This document shows, in pieces, positions 1 to 64,000 of a stretch of 64,000 bases of DNA (its first letter is position 1; every line of letters starts with the position of its first letter). The notes under the pieces are model-generated. The model searched no databases and was not told the DNA's origin. It worked only from the letters and a program-made list of their open reading frames with translations. The DNA comes from Rhizophagus irregularis (taxonomy: Eukaryota; Glomeromycota; Glomeromycetes; Glomerales; Glomeraceae). Location: assembly GCF_026210795.1 (NCBI RefSeq), contig NC_089448.1:1364001-1428000 (forward strand), in the 5' to 3' direction. A program made the position numbers and the translations under genes.

Positions 1-640
1 GATTTTAACAGATAAATTACTCTAATTATTAAGATAATAATTTGCATTTTAGTTTTAGAGAGAATGGTATTAAATGTATGAATTTAAAATAATTTTTAAA
101 AATTTATTTGTTTAATTTAAAAACAAATAGCACAATTGAGATATTAAAAAAAAAAGTTCATTCTGTTATAGTGTAAGATAAAAATATAATAAATAAATTA
201 TGTATCAAAAACTATAAAGTAATTATTATTTATTAACAAAATATTATAAAAAGTATATTAATAAACATTAAAAACTTTCCTTGTAAAGCAATAAATAAAA
301 AATCATGAAAAAAAGTTTAAGTTTGACAAGTTTCAGACTTCTAAAAAATGTTTTTTTTAATTTATCACACAAAAAAATATAAAAATTTAATGATAATTTA
401 TCTGCTATTACCCAGATGATTATCTGTTAATATTCAGATAATTATCTGTTAATGCACAGATAAATTATCTGTTGAAGTTCAGATAATAAAAAATGGAAAA
501 ATTCGGAAAAAACATCTGTAAAAAATATCAGACTGTTTCACAGATAATAAATGCAAAATATCACAGATCATCTGCGAAAAATTACCAAAAATGGAAAGAA
601 ATAACTGTGATAATTTATCTGTGCATTGACAGACTTTTGT
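1..640. other. AT-rich intergenic stretch with short palindromic ATCTG repeats
   Basis: I see no gene here. From about 405 to 560 the motif CAGATAA/TTATCTG recurs in alternating orientation at roughly 20-base spacing, giving several small hairpin-forming units. The same TATCTG motif continues into the minisatellite that follows, so this may be the decayed outer end of that repeat. The one reading frame of 86 codons (493-753) runs into the minisatellite and shows no domain, so I do not call it a gene. Confidence 0.6.
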
Positions 641-649
641 CTGAAATGG

Positions 650-875
650 CGTGCCATATGCTTGATGTTTATCTGTACGTGCTTGATATTTATCTGTACG
701 TGCTTGATGGTTTTATCTGTATGTGCTTGATGTTTTTATCTGACCATGCTTGACATTTTTATCCGTCTGTGCTTTATGTTTTTATCCATTTGTGCTTGAT
801 ATTTTTGTTCGTCTGTGCTTGATGTTTTTGTCCAACTGTATTTGATTTAATCCAACTATGCTCAATAATTTTATC
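650..875. repeat. About 22-bp minisatellite, left arm of a long inverted repeat
   Basis: About ten imperfect copies of a unit of the form GCTTGAT-GTTTTTATCTGT-ACGT. Its reverse complement (ATCAAGCACGTACAGATAAA) recurs at 19,910-20,300, so the two arrays are the outer parts of facing inverted arms. Confidence 0.85.
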
Positions 876-1995
876 TTTGTCAAAAATTAGTTTCTTTGTC
901 AGCACAGGGTTGATATTTTGTTGGTCACATGTTTTAAGTTTAGTGTAGTTTTAAAAAATTTTTTTTTTTTTTATTGGCTTTTTTTTATAAACAAATTTTG
1001 TAGAGAATTTTTATTTTTAATATAGGCAAAGGCTTAGTTTGATAGAATTTCTTTGGGAATTTTTTTAATAAGATTTTTTTTGATAAAAAATTTCGTTAGA
1101 AAATTTTTTTTCATTGATAGGAACATTTCTGAGTTTTTTTTTTGATGATAATTTCGTTAAAAACTTTTATTTGATAGAAATTTTATTGGAGAATTTTTTT
1201 TTTGATAAGATTTTTTTTTTGATATGTACTTAACAATTTTTTTTGACAGGAGAGATTTTTTTTTTTGATAAAGAATTAATTGAGAATTTTTTTTTTTTTG
1301 CAGAAAATTATTTGAAGAATTTTTTTAATAGGGAAGATTTTTTTTTTGATAGATAATTTCGTTACTAGAAAATTTTTTTAACAAGTGAGATTTTTTTTGA
1401 TAGAGAATTTCGTTAAGAATTTTTTTTTAATAGGAGGGAGTTTTCCTTGATAAAGAATTCTTTTGGGAATTTTTTTTAATAAGTGAAAGTATTTTTTGAC
1501 GGAGAATTTTATTAGAGAATTTTTTTTTTGATAAAAATTTCATCATAGAATTTTTTTTTAATAGGTAAGATTTTTTTTTTTTGATAGATCATTTCATTAA
1601 TAATTTTTTTAACAGGAGATTTTTTTTTTGATAGAAAATTTCGGTAAAGAATTTTTTTTTTAATAGGAGGGAAGTTTTTTTTTGATAGAAATTCTTTTGA
1701 GAACTTTTTTTAATAGGTAAAGAATCTTTGAATTTTTTTTTAATAGGGAAAATGTATTTTTTTGATGGAAGATTTTCGTTAGAAATTTTTCTTAATCAGG
1801 GATATTTTTTTTGATTGAGAATTTCATTAGAGAATTGTTGGTTGAAAAGTCTTTTTATTTTTTTGATGGAGAATTTTGTTAGAAGTCTCAATAGAAAATT
1901 TTATTGAAAATAGTTTTTTATTTAATAAGGGTATCGAGAATTTTGGCTTGAAATTTTTTTTTTTAATAAAGAATTTCATTAGAGATCTTTTTTTA
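650..1995. repeat. Left arm of a long inverted repeat (partner 18,720-20,300)
   Basis: The stretch is T-rich with a recurring GAATTTTTTTTGATA pattern, a degenerate tandem repeat of about 45-50 bases. Read backwards it matches 18,720-19,800 through many distinctive points, for example GTTGGTTGAAAAGTC at about 1,837, CTTAATCAGGGATA at about 1,792 and GGTATCGAGAATTTTGGC at about 1,928, each found in reverse complement in the same order on the right. The arms are about 1.35 and 1.6 kb. The right arm ends at about 20,352 with GGCTTGCCATA. On the left a similar TGGCGTGCCATA lies at about 647, but the sequences just inside the two ends differ, so the left terminus is uncertain. Confidence 0.8.
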
Positions 1996-2246
1996 TAAAA
2001 TTAAAAAAAATACTAAATTACATTAATAAGATTAAGATAAAATTAAAAAAAAACTATGATAGAATCCTTAATAGCATAATAAATTAAGCAAATTTTATAT
2101 ACTAGTAAAGCTCCGCATGAGCCGACATAAATTAAAAAGTTAATAATGTTAACTTTAAGAAAAGTATATAGCAGAAATTTGTTTGAAGTATTTTTTCTTT
2201 TTATCATTAATTGGAAACATTTTTGAAAATCTACTATTTTAAATAC

Positions 2247-4743
2247 TTTTTTTTTTTTTTTTTTTTTTTTGGTAGGCAAAGGGCGCAAAGTGCATATTTA
2301 TTTATTAAAGAGAATCTAGTACAGAGTGCCAATTTACAGATAGAAGGTCTATAGTAAAAACTATGTGACAACAAATCTTGTAAAAAACCTTAGTAAAGAA
2401 TTAAACACGTAAAACCTTACCAACAGCAACCAAAGTTAAAGTAAAATAACAAAAAAGTGACTAAACTCCACTAAACTAATAATGGAAACAACAAGAAACG
2501 GTTGTAATAATTATATCTTACCCACCCGGTTCACAACTACTGTAAAATCCAGGATTTCTTTACCAAATAAAATATACTCTTTGACACCCTCCAAATCTTC
2601 ATATCTTCTGAACAGATTAATAGGGCGTTGTAAAATATCTTCTTGTTTTTCTTTACCAACGTTACTATCAGACTTCTTTTTATCTTTTTCAGTAATCCCA
2701 TGATGTTTTTCTATAATCTTTAACTTCTCACAACGAAGTAGCCAAATGTGCTGTTTTGTTTCATCCATAACATATTGTAAAAGCTCCGTCCCCAAATTGA
2801 CTATATTTTTCTTACCAATAACTTCCAATTTTTCAATATAGTCATATAATTGTTTTGGAAAAATACCTTTAATTAGATCTATAAAATTAAATTTATCTTT
2901 TCTAAATTTAGGGAAAAAAATATCAAATATGTTAATATCTGTTAGTATTTTATTTTCATCAACAGTAGCGCCATATTCTTTTAAAAGTCTTATTAGTTTG
3001 TCTATCATTCTTTTGATGATTTGTTTAAGTATTTTCCTATTATGTCTACATGTCCAAACATGGTAAAAATCTTCTTTTTTTTTGTAGCAAAAAACACATT
3101 TAAAATTTTGATATATTTCATATGAAGATTTTTTCATTTGTTCGATAGTAGGAATTTCTTTGATTAAACGTTGTATTTTCATCCTCTTTTGTTTACAAAT
3201 AAATTTATCCGTCTTATAAGTAGTTTCTCCTATTAATTGCTTATTAATGTATGAAAATACTATTTCCCATTTAACATCTAGCAATCGATATCTCCAATTT
3301 CTGTTTAAATTTAAGAATTTTTCGAGACCCTGTGTTCTAGTTAACAATCTTATAAATCTTCTTAAATTCATTTCTATTATATGGTCATTCCACATGATTG
3401 GAAATTTATATTGTTCTGTATTGTATATAACTAGAGTATTAGCTAATCTATCTTCCATGTCATACCAGCCTCTGATTTCTTCATCTAATTTGTTATGTAA
3501 CTTATTATTTGAATGAGACTTGACTTTAATCACATCTAGCTGTTGTGTAAAACTATCTAATATTTCTTTAATATTAAACCAAAGAGCGTTATTCTTGTCA
3601 AACTTTAAAATATCCCTTGTTGTTGTTGACAACCATTTATTCGTTAAGAGCTCGTAATTCTTAATTACATTTGAACTATCTGTATATATTATAAAATTTT
3701 TATCTTCGTTAATTAATAATAATGCAACAAAAAAGGCCATGGTTTCTGCTTTTGTTGATGTAAGCCATTGTTCTATCGTTGAAAAATATTTATCTATCAA
3801 TCTTTCTTTATCATCATAGATTGTTATTCCAAATATTGATTTAATGTTTTCACTTCCATTATCTATTACTGATCCATCTATATATACGTGGATGTTGTTT
3901 GAATTATCTAACTTTATTCTATCTTTAATCTGTTTAATCCGTTGGTACGAGATGTTATACCTATTTCCTTTAGCTAAATACTTATCTATATTATCTCCAT
4001 TAATTGGTATTTCATATTGAATCATTCTTCCATTATCTAATCTATGTTCTATAATATTACTATTAAAAGCGTAATTATATCTCAAAACTTCGTCATAAAA
4101 ATTAGCACTGATACCCTCATAATAGTATGTATTTTTCTGTAATCTCTTTGAATGGTGTTGTTTATTCCATCTATTTGGTGAAAGCAAAAAAGTACTATCT
4201 ATACGTTCTATTATTAAACATTTACTTTTGACTTCCTTTTTGAACACTTCAGCATTTAAAGTTCCCAATTCACAGCCTTCACATTTTCTTAATATAATAT
4301 TTTTTTCAAAATCATCTGTTAATGTTTCGAAGTGATTTAAGTATATTATTTTGCTATCCACGTTTGTTTTAATTACCCTACCAAAAATTGTACGATTCTG
4401 AAATGGTCCCCTAGTTATTCTTGAAACAACTGTCGCGCCTTTTTCAGGTAAAATTGTGGCTGGTAAAAGAATTGTCCCTTTTAAATTATATATTTCATCT
4501 ATAGCTAACATATCATTATGAATTTGTGCTTTAATCTTGAAACTAATCTTAGAGCAAGAGAGATCTATTATTATCCTTTCGTAAGACTTTCTATTTTTTT
4601 GTGACATGCGTTTTGTGCTAATCAGTTTTGTATATCTTTTTAATTCCATTTCCTCAATCGATAGCAAATAATTTTTATTTAATGTTGTTATTTGATCTAT
4701 AAAAATTAAATTATTTTCCTGTAACATATTAAAGTTTTTTATA
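2247..4743 (-). mobile_element. 5'-truncated LINE (non-LTR retrotransposon) copy with poly(A) and target-site duplication
   Basis: The element lies on the minus strand. Its 3' end is a poly(A) tract, seen as the T run at 2,247-2,271, about 240 bases beyond the stop codon of its ORF. The 15-base sequence TACTATTTTAAATAC occurs immediately outside both ends, at 2,232-2,246 and 4,744-4,758, followed by TT on the right; this is a typical LINE target-site duplication. The 5' end comes only 16 bases before the ATG of the ORF, and the coding part holds RNase H and a zinc motif but no reverse transcriptase, so the copy is almost certainly 5'-truncated. The intact ORF and clean duplication suggest a fairly recent insertion. 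Confidence 0.85.
2511..4727 (-). CDS. C-terminal part of LINE polyprotein: RNase H domain plus CCHC-like zinc motif
   Basis: The ORF encodes 738 aa. Residues about 278-430 look like a type I RNase H: VYIDGS (first Asp, about 283), KAETMAF (Glu, about 323), IIYTDSSNV (Asp, about 345) and a later DMEDRLAN segment that carries the last acidic residue. About residue 545 the motif CVFC, then HVWTC about ten residues on, resembles the zinc motif found at the C-terminus of LINE polyproteins (zf-RVT type). The first 270 residues are not recognised and contain no YADD box. RNase H would degrade the RNA strand of the RNA/DNA hybrid during target-primed reverse transcription. The frame is uninterrupted, but as the element lacks reverse transcriptase this is at best a dead-on-arrival copy or a domesticated fragment. 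The ATG is the first in frame and may not be the original start. Confidence 0.75.
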   Translation of the reverse strand: MLQENNLIFIDQITTLNKNYLLSIEEMELKRYTKLISTKRMSQKNRKSYERIIIDLSCSKISFKIKAQIHNDMLAIDEIYNLKGTILLPATILPEKGATVVSRITRGPFQNRTIFGRVIKTNVDSKIIYLNHFETLTDDFEKNIILRKCEGCELGTLNAEVFKKEVKSKCLIIERIDSTFLLSPNRWNKQHHSKRLQKNTYYYEGISANFYDEVLRYNYAFNSNIIEHRLDNGRMIQYEIPINGDNIDKYLAKGNRYNISYQRIKQIKDRIKLDNSNNIHVYIDGSVIDNGSENIKSIFGITIYDDKERLIDKYFSTIEQWLTSTKAETMAFFVALLLINEDKNFIIYTDSSNVIKNYELLTNKWLSTTTRDILKFDKNNALWFNIKEILDSFTQQLDVIKVKSHSNNKLHNKLDEEIRGWYDMEDRLANTLVIYNTEQYKFPIMWNDHIIEMNLRRFIRLLTRTQGLEKFLNLNRNWRYRLLDVKWEIVFSYINKQLIGETTYKTDKFICKQKRMKIQRLIKEIPTIEQMKKSSYEIYQNFKCVFCYKKKEDFYHVWTCRHNRKILKQIIKRMIDKLIRLLKEYGATVDENKILTDINIFDIFFPKFRKDKFNFIDLIKGIFPKQLYDYIEKLEVIGKKNIVNLGTELLQYVMDETKQHIWLLRCEKLKIIEKHHGITEKDKKKSDSNVGKEKQEDILQRPINLFRRYEDLEGVKEYILFGKEILDFTVVVNRVGKI

Positions 4744-6154
4744 TACTATTTTAAATACTTAAGATATTTATGCAAAAATTGTCTGGCCTGATTTAGAATT
4801 TAATTTTGATGATCACAAATCGGCAACTTTAATTGCTATATTTGTCAAATTTTACCCGAATTTTTATGGCAAGCCGTACTGGTCAAAAGGTTGATAACTT
4901 TTCATCATGTTTCATGATGATTTTTCATCATGTTTCATGATAACTTTTCATCATGTTTCATGATGACTTTTCATCATGTTTTATGATAACTTTTCATCAT
5001 GTTGACATGATGACATTTCATCATGTTGATCATATTTTTCATCATATTTTATGATGGTTTTCACCATGTGACATGAAATTTTTTCATCATGTGTTGAATA
5101 ATCTTCATCATGTTTCCTAATATGAAATTTTAACTAACCAAAAATGTCTTACCAAACTACTGGTTTTTTGATGTTCAGATTTAGAAAATAAGAAATTTTT
5201 TTTTTACAAACTTAGAAATTTACCGATTTTCTGGTATTTTGCCATTACACAAATATATATCACATAAAAAATTTTATCACATCACGTTAACAGTATATGA
5301 ACAAAAGAAAAATAATTCAATAAAAACAATACATATACATAAATATAGGTTGTAAAATTTTTCGTATGGGAAGAGTTCGTATGGGATATCTTTGATAGAA
5401 AATATCTTTTTTGAGATTTTTTGAGTTCGTATGGGAAGAGTTCGTATGGGACTTTTTAATAAAGATTTTCTTTTTGTAGGGTTCGTATGGGATATTTTTA
5501 ATAAAAATTTTTTTTTTTTTTTTTTTTGAGATTTTCTTAGAGTTCATATAAGAGGATGTCTTTGATAGAAGAGTTTTTTTTTTGAGTTCGTATGGGATAT
5601 TTTAAATAAAAAATTTTTTTTTTGAGATTTTCTAAGATTCATATAGGATATTTTTGATAAAGATTTTTTTTTTGAGATTTTCTTAGAGTTCATATGGGAG
5701 GATGTCTTTGACAGAAAAGCATTTTTTTGAGAGATTCTAGGGTTCGTATGGGATATTTTAAATAAAAATTTTTTTTTTCGAGATTTTCTAAGATTCATAT
5801 AGGATATTTTTGATAAAGATTTTTTTTTTGAGATTTTCTTAGAGTTCATATGGGAGGATGTCTTTGACAGAAAAGCATTTTTTTGAGAGATTCTAGTGTT
5901 CCGTCATATGGGATATTTTAAATAAAATTTTTTTTTTTGAGATTTTCTAAGATTCATATAGGATATTTTTGATAAAGATTTTTTTTTTGAGATTTTCTTA
6001 GAGTTCATATGGGAGGATGTCTTTGACAGAAAAGCATTTTTTTGAGAGATTCTAGGGTTCGTATGGGATATTTTAAATAAAAATTTTTTTTTTTTGAGAT
6101 TTTCTAAGATTCATATAGGATATTTTTGATAAAGATTTTTTTTTAGATGGTTTT

Positions 6155-6380
6155 TAATTTGATAATTCATCAAATAACATTGCGAGAACGTTTTTAATAT
6201 ATAATTCAATAAAAAAAAGTTCACAATGTTTTTTTCAATAATTCATTAAAAGCATAGCAAAAACGTTATTTAATATATAATTCAATAAAAAAATGGCTCA
6301 CAACATTTTTTTTATTGAATTATACATTAAAAACATTCTCACGGCGTTATTTGATGAATTATCAAAAAAAAATTGTGAAA
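6155..6380. repeat. Short inverted repeat inside the palindromic element
   Basis: GATAATTCATCAAATAAC near 6,158 is mirrored by GTTATTTGATGAATTATC near 6,350, with TTTTTAATATATAATTCAATAAA pairing with its reverse further in. This gives about 110-base arms around a small loop, probably a degraded MITE. Confidence 0.65.
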
Positions 6381-7185
6381 CTTTTTTTTTATTGAATTAG
6401 TATACATTAACGTTCTTGCAGCTATTGATGACATCAGGAAATTTTTTATGCGCAGTAAATGCACAAAAAGGTTGCAAAATTTTGTGCATAAAAAAAATTG
6501 ATTTGCGCACCCTGAAAATGCACAATGATTGTATATTTAGTAATGTGTAATTAATTGTTCAAAATTTTGCACATTTTTATATAATATATTGTAACTTTAT
6601 TGAAATGTGCAATATTTGCAACTTAATAACATAACATTATAAATTGCGCAAATTTGATATTACTTAATTGCATAATTTGTATTCTAACCTAAAAATACAA
6701 GCTAACGCTAAAATCTAAGGCTAAAATCTAAGGCTAAAATCTAAGGCTAAAATCTAACACTAACGCTAAGCAAATTGACAAAATCTAAACCCAACCATAA
6801 ATATAAAAATTCCAAGAATAGTAAAATCGAAACGCGCGAAAATATAAAAAATAACCAAGTAAAATTGTTAGTAAAATTGAAATTAACTGAAATCAATAAA
6901 CGAAATCAAATAAAATAGTACCAACCGCAAATATAAAAAATCCAAAGAGTAAAATCAAAATAATACCAACCATAAATATAAAAAATTCAAGGAAAATTAG
7001 CAAAATCGAAACGCGCATGTAATAACAACTAAAGGAATAAAAAGTTGAAATTTACCAAATTGTCACATCCAAGGAGACTGAATAATGTAAAAAAGAATCG
7101 TTAGAAGCTGTTTGTGAAGATAAAAAATATTAAAAGAATAAAAAAAAATAAAAAACCATACCGAAATATCGCATCTAGAATAATA
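6380..7185. other. No gene seen; GTGCAATAT-type repeats and a 14-bp tandem repeat
   Basis: 6,420-6,680 is rich in TTGTGCA/TGCACAA words, which recur at 8,640-8,840 on the other side of the central block. At 6,697-6,770 the unit CTAAGGCTAAAAT is repeated about five times. From 6,790 to 7,040 phrases such as ACCAACCATAAATATAAAAA and AAAATCGAAACGCGC recur two or three times. None of it is coding. Confidence 0.6.
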
Positions 7186-8480
7186 TTTTAATAGGTAGTA
7201 AGCATTAGTATACTTCGGAAGGTTCACTTCCTACAAAATAATGAAATGTTAGTACATTTCTTCAAAGTAAACATTAAACAAACTGACCTCCACACACTTA
7301 CCCCATATTCCAGGAAGCTGAAACCCTGTAAATTAAAGAAAAAAATTAAAAAATAATTTATTTTTTTTTATTTTTTTTAAAAAAACAATAAGTTTTGAAA
7401 TAAAACTTACTTATCGAACATTCAAGAACAGAAGCTGAAACCTACAAAATAGAAAAAAAATAATTTTTTTTTTAAAAAAAATAAAGTTTTGAAGCGTGTT
7501 CAAAATGAACTTACCTATCCAAAGTCCAAGAACTGAAGCCGAAATCTACCAAATAAAAGAAAATAAATTAATTAAATAAAAAAAAAATTTAAAAAAAGAC
7601 TCAAAGCTTTTGCTTCAAAACCATCTATCAAAGCCCAAAACCGAAGTTGATATCTACAAAACAAAAAAAAAATCAACATATAATTTTTTTAAAAAAACTA
7701 TTTAAAAAAAAAAGTGTTTACTTCAAAATTTACCTATAAGAGCCCAAAAACGCCAATACCTACAAATAAACAAAAAAAATATTATTAATTATATTGAATA
7801 ATAAAAGTTTTGAAGCTTACACTTCAAAACTTACTCATCCAAAGTCTATGATCCAAAACCCGAAACCTAAAAATAGAAGAAAGAAATTAAAAAAAATATA
7901 TTTTAAAAGTTTCAAAGCGAAAGCAAAGCTTCGAAACTCACCTAACAAAGACCAAGTATCAGAAGACGTAACTTACAAAATAAAAAAAAAGAAAATTATT
8001 AAAAGTTTAAAAAAACTTTTTTTAAAAAAAAAGTTTTGAAGCGTTTAACCACCTAACAAGGCCCAAGTATCAGAAGGTGAAACCTATAAAATAAGAAAAA
8101 AAAATTTTTTAAGTTTCAAAGCCAATATCTATACAATAGAAGAAAAATATTTAATAAAAAATAAATAATAGTTTCGAAACGAAACTTTGAAAAACATTAA
8201 ATTAAAAGAAAAAAATAAATAAAAAATAATTTTTTTATAGTTTCGCAACGAAACTTTGAAAAGAAAAAAAAATAATTTATTTAGTTTTGCTGTGAAACTT
8301 CGAAGAGTTTTAAATAAAAATAAATTAAAGAAAAAAAATAAAATAAAAAATAATTTTTTTTATAGTTTCGTAACGAAACTTTGAAAAGAAAAATAAAAAA
8401 TAATTTTTTTAAAGTTTCGTTGTGAAACTTCGAAAGAGTTTTAAATAAAAAAAAATTTAAAAATTAATTTGTTAAAGATT
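7185..8480 (-). repeat. Tandem array of exon-like cassettes (array B, minus strand)
   Basis: Read on the minus strand, at least seven units of roughly 90-110 bases each contain a T-rich run ending in TAG (or CAG), then a 24-32-base block of the type GTTTCGGCTTCNGNTCTTGGACTTTGGATAG, then a donor-like GTAAGT, GTGAGT or GTAAAT. Clear examples are near 7,520 (31-base block), 7,425 (31 bases), 7,310 (24 bases, CAG acceptor, GTAAGT donor), 7,840, 7,950 and 8,060. The blocks differ from one another in sequence and length, but the splice-like borders persist. 8,100-8,470 keeps only GTTTCGNNNCGAAAC-type remnants. The same unit occurs on the plus strand in the CACTA-like element at 28-32 kb. Confidence 0.65.
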
Positions 8481-8614
8481 ATCACTTATCTATTATATAC
8501 GTGATAATCATTCTTCGGAAAGATATCATGTGTCAAAATTTTGGTCGAAATTTCGCACAGTCCGAACTTTGGCCAAAACTTAGCCGAAAGTCACATGACC
8601 GAAATCGACTAGTG
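8480..8614 (-). mobile_element. One terminus of a CACTA-like element (partner end not found)
   Basis: The sequence CCGAAATCGACTAGTG ends at 8,614. Its reverse complement CACTAGTCGATTTCGG resembles the ends of the elements at 28,033 (CACTGGTCGAAATCG) and 35,727 (CACTAGTCGAAAAAGG). Several TTCGGC/GGTCGAA subterminal motifs follow inward. The exon-cassette array lies just inside, as it does near one end of the 28-32 kb element. I could not find the matching second end. Confidence 0.55.
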
Positions 8615-9522
8615 GAACGCAGTGGTTATAAATAGTTTTAATTGGCTATATTTCTCTTATGTGTATATGTGCAATATTTTGTGCAAATTTTATGCAAAAA
8701 TGACATATACAATATTTTACAATAAATTGCAAAAAATTTTGCTCATTATTGCATAAAATTTGTGCAATTTAAAATTTTGTGCAATATATTGAACAATATT
8801 GAACTTATTGCACATTAATGTACAATATTGACCCCTCCGAAATTTACTGATGGAATTATCAAAAAAACTCTCAAAAAAAAAATTATCAAAAATATTTTAT
8901 ATGAATCTTAGAAAATCTCAAAAAATTTTTTTTATTAGAAATATCCTAGAATCTTTCAAAAAAAAAACTTATCTATCATCCCATAGAATTCTTAAAAAAA
9001 AAATCTTTATTTATCAAAAATATCCTATACGAATCTTAGAACATCTCAAAAAAAAAAATTTTATTAAAAATATCCCATACGAACCCTACAAAAAGAAAAT
9101 CTTTATTAAAAAGTCCCATACGAACTCTTCCCATACGAACTCAAAAAATCTCAAAAAAAATATTTTCTATCAGAGATATCCCATACGAACTCTTCCCATA
9201 CGAACTCAAAAAATCTCAAAAAAAATATTTTCTATCAGAGATATCCCATACGAACTCTTCCCATACGAAAAATTTTACAACCTATATTTATGTATATGTA
9301 TTGTTTTTATTGAATTATTTTTCTTTTGTTCATATACTGTTAACGTGATGTGATAAAATTTTTTATGTGATATATATTTGTGTAATGGCAAAATACCAGA
9401 AAATCGGTAAATTTCTAAGTTTGTAAAAAAAAAATTTCTTATTTTCTAAATCTGAACATCAAAAAACCAGTAGTTTGGCAAGACATTTTTAATTTCATAT
9501 TAGGAAACATGATGAAGATTAT

Positions 9523-12500
9523 CACCCCAGCCAAATGATCGACATAGTTTCTAAGCTAAGTGGGCGTGCACTACATCCTAGCTTATAAACTGCCCATGGG
9601 CCAGATTAGCCCACGAGATCTGATTGGTCCAAACAACTTACCAACATTTAATTACAAATAAGGCAATTTTATAACTTTTGACCGGATATTTACTTATAAA
9701 CTCATGGTCAAGGATTGCATTAATGTACATTTTGTACCACCTTGTAACTATAAAAAAGGCAAAATTTTTTTCAAGGTTACACATTAATTTGGCCAGAATT
9801 AAGATAATTTCGCCCAGCAAAATTTGGCCGGAATTATAAAACGGACATAAATGTCCGTTTGCAAATTTGGCCAGAATTATAAAAACGGACATTTATGTCC
9901 GTTTTTGTAAATTTGGCCAGCATTATGAATGTAAATATTTTAACTAATTATTCAGTAATCATAAATAAATAAATTATATTTTGTTGTCTTTGTCTCATCA
10001 AAATATGCTAAATAGTGGGATTTCTATTATCAATAAATAAAAGTTATTAGCATTTATAAATATTTAAAAATATAAAAAATTATTTCAAGAAAATGTTAAT
10101 ATTTTATTATTTATTTATTAATCCTAAAGGTATAAAACTGCTACCATTTAAAATATCTCAAAAAAACAATCCAACAAGCTATATATATTTTATCTTTCTA
10201 TTTGTAATTACTTGATTTCAAGCTAAAGCAATTTAGCTTTTAGCAATTTAATGTAAATATTTAATCAGATAATAGACATTTGTTTTTTTTTAAATCAGAA
10301 TACTAGATATTGTTTTATTATTTATTTAATATATAAAAGTTATATGAATATTGTGTTTTATAAATATTATACGAAAATTTTGTAAAGAAAATTTACAAAA
10401 ATTTATAATTGATATAATTAATTAATAATTTAATTTATTATTCTAATTGTTATAAAATAATACATTACATGCTATTTATTATAGAAGTTTACTTTAATAT
10501 AATATATATATATTACATTAAGAATATATAAATAAATTATTTAATTATCCAATTCATTATATACTATTGTAGATAATGTTATATAAATATACTATTTATT
10601 TAATGTTATTTGGCATTTAAAAAATTGGTTTATTGAAAAAATATTGACTTTTGGTTTTTTTATTTTTAAAATTGCCAAAAAATTGGATCTTTCAATTATT
10701 AGTATATTAAATATATGTGGAAGTTACATATATAAATATATCTATTTAGTATTTAGTAGTAAATTAAATATATGTGAAAGTTACATAAACATATTGGTAT
10801 TTAATGTAATTTGGTATTTAAAATTATTTTATTAATTAAAATATTTTTTTTATTATTAGATACAAATTATTTTAAAAATTGTCAAAAAATTAGATTTTTT
10901 AATTATTAGTACATTACATATGCAATTTAGCAATTGAAAAATTATTTTATTAATAGGCCATTGATTTTATTTTAGTTTTATTCTTTTTTTAATTAGATAT
11001 AATTTATTTTAAATATTATTAGAAAATTAAATGATTTGATTCTTTTAATTATTAGTATATTATATATCTATAGAAGTTGAATAAACATATCTATTTAATG
11101 GAATTTAATATTTAAATTATTTTATTAATATAAACCTTAATTTTTGTTTTGTTTTTATTTACAGTATTTTTTTATTTTTTTTATTTTTATTTATTTTTTA
11201 TTAAATACAAATTATTTTAAATATTGTTAGAAATTGGATCAACAAAATCATTCATTAAAAAAAATTTGGATTTGCGAAATGTACTGATAAACATTTACTG
11301 CAATATTTGCAAATCCAAATTTTTTAATAAATAATTTTGTTGATCCAATTTCTAACAATATTTAAAATAATTTGTATCTAATAAAAAAAAATAAAAATAA
11401 AAAAATAAAAAAATACTGTAAATAAAAACAAAACAAAAATTAAGTTTTATATTAATAAAATAATTTTAAATATTAAATTCCATTATTAAATAGGTATGTT
11501 TATCTAACTTCCATAAATATATAATGTACTAATAATTAAGAATCAAATCCTTTAATTTTCTATCAAATTTTAAATAATTTAGATCAAATAAAAAAATAAA
11601 ATAAAATTAAAATAAAATTAATGTTAATTGCTAAATTACATTAAATAGATTAAATAAGTATGTTTACTATTTAACTTCTATAAATATATAATATATTAAT
11701 AATTAAAAGAGCCAAATAAATCATTTAATTTTCTATTAATTTTTAAATAATTTGGATCAATAAAAAAATAAATAAAATCAAAATAAAATGTTAATTGCTA
11801 AATTACATTAAATAGATTAATAAATAAGTATATTTATTTAACTTCCATAAATATGTAATGTATTAATAATTGAAGGATTTAAATTTCTGACAATTTTTAG
11901 ATCTAATAAAAAAAGTAAATAAAAAATAAAAAAATTAATGTTATAGCATAATTTTTAAATAATAATTAAAAGATTTAATTTTCTGCATTTTTGAAATAAT
12001 TTGTATTTAATAGTAAAAAATAAAAACAAAAAATCATTTTTTAAATGTTAAATAACTTAAATTTACAATAAAAAAATTTTTTTTTTTGGTTAAAATATAC
12101 CAAATTGCTAAAAGTTAAATTGCATTAACTTGTCATCAAGTAATTGTAAAAAAATAATACACAGCTTGTTGGATTGTATTGAGATGTATTAAATGGTAGG
12201 AGTTTTATACCTTTAGGATTAATAAATAATAAGATATTTACATTGTTTGAAAAGAATTTTTTTGAATTCTTAAATATTTCCAAATGCCAATAACTTTCCA
12301 TCTATTGATGATATAAACCACAATTTAACAATTTAACATGTCTTGATGAGACAAAGCTAACAAGTTATAATTTATTTTTTCTATGATCACTGGATTATGA
12401 TAAATTGATGCAATTTATAATATTTGCATTTATAATGCTGACCAAATTTACAAAAACGGACATTAATGTCCGTTTTTATAATTCCGGCCAAATTATGTCC

Positions 12501-12864
12501 GTTTTTATAATTCTGGTCAAATTTGCAAACGGACATTTATGTCCGTTTTATAATTCCGGCCAAATTTTGCTGGGCGAAATTATCTTAATTCTGGCCAAAT
12601 TAATGTGTAACCTTGAAAATTTTTTTGCCTTTTTTATAGTTACAAGGTGGTACAAAATGTACATTAATGCAATCCTTGACCATGAGTTTATAAGTAAATA
12701 TCTGGTCAAAAGTTATAAAATTGCCTTATTTGTAATTAAATGTTGGTAAGTTGTTTGGACCAATCAGATCTCGTGGGCTAATCTGGCCCATGGGCAGTTT
12801 ATAAGCTAGGATGTAGTGCACGCCCACTTAGCTTAGAAACTATGTCGATCATTTGGCTGGGGTG
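9523..12864. mobile_element. 3.3-kb non-autonomous fold-back element with 8-bp target duplication
   Basis: The ends CACCCCAGCCAAATGATCGA and its reverse complement lie directly inside an 8-base duplication AAGATTAT (9,515-9,522 and 12,865-12,872). The two halves are inverted copies practically to the centre near 11,290, where AAATTTGGATTTGC faces GCAAATCCAAATTT. The left arm is about 1.75 kb and the right about 1.57 kb. The decisive check is internal: the opposite arm of the host palindrome (5,090-5,115) carries the same sequence with a single copy of the 8-mer (reverse complement at 5,098-5,105) and no insertion. No coding sequence is present. An 8-bp duplication fits hAT or P-like superfamilies, while the long arms fit MULE fold-back elements. 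The superfamily is open. Confidence 0.9.
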
Positions 12865-13106
12865 AAGATTATTCAACACATGATGAAAAAATTTCATGTC
12901 ACATGGTGAAAATCATCATAAAATATGATGAAAAATATGATCAACATGATGAAAAGTCGTCATGTCAACATGATGAAAAGTTATCATAAAACATGATGAA
13001 AAGTCATCATGAAACATGATGAAAAGTTATCATGAAACATGATGAAAAATCATCATAAAACATGATGAAAAGTTATCAACCTTTTGACTTAGTACGGCTT
13101 GCCATA

Positions 13107-13256
13107 AATTTTTGGGTAATTTTCAATAAAAAATGATCGGCAGAGGTTCCCTTGTCATTTTCCTAATATGGGCGTAATTTTTTTACTTTAATGTTTTATG
13201 TATATTGTATAATGTATAATATATAATATATATGTATATGTACAGTATATTATATA

Positions 13257-13289
<33 letters not shown>

Positions 13290-13735
13290 ACTGTAGGAGG
13301 AAAAAACAAAAAATTGATAATGGAATCATTAGAGTAAAATCATGAATTAGGCTTATCTGTGCCACCTTTGCTGCACGTTAAATTAAGCCATCAAATAATA
13401 GTTTTTGATAAAATTTTTAATTCTTTTGATCTTCATTCAACAAAAAATTTTCGAAAATAACAAATGATCATGCTTTTTCCAAAAAAAAAAATTTTTTTTC
13501 ATTTCTACCTTTTTTTACCCTTTATTGTTTAAATAAAAATTAAACAAACAGATAATAAATAGTATTCTGAATAGGTCAAGTCAATTCAGGGACCCATCAG
13601 ATTGACCGATTGACTTGTTAACCTGAAGTTAAGTTATTAAAAAAGAAAATGCAGGAGCATTTTCTTTACACTCTAAATAAATTGTAATTTAATAAAAAAT
13701 GCCAAAAGTTTTTTCTTAGTAATTAAATGCAAAGC
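13107..13735. other. No gene seen; AT/TA microsatellite
   Basis: 13,195-13,290 is a TATA/ATGTAT microsatellite. Around 13,645-13,665 AGAAAATGC-AGGA-GCATTTTCT forms a small hairpin. The frame at 13,183-13,365 is only a translation of the microsatellite. Confidence 0.6.
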
Positions 13736-13739
13736 ATTT

Positions 13740-16385
13740 TTTTATTATAATTAATTGAAAAAACGTCAAGTGACATTTTTTTATTATAGTTAATTTAAAA
13801 AAAATAACGTTTTTTATTATAGTTAATTTAAGAAAATGTTAAAAAACATCAAAATAACGTTTTTTATTATGGTTAATTTAAAAAAAATGTTAAAATAACG
13901 TTAAATAACGTCAAATAACATTTTTTTATTATAAAAAATGTCAAAATAACGTTAAATAACGTCAAATAACATTTTTTTATTATAAAAAATGTCAAAATAA
14001 CGTTAAATAACGTCAAATGACATTTTTTTATTATAAAAAATGTCAAAATAACGTTAAATAACGTCAAATGACATTTTTTTATTATAAAAAATGTCAAAAT
14101 AACGTTAAATAACGTCAAATGACATTTTTTTATTATAAAAAATGTCAAAATAACGTTAAATAACGTCAAATGACATTTTTTTATTATAAAAAATGTCAAA
14201 ATAACGTTAAATAACGTCAAATGACATTTTTTTATTATAAAAAATGTCAAAATAACGTTAAATAACGTCAAATGACATTTTTTTATTATAAAAACGTTGA
14301 AATAACGTCAAATAACATTTTTTCATTATAAAAAATGTTAAAAGACGTTGAAATAACGTCAAATAACATTTTTTCATTATAAAAAATGTTAAAAGACGTT
14401 GAAATAACGTCAAATAACATTTTTTCATTATAAAAAATGTTAAAAGACGTTGAAATAACGTCAAATAACATTTTTTCATTATAAAAAATGTTAAAAGACG
14501 TTGAAATAACGTCAAATAACATTTTTTCATTATAAAAAATGTTAAAAGACGTTGAAATAACGTCAAATAACATTTTTTCATTATAAAAAATGTTAAAAGA
14601 CGTTGAAATAACGTCAAATAACATTTTTTATTATAAAAAATGTTAAAAAACGTTAAAATAACGTCAAATGACATCTTTTTATTATAAAAAATGTTAAAAG
14701 ACGTTAAAATAACGTCAAATGACATCTTTTTATTATAAAAAATGTTAAAAAACGTTAAAATAACGTCAAATGACATCTTTTTATTATAAAAAATGTTAAA
14801 AAACGTTGAAATAACGTCAAATAACATTTTTTCATTATAAAAAATGTTAAAAACGTTGAAATAACGTCAAATGACATTTTTTTATTATAAAAAATGTTAA
14901 ATAACGTCAAATACATTTTTTTATTATAAAAAATGTTAAAAAACGTTAAAATAACGTCAAATAACATTTTTTCGTTATAAAAAATGTTAAAAAACGTTAA
15001 AATAACGTCAAATAACATTTTTTCATTATAAAAAATGTTAAAAAACGTTAAAATAACGTCAAATAACATTTTTTCATTATAAAAAATGTTAAAAAACGTT
15101 AAAATAACGTCAAATAACATTTTTTCATTATAAAAAATGTTAAAAAACGTTAAAATAACGGCAAATAACATTTTTTCATTATAAAAAATGTTAAAAAACG
15201 TTAAAATAACGTCAAATAACATTTTTTCATTATAAAAAATGTTAAAAAACGTTAAAATAACGTCAAATAACATTTTTTCATTATAAAAAATGTTAAAAAA
15301 TGTTAAAAAACGTTAAAATAACGTCAAATAACATTTTTTCATTATAAAAAATGTTAAAAAACGTTAAAATAACGTCAAATAACATTTTTTCATTATAAAA
15401 AATGTTAAAAAACGTTAAAATAACGTCAAATAACATTTTTTCATTATAAAAAATGTTAAAAAACGTTAAAATAACGTCAAATAACATTTTTTCATTATAA
15501 AAAATGTTAAAAAACGTTAAAATAACGTCAAATAACATTTTTTCATTATAAAAAATGTTAAAAAACGTTAAAATAACGTCAAATAACATTTTTTCATTAT
15601 AAAAAATGTTAAAAAACGTTAAAATAACGTCAAATAACATTTTTTCATTATAAAAAATGTTAAAAAACGTTGAAACAACGTCAAATAACATTTTTTCATT
15701 ATAAAAAATGTTAAAAAACGTTGAAACAATGTCAAATAACATTTTTCATTATAAAAAATGTTAAAAAACGTTGAAACAACGTCAAATAGCATTTTTTCAT
15801 TATAAAAAATGTTAAAAAACGTTAAAATAACGTCAAATAACATTTTTTCATTATAAAAAATGTTAAAAAACGTTAAAATAACGTCAAATAACATTTTTTC
15901 ATTATAAAAAATGTTAAAAAACGTTGAAACAACGTCAAATAACATTTTTTCATTATAAAAAATGTTAAAAAACGTTGAAACAACGTCAAATAGCATTTTT
16001 TCATTATAAAAAATGTTAAAAAACGTTTAAATGACGTCAAATAACATTTTTCTATTATAAAAAATGTTAAAAAACGTTAAATAACATTTTTTCATTATAA
16101 AAAATGTTAAAAAACGTTGAAATAACGTCAAATAACATTTTTCTATTATAAAAATGTTAAAAAACGTTGAAATAACGTCAAATAACATTTTTCTATTATA
16201 AAAATGTTAAAAAACGTTGAAATAACGTCAAATAACATTTTCTATTGTAAAAAATGTTAAAAAACGTTAAATAACATTTTTTCATTATAAAAAATGTTAA
16301 AAAACGTTGAAATAACGTCAAATGCATTTTTTTATTATAAAAAATGTTAAAAAACGTTAAAATAACGTTTTTTATTATAGTTAAT
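13740..16385. repeat. 51-bp satellite array, about 50 copies
   Basis: The unit AACATTTTTT-CATTAT-AAAAAATGTT followed by AAAAAACGTTAAAATAACGTCAAAT is 51 bases long. Each unit carries a perfect 10-base inverted repeat around a 6-base loop plus AACGTT, so each can form a hairpin. Copies fall into local subfamilies (GACGTTGAAATAACG at 14,330-14,620, AACGTTAAAATAACG at 14,930-15,660, AACGTTGAAACAACG at 15,660-16,000), which points to local amplification. Because 51 is divisible by three, long open frames appear on the minus strand; they are by-products of the repeat. TAACGTTTTTTATTATAGTTAATTT occurs at both edges. Confidence 0.95.
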
Positions 16386-17375
16386 TTTAGTTAGTTTAAA
16401 CTATATGTAAATATTATATAATAAAAGTAATAATAGAAATAAATAACTTACTCCCTATATATATTATTAAATATTTTTTTTAATAAAAAATTTAGTTAGT
16501 TTAAATTATATGTAAATATTATATAAATAAAGTAATAATAAATAACTTATAACTTACCAGCAAAAAGAAATTACAAAATAATTTTCAAATAAAGAATTTA
16601 ATTAGTCATGTGTAAGTATTATATAAATAAAATAATAATAGAATTAAATAACAAATAAATAATTTTTTAAACAAAGAATTTAGTTAAATTACATGTAAAT
16701 ATTATATAAATAAGCAATAATAAATAACTTATAACTTTATACAATCTATTAAATAAAGAAGTTAGTTTAAATTTTATATTATTAGATAAATTTTTTAAAT
16801 AAAGAATTTAGCTAATTTAAATTATATGTAAATGTTATATAAATAAGTAATAATAGAATTAATAAATAATTAATAGTTACTCGGCACGAAGTGCCGAGTA
16901 ACTGTTGTATTTGCAATAAGCAATATGATTGGTGAGATTTACTGAGCGCAGCTCAGTAAATTTTACTGATCGACAGTGCCGCAGTTATTAGGTCACGTTG
17001 TGCCGAGTAACTGTTTTATCAGGCTTACGTAATAGGTATTTTTTATACAACTTAGTAACTGGTTGTACTAACATAAATCACCAATTAGTAAATGCCTGAT
17101 AAGTATTACTCCCTATATTATTAAATAATTTTTTAAATAAAAAATTTAGTTAATTTAAATTATGTAAATATTATATAAATAAAGCAATAATAAATAACTT
17201 AGTATAACTTACTAACTAAAAGAAATTACAAAATAATTTTTTAAGTAAATAATTTAGTTAGTTTAAATTATATGTAGTTATGATATTATATAAATAGGTA
17301 ATAATGGAATTAAAAATAACTTAGTACTCCCTATATTATTAAATCATAATTTTTAAATAAAGAATTAAAAAAATG
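16386..17375. repeat. AT-rich repeat with embedded hairpin MITE-like insert
   Basis: Phrases such as TTTAGTTAGTTTAAATTATATG and TAAATATTATATAAATAAAG recur every 100-150 bases on both sides of an insert at about 16,872-17,110. The insert begins with a perfect 13-base stem AGTTACTCGGCAC-GAA-GTGCCGAGTAACT, contains a second stem TTACTGAGC-GCA-GCTCAGTAA, and ends with TTATCAGGC facing GCCTGATAA. No coding sequence is seen. Confidence 0.65.
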
Positions 17376-18055
17376 TTAAAAAAAAACGCAACATTGATCG
17401 GCAATCATGTGACAAACCCATATATTAATTACAATCGGTAAAATATTGGCCGGTTCATAGTTATCATTGATCAGCAAAATGCCAGCAAACATTACAAAAT
17501 TCATAATGCGAGCCAAAATGTATAGTGCTGGCCAGACAATTTCGGCCTGAATCTTGACTTTCGGCAGAGTTTCAGTTTCAGGAATGGTCCTAAACTGAAC
17601 CTGCTGAAATTATGCCGAAATTACTGAGTGTATAGACTAAAATGAACAGAATGCTATGAATTTCACAGCTCCCCATGAATGATGGACTCTTGTTTAATAT
17701 ATAAATAAAAAATTGGGATTGCCTGGGCGATCATCGCCTGGGTTTTTTTTTTCAAATATATATGTACTATCTAATTTTTGATCGGTTATTATTAAAAAGA
17801 TATTTTTTAAAAAAATTTTTTTGCAAATATATTTATTCAAAATATCTTATTTAATTAAATTTTATTTACAAATATTAAAATTTAAGTCACATTTACGATT
17901 TTAAAGAAAAAAATCACCATATTTATTTTTATTGAAGTGTACAAATAAAAGAAACAATAACAAGAAATAAAAAAGATAAGTAAATTACAATGATCAAGGA
18001 AAAAAATGCTAATAAAAAAATAAAATAACAATGGAGTAATGGAAAGTAATAGAAG
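17376..18055. other. No gene seen
   Basis: 17,390-17,640 has words such as TTCGGC and GGCCGA typical of decayed transposon ends in this window, but I find no complete terminus. 17,700-17,930 is AT-rich and unremarkable. Confidence 0.5.
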
Positions 18056-18660
18056 ATGAAAGGGAAAAAAAAGAGTAATGAGAAGTGATAGGAAACAAAA
18101 AGGAGAAATAGGACATGATGAGAGACGAAAAGGAGTGATGGGAGATGAAAAGAAGTGATTGGAGACAAAGAGGAGTGATGGGAGATAAAAAAAAAGTGAT
18201 GGGAAGATTAAGAGGAGTGATGGGAGACAAAAGGAAGTGATGAAAGACGAAGAGGAGTGATGGGAGACGAAAAGAAGTGATGGGAGACGAAGAGGAGTGA
18301 TGGGTGACGAAGAGGAGTGATGGGAGATAAAAAGGAGTGATGGGAGACGAAAAGAAGTGATGGGAAGATTAAGAGGAATGATGGGAGACGAAAAGAAGTG
18401 ATGGGAAGATTAAAAGGAGTGATGGGAGACGAAAAGGAGTGATAGGAGACGAAAAGAAGTGATGGGAAGATTAAGAGGAGTGATAGGAGATGAAAGGGAG
18501 CGATGGGAGACAAAAAAGAGTGATGGGAGACGAAAAGGAGTGATAGGAGACGAAGAGGCGTGATGGGAGACAAAAAGAAGCAATGGGAGACGAAAAGGAG
18601 TGATGGGAGACAAAAAGGAGCGATGGAAGATTAAAAGAAGTTATGGGATGACGAAGAGGA
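18056..18660. repeat. 20-bp purine-rich minisatellite
   Basis: About 30 imperfect copies of GGAGTGATGGGAGACGAAAA. Purines lie almost entirely on the plus strand. Overlapping minus-strand frames (SPITPFRLPSLLF and similar) are translations of this repeat. Confidence 0.9.
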
Positions 18661-18719
18661 GTAAAAATTTATTAAAATTGTAAAATTTAATAAAAAATTT
18701 CCAATAAATTTTCAATCAA

Positions 18720-20352
18720 TTTTTTATAAAAAAAAAAGATTCCTAATGAAATTCTTTATTAAAAAAAAAATTTCAAGCCAAAATTCTCAATACCCTTATT
18801 AAAAAAAAACTATTTTCAATAAAATTTTCTATTGAGACTTCTAACAAAATTCTCCATCAAAAAAATAAAAAAATTTTTCAACCAACAATTCTCTAATGAA
18901 ATTCTCAATCAAAAAAAATATCCCTGATTAAGAAAAATTTCTAACGAAAATCTTCCATCAAAAAATACATTTTCCCTATTAAAAAAAAATTCAAAGATTC
19001 TTACCTATTTAAAAAAGTTCTCAAAAGAATTTCTATCAAAAAAAAACTTCCCTCCTATTAAAAAAAAAATTCTAAAAAAAAAATTCTTTACCGAAATTTT
19101 CTATCAAAAAAAAAATCTCCTGTTAAAAAAATTATTAACGAAATGATCTATCAAAAAAAAAAACTTACCTATTAAAAAGAAAATTCTATGTTGAAAATTT
19201 CTATCAAAAAAAAAAAAAAATTCTCTAATAAAATTCTCCGTTAAAAATACTTTCACCTATTAAAAAAAATTCCAAAAGAATTCTTTATCAAGGAAAACTC
19301 CCTCAGTCCTATTAAAAAAAAATTCTTAACGAAATTCTCTATCAAAAAAAATCTCACTAGTCAAAAAAATTTTCTAATAACGAAATTATCTATCAAAAAA
19401 AAAAAATCTTCCCTATTAAAAAAATTCTTCAAATAATTTTCTACAAAAAAAAAAAAATTTTCAATTAATTCTCTATCAAAAAAAAAAATCTCTCCTGTTA
19501 AAAAAAATTGTTCCAACAAATTAAGTATATGTCAAAAAAAAAATCTTATTAAAAAAAAATTCTCCAATAAAATTTCTATCAAATAAAAGTTTTTAATGAA
19601 ATTATCATCAAAAAAAAAAACTCTGAAATGTCCCTATCAATGAAAAAAATTTTCTAATGAAATTTTTTATCAAAAAAATCTTATTAAAAATTCCCAAAGA
19701 AATTCTACCAAACAAAGCCTTTGCCTATATTAAAAATAAAAATTCTCTACAAAATTTGTTTATAAAAAAAAAAAAAATTTTTTTAAAACTACGCTAAACT
19801 TAAAAACATGTGACCAACAAAATATCAACCCTGTGCTGACAAAGAAACTAATTTTTGACAAAGATAAAATTATCGAGTATAGTTGGATTAAATCAAACAC
19901 AGTTGGACAAAAACATCAAGTACAGACGGACAAAAATATCAAGCACAGATGGATAAAAACATAAAGCACAGACGGATAAAAATGTCAAGCATGGTCAGAT
20001 AAAACCATCAAGCACGTACAGATAAAACCATCAAGCACGTACAGATAAATATCAAGCACGTACAGATAAAACATCAAGCACGGTACAGATAAAACATCAA
20101 GCACATACAGATAAACATCAAGCATGAACAGATAAACATCAAGCATGAACAGATAAAAATATCAAGCACGTGATAGATAAACATCAAGCATGAACAGATA
20201 AAAATATCAAACACGTACAGATAAATATCAAGCACGGACAGATGAATATCAAGCATGAACAGGTAAAATGTCAGGCACGGTGTAACATTTTGTCAATCCA
20301 TGCTTGATTTTTCACCCGCCCAATGCCTGATAGTTTAGTCCAGCTTGGCTTG
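18720..20352. repeat. Right arm of the long inverted repeat, ending GGCTTGCCATA
   Basis: Reverse-complement partner of 650-1,995. It comprises an A-rich degenerate repeat (TCTATCAAAAAAAAATTC) to about 19,800, then the ATCAAGCACGTACAGATAAA minisatellite to about 20,290, then a unique terminal 60 bases ending in GGCTTGCCATA at 20,352. The next base starts coiled-coil coding sequence, so 20,352/20,353 is an insertion junction. The coiled-coil gene is not found left of 650, so either the left side was lost or the arms belong to more than one event. Confidence 0.8.
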
Positions 20353-20760
20353 CCATACAAAAACCAATTATAGAAGAAGGTTTAATTCAGAATCAAGAGC
20401 AAATAAAAGTTACTACAGAAATTAAAGAAAAGGAAAATAAAATAGAAGTACTTCAGCAAAATTTCCAACACTTAACCAAAGAAAAAAGTGAACTAGAGGA
20501 GAAATTAAGCAAAAAATAAGTGAATTAGAAATTAAATTAACAAAAAAGGAAAAAATTATTGAAGAAGATAAAAAAATCATTTGTAATTATGAAAACTCAA
20601 ACAACTTATTACAAGAACAAAAAGGAAAATTGGAAGATGAGATAAGCAAATTAAAGGAGAAAAATCAAATTATTGAAAAGATTTATTTCAAATTCAAGAG
20701 CAAGTAAAAGTTAGTACAGAAACCAGCCAAAAACAAAATTTTCAATTACAAGAACAGATA
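20353..20760 (+). pseudogene. Coiled-coil/AIG1-like GTPase gene relic, segment 1 (coiled coil)
   Basis: First surviving piece of a gene later continued at 20,982, 27,242 and 31,972. Translation gives heptad-rich, Lys/Glu/Gln-rich sequence (LIQNQEQIK, LTKEKSELEEKL, LQEQKGKLEDEISKLKEK). A frameshift lies near 20,515, where LSKKISELEIK continues only in another frame, and another near 20,680. The piece starts abruptly at the end of an inverted-repeat element and stops at a MITE inserted after LQEQ. The phrases repeat in segment 2 with about 100-residue spacing, so the protein had internal duplications of the coil. The N-terminus is missing. Confidence 0.75.
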
Positions 20761-20971
20761 GGACCCTGAAATATACATAAAAGGGTCAGTTCAGAGTTTG
20801 CGTATAATGAGTCAAAAAAATCATGTAGATCATTCCTTTTATGGATAATCCCAGCCAAAATAATATTTCCTAATTTAGATAATGGCTGAAATTATCGTAA
20901 TTCTGGCCCTGAAAGAATGCGTATTTTGGACCACTTCTGGACCTGACCTCTACATATATATTTCGGGGTCC
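20761..20971. mobile_element. 211-bp MITE with about 9-10-bp target duplication (MULE-like)
   Basis: The ends GGACCCTGAAATATA and, inverted, GGACCCCGAAATATA match at 14 of 15 positions. The 9-base target GAACAGATA flanks both sides (20,752-20,760 and 20,973-20,981), with one extra T on the right. A 9-10-base duplication is characteristic of Mutator-like elements. It interrupts the coiled-coil gene, whose reading resumes directly afterwards. Confidence 0.85.
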
Positions 20972-20981
20972 TGAACAGATA

Positions 20982-21464
20982 ATTGAAAAACAAGAAATAA
21001 TTAAACAAAAAGATAATGAAATAACAGCTCTCCAGCAAAATTCTCAAAACTTGACTAAAGAAAAAACTGAACTAGAAGAGGAGCTAGCAGTAAAGGAAAG
21101 AATTATTGAAGGGACAAATAACAACATACAAGAAGAAAAAGGAAAATTGGAAAATGAAATAAGCAAATTAAAGGAGAAAAATCAAATTATTGAGAAGGAT
21201 TTAATTCAAGCTCAAGAGCAAATAAAAGCTAATATAGAAATCAGCCAAAAACAAAATGATCAACTACAAAAAAAGATATTTAAAAAACAAGAAAAGATTA
21301 GACAAAAAGAAAATGAAATAGAAGCACTACAGCAAAATTCTCAAAACCTAACTAAAGAAAAAACTGAACTAGAGGAGGAATTAGACAAGAAAATAAGTGA
21401 ATTAGAAATTGAATTAGTAAAAAAGGAAAAAATCATTGAAACAGCAAATAAAGAAACTGCTCAT
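20982..21464 (+). pseudogene. Coiled-coil/AIG1-like GTPase gene relic, segment 2 (coiled coil)
   Basis: An open coiled-coil frame of about 160 codons between the MITE and the DDE-type transposon. It repeats the module of segment 1: ALQQNSQNLTKEKTELEEEL, then KIIE, then GKLENEISKLKEKNQIIEK, then LIQAQEQIK. The reading stops in ETAH at the first base of the next insertion. It is not an independent gene. The ATG at 21,051 is internal. Confidence 0.75.
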
Positions 21465-21705
21465 TAGGCCGCTCAAATCCAAACCTTTGTTTAACATAAC
21501 CCCCCCCTCCAATTGGATAAATAAAGGATAGTTGAACAACACATATTTTATCAATTTGATTGGTTAAAATTAATCATGTGATTTACAATTAAATCACTAA
21601 AATTGACCATTAGATCAGCCGTATTTTACCAATAGATCGGCCGCAACTTTTTATTAACATATAAATGATGCTTTCTCAATTTTGTACCCAAAATCCTGTT
21701 GCACA

Positions 21706-24700
21706 ATGGGTTTCTTTGTTGTGTGCGTACTTAAAGAAGCAAAAACAATCATTTCAGATAAGATTGTAAAGGTATTGCTTACAGACTGTTGCCAGTTTCA
21801 CAATGTGTTTAATATAGCAACAAATAACCAGTTCGAAAATTTAGGAGGTATTCAGGTATTTTTAAGAAAACCTCCAGAAAAATGGGTTTATGTAGAGGAA
21901 GGACTGCAGAGTGATATATCTATGCTATTTGAACTTAATTTTACACATATTAAGTTCATTTTGGAAGCAACTGAAACTACAGTTCAAAAAAGGCCAAATG
22001 CATTTGATTTAATTATGAATATTTCACAACGTATTTGTCTTCCAGAACAGAAAAAAGAAGATACTCGCAAGGATTTACTTTATAATAACATTATTAAATT
22101 ATTTCAAAGTAAAATGGTTGGATGGAGAAACGAAACACAAAATACTTTTGGAAAGAGTTTTGTTGAACGTCTAACAGCGGCATTGTGGTACATAGATCCA
22201 CATCGTACAAAATTTGCAGAATGATCACTTTTACTTGGAGAATTATTTAATGAATTAGATCAATATCAAAAAGACCAAAATTATAATCTTTATTATTTTA
22301 CTGGAAAGCATGCTAAATATAATCTTGAGCATGACAAGCTTGAAAAATTAGCTTCTTCATTAGAATTATCAGCAGCACAACCATAGGCAGCTAGTGAAAT
22401 TTGTGAGAATATTATTGAAGAAGTCTTTATTTTTACATCTTCAATGCGAAAATATGCAAATAACTTAGAACAAATTAATAAATCTATGAAATAAATACAC
22501 CTGCTGAGTAATACACCAACACGTCAGCCAGCTAATGATCTAAAGGTATACACAGTAGATTCCTGTCAAAAAATTTATGCACAATACCAACAACTTCAAA
22601 ATCACCTATCCAATATGGCTAATTATACCGAAATTAATTTGGATAGCTTTTTACCTGAAGATGCAATGCAACGGTACTGTTATATTAAAGATCTTCAGAT
22701 ACAGTTTCCTGTTACTTTATATCGGTATTATCATGGCAATTATCTTGGCACCCTTAATTATATTTGGAAAGTTCCAATTAATCCTGAAAAACGATCAGAA
22801 ACTGCACAAGCACGTGTACTAGCAACTATTCAAGAAAAATTACCACAATATTTCACTTGACAAATGCGAAAAATGCATTAAAAAAGGTTAATTTTATTTG
22901 TATTTTACTTGAAAAAATATTCTAAATTAAATGTACTAATAGTTGCATATAATTCTAATAGTATTCATTAGTTAAGAATATTACACCTGCTACTCCAAAT
23001 GAAGAATGGATACGTTTGCAGTTTCAACCAACAAATCAATAACTGAAAGTGCAAAACAATATACTGGACGTTTTAATATCAAATTTATGGTTCAAGCAAG
23101 ACAGCTTCGTAAAGACCCACTGGTAAAAAAATGGTCTATCCTACACATATCCTACATATATCTTACATATATCGGGTACTCAAAATGTAGAAAATCATAC
23201 ACAAATAATACACATATCATACACATATTGGGTATTTATATATATAGTATACCTATCAGGTACCTGATATATGTATGATATATATATTAGTACCCGATAT
23301 GTGTATGATATGTGTATTATTTGTGTATGATTTTCTACATTTTAAGTACCCAATATGTGTAAGATATGTGTAGGATAAATCATTTTTTTACCAGTGACCA
23401 TCCAGACACACATTATCGTGCAGCTCTTTTTCAGTATTTACGAGAATTTGCAATTTTGTATCAACAGCATGTTTCATTTATATGTGCAGATGATAAACAT
23501 AAGGTTTCTATTGGAGAGGGTATCAATACTTCTACTGGAGTTCACAATAGAAAAACTATGGTTTTCAAGAAACTCCCTTAGTTGCATGTGATCATGATTT
23601 TACAAAGTTATCACTTACACCTTCTGTAATATTCTTTTGTAATATTCCCCAATCTATTGAAAATTCATTTTATAGTGGAAAAGTATTTGTTTCATTTAAA
23701 GATACAGTATTCCAACCTAGTAGTGCTATCAGACATACTACTGAGTTTTATAACACAATTCTTACTCATCACCTTAACAATATTCCCCCTATTCTATGCC
23801 TTTACACTGATGGTGGTCTAGATCATCACACAATATTTGGTTCAGTTCAAATTTCTCTTATTTGTCTTTTTTTACATGGGAATTTTGATATGCTTATTGC
23901 TATGCGTACAGCGCCACATCATAGCTGGACCAATCCTGCAGAAAGAATCATGTCTATATTGAATTTAGGATTACAGGGTGTAGCATTAGTTAGAGATACT
24001 ATGAGTCCAGAATCGGAAACTGCATTTGCTAAATTGGATACATTAGATGAAATTCGTGCTGCTGCTAAAACAAATGAAACTTTGCGAAGTGATTTATGTA
24101 AATGTATAACACATGTACAACAGATATTGGAAGGACGTACAGAAAAATTAGTTTTACATGATGAACCATTTCAGTGCTATGGGCCAGCAGATAAAACTAT
24201 GATTGATGAATTTTTTAATGTAAGTAATTTAGAAAATTACATATTTTAACATTAATACTGAATATTTATTAATATTTATTCTAATATAACGCATTGTTTT
24301 TAAATAATTTTATTGATTGATCGAACCTTAAAGATTTCAGAAACAACAAGTGATATTTTATCAAAAAAAACACAATTACAACAATTTATGAAAACACATT
24401 GCAGGCAGCGTCAATATGTTTTTCAGGCAAGTTAGTTTCATTTTTTAAAGATCAATTTAATACATTTATAATAGATAAATTCTCATTATTTTATAAATAG
24501 ATAAAAAAATGTGGGCAATCGTCATGTACTATTTGTCAATCTGTTCGGCTTCCAGATAACATTTTTGACTCACTTGATTGGCTGCCAGATCCTATCCCTT
24601 CTACAAGTGCGTCATAAGATTTTTTTTGTTTTATATATAATATCTTTGACAAACAAAATTCATTAATTGTAGTGGATAAAGATCATTATGCTAACTTTCA

Positions 24701-25235
24701 GACAGCATATCGGTCAGGAACAACAGAACAATATCGTCCAACACTTATGACAACAATGGCAAATAGTGAACGTGTACCATTATCCATTTTTACAAATACA
24801 CGAGTTCGTGAGTTTATTCAATGTTTTCAATGTGAAAAGATACGATGTCTTTACAGTGAGCGTGCATTATCAGCTGAAGATAAGATTGCATGCCAAGTTG
24901 CCATAGATGATTGGGATTACAGTTGTGGATCACCATTTGTACCAGAGGATAATATTCTATATGACAAAGTTTTTGTAAGAGAAAAAATTAATTGTGAAAT
25001 GCCAATGGAATTGGCATATTATTCATGCCAAAAAAGTAATACTAATAATTGCGATACTTGCTATTGGTGTGAACATGATAATGAATTGGTAGAACCTCCG
25101 GAAAGCCTTAAGTTGAAATACAAATCCTTGTTTTCATGCTGTATATTGTGCCGAAGTGCAGGGAAGGATATTTTTGCACGTGGTGAAATTAAAACTCATA
25201 CAAGAGCTGCAAAGAAGCGTAAAATTGGTAATTGA
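21706..25235 (+). pseudogene. Decayed DDE-type transposase of unrecognised family, about five exons
   Basis: Exon 1 (from about 21,706) runs in one frame to about 22,890 with in-frame stops at 22,222, about 22,384, about 22,492 and 22,858. After an intron near 22,890-22,970 the frame continues to 23,114, is broken by a MITE, and resumes at 23,400. Likely catalytic residues lie in ICADDKHKV, YTDGGLDH and NPAERIMS, about 44 residues between the second and third. A frameshift occurs near 23,580. Clear introns follow: 24,220-24,340, 24,427-24,500 (GC-AG, donor GCAAGT) and 24,607-24,672. The C-terminal exon (to 25,235) is Cys-rich (CEKIRC, SCQKSNTNNCDTCYWC, CCILC) and probably binds zinc. From memory, similar YTDGGxDH/NPAER proteins occur in other Rhizophagus and some invertebrate genomes. 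I cannot verify that here. Confidence 0.7.
23118..23396. mobile_element. 279-bp CACTA-like MITE inside the transposase relic
   Basis: Inverted ends CACTGGTAAAAAAATG continue inward as TATCCTACACATATC. The element is nearly a perfect hairpin through its ATATGTGTA-rich body. ACC flanks both sides (23,115-23,117 and 23,397-23,399), and a 3-base duplication plus CACTG end is typical of the CACTA (CMC) superfamily. Insert plus duplication is 282 bases, a multiple of three, so the transposase frame is the same on both sides (RQLRKD before, HPDTHYRAA after). Confidence 0.85.
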
Positions 25236-25399
25236 ATAAAATTTCGGTAATAATTGTTGAATTGTTCAATATAAAGTTTATTTTAAGGGTCATAACTAAG
25301 TAAAGTTAAGATTTTATTAATTTTTCATTAATTTATTTCATAATTTATGTTATTAGTTTAATTTATTTCAATAATTTAATTTATTTTTATTTTTATTTT

Positions 25400-27000
25400 T
25401 AAATCACAAGCGAACCAAGTTACAGGGGAAAATTACGAGGACTCTATATACTAAAGCCTAAAATAATTAAACAACTAGTAATCAAAACACCCTAGTGGTG
25501 ATGTCATCTTGGTGTAAATAAGAGGAAACGAGCGGGATGAACCTTTATTCGAACAAACGCACCAAAGAAAAATAAAAGAACTGTGATAAAAAAATAAACT
25601 GAAAAGGAAAATTAAGTGATAAAGTTACAGAAAAAGAAACATTATTAAAAGAATCTATATTATAAGGTAAAAGAAAAGTAGATAAATCTCTATAGATAGT
25701 CCAATCTCCCCCGTGTAGAAAATTACTAGACGTCCGTCAAATGTAAGCCATTTCATTAAAGCGTGAGATGTTGTTGCTGTAGAGGGCCATTCGAGGAGTT
25801 CTGACAGAAGATGGTATAGTTTAGTTCCTATCGAATGAACTAAAAGAAGTAGTATCAGCAGAAGATCCAGGACATCATCTTTTATTGGAGCGAGTATGAC
25901 GTTGGTGAAATTTGTAATAATATTTCTTCTTTAATTTGGTTATTCCTAGGGTAAGTTCCCAGAATAAGCGTAATCTTTCCAGATTAAAGTGTTGATATCT
26001 TGCAAATTGGAGATATAAATTCAGGGAAGGCTAGATCACGAATTTGTTTGTGTACTATGTAATTATACAAAAGTGAGGTCAATTCAGTTGGGATCAGATT
26101 GTGTATTAATAAGTAAAAGGGCAAATTAGTTGGGGAATGATCTAAAATTTGTGACATGATGTTGAAAAGTGGGGACGTGTCTAGACGTCTTTTAAGGTCA
26201 AATGTAAGACCAATAGCATGTTTTTCTATGTTGTTGTAAAGAAGTTTCCTGTGTTTGGTCATAATGGATAACATATACCGATGTGAGCATTAGAGTCAGC
26301 ATTGTGGTCACAGCCTCTGCATCTTAATTGATGAGTTGGATATAGTTTGGGATAATTGCGTTGTAATATGTCGAGTGTTGGTTTTATTTTTTAATGCGTG
26401 ATCCTTGAGATTTAGAGAGACGTTCGCTGGTGGGTGACATTATAGGATTATATGTGTCCATTTGCTGGTAAAATTCCAATCTATGTGGCTTTCTAAGATG
26501 TTGCGTTCAATGGGTTGTAGAGAAAAATGATTGATTAATGAGTTGAATATTTTTGCTTGTGTGTCTAACATTTTGATCAATTATATATAATTTGTTCCAT
26601 TTAATGAGGCCTAAAGATGTCAGAGCAAAAAAATTGTAATTGACTACGATAGGATCTTTAACGTCAGCACCAGCTTTAGTAAGGCGATCTGCATGATCAT
26701 TAAAAGTGTTGTTGGTATGAGCAGTAACCTTTTCTGAGTTCAACATGAATGCTTCATGTATTGATAATCCGAAATATGAGTTTCCAAATCATGAGGAAGT
26801 TATTTGTTTGAGTTGTTTTCTTGGGCTATATGTTGGAGTATTGAGTTGTGTATAAAATGTAGAAATACAATTATTGTGGGAGTCTGTGTAGATAGTGCAA
26901 CTGCTGTTTTATGGTAATGTAATAATAGCAGTCAAGATGCCCATAGCTTCGCTCTATGGTTGATGATGGAAAAAATAAAGTGGAGACATTGTATCCAACC
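25400..27000 (-). pseudogene. Degenerate LINE fragment (RNase H and zinc region)
   Basis: On the minus strand near 26,880 the phrase CTIYTDSHNNC resembles the RNase H strand with the second Asp, and 26,650-26,750 reads KVTAHTNNTFNDHADRLTKAG, the conserved final His/Asp region. Further on, CRGCDHNADSNAH near 26,300 resembles the C-terminal zinc motif, followed by an open stretch to 25,984. Frames are broken repeatedly. An A-rich region on the minus strand at about 25,290-25,400 could be the old 3' tail. It shares domain order with the LINE at 2,247-4,743 but is far more decayed. It sits inside the DDE-type transposon, so it inserted later or was captured. Confidence 0.6.
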
Positions 27001-27241
27001 ATATCCGCTCGTACAATTATTGAAACCCATTGGTTTGACTGATTAAATTTTGTTTGATATGTGATTTGCTAAGTAAGGAATTGTTAATTGTATTTCAATA
27101 ATTTAATTAATAAATACAGTAAATATATAATAATGTGTATCACGTGATTTATTATATGTTTAACTGTTGTTCAAATGCGCCCCCCTCTGATAAATCATGG
27201 CTCCGTTATGTTAAACAAAGTTTAAATTTGGTGCGGCCTTA

Positions 27242-28032
27242 CCATGAAATATCAAATTACTTACAAGAAGAAAAAAAAGAATTGGAAGATGAACTAGAGA
27301 CACTAAAAAAGGAACTAAATCATGAAATAAAAACATTAATCAAAAATAAAGAAGAAAAACAACAAAAGATAAATGAGTTAGCTGAAGAAATGGAAAAAGA
27401 AAAATCAAGGCTAGTAAAAGTAAAAGAGGAATTAATTAAGGCTGATAAAATATTAGAAAATACTCAAATTGAGATAGAACTTAGAAAAAATAGTGAAGAG
27501 CGGGAATTAATTATTTCTAAGGTTAAAGAATTGAAGAATAATATCAAACAACTGAAAATTCAAAATGAAGAAAGTAAACAAAGCTTAATTGACACACAAA
27601 GTAAATTGTCTGAAATTAAAGCCATACCACTTCCCACTGATAAAATAGACAAATTTACCAAAACCAAAATTAAACAAAAAAAAAAGAGTTAGAAAATTTA
27701 AAGGAAGAATTGAAAAGTGATCAAAAGCAATTAGAAAATATGGAAAAGAAACTTAATAATTTGTTGGGTTAATAGGTAAATTTACTGTTAATATTAGTAG
27801 CAAAAACATAACTAAACTAGGAAAATTGGTTAAAGAAAAAGAAGAATTAATTGAAAAAATCCACAAATTAAAAAAAAATAAACTAGCAAAAAAAAAAAAT
27901 AAAAACTCTTACGGAGAAAATTCAAGATGAAGACTGGAAGAAGAAGTGCCAAGGACTTCAGGAAACAATAGATAAGAAAAATCAGATAATAAAAGAATTT
28001 ACTAAAAAACTACCTAGAAAAATATTGCTAAT
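27242..28032 (+). pseudogene. Coiled-coil/AIG1-like GTPase gene relic, segment 3 (coiled coil up to P-loop)
   Basis: Coding resumes at the right end of the DDE-type transposon with EISNYLQEEKKELEDELE and stays open to about 27,690, all Lys/Glu-rich coil. Frameshifts near 27,690, 27,775 and 27,900 move the coil between frames (EELKSDQKQLENMEKKL, GKLVKEKEELIEKI). The last part reads KIQDEDWKKKCQGLQETIDKKN and then KLPRKILL before the CACTA-like insertion. These last residues are the strand that leads into the GTPase P-loop, whose remainder lies at 31,972. Confidence 0.75.
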
Positions 28033-28569
28033 CACTGGTCGAAATCGTTTCTTTCGGCATTAATACCTTTCGTCAAAAGTTCGTCATCATCATCATGTGA
28101 TTCGTTAAACATTCGGCCAATTATAAAAATCGAAAAAAAATTAGCATAAATCAACTGGTCGATTTTTGGTTAATTTTTGGTTGAGTTGTAACATAAAAAA
28201 AAACCATAAATCGACCAATATTTTTTTTTGATCGATTTTTATTAATAGCAACAATTGACTTTACGATTTTTAACAATCTTGAACAAAATCAAAAATATCG
28301 AACCATCTAAATAATAGCCAAATACTTGTTGAAAAAGTAAAACTTAAATTAGTAATGATTTACATTCGACCCCCTAAGATTTAAATAGACTTTTGCCATA
28401 AAAGTCTAAATTAGTATCTTTTTAATCAGGTTCGGACTCTTTTTTGAGTTTGTTTTTTTGTAGTTTCTTGGAATTTATTTTTGTAGGTCGCCTCAGTTCG
28501 TTTTGACTTCCGGACTTATTTTTTTTTCTTTTTGTAAGTTATTTCAGTCTGGTTTCTTCTTTGACTTGT

Positions 28570-28638
28570 GTCCCGAAGGCTCAACGGTAGAGCATACAAT
28601 TCAGTCGTAAGGTGCAGGTTCGACTCCTGCTCGGGACA
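28570..28638 (+). tRNA. tRNA-like sequence, copy 1
   Basis: The 69-base cloverleaf has a 7-bp acceptor stem (GTCCCGA with TCGGGAC) and discriminator A, a 4-bp D stem (GCTC with GAGC), a perfect 5-bp T stem (GCAGG with CCTGC) and a consensus B box GGTTCGACTCC. The anticodon arm is irregular: TAC pairs with GTA around a 9-base loop, so no anticodon can be assigned. It is therefore a tRNA pseudogene or a tRNA-derived SINE head rather than a normal tRNA. Confidence 0.4.
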
Positions 28639-29051
28639 ATAATATCCTTTATAGGTTGTTCCATTTCGGCTCTCGAACCAGGATTTTCTATTTTGTAGGT
28701 TCTTCGTTTTGACTCTCGGATTTGGACATTTTTGACTTCCAGATTTGGAATTTATTTTTTATAGGTCATTCATTTCGGTTTCTGGACTTTGGCTTGGAAT
28801 TTCTTTTTTGTAGATATTTACGTTTCAGTTTCCGGACTTGGAATTTTTTTATCTTGTAGGTTTCTTCGTTTCAGTTTTCGGACTTGGGCTTGGAATTTAT
28901 TTTCATTTTGGTTTTCGGACTTGGAATTTCTTTTTTGTAGGTCAGTTTCCAGACTTAAGTTTAACTCCTATCAGTAAAGAGGTTTTTCTTTTGTAGGTAC
29001 GCTTCGATTTTGGGGTTTTGGAGTTTTGGGAGGATAGCGTTTTACCATTGC

Positions 29052-29120
29052 GTCCCGAAGGCTCGATGGTAGAGCATACGATTCAATTGTAGGGTGCAGG
29101 TTTGACTCCTGCTCGGGACA
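29052..29120 (+). tRNA. tRNA-like sequence, copy 2
   Basis: Repeat of copy 1 exactly 482 bases downstream. The B box is changed to GGTTTGACTCC and the anticodon arm differs slightly. Probably not a working tRNA. Confidence 0.35.
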
Positions 29121-29533
29121 ATAATATCCTTTATAGGTTGTTCCATTTCGGCTCTCGAACCAGGATTTTCTATTTTGTAGGTTCTTCGTTTTGACTCTCG
29201 GATTTGAACATTTTTGACTTCCAGATTTGGAATTTATTTTTTATAGGTCATTCATTTCGGTTTCTGGACTTTGGCTTGGAATTTCTTTTTTGTAGATATT
29301 TACGTTTCAGTTTCCGGACTTGGAATTTTTTTATCTTGTAGGTTTCTTCGTTTCAGTTTTCGGACTTGGGCTTGGAATTTATTTTCATTTTGGTTTTCGG
29401 ACTTGGAATTTCTTTTTTGTAGGTCAGTTTCCAGACTTAAGTTTAACTCCTATCAGTAAAGAGGTTTTTCTTTTGTAGGTACGCTTCGATTTTGGGGTTT
29501 TGGAGTTTTGGGAGGATAGCGTTTTACCATTGT

Positions 29534-29602
29534 GTCCCGAAGGCTCGATGGTAGAGCATACAATTCAATTGTAGGGTGCAGGTTTGACTCCTGCTCGGGA
29601 CA
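29534..29602 (+). tRNA. tRNA-like sequence, copy 3
   Basis: A third copy another 482 bases on. Here the anticodon arm closes as TACAA-TTCAA-TTGTA, a 5-base loop two bases short of normal. The B box is again GGTTTGACTCC. Confidence 0.35.
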
Positions 29603-30480
29603 ATAACTGATTCATATTTGCTCTTTGAAGGTGCTTCAATTCGAACTTGGAGTTTAGATTTTTCTTTGTAGGTTACTCCGATTTATTGATTTTCTTTTTT
29701 ATAGGTACTTTTGATGTTTGCTTTTGATTTTCTTTTTGTAGGTTTTTTCAACAATTTTTTTTCTTTGTAGGCCACTTCGATTCGGCATTATTTCCTCTTT
29801 TGTAGTTCGATTTGATTTTTGGAATTCGGATTTTTGTTTCTTAATTATCAATTTTAATGAAACGTTCAGTGTTTTTCTTAGGCGGTTCTTTTGGTCTCTT
29901 TGGACGCAAAATTTCAGTAAATTATTTAAATTTTTTTTCCTTAATTGTTTTTGTTTTAACGAACGTTTTCTAACAGTTCGTTTACTTTCTTCATCTAGGC
30001 GTTTCTCTAAGGTCTCTTTGGAAATGTTGGCTTTATTATTTTTATTCGACTTTAACTTTTTTAGGTTATGGGATTCTATTTTTGTAAGTTGCTTAGACTT
30101 CGATTTGACTCGACTTAGGACTTTCTTTATAGATTCGACTGGGATTTTCTTTTTTATAGGTTGCTTCGGTTAACTGACTTCAACTCTTGTTCCATTTTTG
30201 TAGTTATTTTAGGTACTTGATTCGATTCAACCTTGGCTCTGGATTCAGAATTTTCTTTTTGTAGATTCGATTACGGCTTTGAATTTGGATTATCTCTTTT
30301 GTAGGTTGACTTTAGATTCAGATTCACTTTTTGTAGATTGCCTCAAATTTGATTTCAACTTTGATCTTGGACTTTTGGGAATTTTTTTTTTGTAGGATGC
30401 TTCGATTCGACTTCAGATTGGTTGGAATTTTTTATTTACTACGACGGACTTGTACTTTATTTCTTTAGATGCGAAAGACC
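29603..30480 (+). repeat. Degenerate TTTTTGTAGGT repeats within the CACTA-like element
   Basis: The motif (T-rich)TTTTTGTAGGT, followed by TNCTTCGATTCGACTT, recurs every 50-110 bases from about 28,440 to 30,400. It looks like an older, diverged form of the cassette array downstream; acceptor-like borders are kept but donors are mostly lost. No long open frame is present. Confidence 0.6.
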
Positions 30481-30504
30481 GTTAGCTTAAAAATACAAAA
30501 ATTT

Positions 30505-30562
30505 GTCTTAGACTAGAATCGAACTAGTCAAAGCAAACGAATGCTTTCCACCAGGATAAGAC
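30505..30562 (-). other. Truncated tRNA-like sequence lacking a D arm
   Basis: On the minus strand GTCTTA pairs with TAAGAC as acceptor, AAAGC with GCTTT as an anticodon-like stem with an 8-base loop, and ACTAG with CTAGT around TTCGATT as T arm. The D arm is reduced to CCTGGTGG. At 58 bases this is a relic or a tRNA-derived piece. Confidence 0.3.
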
Positions 30563-30659
30563 TTTTAAAAGAGGTGGTTGGTTTAAGACGGACTTGGATT
30601 TTAGGTATGGTAAATTTAAACAGACTTGAGGGTTAATTTTTTCATTAAAAAACATTAAA

Positions 30660-31440
30660 GTTTTTTTTTTCTTCTACTTTGTAGGTTTCGGCCTTCGGAT
30701 CTTGGGCATTGGATATATGGGTAAGTTTCAGAGTGAAATCTTCGAAACCTTTTTATTAAAAATTATTTTTTTTAAATTTTTTTCTTCTATTTGTAGGTTT
30801 CGACTTCCGTTGGATATATGGGTGAGTTTCAAAGTGAAAGAATCGAAACTCTTTAAAAAAATATTTTTTTAATTTTTTTTCTTCTTTTTTGTAGGTTTCG
30901 GCTTTCGGTTATTGGGCGTTGAATAGGTGAGTTTTGAAAACTTCGAAACTCTTTAGAAATTATTTTTTTAATTTTTCTTTCTATTTTGTAGGTTTCAGCT
31001 TCTGGCTCTTAGACTTTGGATAATATATAGGTAAGTTTCGAAGTGAAGGAATTGAGACTAAACTCCTTAAAATTATTTTTAATTTTTTTTTCTATTTGTA
31101 GGTTTTCTTGGGCTTTGGATATATGGGTGAGTTTTGAAAACTTCGAAACTTTTAAAAATTATTTTTTTTAAATTTTTTTTTTCTAATTTGTAGGTTTCGG
31201 CTTCCGGCTCTTGGGCTTTAGATCAGTGAGTTTCGAAGAATTACTTCGGAACTTTCTTTTTAAAAAGTTCAAATTTTATTGATTTTTTGGGGTTTATGGA
31301 TGATACTTAAACGGAACTTTAAAGGTACTCCCCTTTGAAAATTCAATTTTGTTTTTTCTTAACGAAATGCAAATGATGTTTTGATTTTGTTCTTTTGTAG
31401 ATTTCTGACGATTTTGCTACTCCAGAACTGGTGAGTTATT
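30660..31440 (+). repeat. Tandem array of micro-exon-like cassettes (array A)
   Basis: Seven consecutive units each contain a pyrimidine-rich tract ending TTTGTAG, a short block and a GTAAGT or GTGAGT donor. The blocks are 30,685-30,720 (36 nt), 30,797-30,821 (25), 30,895-30,926 (32), 30,992-31,030 (39), 31,102-31,126 (25), 31,194-31,225 (32) and 31,401-31,430 (30). Units are about 90-110 bases and share GTTTCGGCTTCNGG and TTGGATATATGG. If all blocks are joined, the frame starting at the second base of block 1 is open through all 219 bases and stops right after block 7, while the other two frames stop in block 3. The flanking intron-like spacers are 70-175 bases, normal for this genome. Whether they are spliced is unknown. 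Confidence 0.6.
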
Positions 31441-31971
31441 GAATTGAATTCAAAAACAATTTTTTATTCCATTTTTTAACTAACTATTGTACTTTATTTC
31501 CTCTTTATTAGATTCCAGTTCTGATTGGCGAATTTTTTATTTCATCTTTTTTTTTAAGTTCGTGAGGAAATTTTATAGATTTCTTGATAACATTCGGATA
31601 GTACTGTAGATAGTAATTAATTAGAAATAATAGATAGATAGATATATGTATGTTATGCCTTTATGTAGTTTTATTAATAAATTGAAATTAAATTATGCTT
31701 AAAAATCAGAAATAAATATAAAATTAACTATTTCTGCATCAACTAAAAATCGGCCAGTTCTAGACCAAAATTAAGCCTAAAACTGGCCAATCGATTTTTT
31801 GCCGAAATGGAATTGTAACGAATTTTTGCCAATTTTTGATTGCCAAGTGGCAGGCGAACTGTGCAAATCGTCCATAATAATTTTGACGATTTTTTTGGCA
31901 ATGATCAGCCGAATTTAGACCAACTTTCGTCCAACATTCATCAATTTGAAATTTGGATGAAATGACCAGTG

Positions 31972-32733
31972 AATTGGTCGTACAGGTAGTGGTAAATCTA
32001 CTTTGGCTAATGTATTGACTGGTACTAACCAATTTAAAGAAAGCAACTATTCTATTAGCCAAACTAAAGCAATCCAAAGATGTCAATTTGTTGAGGAGGA
32101 AATAACCTATGAAGTAATTGATACTATTGGTTTAAATGATACTAAACTAAATCGAGAAGATATTTTATATAAATTAGTTGAGTTAGCTCATGAATTAAAA
32201 GATGGTTTGCATCAAATTCTTTTAGTTACTAATGGTCGCTTTACTGAGGAAGAAATCCAAGTTTATCAAATATTAGAAACAGTTCTTTTTGATGAAAATG
32301 TGAAAAACTATACTACAATTGTACGAATTAACTTTGAGAAATTTGAAAATGAGGAAGAATGCCAAAAAATCAAAGATTATTAATTGAAAGGAAATCACAA
32401 ATAATGACCATAATTAAAAGCTGTAATTTTTTTATTTATCTAGATAATCCTTCAAATGATATTAGCAAAAGAAAAAAGTCAAAAATTATTCTATTAACCC
32501 ATTTGAATAAGCAAATAGGAGTTTATAGGCCAAGTAACTTAGAAAAATTAAATGAAAGAATTATGGATTATATGAAATATGAAAACCGTGAACTAGTTAT
32601 TCAGGAAATGGATAAGCATGTTTTGAAATTTGAAGATAAATTATCTAATTTAGGACAAATTGGCTCATTTATTTCTGGACTAGTAGCAGTAGCAACTATT
32701 ATTATTCCATTGGTTTCTTGTAATATAATGTAG
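31972..32733 (+). pseudogene. Coiled-coil/AIG1-like GTPase gene relic, segment 4 (GTPase domain)
   Basis: The sequence resumes in the P-loop: GRTGSGKSTLANVLTG (Walker A), then SISQTKAIQ (probable switch I region), then EVIDTIGLNDT (Walker B/G3, DxxG) and HQILLVTNGRFTEEE. This is the AIG1/GIMAP-type P-loop GTPase pattern that is abundant in arbuscular-mycorrhizal fungi. A frameshift near 32,360-32,380 moves the rest into another frame (from about 32,362), which continues KIILLTHLNKQIGVYRPSNLEKL, the conserved tail of these proteins, and ends with a hydrophobic segment (FISGLVAVATIIIPLVSC) that could anchor the protein in a membrane. With four insertions and several frameshifts the gene is dead. 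Confidence 0.8.
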
Positions 32734-33745
32734 ATCTGGTGGTATATATTATCAGGAAGTTTTGGAAATGTCTTTAACCAACATATAGAAATTTAATAGT
32801 TAATATGTTATATATAATAAAATCTTATTAACAATAAATACATAATTATAACGAATTAATGATAATATATATTCTTTTCTTAATAATTTCTAATGTTGAC
32901 TTGTTGTCTGCACTTTATGATATTTACATATTATTACCGGTTATGACAGTAAATAAGAGTTGGATAACTAGCAATATTATATCATATAAACACTCGATTA
33001 CCAACGGGATTCTTACTCAATACTACCTATCCTGGTATTCCAGTATTGTTCATTAAGAATCGTCAAGGTAAATAACTATAAATTATGATAAATAATAATA
33101 TGCAATGGTTATAAGAACAAATGTTATATGACTGTTAGAAACAATGTGTAATATTGACCAAATGTAAAACGATTTTATTAATAGATGTAAATTTCGGGTC
33201 TTTACAACAAGTGATAAAAAGTGATAAAAAAGAATAGGGGATATATCTTAAAGTTATTTAGCTACAAGACAACTACGGAAAATAACTATGAGGGTAACTA
33301 TTCTATCAAAGAGTTGGCAGAAGGTATATTTATATCTGATTTTTATCTAACTGTCATCTCTTTTTTTTATCAAGGCAAAATCTAATCTATAGATATCTAT
33401 TGATGGGTTATTAATTTTCTATTGTCAAAGTTTCATCGTGATATATTGTAATATATCAATATGATTGTAAGCCACTATAATAAAGTACAAATGATAATTT
33501 TGGATGGTTAATTACTATTGAGCTAATTTCCCTACAATAACTTCTAATAAAATCTTATACATATAAACAATACAAATAAAGAAAATAAATAATATAAACA
33601 ATAATAATATGAATAAATGTAATAATACAACTTATATAAATATAATAAAATAAAATCAATATCTTTTATTAGGTTAATCTATTGTACACAAATCAACAAT
33701 TATATATCGATATAAATCAACATTTAATATCAGAAATTGACATAT
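32734..33745. other. No gene seen; 3' flank of the GTPase relic
   Basis: AT-rich sequence without a convincing open frame or repeat. The 65-codon frame at 32,859-33,056 has no recognisable content. Confidence 0.5.
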
Positions 33746-33753
33746 ACACAAAT

Positions 33754-34441
33754 TAGGGTTGGATCGGTCCTAATAAAGACCAGTCTTGCGTCGGTCTTGG
33801 GACCAGTCTTCATGGTCTTCGGTCTGAGATCTGAGGACTGGTCTGGACTGGGACCGATCTTATATTATTAATATCCAATAAAAATAAGCCAAATTTTTGT
33901 GTCATGTACTTCTAGGGCATGGTTTTTGCCAAAACTGATTATCAGTTCAGTTTTTAATATTTTTGCAACGTTTTTTATTAAAAAAATATGCGAAAACCTT
34001 TTTTTCGTGAAATTATTAATAAAAAACATTTTTGTAACGTTTCCTATTAATAAAATAATTAAAAAATGTGTGAAAACGTTTTTTTATTAAATTACTTAAT
34101 AAAAAATGCTGCAAAACGTAAATTACTTAATAAAAACGTTTTCACAACGTTGTTTGTTAAAATAATTAAAAACGTTTGCGAAAAATGTTTTTTTTTATGA
34201 ACTTATTAATAAAAAACGTTTTCGCATCGTTTTCTATTAAAATAATTAAAAAACGTTGCGAAACGTTGTTTATTTGTTAAATTACATGTTAAAAAACATT
34301 TCGCAACGTTCTTTAATGTTTTAGAGGTCTTAAAATCATGGGGACAAAATTTCTTGAATTTAAATCGGTCCAGTCCCATCCAGGTTGAAAGACCGGTCTT
34401 TTTGGGACTGGATCAGACCGGACCAGACCGATCCAACCCTA
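33754..34441. mobile_element. 688-bp hAT-like non-autonomous element
   Basis: Inverted ends TAGGGTTGGATCGGTC lie inside an exact 8-base duplication ACACAAAT (33,746-33,753 and 34,442-34,449). The 8-bp duplication and TAGGG start are typical of hAT. Subterminal GACCGGTCT/GGACTGG motifs are repeated. The interior (33,940-34,310) is an imperfect tandem repeat of AACGTTTTTTATTAA with TTGCGAAAACG. No transposase is present. Confidence 0.9.
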
Positions 34442-34965
34442 ACACAAATGTACTGTATTCATATCAGATCATCATATATTATCAGAAATCATGTGAGCAA
34501 GATTTCGCATAACAATATCCATTTTAAATATTTAGCTTTCTAAATATTTTAAATGAAAAGAAAGAGATTGTAGTAATAAAAATGCGATAGAAATATTTAT
34601 TTTAAATTTTTTTAAATGAAAAGTAATAAACATGGTAGAAATATTTATTTTTAAATAAAAAGAAAAAAAAGATTATAATAATACACATTGAATTGTTTTA
34701 GCTAGTACACAATCATAATGAAAAATGTGAAATAGTTATATTTGGTAATAAAATACATGAAATTACCACATTTATCATACAATACATACATAATTGACAC
34801 CATATACAGATCATGCTATATAGTTAATGATATCAGGTGATCTTCATTTTAATAGTGATATTCCTTGTGATTGGTTGTTCTGCTAATTGTACTATCCTGG
34901 AAAGGAAGGAAAATTTTACTAATTTGGTTAGCTCTTATGCGCTAAGTATAGGGTACATTTTTTAT

Positions 34966-35075
34966 ATTATTGATATTGATATTGATATTGATATTGATAT
35001 TGATATTGAATTGAAATTGAATTGAAATTGAATTGATATTGATATTGATATTGATATTGAGTTGATATTGAGTTC
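34966..35075. repeat. (TTGATA)n microsatellite
   Basis: About sixteen hexamer units with a few TTGAAA/TTGAGT variants. The flanking frames on both strands are translations of it. Confidence 0.9.
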
Positions 35076-35726
35076 AATATTACAAACAATGGTTGTTTAT
35101 ATAAAAAAAAAAAATTGATCATGATCTGCAGCATGATCAAAAACCGAGAGTTAACCATATATTGACATCAAGGAATTATGAATTGACTGGCCAAATATCT
35201 AAGAGTTAACTATATATTAACATCAAGGAAATATTTATTATTCGTATATATTGTTCAGGAGGCTAATTTTTGTGATTATAATAGGAATTGAAGGTCAAAA
35301 TATATATATATATAAAAAAAAATAGGGAAAATGTAATTGGCGACCCGGTAACCCCTGATTATGTAATAAATTTATATTTTTTATTGGCTACACAAACATG
35401 ATCATCGTGTCATCTGATAAATGTTTATTTGTTTATTAGATAACGATAATTTTTTTTTCCTTTTTTTTTTATTGCAGTGCTATTTCGGCTTGAAAATGAC
35501 TTTTTTTTAAGGCAATTTTTTTTGTTTTTTTTTGTTATTTTATTGTATTTAATGATTCTTTACTTTATTATTAACGCTAACTTTATTTTTTTCTTTAGAT
35601 AATGGGATGGCTTCTTTTTATTTAATGTATGTCTTTCTTTATTACTTTTTATATCTTTCTGTTTTTATTACTTTTTCATTTTATTTGAAATAATACTAAC
35701 CAGTCATTTCTTTGTTCCTTTTTTTA
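35076..35726. other. No gene seen; T-rich flank
   Basis: 35,140-35,300 contains GAGTTAACCATATATTGACATCAAGGAA twice, about 60 bases apart. 35,440-35,726 is T-rich and forms the left part of the pyrimidine-rich region into which the next element inserted. Confidence 0.5.
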
Positions 35727-36124
35727 CACTAGTCGAAAAAGGACAATTCGGCCTAAATTTGACCAGGTCGAATATAGGTCGATTAATGGTCTAACCTGTG
35801 TCAAATTGAGGTCGAATTTTCAGGTGCATTTAGGGTGCCAATCGTCCCAAATTCGGACTAATTATTCGACCATTATTTAGGTTTAAATTGACCAATATTC
35901 GACCTTAAAACTTTAAGCCGAATTATGGTCTAATAACAACCCATTTATTTATGAATTTATTTTGATTTTTTTTATCAAATTTATTAAATAAATGTATTTA
36001 TTAATGCTTAAATACTTTATAATTATATTATTATTATTGCATCTATCTAATTTACAAAAAATATTGCTAATTCAAATACAATTCCACAATTACATGATTC
36101 ATGTATTCGTATATACGAATCTTT

Positions 36125-37390
36125 GATTGTTCTTTAGCAATTCACCCGAACCTATAAAAAAAAGAGAAGAACGGTTAGTAACCGTTCATAATATTAAAAA
36201 AAATAAGAAAAAAAACCAAGATTCGTACTTACTTACAAATCTTTGGTTTTTTCTGTTTTTCAGAAGACACCCGAGACACCCGAGACCTAAAAAGAAAAGA
36301 AAAGAACGGTTATTAGTAACCGTTCATAATAATATTAAAAAAAAATCAAAAAAAATAAACCAAGATTCGTACTTACGAATCTTGGTTCTTCTTTTCCTGA
36401 AGGTCGGAAGCCCACTCCACCCGATCCTAAAAAAAGAAAGAACGGTTATTAGTAACCGTTCATTAATATTGAAAAAAAAAAAATTAAACCAAGATTCGTA
36501 CTTACTTACGAATCTTGGTTTCTTGGTTTTCCTTTCTTCGGAAGCCCGCCAGATCCTAAAAAAAAAGAAAAGAACGGTTAGAACTGTTCATATATTAAAA
36601 AAAAAACAAAAAAATTAAACCAAGATTCGTACTTACTTACGAACCTTGGTTTCTTGGTTTTCCTTTCTTCGGAAGCCCGCCAGATCCTAAAAAAAAAGAA
36701 AAGAACGGTTAGAACCGTTCATATATTAAAAAAAAAACAAAAAAATTAAACCAAGATTTGTACTTACTTACGAACCTTGGTTTCTTGGTTTTCCTTTCTT
36801 CGGAAGCCCACCAGATCCTAAAAAAAAGAAAGAACGGTTATTAGTAACCGTTTGTAATATTTTTTTTAAAAACAATAAAAAAAAATCCAAGATTCTTATG
36901 AATCTTTGGAATTTTCCCGTTCTTCGGAACATGGAAGCCCACCCGAACCTATAAAAAATAAAAGAACGGTTATTAGTAACCGTTCGTAATATTTTTTTTA
37001 AAAAAATAAAAAAAAATCCAAGATTCTTACGAATCTTGGAATTTCCCGTTCTTCGGAACACGGAAGCCCATCCGATCCTAAAAAAAAAGAAAAAGAACGG
37101 TTATTAGTAACCGTTCATAATATTAAAAAAAAAATAAAAAAAAATAAGATTCGTATGTGAATCTTTGGATTTTCGTTCTTCGGAAGCCCTCCCGAACCTA
37201 TAAAAAAAAATACAAGAACGGTTAGTAAACCGTTCGTAATAATAAAAAAATAACAAAAATAAATTAAAGATTCGTACTTACAAATCTTTGGGTTTTCCGT
37301 TCTTCGGAAGCCCACCCGAACCTAAAAAAAGAAAGAACGGTTAGTAAACCGTTCATAACGATAATATTTAAAAAAAAAAAAAAAAAAATA
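36125..37390 (-). repeat. Tandem array of exon-like cassettes (array C, minus strand)
   Basis: About ten units of 105-125 bases. On the minus strand each has a T-rich run ending TTTTTAG or TTTATAG, a 40-50-base block starting GTTCGGGTGGGCTTCCGAAGAACGG or GATCTGGTGGGCTTCCGAAG, and GATTC-GTAAGT or a close variant. Some donors are damaged (ATAAGA near 36,900, CATACG near 37,150). Each spacer contains the palindrome AACGGTTATTAGTAACCGTT and GATTCGTANNTACGAATC. Two further blocks with good TTTTGTAG acceptors lie upstream at 37,890 (donor GTAAGT) and 38,015 (donor GTATAT). The block sequence is unrelated to arrays A and B, but the architecture is the same. Confidence 0.6.
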
Positions 37391-37439
37391 TTTGATTCGT
37401 AATACAATACTTACGAATCTTAAAATACTCTTTTGGAAA

Positions 37440-37790
37440 TCCATCTCCTTTCATTTTACCCTTCCCCTTTCGTTTTCCCCTTTCATTTTCCCCTTTCGTT
37501 TTCCCCTTTCGTTTTCCCCTTTCGTTTTCCCTTTCTTTTCCGTTTTCCTTTTCCTTTCATTTTACCTTATCCCTTTCGTTTTTAGCTTCCCCTTTCGTTT
37601 TTAGCTTCCCCTTTCGTTTTTAGCTTCCCCTTTCGTTTTTAGCTTCCCTTTCGTTTTTAGCTTCCCTTTCATTTTTTTCGCTTCCCTTTCGTTTTTAGCC
37701 TCCTCTTTCATTTTTTCGCTTCCCCTTTCATTTTTCGCTTCCCCTCTCATTTTCTCTTCCCCTTTCGTTTTCACTTCCTCTTGAAACCTA
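37440..37790. repeat. CCCCTTTCGTTTT minisatellite
   Basis: First a 12-base unit (CCCCTTTCGTTTT) and then a 20-base unit (CCCCTTTCGTTTTTAGCTT) repeated in pyrimidine-rich sequence. The overlapping Lys/Glu-rich frame on the minus strand is its translation. Confidence 0.85.
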
Positions 37791-38340
37791 TAAAAAAACA
37801 AGAACGGCTGGTAAACCGTTCTATAATATTAAAAAAAATCCACTATTCGTAATAATACTTACGAATCTCAGTCACGTCTTGGATCTACAAAAGCAAAAAA
37901 TGAAAACGTTAGTAAAACGTTTCGTTAAAAAACAACAAAATAAAATTTGAAGGTATATATATACCTTCGAAATAGGAGTCCGGCCTTCTAAATGGGCGTC
38001 TTGGACCTACAAAAGAAAAAAAACTGAGGGACGAAGGGAAAGGGGAAAGGGGAAAAGGATAAGAAAAGTAAAGGGACGAAGGGAAGTAAAAGGAGGGAAA
38101 GAGGAACGAAGGGAAAGGGGAAGGGGAAGAAAGAAAATTAAAAAAAGTTTAAAAAAGAATGCAATAAGATGATCCTTTTTTAAACTTTTAATACGCGTAA
38201 CGCATAACGCGTAACGTTTATTCAACAAGGTTGAATATATGTCTAATCATAGATCATTACTAATTGAAGTCGAATTTTTTAATTTTAGTCAAATATAGGC
38301 CGAATTGTATTAAGGCCGAATATTCCTTTTTCGACTAGTG

Positions 38341-39640
38341 TTATGGGTGGTGTTTTTGATTATTTTTTCTTTACTTTTTTTCGTCTTTCTATCATTCTTT
38401 TCACTTCTTTTTTACCCTTTATTATTTTATTTCTTTCTCCTTTTTACTTCTTTTTTATTCTCCATCATCCTTTTATTTCTTTTATTTTTCATTATTATTT
38501 TCGCTCTCTTTTCTTTTCCTATCACCCTTTACACTTCCTTCTCACTTCCCGTTTGTTTACCATCATCTTTCTTACTTCTTTTTTATCTCCTATCATTCTT
38601 TTTACTTTCTTTTCACTTCATTTTTGTTCACCATCATCTTTCTCACTTCTTATTCGTCTTCTATCATCCTTTTTTACTCCCTTCCTACTTCATTTTCGAT
38701 CACCATCATCTTTCTCACTTCCTTTCACAGGTCAAAATTAGTTAAATAGGGTATCAATAGGTTATCAATAGGTTATCAATCAGCTATCAATAGGCTACCC
38801 TATTGGTAGCCTATTGAACTTGCACCATAATCCGTCACCAATCGGGCAGGCTGATTGTTAGCCAATTAATAACTTATTGATAACTTATTAGTATCCTATT
38901 GGTATTTTTATCAAATTGGTTATCAATAAGGTATTAATAGGTTATCAATAGGTTATCAATCAGCCTGCCCGATTGGTGACAGATTATGGCGCAAGTTCAA
39001 TAGGCTACCAATAGGGTAGCCTATTGATAGCCGATTGATAACCTATTGATAACCTATTGATACCCTATTTAACTAATTTCGACTTGTGTTTTCATCTCCT
39101 ATCACCCTTTTACTTCCTTCTTACTTCATTCTTTCTCACTTCCTTTTCATCTCCTATCATCCTTTTTACTTCCTTCTCACTTCATTTTCATTCACTATTA
39201 TCTTTTTCACTTTCTTTTCATCTTCTAACACCCTTTTACTTCCTTCTCACTTCATTTTCATTCACTATCATCTTTCTCACTTCCTTTTCATCTCCTATCA
39301 TCCTTTTTACTTCTTTCTCACTTCATTTTCGTTTACTATCATCTTTCTCACTTTCTTTTCATCTTCTAACACCCTTTTCACTTCTTTTACATTTCCCTTT
39401 CACTTCCCTTTCATCCTTATCATCTTATTACACTTTCTTTTGTCATTATTATCCTTTTTACACTTTTTTTCATTTCTTTTCTTTTCATCCCACGTCATTT
39501 CTTTTTGTTTCCTTTTTTCTTTCATAATTATTAACGTTATATCTTCTATTTCCTTTTTTTGCTTATTTATTAGCATTTTTTTCATTTTATCATTGTAATT
39601 TTTCTTTTTTTTTTTATCACTAGTATTTACCATTATTGTT
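38341..39640. repeat. About 75-bp pyrimidine-rich minisatellite
   Basis: Units of the type CATCTCCTATCATCCTTTTTACTTCCTTCTCACTTCATTTTCATTCACTATCATCTTTCTCACTTCCTTTT recur in slightly changed form on both sides of the MITE at 38,726-39,088. Long frames in two phases are by-products of the missing purines. Confidence 0.85.
38726..39088. mobile_element. 363-bp CACTA-like MITE
   Basis: Ends CACAGGTCAAAATTAGTTAAATAG and, inverted, CACAAGTCGAAATTAGTTAAATAG with a TTT duplication (38,723-38,725 and 39,089-39,091). Inward the arms continue as repeated TCAATAGGTTA words and CCTGCCCGATTGGTGAC, a hairpin of about 170 bases per arm. It splits the pyrimidine-rich minisatellite. Confidence 0.85.
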
Positions 39641-39659
39641 AGTTTTTATTTCTCTAATC

Positions 39660-41160
39660 AATAAAATATAATCCACTAAGTGTATAATTTTATAGTTTTG
39701 ATATTGTATTTAACAAATAAAATTTTACTGTAAATAAAATATTATTTAAAAATTAACTGATCAAAAATGAATCAGCCAATTAAAATTTTATTAAGTCATG
39801 TGATAGAGTCGCCATGGCGACAGGTCGCCAAATAATGTTACCCAAATATATATATCCGAATTAAAAATAAATATATTTGAATTTTATTAAAATATATATA
39901 TATATATATCCAAATTTTATTAATATATCCAAATTTTATTTTGTTAAAAAAAATACATATACCCGAATTTATTAAATTTATTTATTAAAAAAATATTATA
40001 CAAATTTATTTTAAAAAAAAACATAATATAAATTTATTTATTAAAAAAAAACATTATATAAATTTATTTATTAAAGAACAAAAGCATTATATATTAAAAA
40101 AAAAATTATTTATTAAAAAACATTATACGAGTTTATTTATTTAAAAAGCATTATATGATACAAATTTAGTAATTATTAAAAAACATTATATGAATTTAAT
40201 TATCAAAAAAAAGTTATATGAATTTACTTATTAAAATATATATTACATAAATTGATTTATTAAAAAAATTATATATATTACACAAATAAAAAAAAATGTG
40301 GACATAGAATCGTCCAAATTTGATTCGTGTGAAATAAATTTTATTGAATAATTTTATTTTGAATATGAATATAAATTATAATATACGTTTTATATAAAAT
40401 TTTTAAAAAGTTTACTACAGCATGGTTAGAAACTGAAAAAAATTTTTAAAAAAAAATTGTTAAATGTTTTTTATAAATTAAAAAATTCAAGCCAATTACA
40501 AGATTATTAAATCAAAATGCAAAAAAACAATAAATTAAATTTTTTTAGATGAAAAAAAAATAAATTAAATTATTTATTTATTTTAAATAAAAATTAAATT
40601 ATATACTGTATTTATTACCAATATTATTGTTTCTGCAAATAAGTGTTAAAATTTATGGTATATATCCTACTCTTAGTAAGGGCCGGTCACCGGCCCTAGG
40701 GTATGACTCTAGTTGAATTAATAATACAATACATACAATACATACAAAGCTAACCATACAATACATGTTTGCTATATACCCCGATTCGAGTCGAGTTGGC
40801 CCGTCAAACTGAATCGAGTTGAGTCGAATTAAATCATGTGATTTTATCCGGCTATGCCGATCATTTCCTTTTTGGTGATAGCCATTCCACAAAATTCCAT
40901 TTTTGTAATTTTCAAAAATTTTTCGTCTCGGATTTTGTGTAACATAATTTCCAAAAAAGGAAATTCCATAAATTTGGCCGGAATTATGTTTAATTCGGCT
41001 TAACTCGACTAGACTTGATTTTATTAAATTATTAACTCGACTTGAATCAAATTGATTTGATTGTAATGTTCAACTCGACTTGACTTGACTCGACTCGACC
41101 AACTCGCGAGTCAACTTGACTCGTTTCGGAGCACTAATCCAGGGTGAGAAATAATTTACC
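39660..41160. other. No gene seen; AT-rich repeats and a GC-rich palindrome
   Basis: 39,960-40,290 is a degenerate 30-40-base tandem repeat of TTATTTATTAAAAAAACATTATATAAA. At 40,680-40,696 the perfect palindrome GGGCCGGT-C-ACCGGCCC stands out as wholly G+C in AT-rich sequence. From 40,780 to 41,130 the words ACTCGACT and GAGTCGAGT recur in both orientations, probably the subterminal parts of a decayed transposon. TTTCGGAGCACTA near 41,125 may be one hAT-like end. Confidence 0.5.
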
Positions 41161-41657
41161 TTTTATTTTTATTAAATTAGACATTGGAAAATATCACAAC
41201 ACTTGTCATTAATGTAACAATCATTGAATGTTTCACCCTATTACTAATAGCAATTTGAAACTGAGGTGTTTTGAACATTTCAAATTTGATTCAACCAGTT
41301 CAAATTGCAGTTCAACTTCATGGTTAAAGCAAATTTTTAATAAAATGATTAATGAATTAAATTTTTTTTTGTTTTTTTTTTACTAGTTTTTTTATATAAC
41401 ACATGATTATTCTTTATTACTATTTTTTTATTCAACTTTCTGATGGATTCTTTAAATTTTTATAAATTTTTAATTAAAAAGTTATAGCCATTAATTATAA
41501 TCTTTACTACTTTAATTACAATACAATTACAATACAACTATATAAGGTACATTGATCAAGGAGTTTTGTTCTTCTTTCTTTGAAAAATGCAAAAATATCT
41601 AGTCAGTAATAATAATTGATAAATAATCTAACAAATAAAGAATATTTAATAATAGAA

Positions 41658-44600
41658 TTAATAATCCTCAATCATACAATCAAACCCCTGAGATTCTTCT
41701 TGAACTAACATTTCAGTAAGTTTGCGACTTGTATAATATGCTTGTGGATGAGATTGCATAATAAAAACATTTGCTTGTTCTTGTAATAAATCTTTGTCTG
41801 CCTCTACAAATTCAAACATATCATTTTTCAATTGATTATCAGTAATAGGTACTAAATATTTATAATTCCCATCCCTATTTATTTCATAATATTTATTAAT
41901 ACATCTAATCCATTCAGATATAATATTTTCAAGCATTATTATAGTTGGTCTATTAGAAGGATTTAAATCCCAACATTTTTTCATTAATTCTATATAACAT
42001 TTTGGAGTATTTTTCATGATTTTAGGACGTTTTCCTTCATAAACACTCAAGATAAAATGATAATCATGTGCTTCATAGTTAAATGGAGGAATACCTGATG
42101 TAAATTCCCACATTATCATTGAAAAGCTATAAATATCACTTGCTGGAGTATAGGGTTTTTTTCTTAATATTTCAGGTGCCATGTAAGGTAAAACTCCATA
42201 AATTTCATTAACTTTATTATCAGAGTCTTGTAAATCACTTATAGGTTTGCATAATCCTAAATCAATAATAAATAACTCATTGTAATTATCTGACACTAAA
42301 ATATTACCATCATGAAAATCACCATGAGTTAAATTTGATTCATGGATTACTTTAAGCCCTAATATTATTTTTTTCAATAATTGTAACTTTTCTTGCCACT
42401 TAAATTTAATTATATCAGATAAACATTTTCTCAAACTTCCTTTCTTTGCATAACTCATTATTATTACATAATTTAAATTTGGATCTTGGGTAATTCCAAA
42501 AAATTGAATAAATTTCGAAAATGACTTTTTCTGACAATTATAATGATATTTCCACTATATAAATAACAAAAAAATTATTAAACTTTTGCAAAAGGAAATA
42601 AAATTGGCTATTAAATATAAATACTATACCTCATCCAGAAATTCACTATTTAAACTTGATGAATTACTAAGTGTTTTAAGAACAACCTCATAACATGTTT
42701 GTCTATTCCATTGTTGTTTGTCAAAATTCCAACTAAAAATAGGCCCATCTGACCAGATAGCTTTATGAATTTCACTAAATCCTCCTTTAGCATAATAGTC
42801 AATACTTGATAAATTATTGTAAGGTATCCACTCTAAAATTTCATAACTATTTTTAACATTTATTTGTGCTTCTTGAATAAATTTATCAATAAATTTATTT
42901 TTACTTGTCCACTTTGAAAAATCTTGTTGAAATCGTTTAGTATTACATTGTTGGCACCATTGATAATCAGTATTTGGTAGCTTGCATTCATTACAAAATT
43001 CAACTTTATTTTTAGAATTTGGTTTGTTACTTTTTACTACTATTTGATGCCAATAAAAGGCCCTTTCTAAATTCCTTTCTGTTCCTTCTCCATTTCTATA
43101 ACATGCAGCTAAACTATACATTGCATCAATATGATTTTTTTCTGCTGCTTTTTGATACCAATAAAAGGCTTTTTCTAAATTCTTTTCAGTTCCTTCTCCA
43201 TTATAATATCTACTAGCTAGATTAAACATTGCATTAATATGATCTTTTTCTGCTGCTTTTTGATACCAATGAAAGGCTTTATCTAAATTCTTTTCTGTTC
43301 CTTCTCCATTATAATAGTGATTAGCTAAACCATACATTGCATCAATATGATCTTTTTCTGCTGCTTTTTGACACCAATGAAAGGCTTTTTTTAAATTCTT
43401 TTCTGTTCCTTCCCCATTTCTATAATATACAGATAAACCATACATTGCAATAATATAATCTTTTTCTGCTGCTTTTTGACACCAATAAAAGGCTTTTTCT
43501 AAATTCTTTTCTGTTCCTTCTCCATTTCTATAATGTACCGCTAAACTATACATTGTATTGATATGATCTTTTTCTGCTGCTTTTCGACACCAATGAAAGG
43601 CTTTTTTTAAATTCTTTTCTGTTCCTTCCCCATTATAATAGCAATTTTCTAAACCATACATTGCATCAATATGATCTTTTTCTGCTGCTTTTTGACACCA
43701 ATGAAAGGCTTTTTCTAAATTCTTTTCTGTTCCTTCTCCATTTCTATAATATACAGATAAACCATACATTGCAATAATATAATCTTTTTCTGCTGCTTTT
43801 TGACACCAATAAAAGGCTTTTTTAAAATTCTTTTCTGTTCCTTCTCCATTTCTATAATATACAGATAAACCATACATTGCAATAATATAATCTTTTTCTG
43901 CTGCTTTTTGACACCAAAGAAAAGCTTTTTCAAAATTCTTTTCTGTTCCTTCTCCATTTCTATAACGTACAGCTAAACTATACATTGCATCAATATGATC
44001 TTTTTCTGCTGCTTTTTGATACCAATAAAAGGCTTTTTCAAAATTCTTTTCTGTTCCTTCTCCATATCTATAATATACGGCTAAACTATACATTGCAATA
44101 ATATAATCTTTTTCTGCTGCTTTTTGACACCAATGAAAGGCTATTTCTAAATTCTTTTCTGTTCCTTCTCCATTTCTATAATATACAGATAAACCGTACA
44201 TTGCAATAATATAATGTTTTTCTGCTGCTTTTTGACACCAATGAAAGGCTTTTTCTAAATTCTTTTTTGTTCCTTCTCCATTTCTATAATATACAGCTAA
44301 ACCATACATTGCAATAATATAATCTTTTTCTGCTGCTTTTTGACACCAATGAAAAGCTTTTTCAAAATTCTTTTCTGTCCCTTCTCCATTTCTATAACAT
44401 GCAGCTAAACTATACATCGCATCAATATGATTTTTTTCTGCTGCTTTTTGATACCAATGAAAGGCTTTTTCTAAATTCTTTTCTGTTCCTTCTCCATTAT
44501 AATAGTGATTAGCCAAACCATACATTGCAATAATATAATGTTTTTCTGCTGCTTTTTGACACCAATGAAAGGCTTTTTCTAAATTCTTTTCTGTTCCTTC

Positions 44601-45983
44601 TCCATTTCTATAATATACAGCTAAACTATACATTGCAATAATATAATCTTTTTCTGCTGCTTTTTGACACCAATGAAAGGCTTTTCCTAAATTCTTTTCT
44701 GTTCCTTCTCCATTTCTATAACGTACAGCTAAACTATACATTGCATCAATATGATCTTTTTCTGCTGCTTTTTGATACCAATGAAAGGCTTTTTCAAAAT
44801 TCTTTTCTGTTCCTTCTCCATATCTATAATATACAGCTAAACTATACATTGCAATAATATAATCTTTTTCTGCTGCTTTTTGACACCAATGAAAGGCTTT
44901 TTCTAAATTCTTTTTTGTTCCTTCTCCATTTCTGTAATATATAGCTAAACCATACATTGCAATAATATAATCTTTTTCTGCTGCTTTTTGACACCAATAA
45001 AAGGCTTTTTCTAAATTCTTTTCTGTTCCTTCTCCATTTCTATAACGTAAAGCTAAACTATACATTGCATCAATATGATCTTTTTCTGCTGCTTTTTGAT
45101 ACCAATGAAAGGCTTTTTCAAAATTCTTTTCTGTTCCTTCTCCATATCTATAATATACAGCTAAACTATACATTGCAATAATATAATCTTTTTCTGCTGC
45201 TTTTTGACACCAATAAAAAGCTTTTTCTAAATTCTTTTCTGTTCCTTCTCCATTTCTATAATGTAAAGCTAAACTATACATTGCAACAATATGATCTTTT
45301 TCTGCTGCTTTTTGATACCAATGAAAGGCTTTTTCAAAATTCTTTTCTGTTCCTTTTCCATATCTATAATATACAGCTAAACTATACATTGCATCAATAT
45401 GATTTTTTTCTGCTGCTTTTTGATACCAATAAAAGGCTTTTTCTAAATTCTTTTCTGTTCCTTCTCCATTTCTATAATATACAGCTAAACTATACATTGC
45501 AATAATATGATCTTTTTCTGCTGCTTTTTGACACCAATAAAAGGCTTTTTCTAAATTCTTTTCTGTTCCTTCTCCATTTCTATAATGTACATCTAAACTA
45601 TACATTGCAATAATATAATCTTTTTCTGCTGCTTTTTGACACCAATGAAAGGCTTTTTCTAAATTCTTTTCTGTTCCTTCTCCATTATAATAGTGATTGG
45701 CTAGATTAAACATTGCATCAACGTGATCTTTTTCTGCTGCTTTTTGACACCAATAAAAGGCTTTTTCAAAATTCTTTTCTGTTCCTTTTCCATTCTTATA
45801 ACAGCTGGCCAAATTAAACATTGCTTCTTTATCCCCATTTTCTGCTAATTTTCCTAAAGAATTAATACATTCTTTACACCACAATTTTTCAGTAAAAAGT
45901 ATATTACAATACGAACAAATTTTGGTGTCTATTGTAACAGTATCTTCATCTGAGATATTTAATTTATTAAGTTCAGTTTCCAT
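41658..45983 (-). CDS. Sel1-repeat protein kinase, two exons, 1,416 aa
   Basis: Exon 1 is 45,983-42,630 (1,118 codons), the intron 42,629-42,555 (75 nt, GTATAG...TATAG) and exon 2 42,554-41,658. Both exons are whole codon numbers. Residues 23-39 form a CX2C-X9-CX2C zinc knuckle, followed by about 26 Sel1-like repeats of 36 aa (GEGTEKNLEKAFHWCQKAAEKDHIDAMYSLA type), then a second CX2C-X9-CX2C knuckle (FCNECK, WCQQCN), then a kinase domain: GGFSEIHKAIW, VVLKTL (Lys), HGDFHDGNIL, IDLGLC in place of DFG, and YMAPEIL. The Gly loop is poor, but the catalytic Lys and both Asp residues are present, so activity is plausible. Sel1 arrays act as protein-protein scaffolds. Such kinases are strongly expanded in Rhizophagus. 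The frame is intact, with no sign of decay. Confidence 0.9.
42624..45900 (-). repeat. 108-bp tandem repeat encoding Sel1 units
   Basis: About 26 near-identical 108-base units in exon 1. Several pairs two or three units apart differ by only a few bases, suggesting recent gain or loss by unequal exchange. Dot plots on either strand will show this as the strongest coding repeat in the window. Confidence 0.9.
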
Positions 45984-46091
45984 TTGTTATTATTTAGTAA
46001 TTTGTTTTACTGGAAAAAAAAATTTTATTTTCTTCTAAACAAATTTTTTAACAAAATTTTTTTTTCTTATTATAATATATTATGAATGAAG

Positions 46092-46196
46092 CTCTAAAAA
46101 GAATATTGTAACCAAAAGTAGAAATTTCTAAAAAGAATATTGTAACCAAAAGTAGAAATTTCTAAAAAGAATATTGTAACCAAAAGTAGAAATTAC
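46092..46196. repeat. 34-bp tandem repeat upstream of the Sel1 kinase
   Basis: Three copies of AAGAATATTGTAACCAAAAGTAGAAATTTCTAAA, almost identical, lying about 110-215 bases upstream of the kinase start codon, so within its presumed promoter. Function unknown. Confidence 0.85.
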
Positions 46197-46532
46197 AAAA
46201 AAAATAAAAATTTCGGTCCATATTATTTCCGATGTACGATGTACTCGATACACTGATCTGCATTGAGCATTGCATTACGGCATCAAGAAATTACACTTGT
46301 GACAAATAAAGAGTATGACAAATAGTTTTTCAGTGACAATCTTCACCATAATCACGTGGTAACGTCCGCTGTAAACGTCAATATAAAATAAATATTCATT
46401 GTTTCTATAATAAAAAAAAAATAACAAAGTTAAACTTGTTTGTTTTCTCACATTAAGATTATAAGAAGCGTTTTTATCAGCATTTTTCTCAAAAAACTTA
46501 ATAGACAAATAGAATTAATACCGGAATTTCTT

Positions 46533-46713
46533 CCTATAAAAAAAGTCAACCCATGTTTTATATTCCATCTTTTTTCCGTAAAAAGCTCATGTTTCCAGAA
46601 TTAATAACCTTATATCACGGAACTTATGGAATAATTTACATTTCCGTGAATGGTTCTATGAAAGGCTCATTTTTATGGAGTTTTACAGAAATAACGGATA
46701 AAATTTTTATAGG
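46533..46713. mobile_element. Dispersed 180-bp repeat, copy 1 (MITE-like)
   Basis: Ends CCTATAAAAA and TTTTTATAGG are inverted. The body (CTTTTTTCCGTAAAAAGCTCAT, AATAACCTTATATC, CGGAATTTATCG-like, AATAACGGATAAAA) recurs at 54,832-55,015. I cannot define a target duplication. Confidence 0.65.
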
Positions 46714-46759
46714 GACTAATTTTAGTTAAAGCATTAAGGTATACTCTATTTAAAATTTT

Positions 46760-48000
46760 TTTTTTTTTTAGCTAATAATTTTTTTCATGGAAATACCTGC
46801 AGATTGTACAAACCTTTCGCCTTTAGCTAAAGGTTTCCGTGTGGTGTCTGGTGCAGTGGGATATGTAAAGAATTAAAAGGGGGACTCTCCGCCGATCATC
46901 GGTCCACAAATTTTAGAAAGAAACAAAGGTGGAAAAGTTCGCAAAGCCCTTAGGAGAAGTTCATATTTTGACACCAGACTTAATACCAACTTATTTTTCA
47001 CTACTTTATCTTCGGTTTGAGACTTTTTTCACGGACGGTTGATGTGAAAAAAACCATTTTAGGCTTTGTGAAAGAAATATACTCACAAGCATTCCAAACC
47101 TTTCAAAATACAAGGTTTTATTGAACCACAAAGTACTGGATGATTAAGTTTTGAACGGTGACCGACAACGTTTTTTTCCTTTTGATTGTATGTGGACTTA
47201 GACTTGGACCGTCTTTGGTTTTGGGTTTTGGGTTTCTAGGGCTTCTTGGGAAATTTTTTCAGTTCCGTGGTGCAGTGCAAATTTTACACGTGTGTGGAAC
47301 AACAAACTAGGGAGTTTTGGATTCTCGTCGATACCAGTCACATGTTTTCGCAAATTTTGAAACACATACAAAAGATGACGATCATTATTTGCCATCCATC
47401 TTCAGACTAAATTTTGGATTTACTGGATTCATTTGCTCAAGGTTGACTACCAGGTAGTACTAGTGATGCGATTACTTCCTCGGCGGGAGTACGTGCGGTA
47501 TCCCAAATCATGGAGGTTTGGATTCAGCTTTATGACCTGGCTAGGGAAATGTCGGTCACGATGGGAAGGAAAGCATGGGTTACTCGCCGGGATCTTGTAA
47601 TGAAGAGAAGGGAGTTGAAAGTCGGTATGTTGTTTTTCTTCTTTGCAGAGTGACGTTAGTTGGCGTATAATTATTGTAACCTGACTAGGTAAGGGGAAGG
47701 TCGGTCGCGGTGGGGGAATGCATAGTTTACTCGTCGGGTTCTCATGATGAAGAGAAGGAGTTAGTTGAAGTCGGTAGGTTGTGTGTTTATTCCTTCAGAG
47801 CGACGTTAATTGGAGTTATTTTGCTTTATGTTTTGTTTATGCTCTGGATGGCCGTCTGGTGTATTAGTTTATCTAATATAAATAACAACACCAAAAAAAT
47901 ACTAGACTGGTTAGCTATAGGGTATTCGTTGTCCAACGTCACCTCTATGTATTTGATTTTGTTCTGTACTTCGGTGTAATATAAATAAAACGTCGCTAAT
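46760..48000 (+). other. GC-richer stretch with a duplicated segment and two short frames; possible gene relic
   Basis: This stretch is visibly less AT-rich than its surroundings. A segment at 47,541-47,690 (GTCGGTCACG...ACTCGCCGGG...GAAGAGAAGGGAGTTG...GTCGG...GTGACGTTA) recurs in diverged form at 47,698-47,815. A frame at 47,511-47,651 reads MEVWIQLYDLAREMSVTMGRK and stops. Another at about 47,728-47,979 encodes up to 84 aa with two likely membrane segments (LIGVILLYVLFMLWMAVWCI; a second near the C-terminus). I recognise no family. It could be a small spliced gene or a transposon relic. Confidence 0.35.
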
Positions 48001-49379
48001 TTTTTTTAAAAAATAAAATAATAATAATTTTTTTCATTTATTGTTCGGAACGCATTCTATTACTATGTATTAGACGGTTTTGACTTTTATCAGAAAATCG
48101 TAATAAGCGACGGACTTCAACGGTTTCCGTTTACCTATTATAATTTGTGATTTCCAATTAATTGTCAAAATAATAGGTGCTAATGAGAAAATATCTCTTG
48201 CTACTTATATTTACTATATGTTAAACATAAACTGCCTATTGTATTTGATTCCTTTTAGTTTATTTATAGGCTTAATTTCTTTGTTTGATAAACTAAGCAT
48301 GTTAGGGTTATGCTTACCTAATCATACGTTATTGGCCCTTGACGTTACAAAAATTTAAAATTGATCAAAAACAATCATTCACATAATTTTAAAATCGAGT
48401 CATCTTTTCTTTGCAATCCAAATAAATTCAATAAAATTTTAATAATTTAAACAATTTTTTTCTGTAGTTTTGACGTAAGATGATTTAAGCAATTATAATT
48501 TAGTTGGCTATATAAGTAATTTAATTTGTTGTAAAAATGTAATAAATAAATGTTATATAATTATAATTACAATTAATGGAATAAAAAATAATTAGATTTT
48601 CTTTTATTGTTAAATATTATTTTTCTTTCGCTTGGTTTTTTTCATTTTAAAAGATTTTAAAAATAATTAAATTTTAAAAAGCTTCGGAACTATTACTATT
48701 ACACTTGAAAAATAATATTGAGATTACAAATAAATTAAAAGAAAGTTTTTCTCATTTGAAAAATGCAAATCTTTCCGAATCACTCAAATTTTAAAATCAG
48801 TCCATTATAGTATAATTAATAGTTAATTTTTACCGCAAAATTTCCTAGAAACGGATAAATAAATACATATAAAATTTGCTATCCAGTAGGTATAACTACA
48901 TTTGCATAATCGTGTAAATGGTGTCGATCAGGGGATAATTTCATTTAATCTACAGTACCTACAAAAGATTATTTCATAATAATATCGTCTGGTTAAATCT
49001 TTAAAATCTATAAACATATTCTCAAATTACAAATGTAAAGGAAATAGCATTATATATACATATAACTTGGGTTCAAATAAGTGTCATTTAAAAAAATTAA
49101 TTATTCTCAATATATAACAGCAACTATTTTTTAAATGAGGTAATAAATATTTCAAACCCTTGTTATTGAATTTTTTAGTAATAATCAAATCAATATTATA
49201 TTATTAACGGAATTCGCGGTGTTTAAAAGATCTTAAGTTAGGTGAAAAATTACGCGGAATAAAGAAAAATTAATATTTTATATTTTATTGAAAATTTCAG
49301 AAGGTTGTTTATATTAATGTATTTTATTATAATATAATACTTATGGTGATTTCTAATTCACATACAAGAAATTTATAAT
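48001..49379. other. No gene seen
   Basis: AT-rich intergenic sequence without a convincing frame, repeat or RNA. Confidence 0.55.
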
Positions 49380-49612
49380 GGTAACATATTTATATATATT
49401 GCACCAGAAATGTTTAAAGGGTCTTTATTCTCTAAAGAATCTGATGTTTATAGTTATGTTAATGATTATGTGGGAACTTGCAACAGTCTATAAGTTATTT
49501 GCTAATTTTGAATGATATTAATTTCATTTTTGAAATTCTTGATGCTGAAATTACAGAAGATGCACCAGAATGTTATGCAAATTTGTTGGGATCCTGACTC
49601 CAAAAAAGGCCA
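49380..49612 (+). pseudogene. Protein-kinase gene relic (activation segment to C-lobe)
   Basis: APEMFKGSLFSKESDVYSY is followed, after a shift of frame, by MIMWELAT, then FANFE, DINFIFEILDAEITEDAPECYANL and finally CWDPDSKK. These are the ordered landmarks of the kinase C-lobe in the Rhizophagus kinase family: APE, SDVYSFGMIMWE, the ERP-like segment and CWDPxxxxRP. At least three frameshifts and a stop are needed to connect them. Neither the N-lobe nor the catalytic loop is visible upstream. The 41.6-46 kb gene has the same landmarks, so this is a paralogous fragment. Confidence 0.75.
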
Positions 49613-50594
49613 ACAAAAAAAAAAATCTGTAGTGCTTGTAGTAGTTAATCTTTCAAAATAAACATAATGAAATATTCAATAAAGCAAAGAATGGAAAGTA
49701 TTGAAATCAGAGAAGTTTTGGTTCTGTGCTCTCTAAAAATCTAATCCAAAGCTATTTACGCGAGTAGACAACCATGCTCTTTCATTTCCAAATGATCGTC
49801 TATTAATTCTTTCAAAGAGGAAAATTAGTTAGATAGTAATGCGAAAGTGACGATTGATAGGATTTAGTCATTCGATAATACTGATATATATTGCGCTTAT
49901 ATTTGAATAGTTTATTTTTAATTCCCCTTTATTTAGTAATTCAGTACGATACAATCAAAGAAATAAAATTTATCTTTATGTCCTATTATATATACTTTAA
50001 CCGGAGCCATGAGAAAAAACTACAAGACTATAAGTAATGTATAAAAAAAACGAACACGTAAAGAAAATTAAAGGGCGAAACACAAAAAATGCTGGGTAAC
50101 AAGAAAAAAAAAGAATAAATTTAGATAATTGACTAAAAAAATTTAACTTCATAAACTATAATTGACATATTAATGATGACAATTGATGCATGAACAATGA
50201 AGTAAATAATTAACATACTATAGATTATAACCTTTATAAAAATAGACTATTTTTCGTATTAATTATGATGCCTACGTAAGTATTGTTGTTTTATATATTC
50301 GGCATAGCTCACTGCTTATTACGTCATTCTTATTTGTAACTGTATGAACAAATGTTTTTCGCTTAAAATTTCCGCCCACACATAATATGTTTATATTATT
50401 TAGAAAAAAAATTTATTTAACGTACTAAACATATGAAACTTTTTGCGTCGGATCTTTTACTCAAATATTTGTATGATGAAAAAATCCCAACCGAATATCA
50501 GAAAGTAGGTAATATATTAAAGACTTTTATCATTGGGATAAAATAGCTACTTTATTTAGTTTCTTAATAAGTATGTTGAATCCTTAATAATTGA
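49613..50594. other. No gene seen; 3' flank of the first F-box gene
   Basis: AT-rich. No frame, RNA or repeat stands out. Confidence 0.5.
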
Positions 50595-52094
50595 TTATGA
50601 CTTACAAACAATATTCAATTCCAATTCACTAATATATTTAAAATCTTTAATTACACCATCATTTTTATACTTACTAATGAGTTTTTTATAATCATCTCTC
50701 TCATAAAATGAATCGGATGTAAGCATAGAAAGTGTACAACCTCTCCATTTTCCTAAAAATTCCTCCAAATTTTCTAAAGAAAATTTAAAATAATCATAAA
50801 ATCTTATTTCCTTTAAATTAGATGGTGTAGAACTAATTAATACTTTTAATAATTCTTCTCCATTTTCTAATATCTTCTCCTCAGTTTCTTCTTCATATAT
50901 ATTACATATAATTAATAACAAAGATTTTAAATTTTTACAATTTTTTAATAATTTTTCAAATTCAGTAAAATTTTCTTTCGATGGTGAAAATGCGATAGAT
51001 AAATATTCAATTAAAGGACAATTTTCATAAATTTTACGAATAAAATTAAGAGAACTTTCATGAAAACTTAAATCATCAAATTCAAAATCGATAGTATCAT
51101 AAGGTCTGAATAAAATTTTTTTGATACGTCCTCCACTATTTTCAATTATACTAGAAATTATATTTAATCTATTATATTCTATATTAAGAATTTCAAGATC
51201 ATGATAAACCAAATTTTTCAACTGTTCATCAGTAAATGAAAGAAATCCATCCTCAATTATTAACGTTTTCAATTTATGAAATTTTGGAAGTATCATTTGT
51301 AATATTGCTCGTTCAGTAATATTATATATACATCGGAAGAATATTCTTAAATAATTGAGACTATCCGCTTTTTTTTCTAATGCAAGAAGAAATATTCCAT
51401 AAGGATCTTCTGTAAGATAATCTTCAAAAAAATCATCCTTCCATTCAAAATGTTTTAAATTTTTTTGAACCTCAATTAATTTAACAATTCCATAATTAGG
51501 TTTCGGGTTTATATTATCAATGATGAGTTTCTGTATATAATGACAGGAACGTGATAATCCATAATAATATGAAGAATCAATAGATGTGTCACATCTTAAT
51601 TCATAAAGTGATTCAAGATGAACTTTCGCTTCTGGAAAACAAAATATTTGATGTTTAATTGATCTCATATCCAAGTATCTCAATTCTGGACATTTTTTCA
51701 TAAAGAGAGAGTAAAATTCTTGTTGCATGGAAAATCGGTTATAAGCTAAAGATGATCCAATAGAAAGTATACTGTTTATAGTATTTACATTGATACTTCT
51801 ACAGAAAGATAAATAATCGAAAAAGAGTGATTGGTATATAACTGAAGGTAATTGAATTCTTTGATTTGTTATGAATTCTTTGATATCATCAAATAAATAA
51901 TAAGAAATAATGATAAATAAAGAGTTTTTATTATTATAATTTATACCACTATAACACCAAGGATTTCTCCATAAAACTGGGACCATTGTTTCACACCAAT
52001 ATTTATTGACTAATAGACATGAAAAAAGAGATTTTGAATCGTCTTGTAATTCTTCGAATATTATAAAAAGAATATCTTTAATAAGTTTGGACAT
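50595..52094 (-). CDS. F-box/leucine-rich repeat-like protein, paralog A (499 aa)
   Basis: The N-terminal 45 residues form an F-box: LIKDILFIIFEELQDDSKSL, SCLLVNKYWCETMVPVLWRNPW. The remaining 450 residues are Leu/Ile-rich with irregular 25-30-residue LRR-like periodicity (LRYLDMRSI, LKHFEWKDD, LNYLRIFF, LKTLIIEDGF, LEILNIEYNRL, LKSLLLIICN). F-box proteins bind Skp1 in SCF ubiquitin ligases and select substrates through such repeats; the substrate here is unknown. One exon, intact. The first ATG, directly before the F-box, is supported because paralogs B and C start at the same place. A is head-to-head with B, 3.2 kb apart. Confidence 0.9.
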   Translation of the reverse strand: MSKLIKDILFIIFEELQDDSKSLFSCLLVNKYWCETMVPVLWRNPWCYSGINYNNKNSLFIIISYYLFDDIKEFITNQRIQLPSVIYQSLFFDYLSFCRSINVNTINSILSIGSSLAYNRFSMQQEFYSLFMKKCPELRYLDMRSIKHQIFCFPEAKVHLESLYELRCDTSIDSSYYYGLSRSCHYIQKLIIDNINPKPNYGIVKLIEVQKNLKHFEWKDDFFEDYLTEDPYGIFLLALEKKADSLNYLRIFFRCIYNITERAILQMILPKFHKLKTLIIEDGFLSFTDEQLKNLVYHDLEILNIEYNRLNIISSIIENSGGRIKKILFRPYDTIDFEFDDLSFHESSLNFIRKIYENCPLIEYLSIAFSPSKENFTEFEKLLKNCKNLKSLLLIICNIYEEETEEKILENGEELLKVLISSTPSNLKEIRFYDYFKFSLENLEEFLGKWRGCTLSMLTSDSFYERDDYKKLISKYKNDGVIKDFKYISELELNIVCKS

Positions 52095-52103
52095 CCTTTA
52101 TTC

Positions 52104-52134
<31 letters not shown>

Positions 52135-52224
52135 TAAAATTGGTTAAAATAATGTTTGAAAATGATATTTTTAGATATATAAAAGTAATAAAATATTTGG
52201 TTATAAAAAAAAAAAAAATTTTTT

Positions 52225-52345
52225 GTGAAATGATTCCATTTACGTAATAAAATGCCGGAGGCAAAATTCCGTTTGACCGAATTTGATTATCCGTGTGACC
52301 ATAAACTTTGATCAAGTGATATAATACAAATGTCTCACAACGAAA
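52225..52345 (-). promoter_or_regulatory. Upstream block conserved in the three F-box paralogs (copy A)
   Basis: On the minus strand this reads GGCGTAATTTTT, TTTATTTTCGTTGTGAGACAT, TGATCAAAGTTTATGGTCACAC and GATAATCAAATTCGG, in the same order as at 55,065-55,165 and 58,405-58,500. It lies about 150-250 bases before the start codon. Conservation may reflect shared promoter elements or simply recent duplication. Confidence 0.55.
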
Positions 52346-54800
52346 ATAAACAAAAAAAATTACGCCAAATTTTACTAAAATATCACCAGTGGTTCAACCA
52401 CACGAATATTTATTTTTTCATTGCTATTATGCTTTCATAAATATGCGAATTAAGTAACATTATTTTTTTTTTTGTTTCAAAAAAAAAAAATTTCAAATTT
52501 AGGTGTTTACTTTTTAATTTTGACCAAAATCATAACTTTAAGGAAAATTAATTGGTGTAGTGACGGTCACCGTTAGGCGTTAACGATGCATTTACATAAA
52601 ATAGAATTCAAATTTTTTTTCAAATTTTTTTAAGAAAGAAATAAAGTTAACAAGGCTCTACCAGTATTGTTATAGCAAGCAAAAATTCTCTTATAAGTCC
52701 TTTACATGTAGCTAGGAAACGGAAACTATTATAATATTATTTATTTATTTTTTAAAATAAAAAAAAAAGTAAAGATGGGCGCAATGGTAATTGATTACAC
52801 GTGATCAAGATACACCGTATTACACACGTGAATCTTTGGTAAACTTGTCTCGTTAAATTAAGTATTTGATAAAATGGAGAAAATCCGATCAAATAAATAT
52901 TATCATTAATTCAATTCATCAAAACATTTATGCTAATATACTTGTAAATTTTTAATACATAAATAAACAAGTGGATAAGAGCTCATATTTGTTTTGTGAA
53001 AATTAAACAATAAGGCTTTTACATAAATTATGTTTAGTGTAACATACTCAATTATATATTTGTATGAAGCCAATAAATGTACGACGTAATATGAATTTCA
53101 ATTTGAAGATTGAAATTCATCCAGAAGCGCAGAAACAAATAATCATAAAAATTAGGAAAAAGTTTTTCGTTGCATATATGTTTTAAATTTATTATTAATT
53201 TTTTAAAATTTATGTAATAAAAAAAGAATTTATTAAGATTCACAGATAAGTTATTATTAATATAATTTACTAATTTAAATATTTTAATTATGACAAATTG
53301 CTGAAATAAATGAGTGAATATCTAAACATGCTCATTATGTTACACATGTAAAACGATTCTTTTTTTTAGAATATGATTTTATACTTTATTAATTTTTAAT
53401 TTATTTATTTTTATTCATTTTTTTTTTCTTTTTGCAAATTTAATTAAAGATTATTAAGCTAACAAAAAATTCACCAATTCTTCATGACCTTAAATCAGAA
53501 GTCAAATTAATCGGAAAGGTCATCAACAAATATTGGCAAAGAAGGCTCTGCTTTGACTAATCAGAAGAATACATTCCAAAAGTCTAAATCATTAATGGTT
53601 GGTGGACGTAAGAACAAGGATGATCCCGGTAGCGAGGACAAAATATTAACGGAAATTTTGAAATTTTTACCAACCACGCAATAGGTGTGCGAAGGAGTAG
53701 TTGGGTTCCTTGCTTGGTCTAGTGGGTTGTGGCGCGGACCTATGTAGCCGCTCTATACTATAAGAAGGCAGGCTAATTTTCTTTTTAGAGTTATTTATCA
53801 TTTTCTTTTATTGTGATGTTTTTTCTTTAGGATTTCGGAACTTGCTAATATTCATACAAAATCGAGTAAAAAAATCATTGTCAATACTTAACTGGTCGGA
53901 GGATCAAGTATCTTGTAAGTTAGAGTCATTTAATTTAGATTGTGTCGACCTAATTAGATAATTGAATGGTACGGTGGGTATCGCGTGGAAATCATATTTC
54001 GGGGCGGCGTTGTGCAATAACTATTCATATATGCTATATATATATAGAATTTCTCATGAATTGATCATATATGGTAGTGAGAAGATCGTTCTGTATCTAG
54101 TCTGTCACATGAAAATATAAAAATAAAAAAAAAAAGTAAGAGTATTACTGGATTATGGATTCTGATTCGTGGCCACGTTCAGAAACATCTAATGTTACTT
54201 GTGCTTTAGAGTTCGGAGAATTCTACATGTAACGTAATAACTGTATGTCGGTCTAAATATGAAACTGACTCTTACCTGCTTTCTCAAGTACTTGCTGCAA
54301 TAAATCACAATATCATTGATCCACATATTTCTATAGTTTGAATCCTCAAGTCACAATTTATTTATTAATCTCTAAATTTGAATTTTCATCATAAATTATC
54401 AGTTTACCGACTACGGGTCTCTATTATATAATTATATACATATTTTCAAAAACATATACAAATAGGAATTATCTCATGTGGACATACTATTCGGCTCGAT
54501 TATAACTCCGACCAGAATTAACTTTACTTGAGGTATATGAAGTTATATTTTGGTTAAACTTTTTATTCTTGAATAGGAATTTTATTATATAGCTTTAAAA
54601 GTACAGTGGTACAAATATATTTGATAATATTAAAAATTACGGGAAAAATTTTCTGATAAACCAAATTAATTATATTTGTTTTATCAAATACTTAACGTAA
54701 ATACATCTATGAATGTAACGACCAAAATTATTGAACGGGAAGATTTGTTATATAAATTATAAAGTTTTAAGTGTATTTTTAAAGCAGGTTTATTACAGGA
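52346..54800. other. No gene seen
   Basis: AT-rich. At 52,562-52,574 the small palindrome ACGGT-C-ACCGT resembles the core of the palindrome at 40,680. 53,490-53,960 is less AT-rich and may be an old coding relic, but no frame is convincing. Confidence 0.5.
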
Positions 54801-54831
54801 ATATAAAAAGCTTATGAAATTTTTTGCTTTT

Positions 54832-55015
54832 CCCTGTAAAAAAAGTCAATCCGTTTTTTATATTCCATATTTTTTCCGTAAAAGGCTCATATTTCCGGAA
54901 TTAATAACCTTATATCGCGGAATTTATCGAATTATTTACATTTTCTGTGAATGGATCCGTGAAAGGCCATTTTTACGGAGTTTTTGCAGAAATAACGGAT
55001 AAAAATTTTTATAGA
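54832..55015. mobile_element. Dispersed 180-bp repeat, copy 2
   Basis: Same repeat and orientation as 46,533-46,713, with about 15-20 visible differences. The ends here are CCTGTAAAAA and TTTTTATAGAG. Confidence 0.65.
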
Positions 55016-55064
55016 GTTTATGAATTTATGAAGTATTGTCATTTTTTTTTTTCGAGATAATAGG

Positions 55065-55165
55065 CATGACGTAATAATTGTTTGTTTATTTTCGCTATTG
55101 TGAAACATTAATTGCGTCATTGAGTCAAAGTTTATGGTCACACAGAATCCAATTTGGCAAATTTT
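55065..55165 (+). promoter_or_regulatory. Upstream block conserved in the three F-box paralogs (copy B)
   Basis: TTTATTTTCGCTATTGTGAAACATTA, GTCAAAGTTTATGGTCACACAGAATCCAA lie about 160-260 bases upstream of paralog B. The order matches copies A and C. A second shared segment, TTCACTTATAAAAAA...TTTAAGCCATTT, ends just before a T run and GAATAAAGAATG at the start codon of B and C. Confidence 0.55.
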
Positions 55166-55325
55166 ATCGGAGTTTACATATATAAGTATAAAGTTTTCGT
55201 TTCTTTATTTCTTTTTTCGTAATATACTTTGAAGAATTATTTTTTTTTGAAAATACTTTTAGGGAGTTTCACTTATAAAAAAATTATTTTAAGCCATTTT
55301 CATTTTTTTTTTTTTTGAATAAAGA

Positions 55326-56819
55326 ATGTCCAAACTTAATAAAGATATTCTTTTCTTAATATTTGAAGAATTACAAGATGATTCAAAATCCCTTTTTTCA
55401 TGTCTAATGGTTAATAGACTTTGGTGTGAAACTGTGATACCGATTTTATGGAGGAATCCTTGGTGCTACAGTAATATTAATTATGCGAATAAAACCTATT
55501 TGTTTTTCATTATTGCTTGCTATTTATTAGATGATATAAAAGAATTTATAACAGAACAAGAAATCAAATTACCTTCGGGTTCAAATCAATCGCTCTTTTT
55601 TGATTATTTATCTTTCTGCAGAAGTATCAATGTAACTACTATAAACAGTATAATTTCTATTGGATCATCTTTAACTTATAACCGATTTTCTATGCAACAA
55701 GAATTTTATTTTCTCTTTATGAAAAAATGTCCAGAATTGAGATACTTGGATATGGGATCAATTAAACATCAAATACTTTGTTTTCCAGAAGCGAAAGTTC
55801 ATCTTGAATCACTTTATGAATTAAGATGTGACACATCTATTGATTCTTTATATTTTTATGGATTATCACGTTCCTGTCATTATATACAGAAATTCATCAT
55901 TGATAATATAAATACAAAACCTAATTATGGAATTGTTAAATTAATTGAGGTCCAGAAGAACTTAAAGCATTTTGAATGGGAAGATAATTTTTATGAAGTG
56001 CATTTTAAGAATGGTAATCCATACGATGAAATTTTTCTTGCACTAGAAAAGAAAGCAGAAAGTCTCAATTATTTAAAAGTATTCTTCCTACGTGTGAGTA
56101 ATTATGAACACACATTATTTCAAAAGATACTTCCAAAATTTTATAAGCTAAAAATACTAATAATTGAAAGCTATTTTTATTTTGATGGGGAACAAATAGA
56201 AAAATTGAAAATGCAGGGTTATCATGAACTTGAAATTCTTAATATAGGATGTAATGAATTAAATTTAATTCCTAGTATAATTAAAAATAGCGGAGGATGT
56301 CTTAAGAAAATTTTATTTAACCCCTATGATTCCATTGATTACAAAGATGATAGCTTTAATGAAGTTTCTCTCAAATTTATTCGTAATATTTATAAAAATT
56401 GTCCTTTAATTAAATATTTGTCAATTGCATTTCCGCCATCAGAAGAACATTTCGCTGAATTTGAAAAATTACTTAAAATTTGTCAAAATTTAAAATCACT
56501 ATTATTAATTATATATAATATGGATGAAATTAAAACTGAGGAAATGTTGAAAAATGGGGAAATTTTATTAAAAATATTAATTAGATCGGCTCCAGCTAAT
56601 TTAAAAGAAATTAGATTTGGTGATGATAATTTACGATTTTCTTTAGAAAACTTGGAAGAATTCTTAGAAAAATGGAAAGGTAGACATGCACTTACTATAT
56701 TTACTATGGATTCTAACTTTAAAAGAAAAGATTATACAAAATTGATCAATAAATATGAAAGTGATGGAGTAATCAAATATTTCAAATATTTTAGTCACAT
56801 AGATTCACTTAGTTATTGA
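55326..56819 (+). CDS. F-box/leucine-rich repeat-like protein, paralog B (497 aa)
   Basis: F-box at residues 2-45 (LNKDILFLIFEELQDDSKSL, CLMVNRLWCETVIPILWRNPW), then LRR-like repeats to the C-terminus (LRYLDMGSI, LKHFEWEDN, LNYLKVFF, LKILIIESYF, LEILNIGCNEL, LKSLLLIIYN, LKEIRFGDD). Single exon, intact. Most similar to paralog C, 3,330 bases downstream, with which it shares flanking sequence on both sides. The expected role is Skp1-linked substrate receptor of an SCF ligase. Differences from C are concentrated in the middle (residues about 225-280), as might be expected of a ligand-facing region. Confidence 0.9.
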   Translation: MSKLNKDILFLIFEELQDDSKSLFSCLMVNRLWCETVIPILWRNPWCYSNINYANKTYLFFIIACYLLDDIKEFITEQEIKLPSGSNQSLFFDYLSFCRSINVTTINSIISIGSSLTYNRFSMQQEFYFLFMKKCPELRYLDMGSIKHQILCFPEAKVHLESLYELRCDTSIDSLYFYGLSRSCHYIQKFIIDNINTKPNYGIVKLIEVQKNLKHFEWEDNFYEVHFKNGNPYDEIFLALEKKAESLNYLKVFFLRVSNYEHTLFQKILPKFYKLKILIIESYFYFDGEQIEKLKMQGYHELEILNIGCNELNLIPSIIKNSGGCLKKILFNPYDSIDYKDDSFNEVSLKFIRNIYKNCPLIKYLSIAFPPSEEHFAEFEKLLKICQNLKSLLLIIYNMDEIKTEEMLKNGEILLKILIRSAPANLKEIRFGDDNLRFSLENLEEFLEKWKGRHALTIFTMDSNFKRKDYTKLINKYESDGVIKYFKYFSHIDSLSY

Positions 56820-57510
56820 TAGTTATTGTGTTTAATGTTTAGCAAGCCATAGACAATATGAATGTTATTGTTTAATTTAGCAAGAATTCAAAGTATTAAT
56901 TGTAAAAATTTGTAGTCTATGTTTTTCATAAGATTATAATGTATGATGTAACTATTATATCAAAATAATAGACGAAATCAGATCTGCCGAGTAATTAATA
57001 TATTATGTTCTGAAGATTTGGACTTCTATATATTTTGCAAGTAATTGATCGTTTAAAGTACTGTTCATAAGATCTAAATTAATAACAAAGTAGTATACTC
57101 TTTTTTGCATATAACGTAACGATATAATTCCAGTTAACATCATAGTCGTCGTATTATGACATCACTAAATTATCAGGCAGATCCATGATGAAATATATGT
57201 CTAATTACTGCTAATTGACTATTAAGTCATTAATCGTTATAATTATTATGCGGACAGTAATTGAACAATACTATTTTTATAGTTCATAATAAATTATGGT
57301 TTATATATTTTTATAATATTAACTTACATGATTTTCAACTTAAATTAATTAAAAACATAAGTATTATAAATTAAAAGCTTAAGTAGTTAAAGCAGTAGGT
57401 GATTAGGTCACGAAAAATTAATATTTAGGCCGGGTAATAAAATGAAAAATTAATTTTAATTTCCTGAAACTGACGGTTTATGGTTTATGGAATATGAACG
57501 TACAGTATAT
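56820..57510. repeat. 3' flank of paralog B, duplicated downstream of paralog C
   Basis: Phrases such as AGCAAGCCATAGACAATA, TTTGTAGTCTATGTTTTTC, GACGAAATCAGATCTGCCGAGTAA and AATAATTGATCGTTTAA recur in the same order at 60,156-60,770. The tandem duplication therefore covers upstream block, gene and about 650 bases of 3' flank. No gene is present in either flank. Confidence 0.8.
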
Positions 57511-57519
57511 GATGTGACG

Positions 57520-58108
57520 TAGAGTTGCGATTAGTGCTTCGATCCGGATTGATCCGTTGATTAGCATCAACATTTTTCTATTATTTTTGTCAAACTATAA
57601 TTTTTGTCAGATTTAAAAAAATTATTCTTCTACAAATTTTATTAATTTTGGCCAAACTTATAGCTCCAACTCAAATAAACCGTTGCCAAACCGTAGTAAA
57701 CCGCGGATTGATCCGTTAAAATCCCATCCGGATCGAAGCACTAGTTGCGATCCGCCAATCCGTAAATAAACACATTTCAGCCATTTTATGAATATTAAGT
57801 CAATAAAAAGTATTTTTTTTTTTATAGATATCTTATGAATATCTATCAATACATAATATAATAAAAAAAATTGTCTTCGAAAGTAAAAGTAGAGAGAAAA
57901 TTAAAACGGATTGAAATTTATCCGGATCGGACGAAAATCAATCCGTTTTATTTTCTCTTTTTTTTTATTAAATGGTAATTTTTAAATTACTAGATTGTGC
58001 ATTGGGATGCAGTCTTATAATATATAAAAAAATTTAATCTTTATTAATTAAAATCCGTATATAATTGCCAAATTGTGCCCTTTCGAATTCATCCGGATCG
58101 TAACTCTA
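57520..58108. mobile_element. hAT-like element between the tandem F-box genes, itself carrying a nested hAT-like MITE
   Basis: Inverted ends TAGAGTTGCGATCCG and TAGAGTTACGATCCGG lie in a target repeat GATGTGACG/AATGTGACG (57,511-57,519 and 58,109-58,117, 8 of 9 alike). Subterminal ATCCGGATCG and ATCCGTTTTA words are repeated. Without the nested MITE the element would be about 370 bases. No coding sequence. The ends are hAT-like. Confidence 0.75.
57532..57743. mobile_element. 212-bp hAT-like MITE nested in the preceding element
   Basis: Inverted ends TAGTGCTTCGATCCGGAT with an exact 8-base duplication GTTGCGAT (57,524-57,531 and 57,744-57,751). It inserted into the terminal repeat of the older element only 12 bases from its end. 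Its end shares CGATCCGGAT with the host element, suggesting related families. Confidence 0.9.
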
Positions 58109-58404
58109 AATGTGACGTCCAACTAGTAGGGATGCTATTTCAGAAAAATATGTACTTTAAAATGACATTAACTATAAACGTCTTTATATACAGTAGATAG
58201 GATAAATTAATTATATCACTAAAGTTTCACGATGCAGATATGATTTGGAAAAATATTATGACGAACAAAATGGAGGATTTGTTGTACTAACTAAATTCTG
58301 ACTGACTATTTTTGTGAATGGGCTACAGTAAATATTTGTCAATTTATTTTTCGGATATATTTATTAATAGTAAGCCGCAAATTTTTTTTTATCACATAAT
58401 ATTG

Positions 58405-58500
58405 GGCGTAATTTTTGTTTATTTATTTTCGTTACTGTGAAACATTACTTATGCCATTTGATCAAGTTTATGGTCGTACAGAATAATCAAATTTAGCAAG
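58405..58500 (+). promoter_or_regulatory. Upstream block conserved in the three F-box paralogs (copy C)
   Basis: GGGCGTAATTTTTG, TTTATTTTCGTTACTGTGAAACATTA, TGATCAAGTTTATGGTCGTACAGAATAATCAAATTTAGC lie about 155-250 bases upstream of paralog C, in the same order as copies A and B. Confidence 0.55.
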
Positions 58501-58655
58501 TTCTTTTTTTATATATATGTAAAAAAAAAAGTAATTGTCGTTCCTATATTTTAATATTTTGAAAAATTATTTTTTGAAAATATTTTTAGAAGTTTCACTT
58601 ATAAAAAATTATTTTAAGCCATTTTATTATTATTATTTTTTTTTTTGAATAAAGA

Positions 58656-60155
58656 ATGTCCAGTCTCAATAAAGATATTCTTTTCTTAATATTTGAAGAA
58701 TTACAAGATGATTCAAAATCCCTTTTTTCATGTCTAATGGTTAATAGACTTTGGTGTGAAACTGTGGTACCGATTTTATGGAGGAATCCTTGGTGTTATA
58801 AAAATATTAATTATGCGAATAAACCCTATTTATTTTTCATTATTGCTTGCTATTTATTAGATGATATAAAAGAATTCATAACAGAAGGAATCAAATTACC
58901 TTCGGGTTCAAATCAATCGCTCTTATTTGATTATTTTTCTTTCTGCAGAAGTATCAATGTAAATACTATAAATAATATAATTTCTATTGGATCAACTTTT
59001 GCTTATAATCAATTTTTTATGCAACAAGAATTTTACTCTCTCTTTATGAGAAAATGTCCAGAATTGAAGTATTTTGATATGAAGTCAATTAAGCATCAAA
59101 TATTTTATTTTCCAGAAGCCATTGTTCGTCTTGAGTCACTCTGCGAATTAAAATGTAATACATCTATTGATACTTCATATTTTTATGGATTATCGCAATA
59201 CTGTCAATATATACAGAGACTCATTATCATTAATATGGACACAAAATCTAATCATGGGATTGTTAAATTAATCGAGGTTCAGAAGAACTTAAAGCATTTT
59301 GAATGGCAAGATAATTTTTATGAAGAGCTTTTTATGAATGATGATTGTTACGAAAATGTTCTTCTTGCATTAGAAAAGAAAGCAGAAAGTCTTAATTGTT
59401 TAAGAATATATTTCGAATATATAGAAAATTATGATCACACATTATTGCAAAAGATACTTCCAAAATTTTATAAACTAAAAATATTAATAATTGAGAGCTT
59501 TTTTTATTTTTATGAAGAACAATTAGAAAAATTGAAAATTCAGGTTTATCATGAACTTGAAATTCTTAATATAGGATGTAATAGATTAAATTTAATTTCT
59601 AGTATAATTAAAAATAGCGGAGGATGTCTTAAGAAACTTTTATTTAGGCCCTATAATGTTATTGGTAGCGAATATGATAGCTTTAATGAAAATTCTCTCA
59701 AATTTATTCGTGAAATTTATGAAAATTGTCCTTCAATTGAATATTTGACCATTGCATTTTCACCATCAGAAGGACATTTCGCTGAATTTGAAAAATTACT
59801 TAAAATTTGTCAAAATTTAAAATTGTTATTGTTAATTGTATATAATAATATGGATGAAATTGAAACTGAGGAAATGTTGAAAAATGGGGAAATTTTATTA
59901 AAAATATTAATTAGATCAGCCCCAGCTAATTTAAAAGAAATTAGATTTGGTGATGATGATTTACAATTTTCTTTAGAAAACTTGGAAGAATTCTTAGAAA
60001 AATGGAGAGGTAGACATGCACTTACCATATTTACTGTTGGTTCTATTTATATGGGAGAAAACTATACAAAACTAATCGATAAATATAAAAGTGATGGGGT
60101 AATCAAAGATTTTAAATATTTTCGTTATATGGATTCACTTAGTTATTATTTTTAA
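58656..60155 (+). CDS. F-box/leucine-rich repeat-like protein, paralog C (499 aa)
   Basis: Same architecture as paralog B: F-box at residues 2-45 with MSSLNKDILFLIFEELQDDS, then LRR-like repeats (LKYFDMKSI, LESLCELKCN, LKHFEWQDN, LNCLRIYF, LKILIIESFF, LEILNIGCNRL, LKLLLLIVYN, LKEIRFGDDDL). Single exon and intact. Tandem duplicate of B. The first 60 codons are nearly identical at DNA level, while the region coding residues about 130-280 has many replacements. Skp1-binding substrate receptor by family. The 3' flank (60,156-60,770) parallels that of B. Confidence 0.9.
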   Translation: MSSLNKDILFLIFEELQDDSKSLFSCLMVNRLWCETVVPILWRNPWCYKNINYANKPYLFFIIACYLLDDIKEFITEGIKLPSGSNQSLLFDYFSFCRSINVNTINNIISIGSTFAYNQFFMQQEFYSLFMRKCPELKYFDMKSIKHQIFYFPEAIVRLESLCELKCNTSIDTSYFYGLSQYCQYIQRLIIINMDTKSNHGIVKLIEVQKNLKHFEWQDNFYEELFMNDDCYENVLLALEKKAESLNCLRIYFEYIENYDHTLLQKILPKFYKLKILIIESFFYFYEEQLEKLKIQVYHELEILNIGCNRLNLISSIIKNSGGCLKKLLFRPYNVIGSEYDSFNENSLKFIREIYENCPSIEYLTIAFSPSEGHFAEFEKLLKICQNLKLLLLIVYNNMDEIETEEMLKNGEILLKILIRSAPANLKEIRFGDDDLQFSLENLEEFLEKWRGRHALTIFTVGSIYMGENYTKLIDKYKSDGVIKDFKYFRYMDSLSYYF

Positions 60156-61285
60156 TGTTTTGCAAGCCATAGACAATAATGTTATTGTTTAATTTAGCAA
60201 GAATTCAAAATATTAACGTTAATTGTAAATGTTTGTAGTCTATGTTTTTCCTAAGATTATAATGTATGTTGTAGTAACTATTCTATCAAAATAATAGACG
60301 AAATCAGATCTGCCGAGTAACTAATAAATTATGTTCTGATGATTTGGACTTCTATATTTGCACGACACTTGCAAATAATTGATCGTTTAAGTACTGTATA
60401 TAGGATCTGAATTAACCATAAAGTAGTATACTCTTTTTTGCATATAACGATATTAATTCAGTTAAACATCATAGTCGTCGTATTATAACATCACCAAATT
60501 ATCAGGAAGATCCCTGATGAAATATATGTCCAATAACTGATAACTGTTAATTGACTATTAAGTCATTAATCGTTATAATTATTATTTTTACGGACAGTAA
60601 TTGAACCATACTGTTTTTGTAGTTCATAAGGTTTATATATTTTTATTAATATTAACTAAGTATTATAAATTAATAGCTTAAAAATAGTAGGTGGTTAGAT
60701 CACGAAAAATGAATATTTAGGGTCTGTTAATAAAATAAAAAATTAATTTAATTTAAATATTAATATAATTTCGCATCAAATCAACGAATGCGCAGTAGTT
60801 ATCATGTGACTTATCCACGTGACTTGTGTAGCGCGATCAGCTTTTGCTAAATAAAATAATAAAAATAACATGTAACACACTCTCTTCTTTTCTTATTCCA
60901 CGTTAATATAATGTTTTAAAAATTTATTAAATAATAAAAAGAAGTAAAAAGCTTAAGCATATAATACTTTTACGAAGCTGTAAATGATTTTATTTAGTAA
61001 ACGCGTTTTTTTTTACTTTTTTTTTTATGATTAACAGGTATGGAAATATTTATTTATTGATATTGCTTAAATATCTATTCTTTTTCTAATAAAATTAATT
61101 AACATTTATTTTTAATTTTATAGCATAATTTTGATACTTTAGTTAAATGAAGTAGGTCTAGGAAGCTTAAATAACGCTATTCGGCAGGTATGGAACTACT
61201 TAAATATTAAATTTTATCAAAATATCTTGAATATTTGCAAAAATATCAATATTTTTTTGTTACTGTGCTACGCGCGGGTGGTATT
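60156..61285. other. 3' flank of paralog C and intergenic sequence
   Basis: 60,156-60,770 parallels the flank of paralog B. After that the sequence is AT-rich with no convincing gene. Confidence 0.55.
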
Positions 61286-61289
61286 TTCT

Positions 61290-62091
61290 TTATAGCGTAA
61301 TTTTGGTACGATGCCTTATCGTAAAGTAGTATTGTGACGTCATCAAGTTGTGCGTCAAGATTTCCTCCAAATCATCTAGTACTTTACGGGTCTTGCCAAT
61401 TAATTTTTCAAATTTTAATTGGATTCTTAAATTGCTTTTCTCCTGAACCGGACATTTGCTTTCAAGTTGATCAAGTATATGCACTGTCCTTACAATATCT
61501 CACCAAGTTTCTATAATAATTTAGAGTTGGGCAATAACCTCGATTTCTTCTTGCTCAATTATGGATTTTGTTCTTCTACATCGAACGTCAAAGCATGATT
61601 TAACAGACATATATATTGAGGCGACCTTCATCCTCAATTTCAAGCTCCACAATTGCATCGATTTGAGTCACGTTAAGAACAGCCTTCATGGCATCATCTA
61701 TCATCATTCCTATTCCGCAAATTTTCTCTGGTTCTCTCTATTTGGTCATAAGAAATGCGTTTTTTGATATTTCGCGAATCTTCGCATTTTCTCTTTTTGG
61801 ATAATGTTTGATTATTTAACCGATATATTGTACATTTCTAGTTGGGTAATTAAACTTTGAACTTTTCTGACTGATAATTCTTTCAATGCAATTATATATT
61901 TCTGGCTGTCTCAACCTACTTGTTTTAGCAGATGAAACACTATTCGAAACTCTAGAATTTTGAGAATTTAGAATCGTTTTAATTCCACTTCGATTACGTG
62001 GTCGTTGTGGCGTGGTTAATCGTTTATTGTTGGGAACTTCTTGACTTAAAAAGGCTGATTTGAAACTTTGACGAAATTCCTCGGTTCTCAT
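61290..62091 (-). CDS. Probable multi-exon gene of unknown function
   Basis: Exon 1 probably starts at the ATG at 62,091 (MRTEEFRQSFKSAFLSQEV), is Arg/Ser-rich (TPQRPRNRSGIK), and reads to 61,821. A donor GTTAAA there and an acceptor AACCAG at 61,728 give a 93-nt intron after which the frame stays open (EKICGIGMMIDDAMKAVLNV, VELEIEDEG) to about 61,610. A further open stretch (LDQLESKCPVQEKSNLRIQ, GKTRKVLDDLEEILTHNL) to 61,290 would be a last, coil-like exon; the intron between is uncertain. The upstream part of the same frame (to 62,199) is a hydrophobic translation of AT-rich sequence and probably not coding. I recognise no domain. Confidence 0.45.
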
Positions 62092-62199
62092 TTTTACAAA
62101 ATTAAAGATGTAACAAAATGAAAAAATTTTCGAGAGCGATGAAAGCAATGTTATGGTAAAGAAAAAAGAAAATAAAAATGCGAAGGAAATAAGAAACAA

Positions 62200-62945
62200 A
62201 ATTACTTATTTATAAGAGGAAAGGGTAGCATATGTCATCATGTACTCTACTTTAAAAGAGAAATTAGTTAAATCCTGACGCTAATTTGGCCAATAACTAC
62301 AGGCTGGCTAGTAGCAAGGCGATCATCATGAATAATTAGGGTATGAGGGTGAACGAGGTTTAAGACGTTAGAAGGAGTTCACGGTGGATACGTAAATTAT
62401 GAGGGATATTATGAAGTTACTTTCAGCTGGACACAGAATGAGTTAGTTAAAAATGACCGAATATTTCAATGTGGTACAGTTACCTGCAAGTTTACAACTG
62501 GTTCGGGGAATTTGTTGATGAGTAAGTACAAATGTAAATTTTTATTTACGTTATAATTAAAACAATTACCTATATGATATATGATAAATACGATAGCCAT
62601 CCTTTAGTTAAATTGATTGTAAACTAATTGTTGAAGAGTAGAGCGTGATAGAATAGGTCTATATCGCGATGGGTTTGATTGATTATTATTAGTTTTGCAA
62701 GTAACAAGATAATTTTGATTGAGAGTTGTAGGCTCATAGCATGGCTTTTAGGTTGATGTAGTTATGCACCTTGTACTAAATATTTTACATGTTAAATAAA
62801 AAAAGAATTTTATCGCAAGTATCACAAGTTTACATTTTATTTATACAAAAATTATGACTATACGCGTCAACCATTATCTTGTATATTAATATTATTACAC
62901 CTATATAAAGGCTTATACTAAAAACAATTGGATTAATAAAATAAT
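62200..62945. other. No gene seen
   Basis: 62,270-62,520 is less AT-rich, but I find no convincing frame. Confidence 0.5.
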
Positions 62946-62949
62946 AAAT

Positions 62950-63740
62950 AAATACTGTACATATATATATATAAATATATACCTAACTTGATGAGTAGGT
63001 TTAAGTACTTCATCTCCTTCGATCGTCTTAGACAAAAAGCCATCATTACATGATTTTGCTTCCTTCCAATATTGTGACCATCTTCACCTAGTTTAATATA
63101 AGGAGTATCTCCTGATTTTATTATAGATTTCTCCAAATAGGAATTAATACATTAAGCAAAGTTAAAAGAGAGCGGAAAGCACCATTTCCTATTTCATGAT
63201 CATCTATTAAAATATCAGTGGTATCATTAATACTATATAGATCTCATCTACATTGAAAATTTCTATGGGTATTGAGTATTTATAAGATTATTTATCTATC
63301 AGCAACCAAATATTCATGAAAAAGAAAAGGTACAACTGCTTCTAAGTGGCGGTATCCATCACGGCATCATCACAAACACGTACAACAGCATCATAAGTAC
63401 TTGCAGGAATTGAATCTTTAAATTTAATATAGACTTGATTTTCTTTGTAGTCAAGATCAATACAGCGTACATATACGATTGGCTGTCCAGAGAAATTCGT
63501 CAATTTATGCTTAACATTTAATTGATCAACCGCCTTTTGATTTCAAAAAGTAATAAAATTTAATTAAAAAAAAATGCAAATTAAAATATTAATATAAATA
63601 TTAATTACAGAATATACCTCTAAAAATGCGTTAGCAACTGCTGTAGAAGATTTTGTACTATTCTGTACGATTTTCCTTGTATTACATATTTTTGTATTTG
63701 AAATATATTTAGTTTCTTTATTTTCACACCTTTTTCAATT
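62950..63740 (-). pseudogene. Spliced, frameshifted relic of a multi-exon gene (Rhizophagus-expanded uncharacterised family)
   Basis: On the minus strand CENKETKYISNTKICNTRK...SSTAVANAFLE (about 63,730-63,618) is followed by an 84-nt GT-AG intron (63,617-63,534), then AVDQLNVKHKLTNFSGQPIV, YVRCIDLDYKENQVYIKFKD, ASTYDAVVRVCDDAVMDTAT and a stop near 63,345. Further on, KSGDTPYIKLGEDGHNIGRK and QNHVMMAFC (about 63,120-63,030) continue in another frame as KTIEGDEVLKPTHQV, a frameshift near 63,030. From memory, DGRNVGRKQxHVM and EGDEVLKPxHQ phrases belong to an uncharacterised protein family common in these fungi, perhaps transposon-borne. The 3' end is missing. Confidence 0.6.
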
Positions 63741-63824
63741 ATATAGTTATTAATCAGTAACAATGCTAATATCACGTGTATAGCGTGATATAATCCGCAG
63801 TTCGAATGTTTGATCAACTACTCT

Positions 63825-64000
63825 ATCTATTTTTTTTTATTTTTTTTTTCATTCTTTCCGTTCCCTCCCTTGGTACCTTTCGCCTCTCCCTCGTCCTTTC
63901 CTCTTCCTTTCCCTTTACTTTTACATTTCCCTTTTCTTTTCTTTTCTTTCCCTTTTCGCACTTTTTGTTGAAAAAAATCTTAGTTATCTCTCCTTAGATG
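63825..64000. other. Pyrimidine-rich tract at the window edge
   Basis: C/T-rich low-complexity sequence (CCTTTCC, CCCTTTTC) like those at 37.4 and 38.5 kb. The 63-codon frame is its translation. Confidence 0.7.

Follow-up and report, generated by a model that had tools for sequence, protein, structure and literature searches.

Tandem arrays of exon-intron-like cassettes, possibly spliceosomal, in probably noncoding DNA transposons of Rhizophagus irregularis

A 64,000-nt stretch of the Rhizophagus irregularis genome (NC_089448.1, positions 1,364,001 to 1,428,000; hereafter the window) contains an array of seven micro-exon/intron cassettes of type A (30660-31440, forward strand), identified by motif matching, a sequence profile and simulations. 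The anatomy of this array is real, ordered and unusual. Our leading reading, to which we assign a probability of slightly below one half, is that tandemly duplicated spliceosomal exon-intron cassettes make up the array and, with it, the body of a DNA transposon that is non-autonomous and noncoding. The sequence evidence suggests that such cassette arrays make heavily spliced RNAs coding for no protein. The arrays are probably noncoding, and the odds that they are spliceosomal in life appear about even.

The seven exon-like blocks are located at 30685-30720 (36 nt), 30797-30821 (25 nt), 30895-30926 (32 nt), 30992-31030 (39 nt), 31102-31126 (25 nt), 31194-31225 (32 nt) and 31401-31430 (30 nt), all on the forward strand. 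As described in an earlier note on this DNA, every block is preceded by TTTGTAG and followed by GTRAGT, giving fourteen borders; the donor reads GTAAGT after blocks 1 and 4 and GTGAGT after blocks 2, 3, 5, 6 and 7. Seven cassettes are far beyond chance, as 2000 Markov simulations of the 781-bp region yielded a mean of 0.0035 at order 1, 0.0025 at order 2 and 0.448 (maximum 4) at order 3. The earlier note had set intact borders against diverged spacers. All fourteen borders are indeed intact in the window, but a copy that is 97% identical over the array (L009, on contig C19) has lost one of them, the acceptor of cassette 4 having changed from TTTGTAG to TTTGTAA. Moreover, the spacers are not independent of the blocks: together they make up a single tandemly repeated unit, roughly 100 bp long, with an 84% match over two units; block 7 fits this unit weakly (profile score of 21.5 bits). 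The proposal that the cassettes grew in tandem is supported.

The array lies within a CACTA-like non-autonomous element (28033-31971, forward strand), whose 8-bp terminal inverted repeats, CACTGGTC (28033-28040) and GACCAGTG (31964-31971), are flanked by the 3-bp target site duplication AAT at 28030-28032 and 31972-31974. L009 ends in the same two sequences and is flanked by TTT. CACTR-type terminal inverted repeats with 3-bp duplications, the latter present in five of five CACTA-like copies examined (AAT, TTT, TAA, TTG and GAT), agree with the CACTA-like label of the earlier note as regards ends and target site duplications. No ORF of at least 120 aa is present inside 28033-31971. By sequence, a possible poly(A) signal, AATAAA (31676-31681, forward strand), follows the last cassette; passages of PMC10234402 attribute 56.7% of R. 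irregularis poly(A) sites to AAUAAA.

The element interrupts a reading frame in sense orientation, and both flanks continue this frame, by eye, across the AAT duplication. The interrupted frame presumably encodes an AIG1-like P-loop GTPase, and F-box and Sel1-repeat ORFs are presumably also present in the window. The sense orientation within this host frame, whose family name is our assumption, would accord with splice masking, in which the array would allow the host transcript to lose the insertion, softening the damage. However, splicing would leave behind about 0.5 kb of the element upstream of its first GTRAGT and about 0.45 kb, with AATAAA, downstream of its last acceptor-like site. The host frame would thus not be restored, and masking is a very improbable explanation.

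The 5' part of the window element contains 19 further TTTGTAG acceptor-like sites (28457-30395, forward strand), some of them duplicated within a 482-bp tandem repeat, together with only two GTRAGT (28534 and 30084). These 19 acceptor motifs with two donors count against the spliceosomal reading and favor an untranscribed minisatellite, in which an ancestral intron-containing fragment would have been captured by a transposon and amplified as a satellite, the motifs persisting only because the copies are young or homogenized. The window is, in addition, full of tandem arrays, which points the same way. As separate observations, many of the 19 sites precede exon-like GTTTCRG-type blocks, a pattern resembling a unit from which most of the intron has disappeared, and three tRNA-like genes (28566-29606; ARAGORN: tRNA-SeC, anticodon TCA) reside in the 482-bp repeats inside the element, two of these genes also exceeding the Rfam tRNA threshold. 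Two T-rich arrays with 50-bp units, one at 1.0-2.0 kb and the other at 18.6-19.7 kb, were rejected as cassettes, having 0 and 1 GTRAGT, respectively. They resemble each other (1000-2000, forward strand; 18600-19700, reverse strand) in their units of about 50 bp and in their TTTTGATAG and AATAGG motifs. Another repeat of the window, 25.5 tandem copies of 108 bp (42624-45983, reverse strand), encodes a predicted protein of 1119 aa, which we take to contain Sel1-like repeats.

Cassettes of type A are dispersed over the 146.7-Mb assembly searched (32 contigs). BLAST with the window array recovered at least 114 pieces (best 40 of 138 candidates scored), and an acceptor-plus-exon pattern gave 273 matches at up to three mismatches and 0 for the reversed control. 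About 165 bp at the 3' end of the window element are common to at least 14 of the 25 loci compared (L009-L033). Four or more units occur in 24 of these loci and one in L033, the loci having been chosen by similarity to the whole array. Counted by one exon pattern throughout, arrays in nine loci (L010-L018) contain 9 to 24 cassettes, versus 6 in L009. The unit also builds longer arrays and is found in further copies of CACTA-like type as well as in a family whose 3' ends are Helitron-like. Members of this family (L013-L018) have in common another, sharply bounded element about 4.2-6.4 kb long. At its 3' end, the hairpin GGGGGAC GAA GTCCCCC is followed after 14 nt by CTAG in five of the six copies with long arrays, the end of L016 diverging. 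This 3' end was found at six genome places at up to two mismatches (five exact), of which five are examined loci of the family and one, C1:4883872, lies beside another array. The shared 5' end is TTAGCGATAG, with T or G as the preceding base, and in the five copies with CTAG the next bases are TT; since neither the 5' TC end nor the insertion between A and T of Helitrons was found, the family is only Helitron-like. An insert of about 2.4 kb splits the Helitron-like cassette array of L018 (about 3400-5800).

Further cassette types accompany type A, as the element body of L023 is a chain of types A, B (with GAAATCGGCTCCAGCGTGGATACCGATATTCCAG-like exons) and C. Treating the three as unrelated was rejected, because A and B share a 23-nt intron stretch (87%, E=0.002), whereas A and C match only along T-runs or T/A-runs and no match was obtained between B and C, each comparison being made with one representative per type. 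As A and B share part of their intron, only type C is independent.

Type C is represented in the window by a second CACTA-like element (35727-38340, reverse strand; terminal inverted repeat CACTAGTCGAAAAAGGA, target site duplication TAA), which carries a type-C micro-exon/intron array at 36143-37450 on the same strand, with GTAAGT donors in a hairpin, a TACTAAY-like branch motif in a second hairpin and a TAG acceptor. The ends CACTAGTCG.../...CGACTAGTG are present in this element, L039 and L040, with the duplications TTG and GAT in copies. Its relatives amount to at least 217 BLAST pieces (best 40 of 371 candidates scored), and its terminal inverted repeat pattern matched 74 places at up to three mismatches (reversed control 0), several of which are inverted pairs a few kb apart. 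Eight of nine GTAAG sites in the window array read GTAAGT, and eight of the nine have a branch-like motif whose first base lies 25-32 nt upstream of the end of the acceptor; measured from the donor at eight sites, the motif lies at 52-68 nt and the acceptor ends at 82-93 nt. Among type-C units (221 matches, 209 of them long), CTAAY was detected in 193, GTRAG in 179 and the acceptor pattern in 135 of 209, all counted as pattern matches in units since the masked alignment is unreliable around randomized columns. Donor and acceptor were not among the best-kept columns of that alignment, which is poor around the randomized columns.

Evidence that the splice signals are genuine is stronger beyond the type-A array of the window: type C shares only T-runs with type A and yet has the same signals in the correct order and on the correct strand. 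Type-A units have U2-type GTRAGT donors and polypyrimidine-TAG acceptors. In 11 sequences, the acceptor T[TAC]T[GA]TAG was found in 176 of 180 full-length units (from 197 matches), exact TTTGTAG in 166 and GTRAGT in 161; the border columns of the profile were randomized, yet its 89 seeds were picked by intact borders. A wider set of 26 sequences (326 matches, of which 289 were long, 273 distinct and 259 had letters at both borders) has GT in 227, AG in 229 and both in 212 of the 259 distinct units. As many units are related by descent, these counts are not independent. GTRAGT occurs mainly on the array strand in all 12 array-bearing stretches that we chose among the loci examined (e.g., 29/1, 12/0 and 19/0; weakest 16/5 and 12/3), and TTT[GA]TAG is found at most once on their opposite strand, while the two T-rich window arrays lack this pattern. 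Donors and acceptors alternate more than in shuffled order (0.05 level) in 12 of 15 sequences, which include the 781-bp array itself, also part of another among the 15; the three without significant alternation are the whole window element, the element at 36 kb and L059. In both the strand and the alternation tallies, overlapping GTAAGTAAGT counts as two donors, inflating the type-C donor numbers. In pooled data, the donor-to-acceptor distance has a median of 79 (IQR 76-83, n=219, full ranges up to 307) and the acceptor-to-donor distance a median of 34.5 (n=224), with exon-like blocks mostly of 25-46 nt.

Among the other components of splicing, TACTAAY is absent from the array strand of the window element, L014 and L016, and occurs twice on the non-array strand of the window element, which counts against the spliceosomal reading. 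The genome contains three U1 snRNA matches, and one of the two examined begins with ATACTTACCTG, which is complementary to GTAAGTAT. Thirteen ordinary chaperonin introns, from a rough parse in which several are doubtful, contain GTRAGT once and CTRAY once, which also counts against that reading. Since micro-exons would need strong splice sites, this difference from the arrays nevertheless fits splicing, as agreement and not as proof. Intronless copies were sought as proof of splicing, and the genome yielded only single blocks plus one 3-mismatch match that reads as acceptor context; such absence is no evidence against splicing.

Joining the seven blocks produces one frame that is open from its second base, both other frames stopping in block 3, as the earlier note had stated. 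A protein-coding micro-exon gene, like those of schistosomes, would agree with this frame, with the open frame over eight blocks found by a looser pattern in 28000-32000, and with the 43 of 105 distinct exon-like blocks that are multiples of three. However, the open frame is weaker evidence than the earlier estimate of about 10% by chance implied, given that 23% of the 5040 possible block orders and 8.5% of 5000 letter shuffles are open; the earlier judgment that the borders outweigh the frame is supported. Sampled orders are also open for the eight-block set (16%) and, without exception, for the open six-block set of L009, so that openness does not exceed exon-order permutations. At least three stops interrupt every frame in eight arrays of 10-24 exons (L010, L012-L018), each frame contains 5-17 stops in the seven arrays with 16-24 exons, and the 9-exon array L011 has one stop in each of its two best frames. 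The suggestion that duplication lengthens a protein is not supported, given these long arrays without an open frame and the 62 of 105 exon lengths that break frame. Based on these frame statistics (stops, non-triplet lengths and order permutations), a protein is not the likely product, and a coding gene has hardly any probability.

The evidence for selection on the borders is mixed. When the 22 G columns are ordered by changes on a tree of 273 distinct type-A units, fewest first, the four fixed ones at the borders take places 2, 3, 5 and 8 (p=0.011), with 0.040-0.064 changes per unit versus 0.035-0.172 in 17 other G columns, whereas the border A/T columns are ordinary (0.045 at donor T+2, 0.026 at donor A and 0.037 at acceptor A). 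Of 265 units, 89% retain donor G+1. Six border dinucleotide columns rank 1, 2, 4, 5, 6 and 7 among 51 G/C-containing ones, with neighbors overlapping, and those including the variable R position rank 27 and 29. In four copy pairs, G/C sites changed at 2 of 105 acceptor GTAG and 7 of 162 donor positions, compared with 141 of 1317 in exon plus 5' intron (exons 76/812, 5' intron 65/505), a difference with p=0.002 for the acceptor and p=0.008 for the donor. Relative to G/C sites of outside-unit element sequence (136/2272), however, the borders are not significantly slower (acceptor p=0.087, donor p=0.49), and over all donor sites the figures are 7/360 versus 152/8440 outside-unit sites. This comparison covered columns with local identity of at least 75% and sites placed in the same profile column, and the faster change inside units may be partly due to non-orthologous alignment. 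The pair formed by the window and L009 shows no protection (borders 3/83, rest 85/2812). The border-decay check in other copies, which the earlier note had named as a possible refutation, is mostly negative or split: borders change more slowly than exons and 5' introns but not significantly more slowly than sequence outside the units.

Homogenized young repeats remain a live rival to border constraint. The lack of border protection between recent copies relative to outside-unit sequence, together with the restriction of the conservation excess to border G sites, speaks for an untranscribed minisatellite. In contrast, the G sites that change least include those at the borders, in units from loci that are, L009 apart, mostly 66-79% identical to the window array, and types A and C, which share only T-runs, both have ordered splice signals mainly on one strand. 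We consider the minisatellite a substantial alternative, though one with clearly less than an even chance. Under the reading of spliceosomal cassettes, constraint would have acted in the spreading lineage and given way to neutral decay after insertion, as the split between border tests suggests.

Hairpins provide another possible basis for the conserved anatomy, if a repeated hairpin or palindrome is itself selected, or kept by DNA-level template switching, and the splice motifs are incidental loop sequence. In type C, 14 paired double changes were inferred in the donor hairpin versus 1-3 with shifted partners, and 4 versus 0-1 in the branch hairpin, on a tree of 205 units built without the stem columns. 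Six pairs of the type-C donor stem core are kept in 200-204 of 201-204 units, while GTRAG is kept in only 179 of 209, and the stem survives in some units without GTAAGT; as the stem outlasts the lost donor, the structure itself may be what is selected, or template switching may maintain it. However, outer pairs of this stem are often broken (e.g., 122/198 paired), and in type A, where a stem starts in the donor, pairing is only slightly above independence (159/152.6, 172/162.5 and 171/155.1 for the three most variable pairs), so that a covarying type-A hairpin, convincing by eye, was dropped. The type-A acceptor is also kept though it lies outside the hairpins found. Incidental splice motifs in selected hairpins are an unlikely explanation overall.

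If the cassettes are spliceosomal, their multiplication could proceed through unequal exchange, duplicating whole exon-intron units that each carry a polypyrimidine tract, a TAG acceptor, a short exon and a U1-matching GTRAGT donor. Because each unit would be complete, one transcript across the element could be spliced many times at any copy number, and tandem growth or loss would be tolerated since splicing remains possible whatever that number. No protein would constrain exon length. The elements would then be transcribed and spliced, and the splicing of noncoding RNA would have kept the signals. As speculation, the benefit we favor is that an intron-rich nascent RNA might be handled as an ordinary mRNA precursor and be harder to shut down by small-RNA silencing. 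In Caenorhabditis elegans, the silencing of an intron-containing target by small RNAs depends on the helicase Aquarius, a requirement that disappears once the introns are removed (passages of PMC5554785), and CMC-EnSpm and Helitron are among the superfamilies with more expressed families in colonised roots (passages of PMC11075540).

A broader and rather doubtful proposition is that at least three non-autonomous families of this one fungus, two CACTA-like and one Helitron-like, represent a class of intron-array transposons in which multiple splicing is a selected property. Noncoding cassettes whose U1 sites are nearly perfect, up to dozens per element, would make up their bodies, one type holding donor and branch point in hairpin loops, and spliceosome-loaded nascent RNA may resist small-RNA silencing or premature polyadenylation. 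If spliced, the arrays would be a natural record of introns and exons multiplying jointly by tandem duplication in mobile DNA, outside coding constraint; they would also make it testable whether introns shield transposons from silencing and would show the shortest exon this fungus can define. In practical terms, such arrays may mislead gene prediction and repeat libraries in AM fungi, where two thirds of transposable elements were called unclassified (passages of PMC11075540).

The literature searched, which covered few subscription journals and no bioRxiv preprints, showed no such micro-exon arrays among the entries listed, but several known systems share some of their features. Introners are repeated, similar spliceosomal introns tied to transposable elements and sit singly in many genes, unlike the introns here, which occur with their exons in head-to-tail arrays inside transposons. 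A word search in the available text of an introner paper (PMC9860276) returned no mention of Rhizophagus, Glomeromycota, tandem, CACTA, Helitron or noncoding. Micro-exon genes of schistosomes likewise have many very short exons in series; they are coding, with symmetrical exons, whereas the exon lengths here break frame. Helitrons with internal tandem repeats are known, and L013-L018 have in common with Helitrons a 3' hairpin followed by CTAG (5/6 copies), with TTAGCGATAG instead of TC at the 5' end. SP7-like effectors are also built of repeat units in Glomeromycotina; their repeats are coding, with a conserved intron before the first repeat, and the passages concerned describe no micro-exon array (PMC11333574). 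The closest described case found is soybean Tgm-Express1, which, like the window element, has CACTA-type ends around several exon/intron pieces. According to passages of PMC1947982, the soybean pieces are five unrelated captured host-gene fragments, which the spliceosome uses in many combinations, whereas the elements described here contain tandem copies of a few short cassettes whose splicing is predicted.
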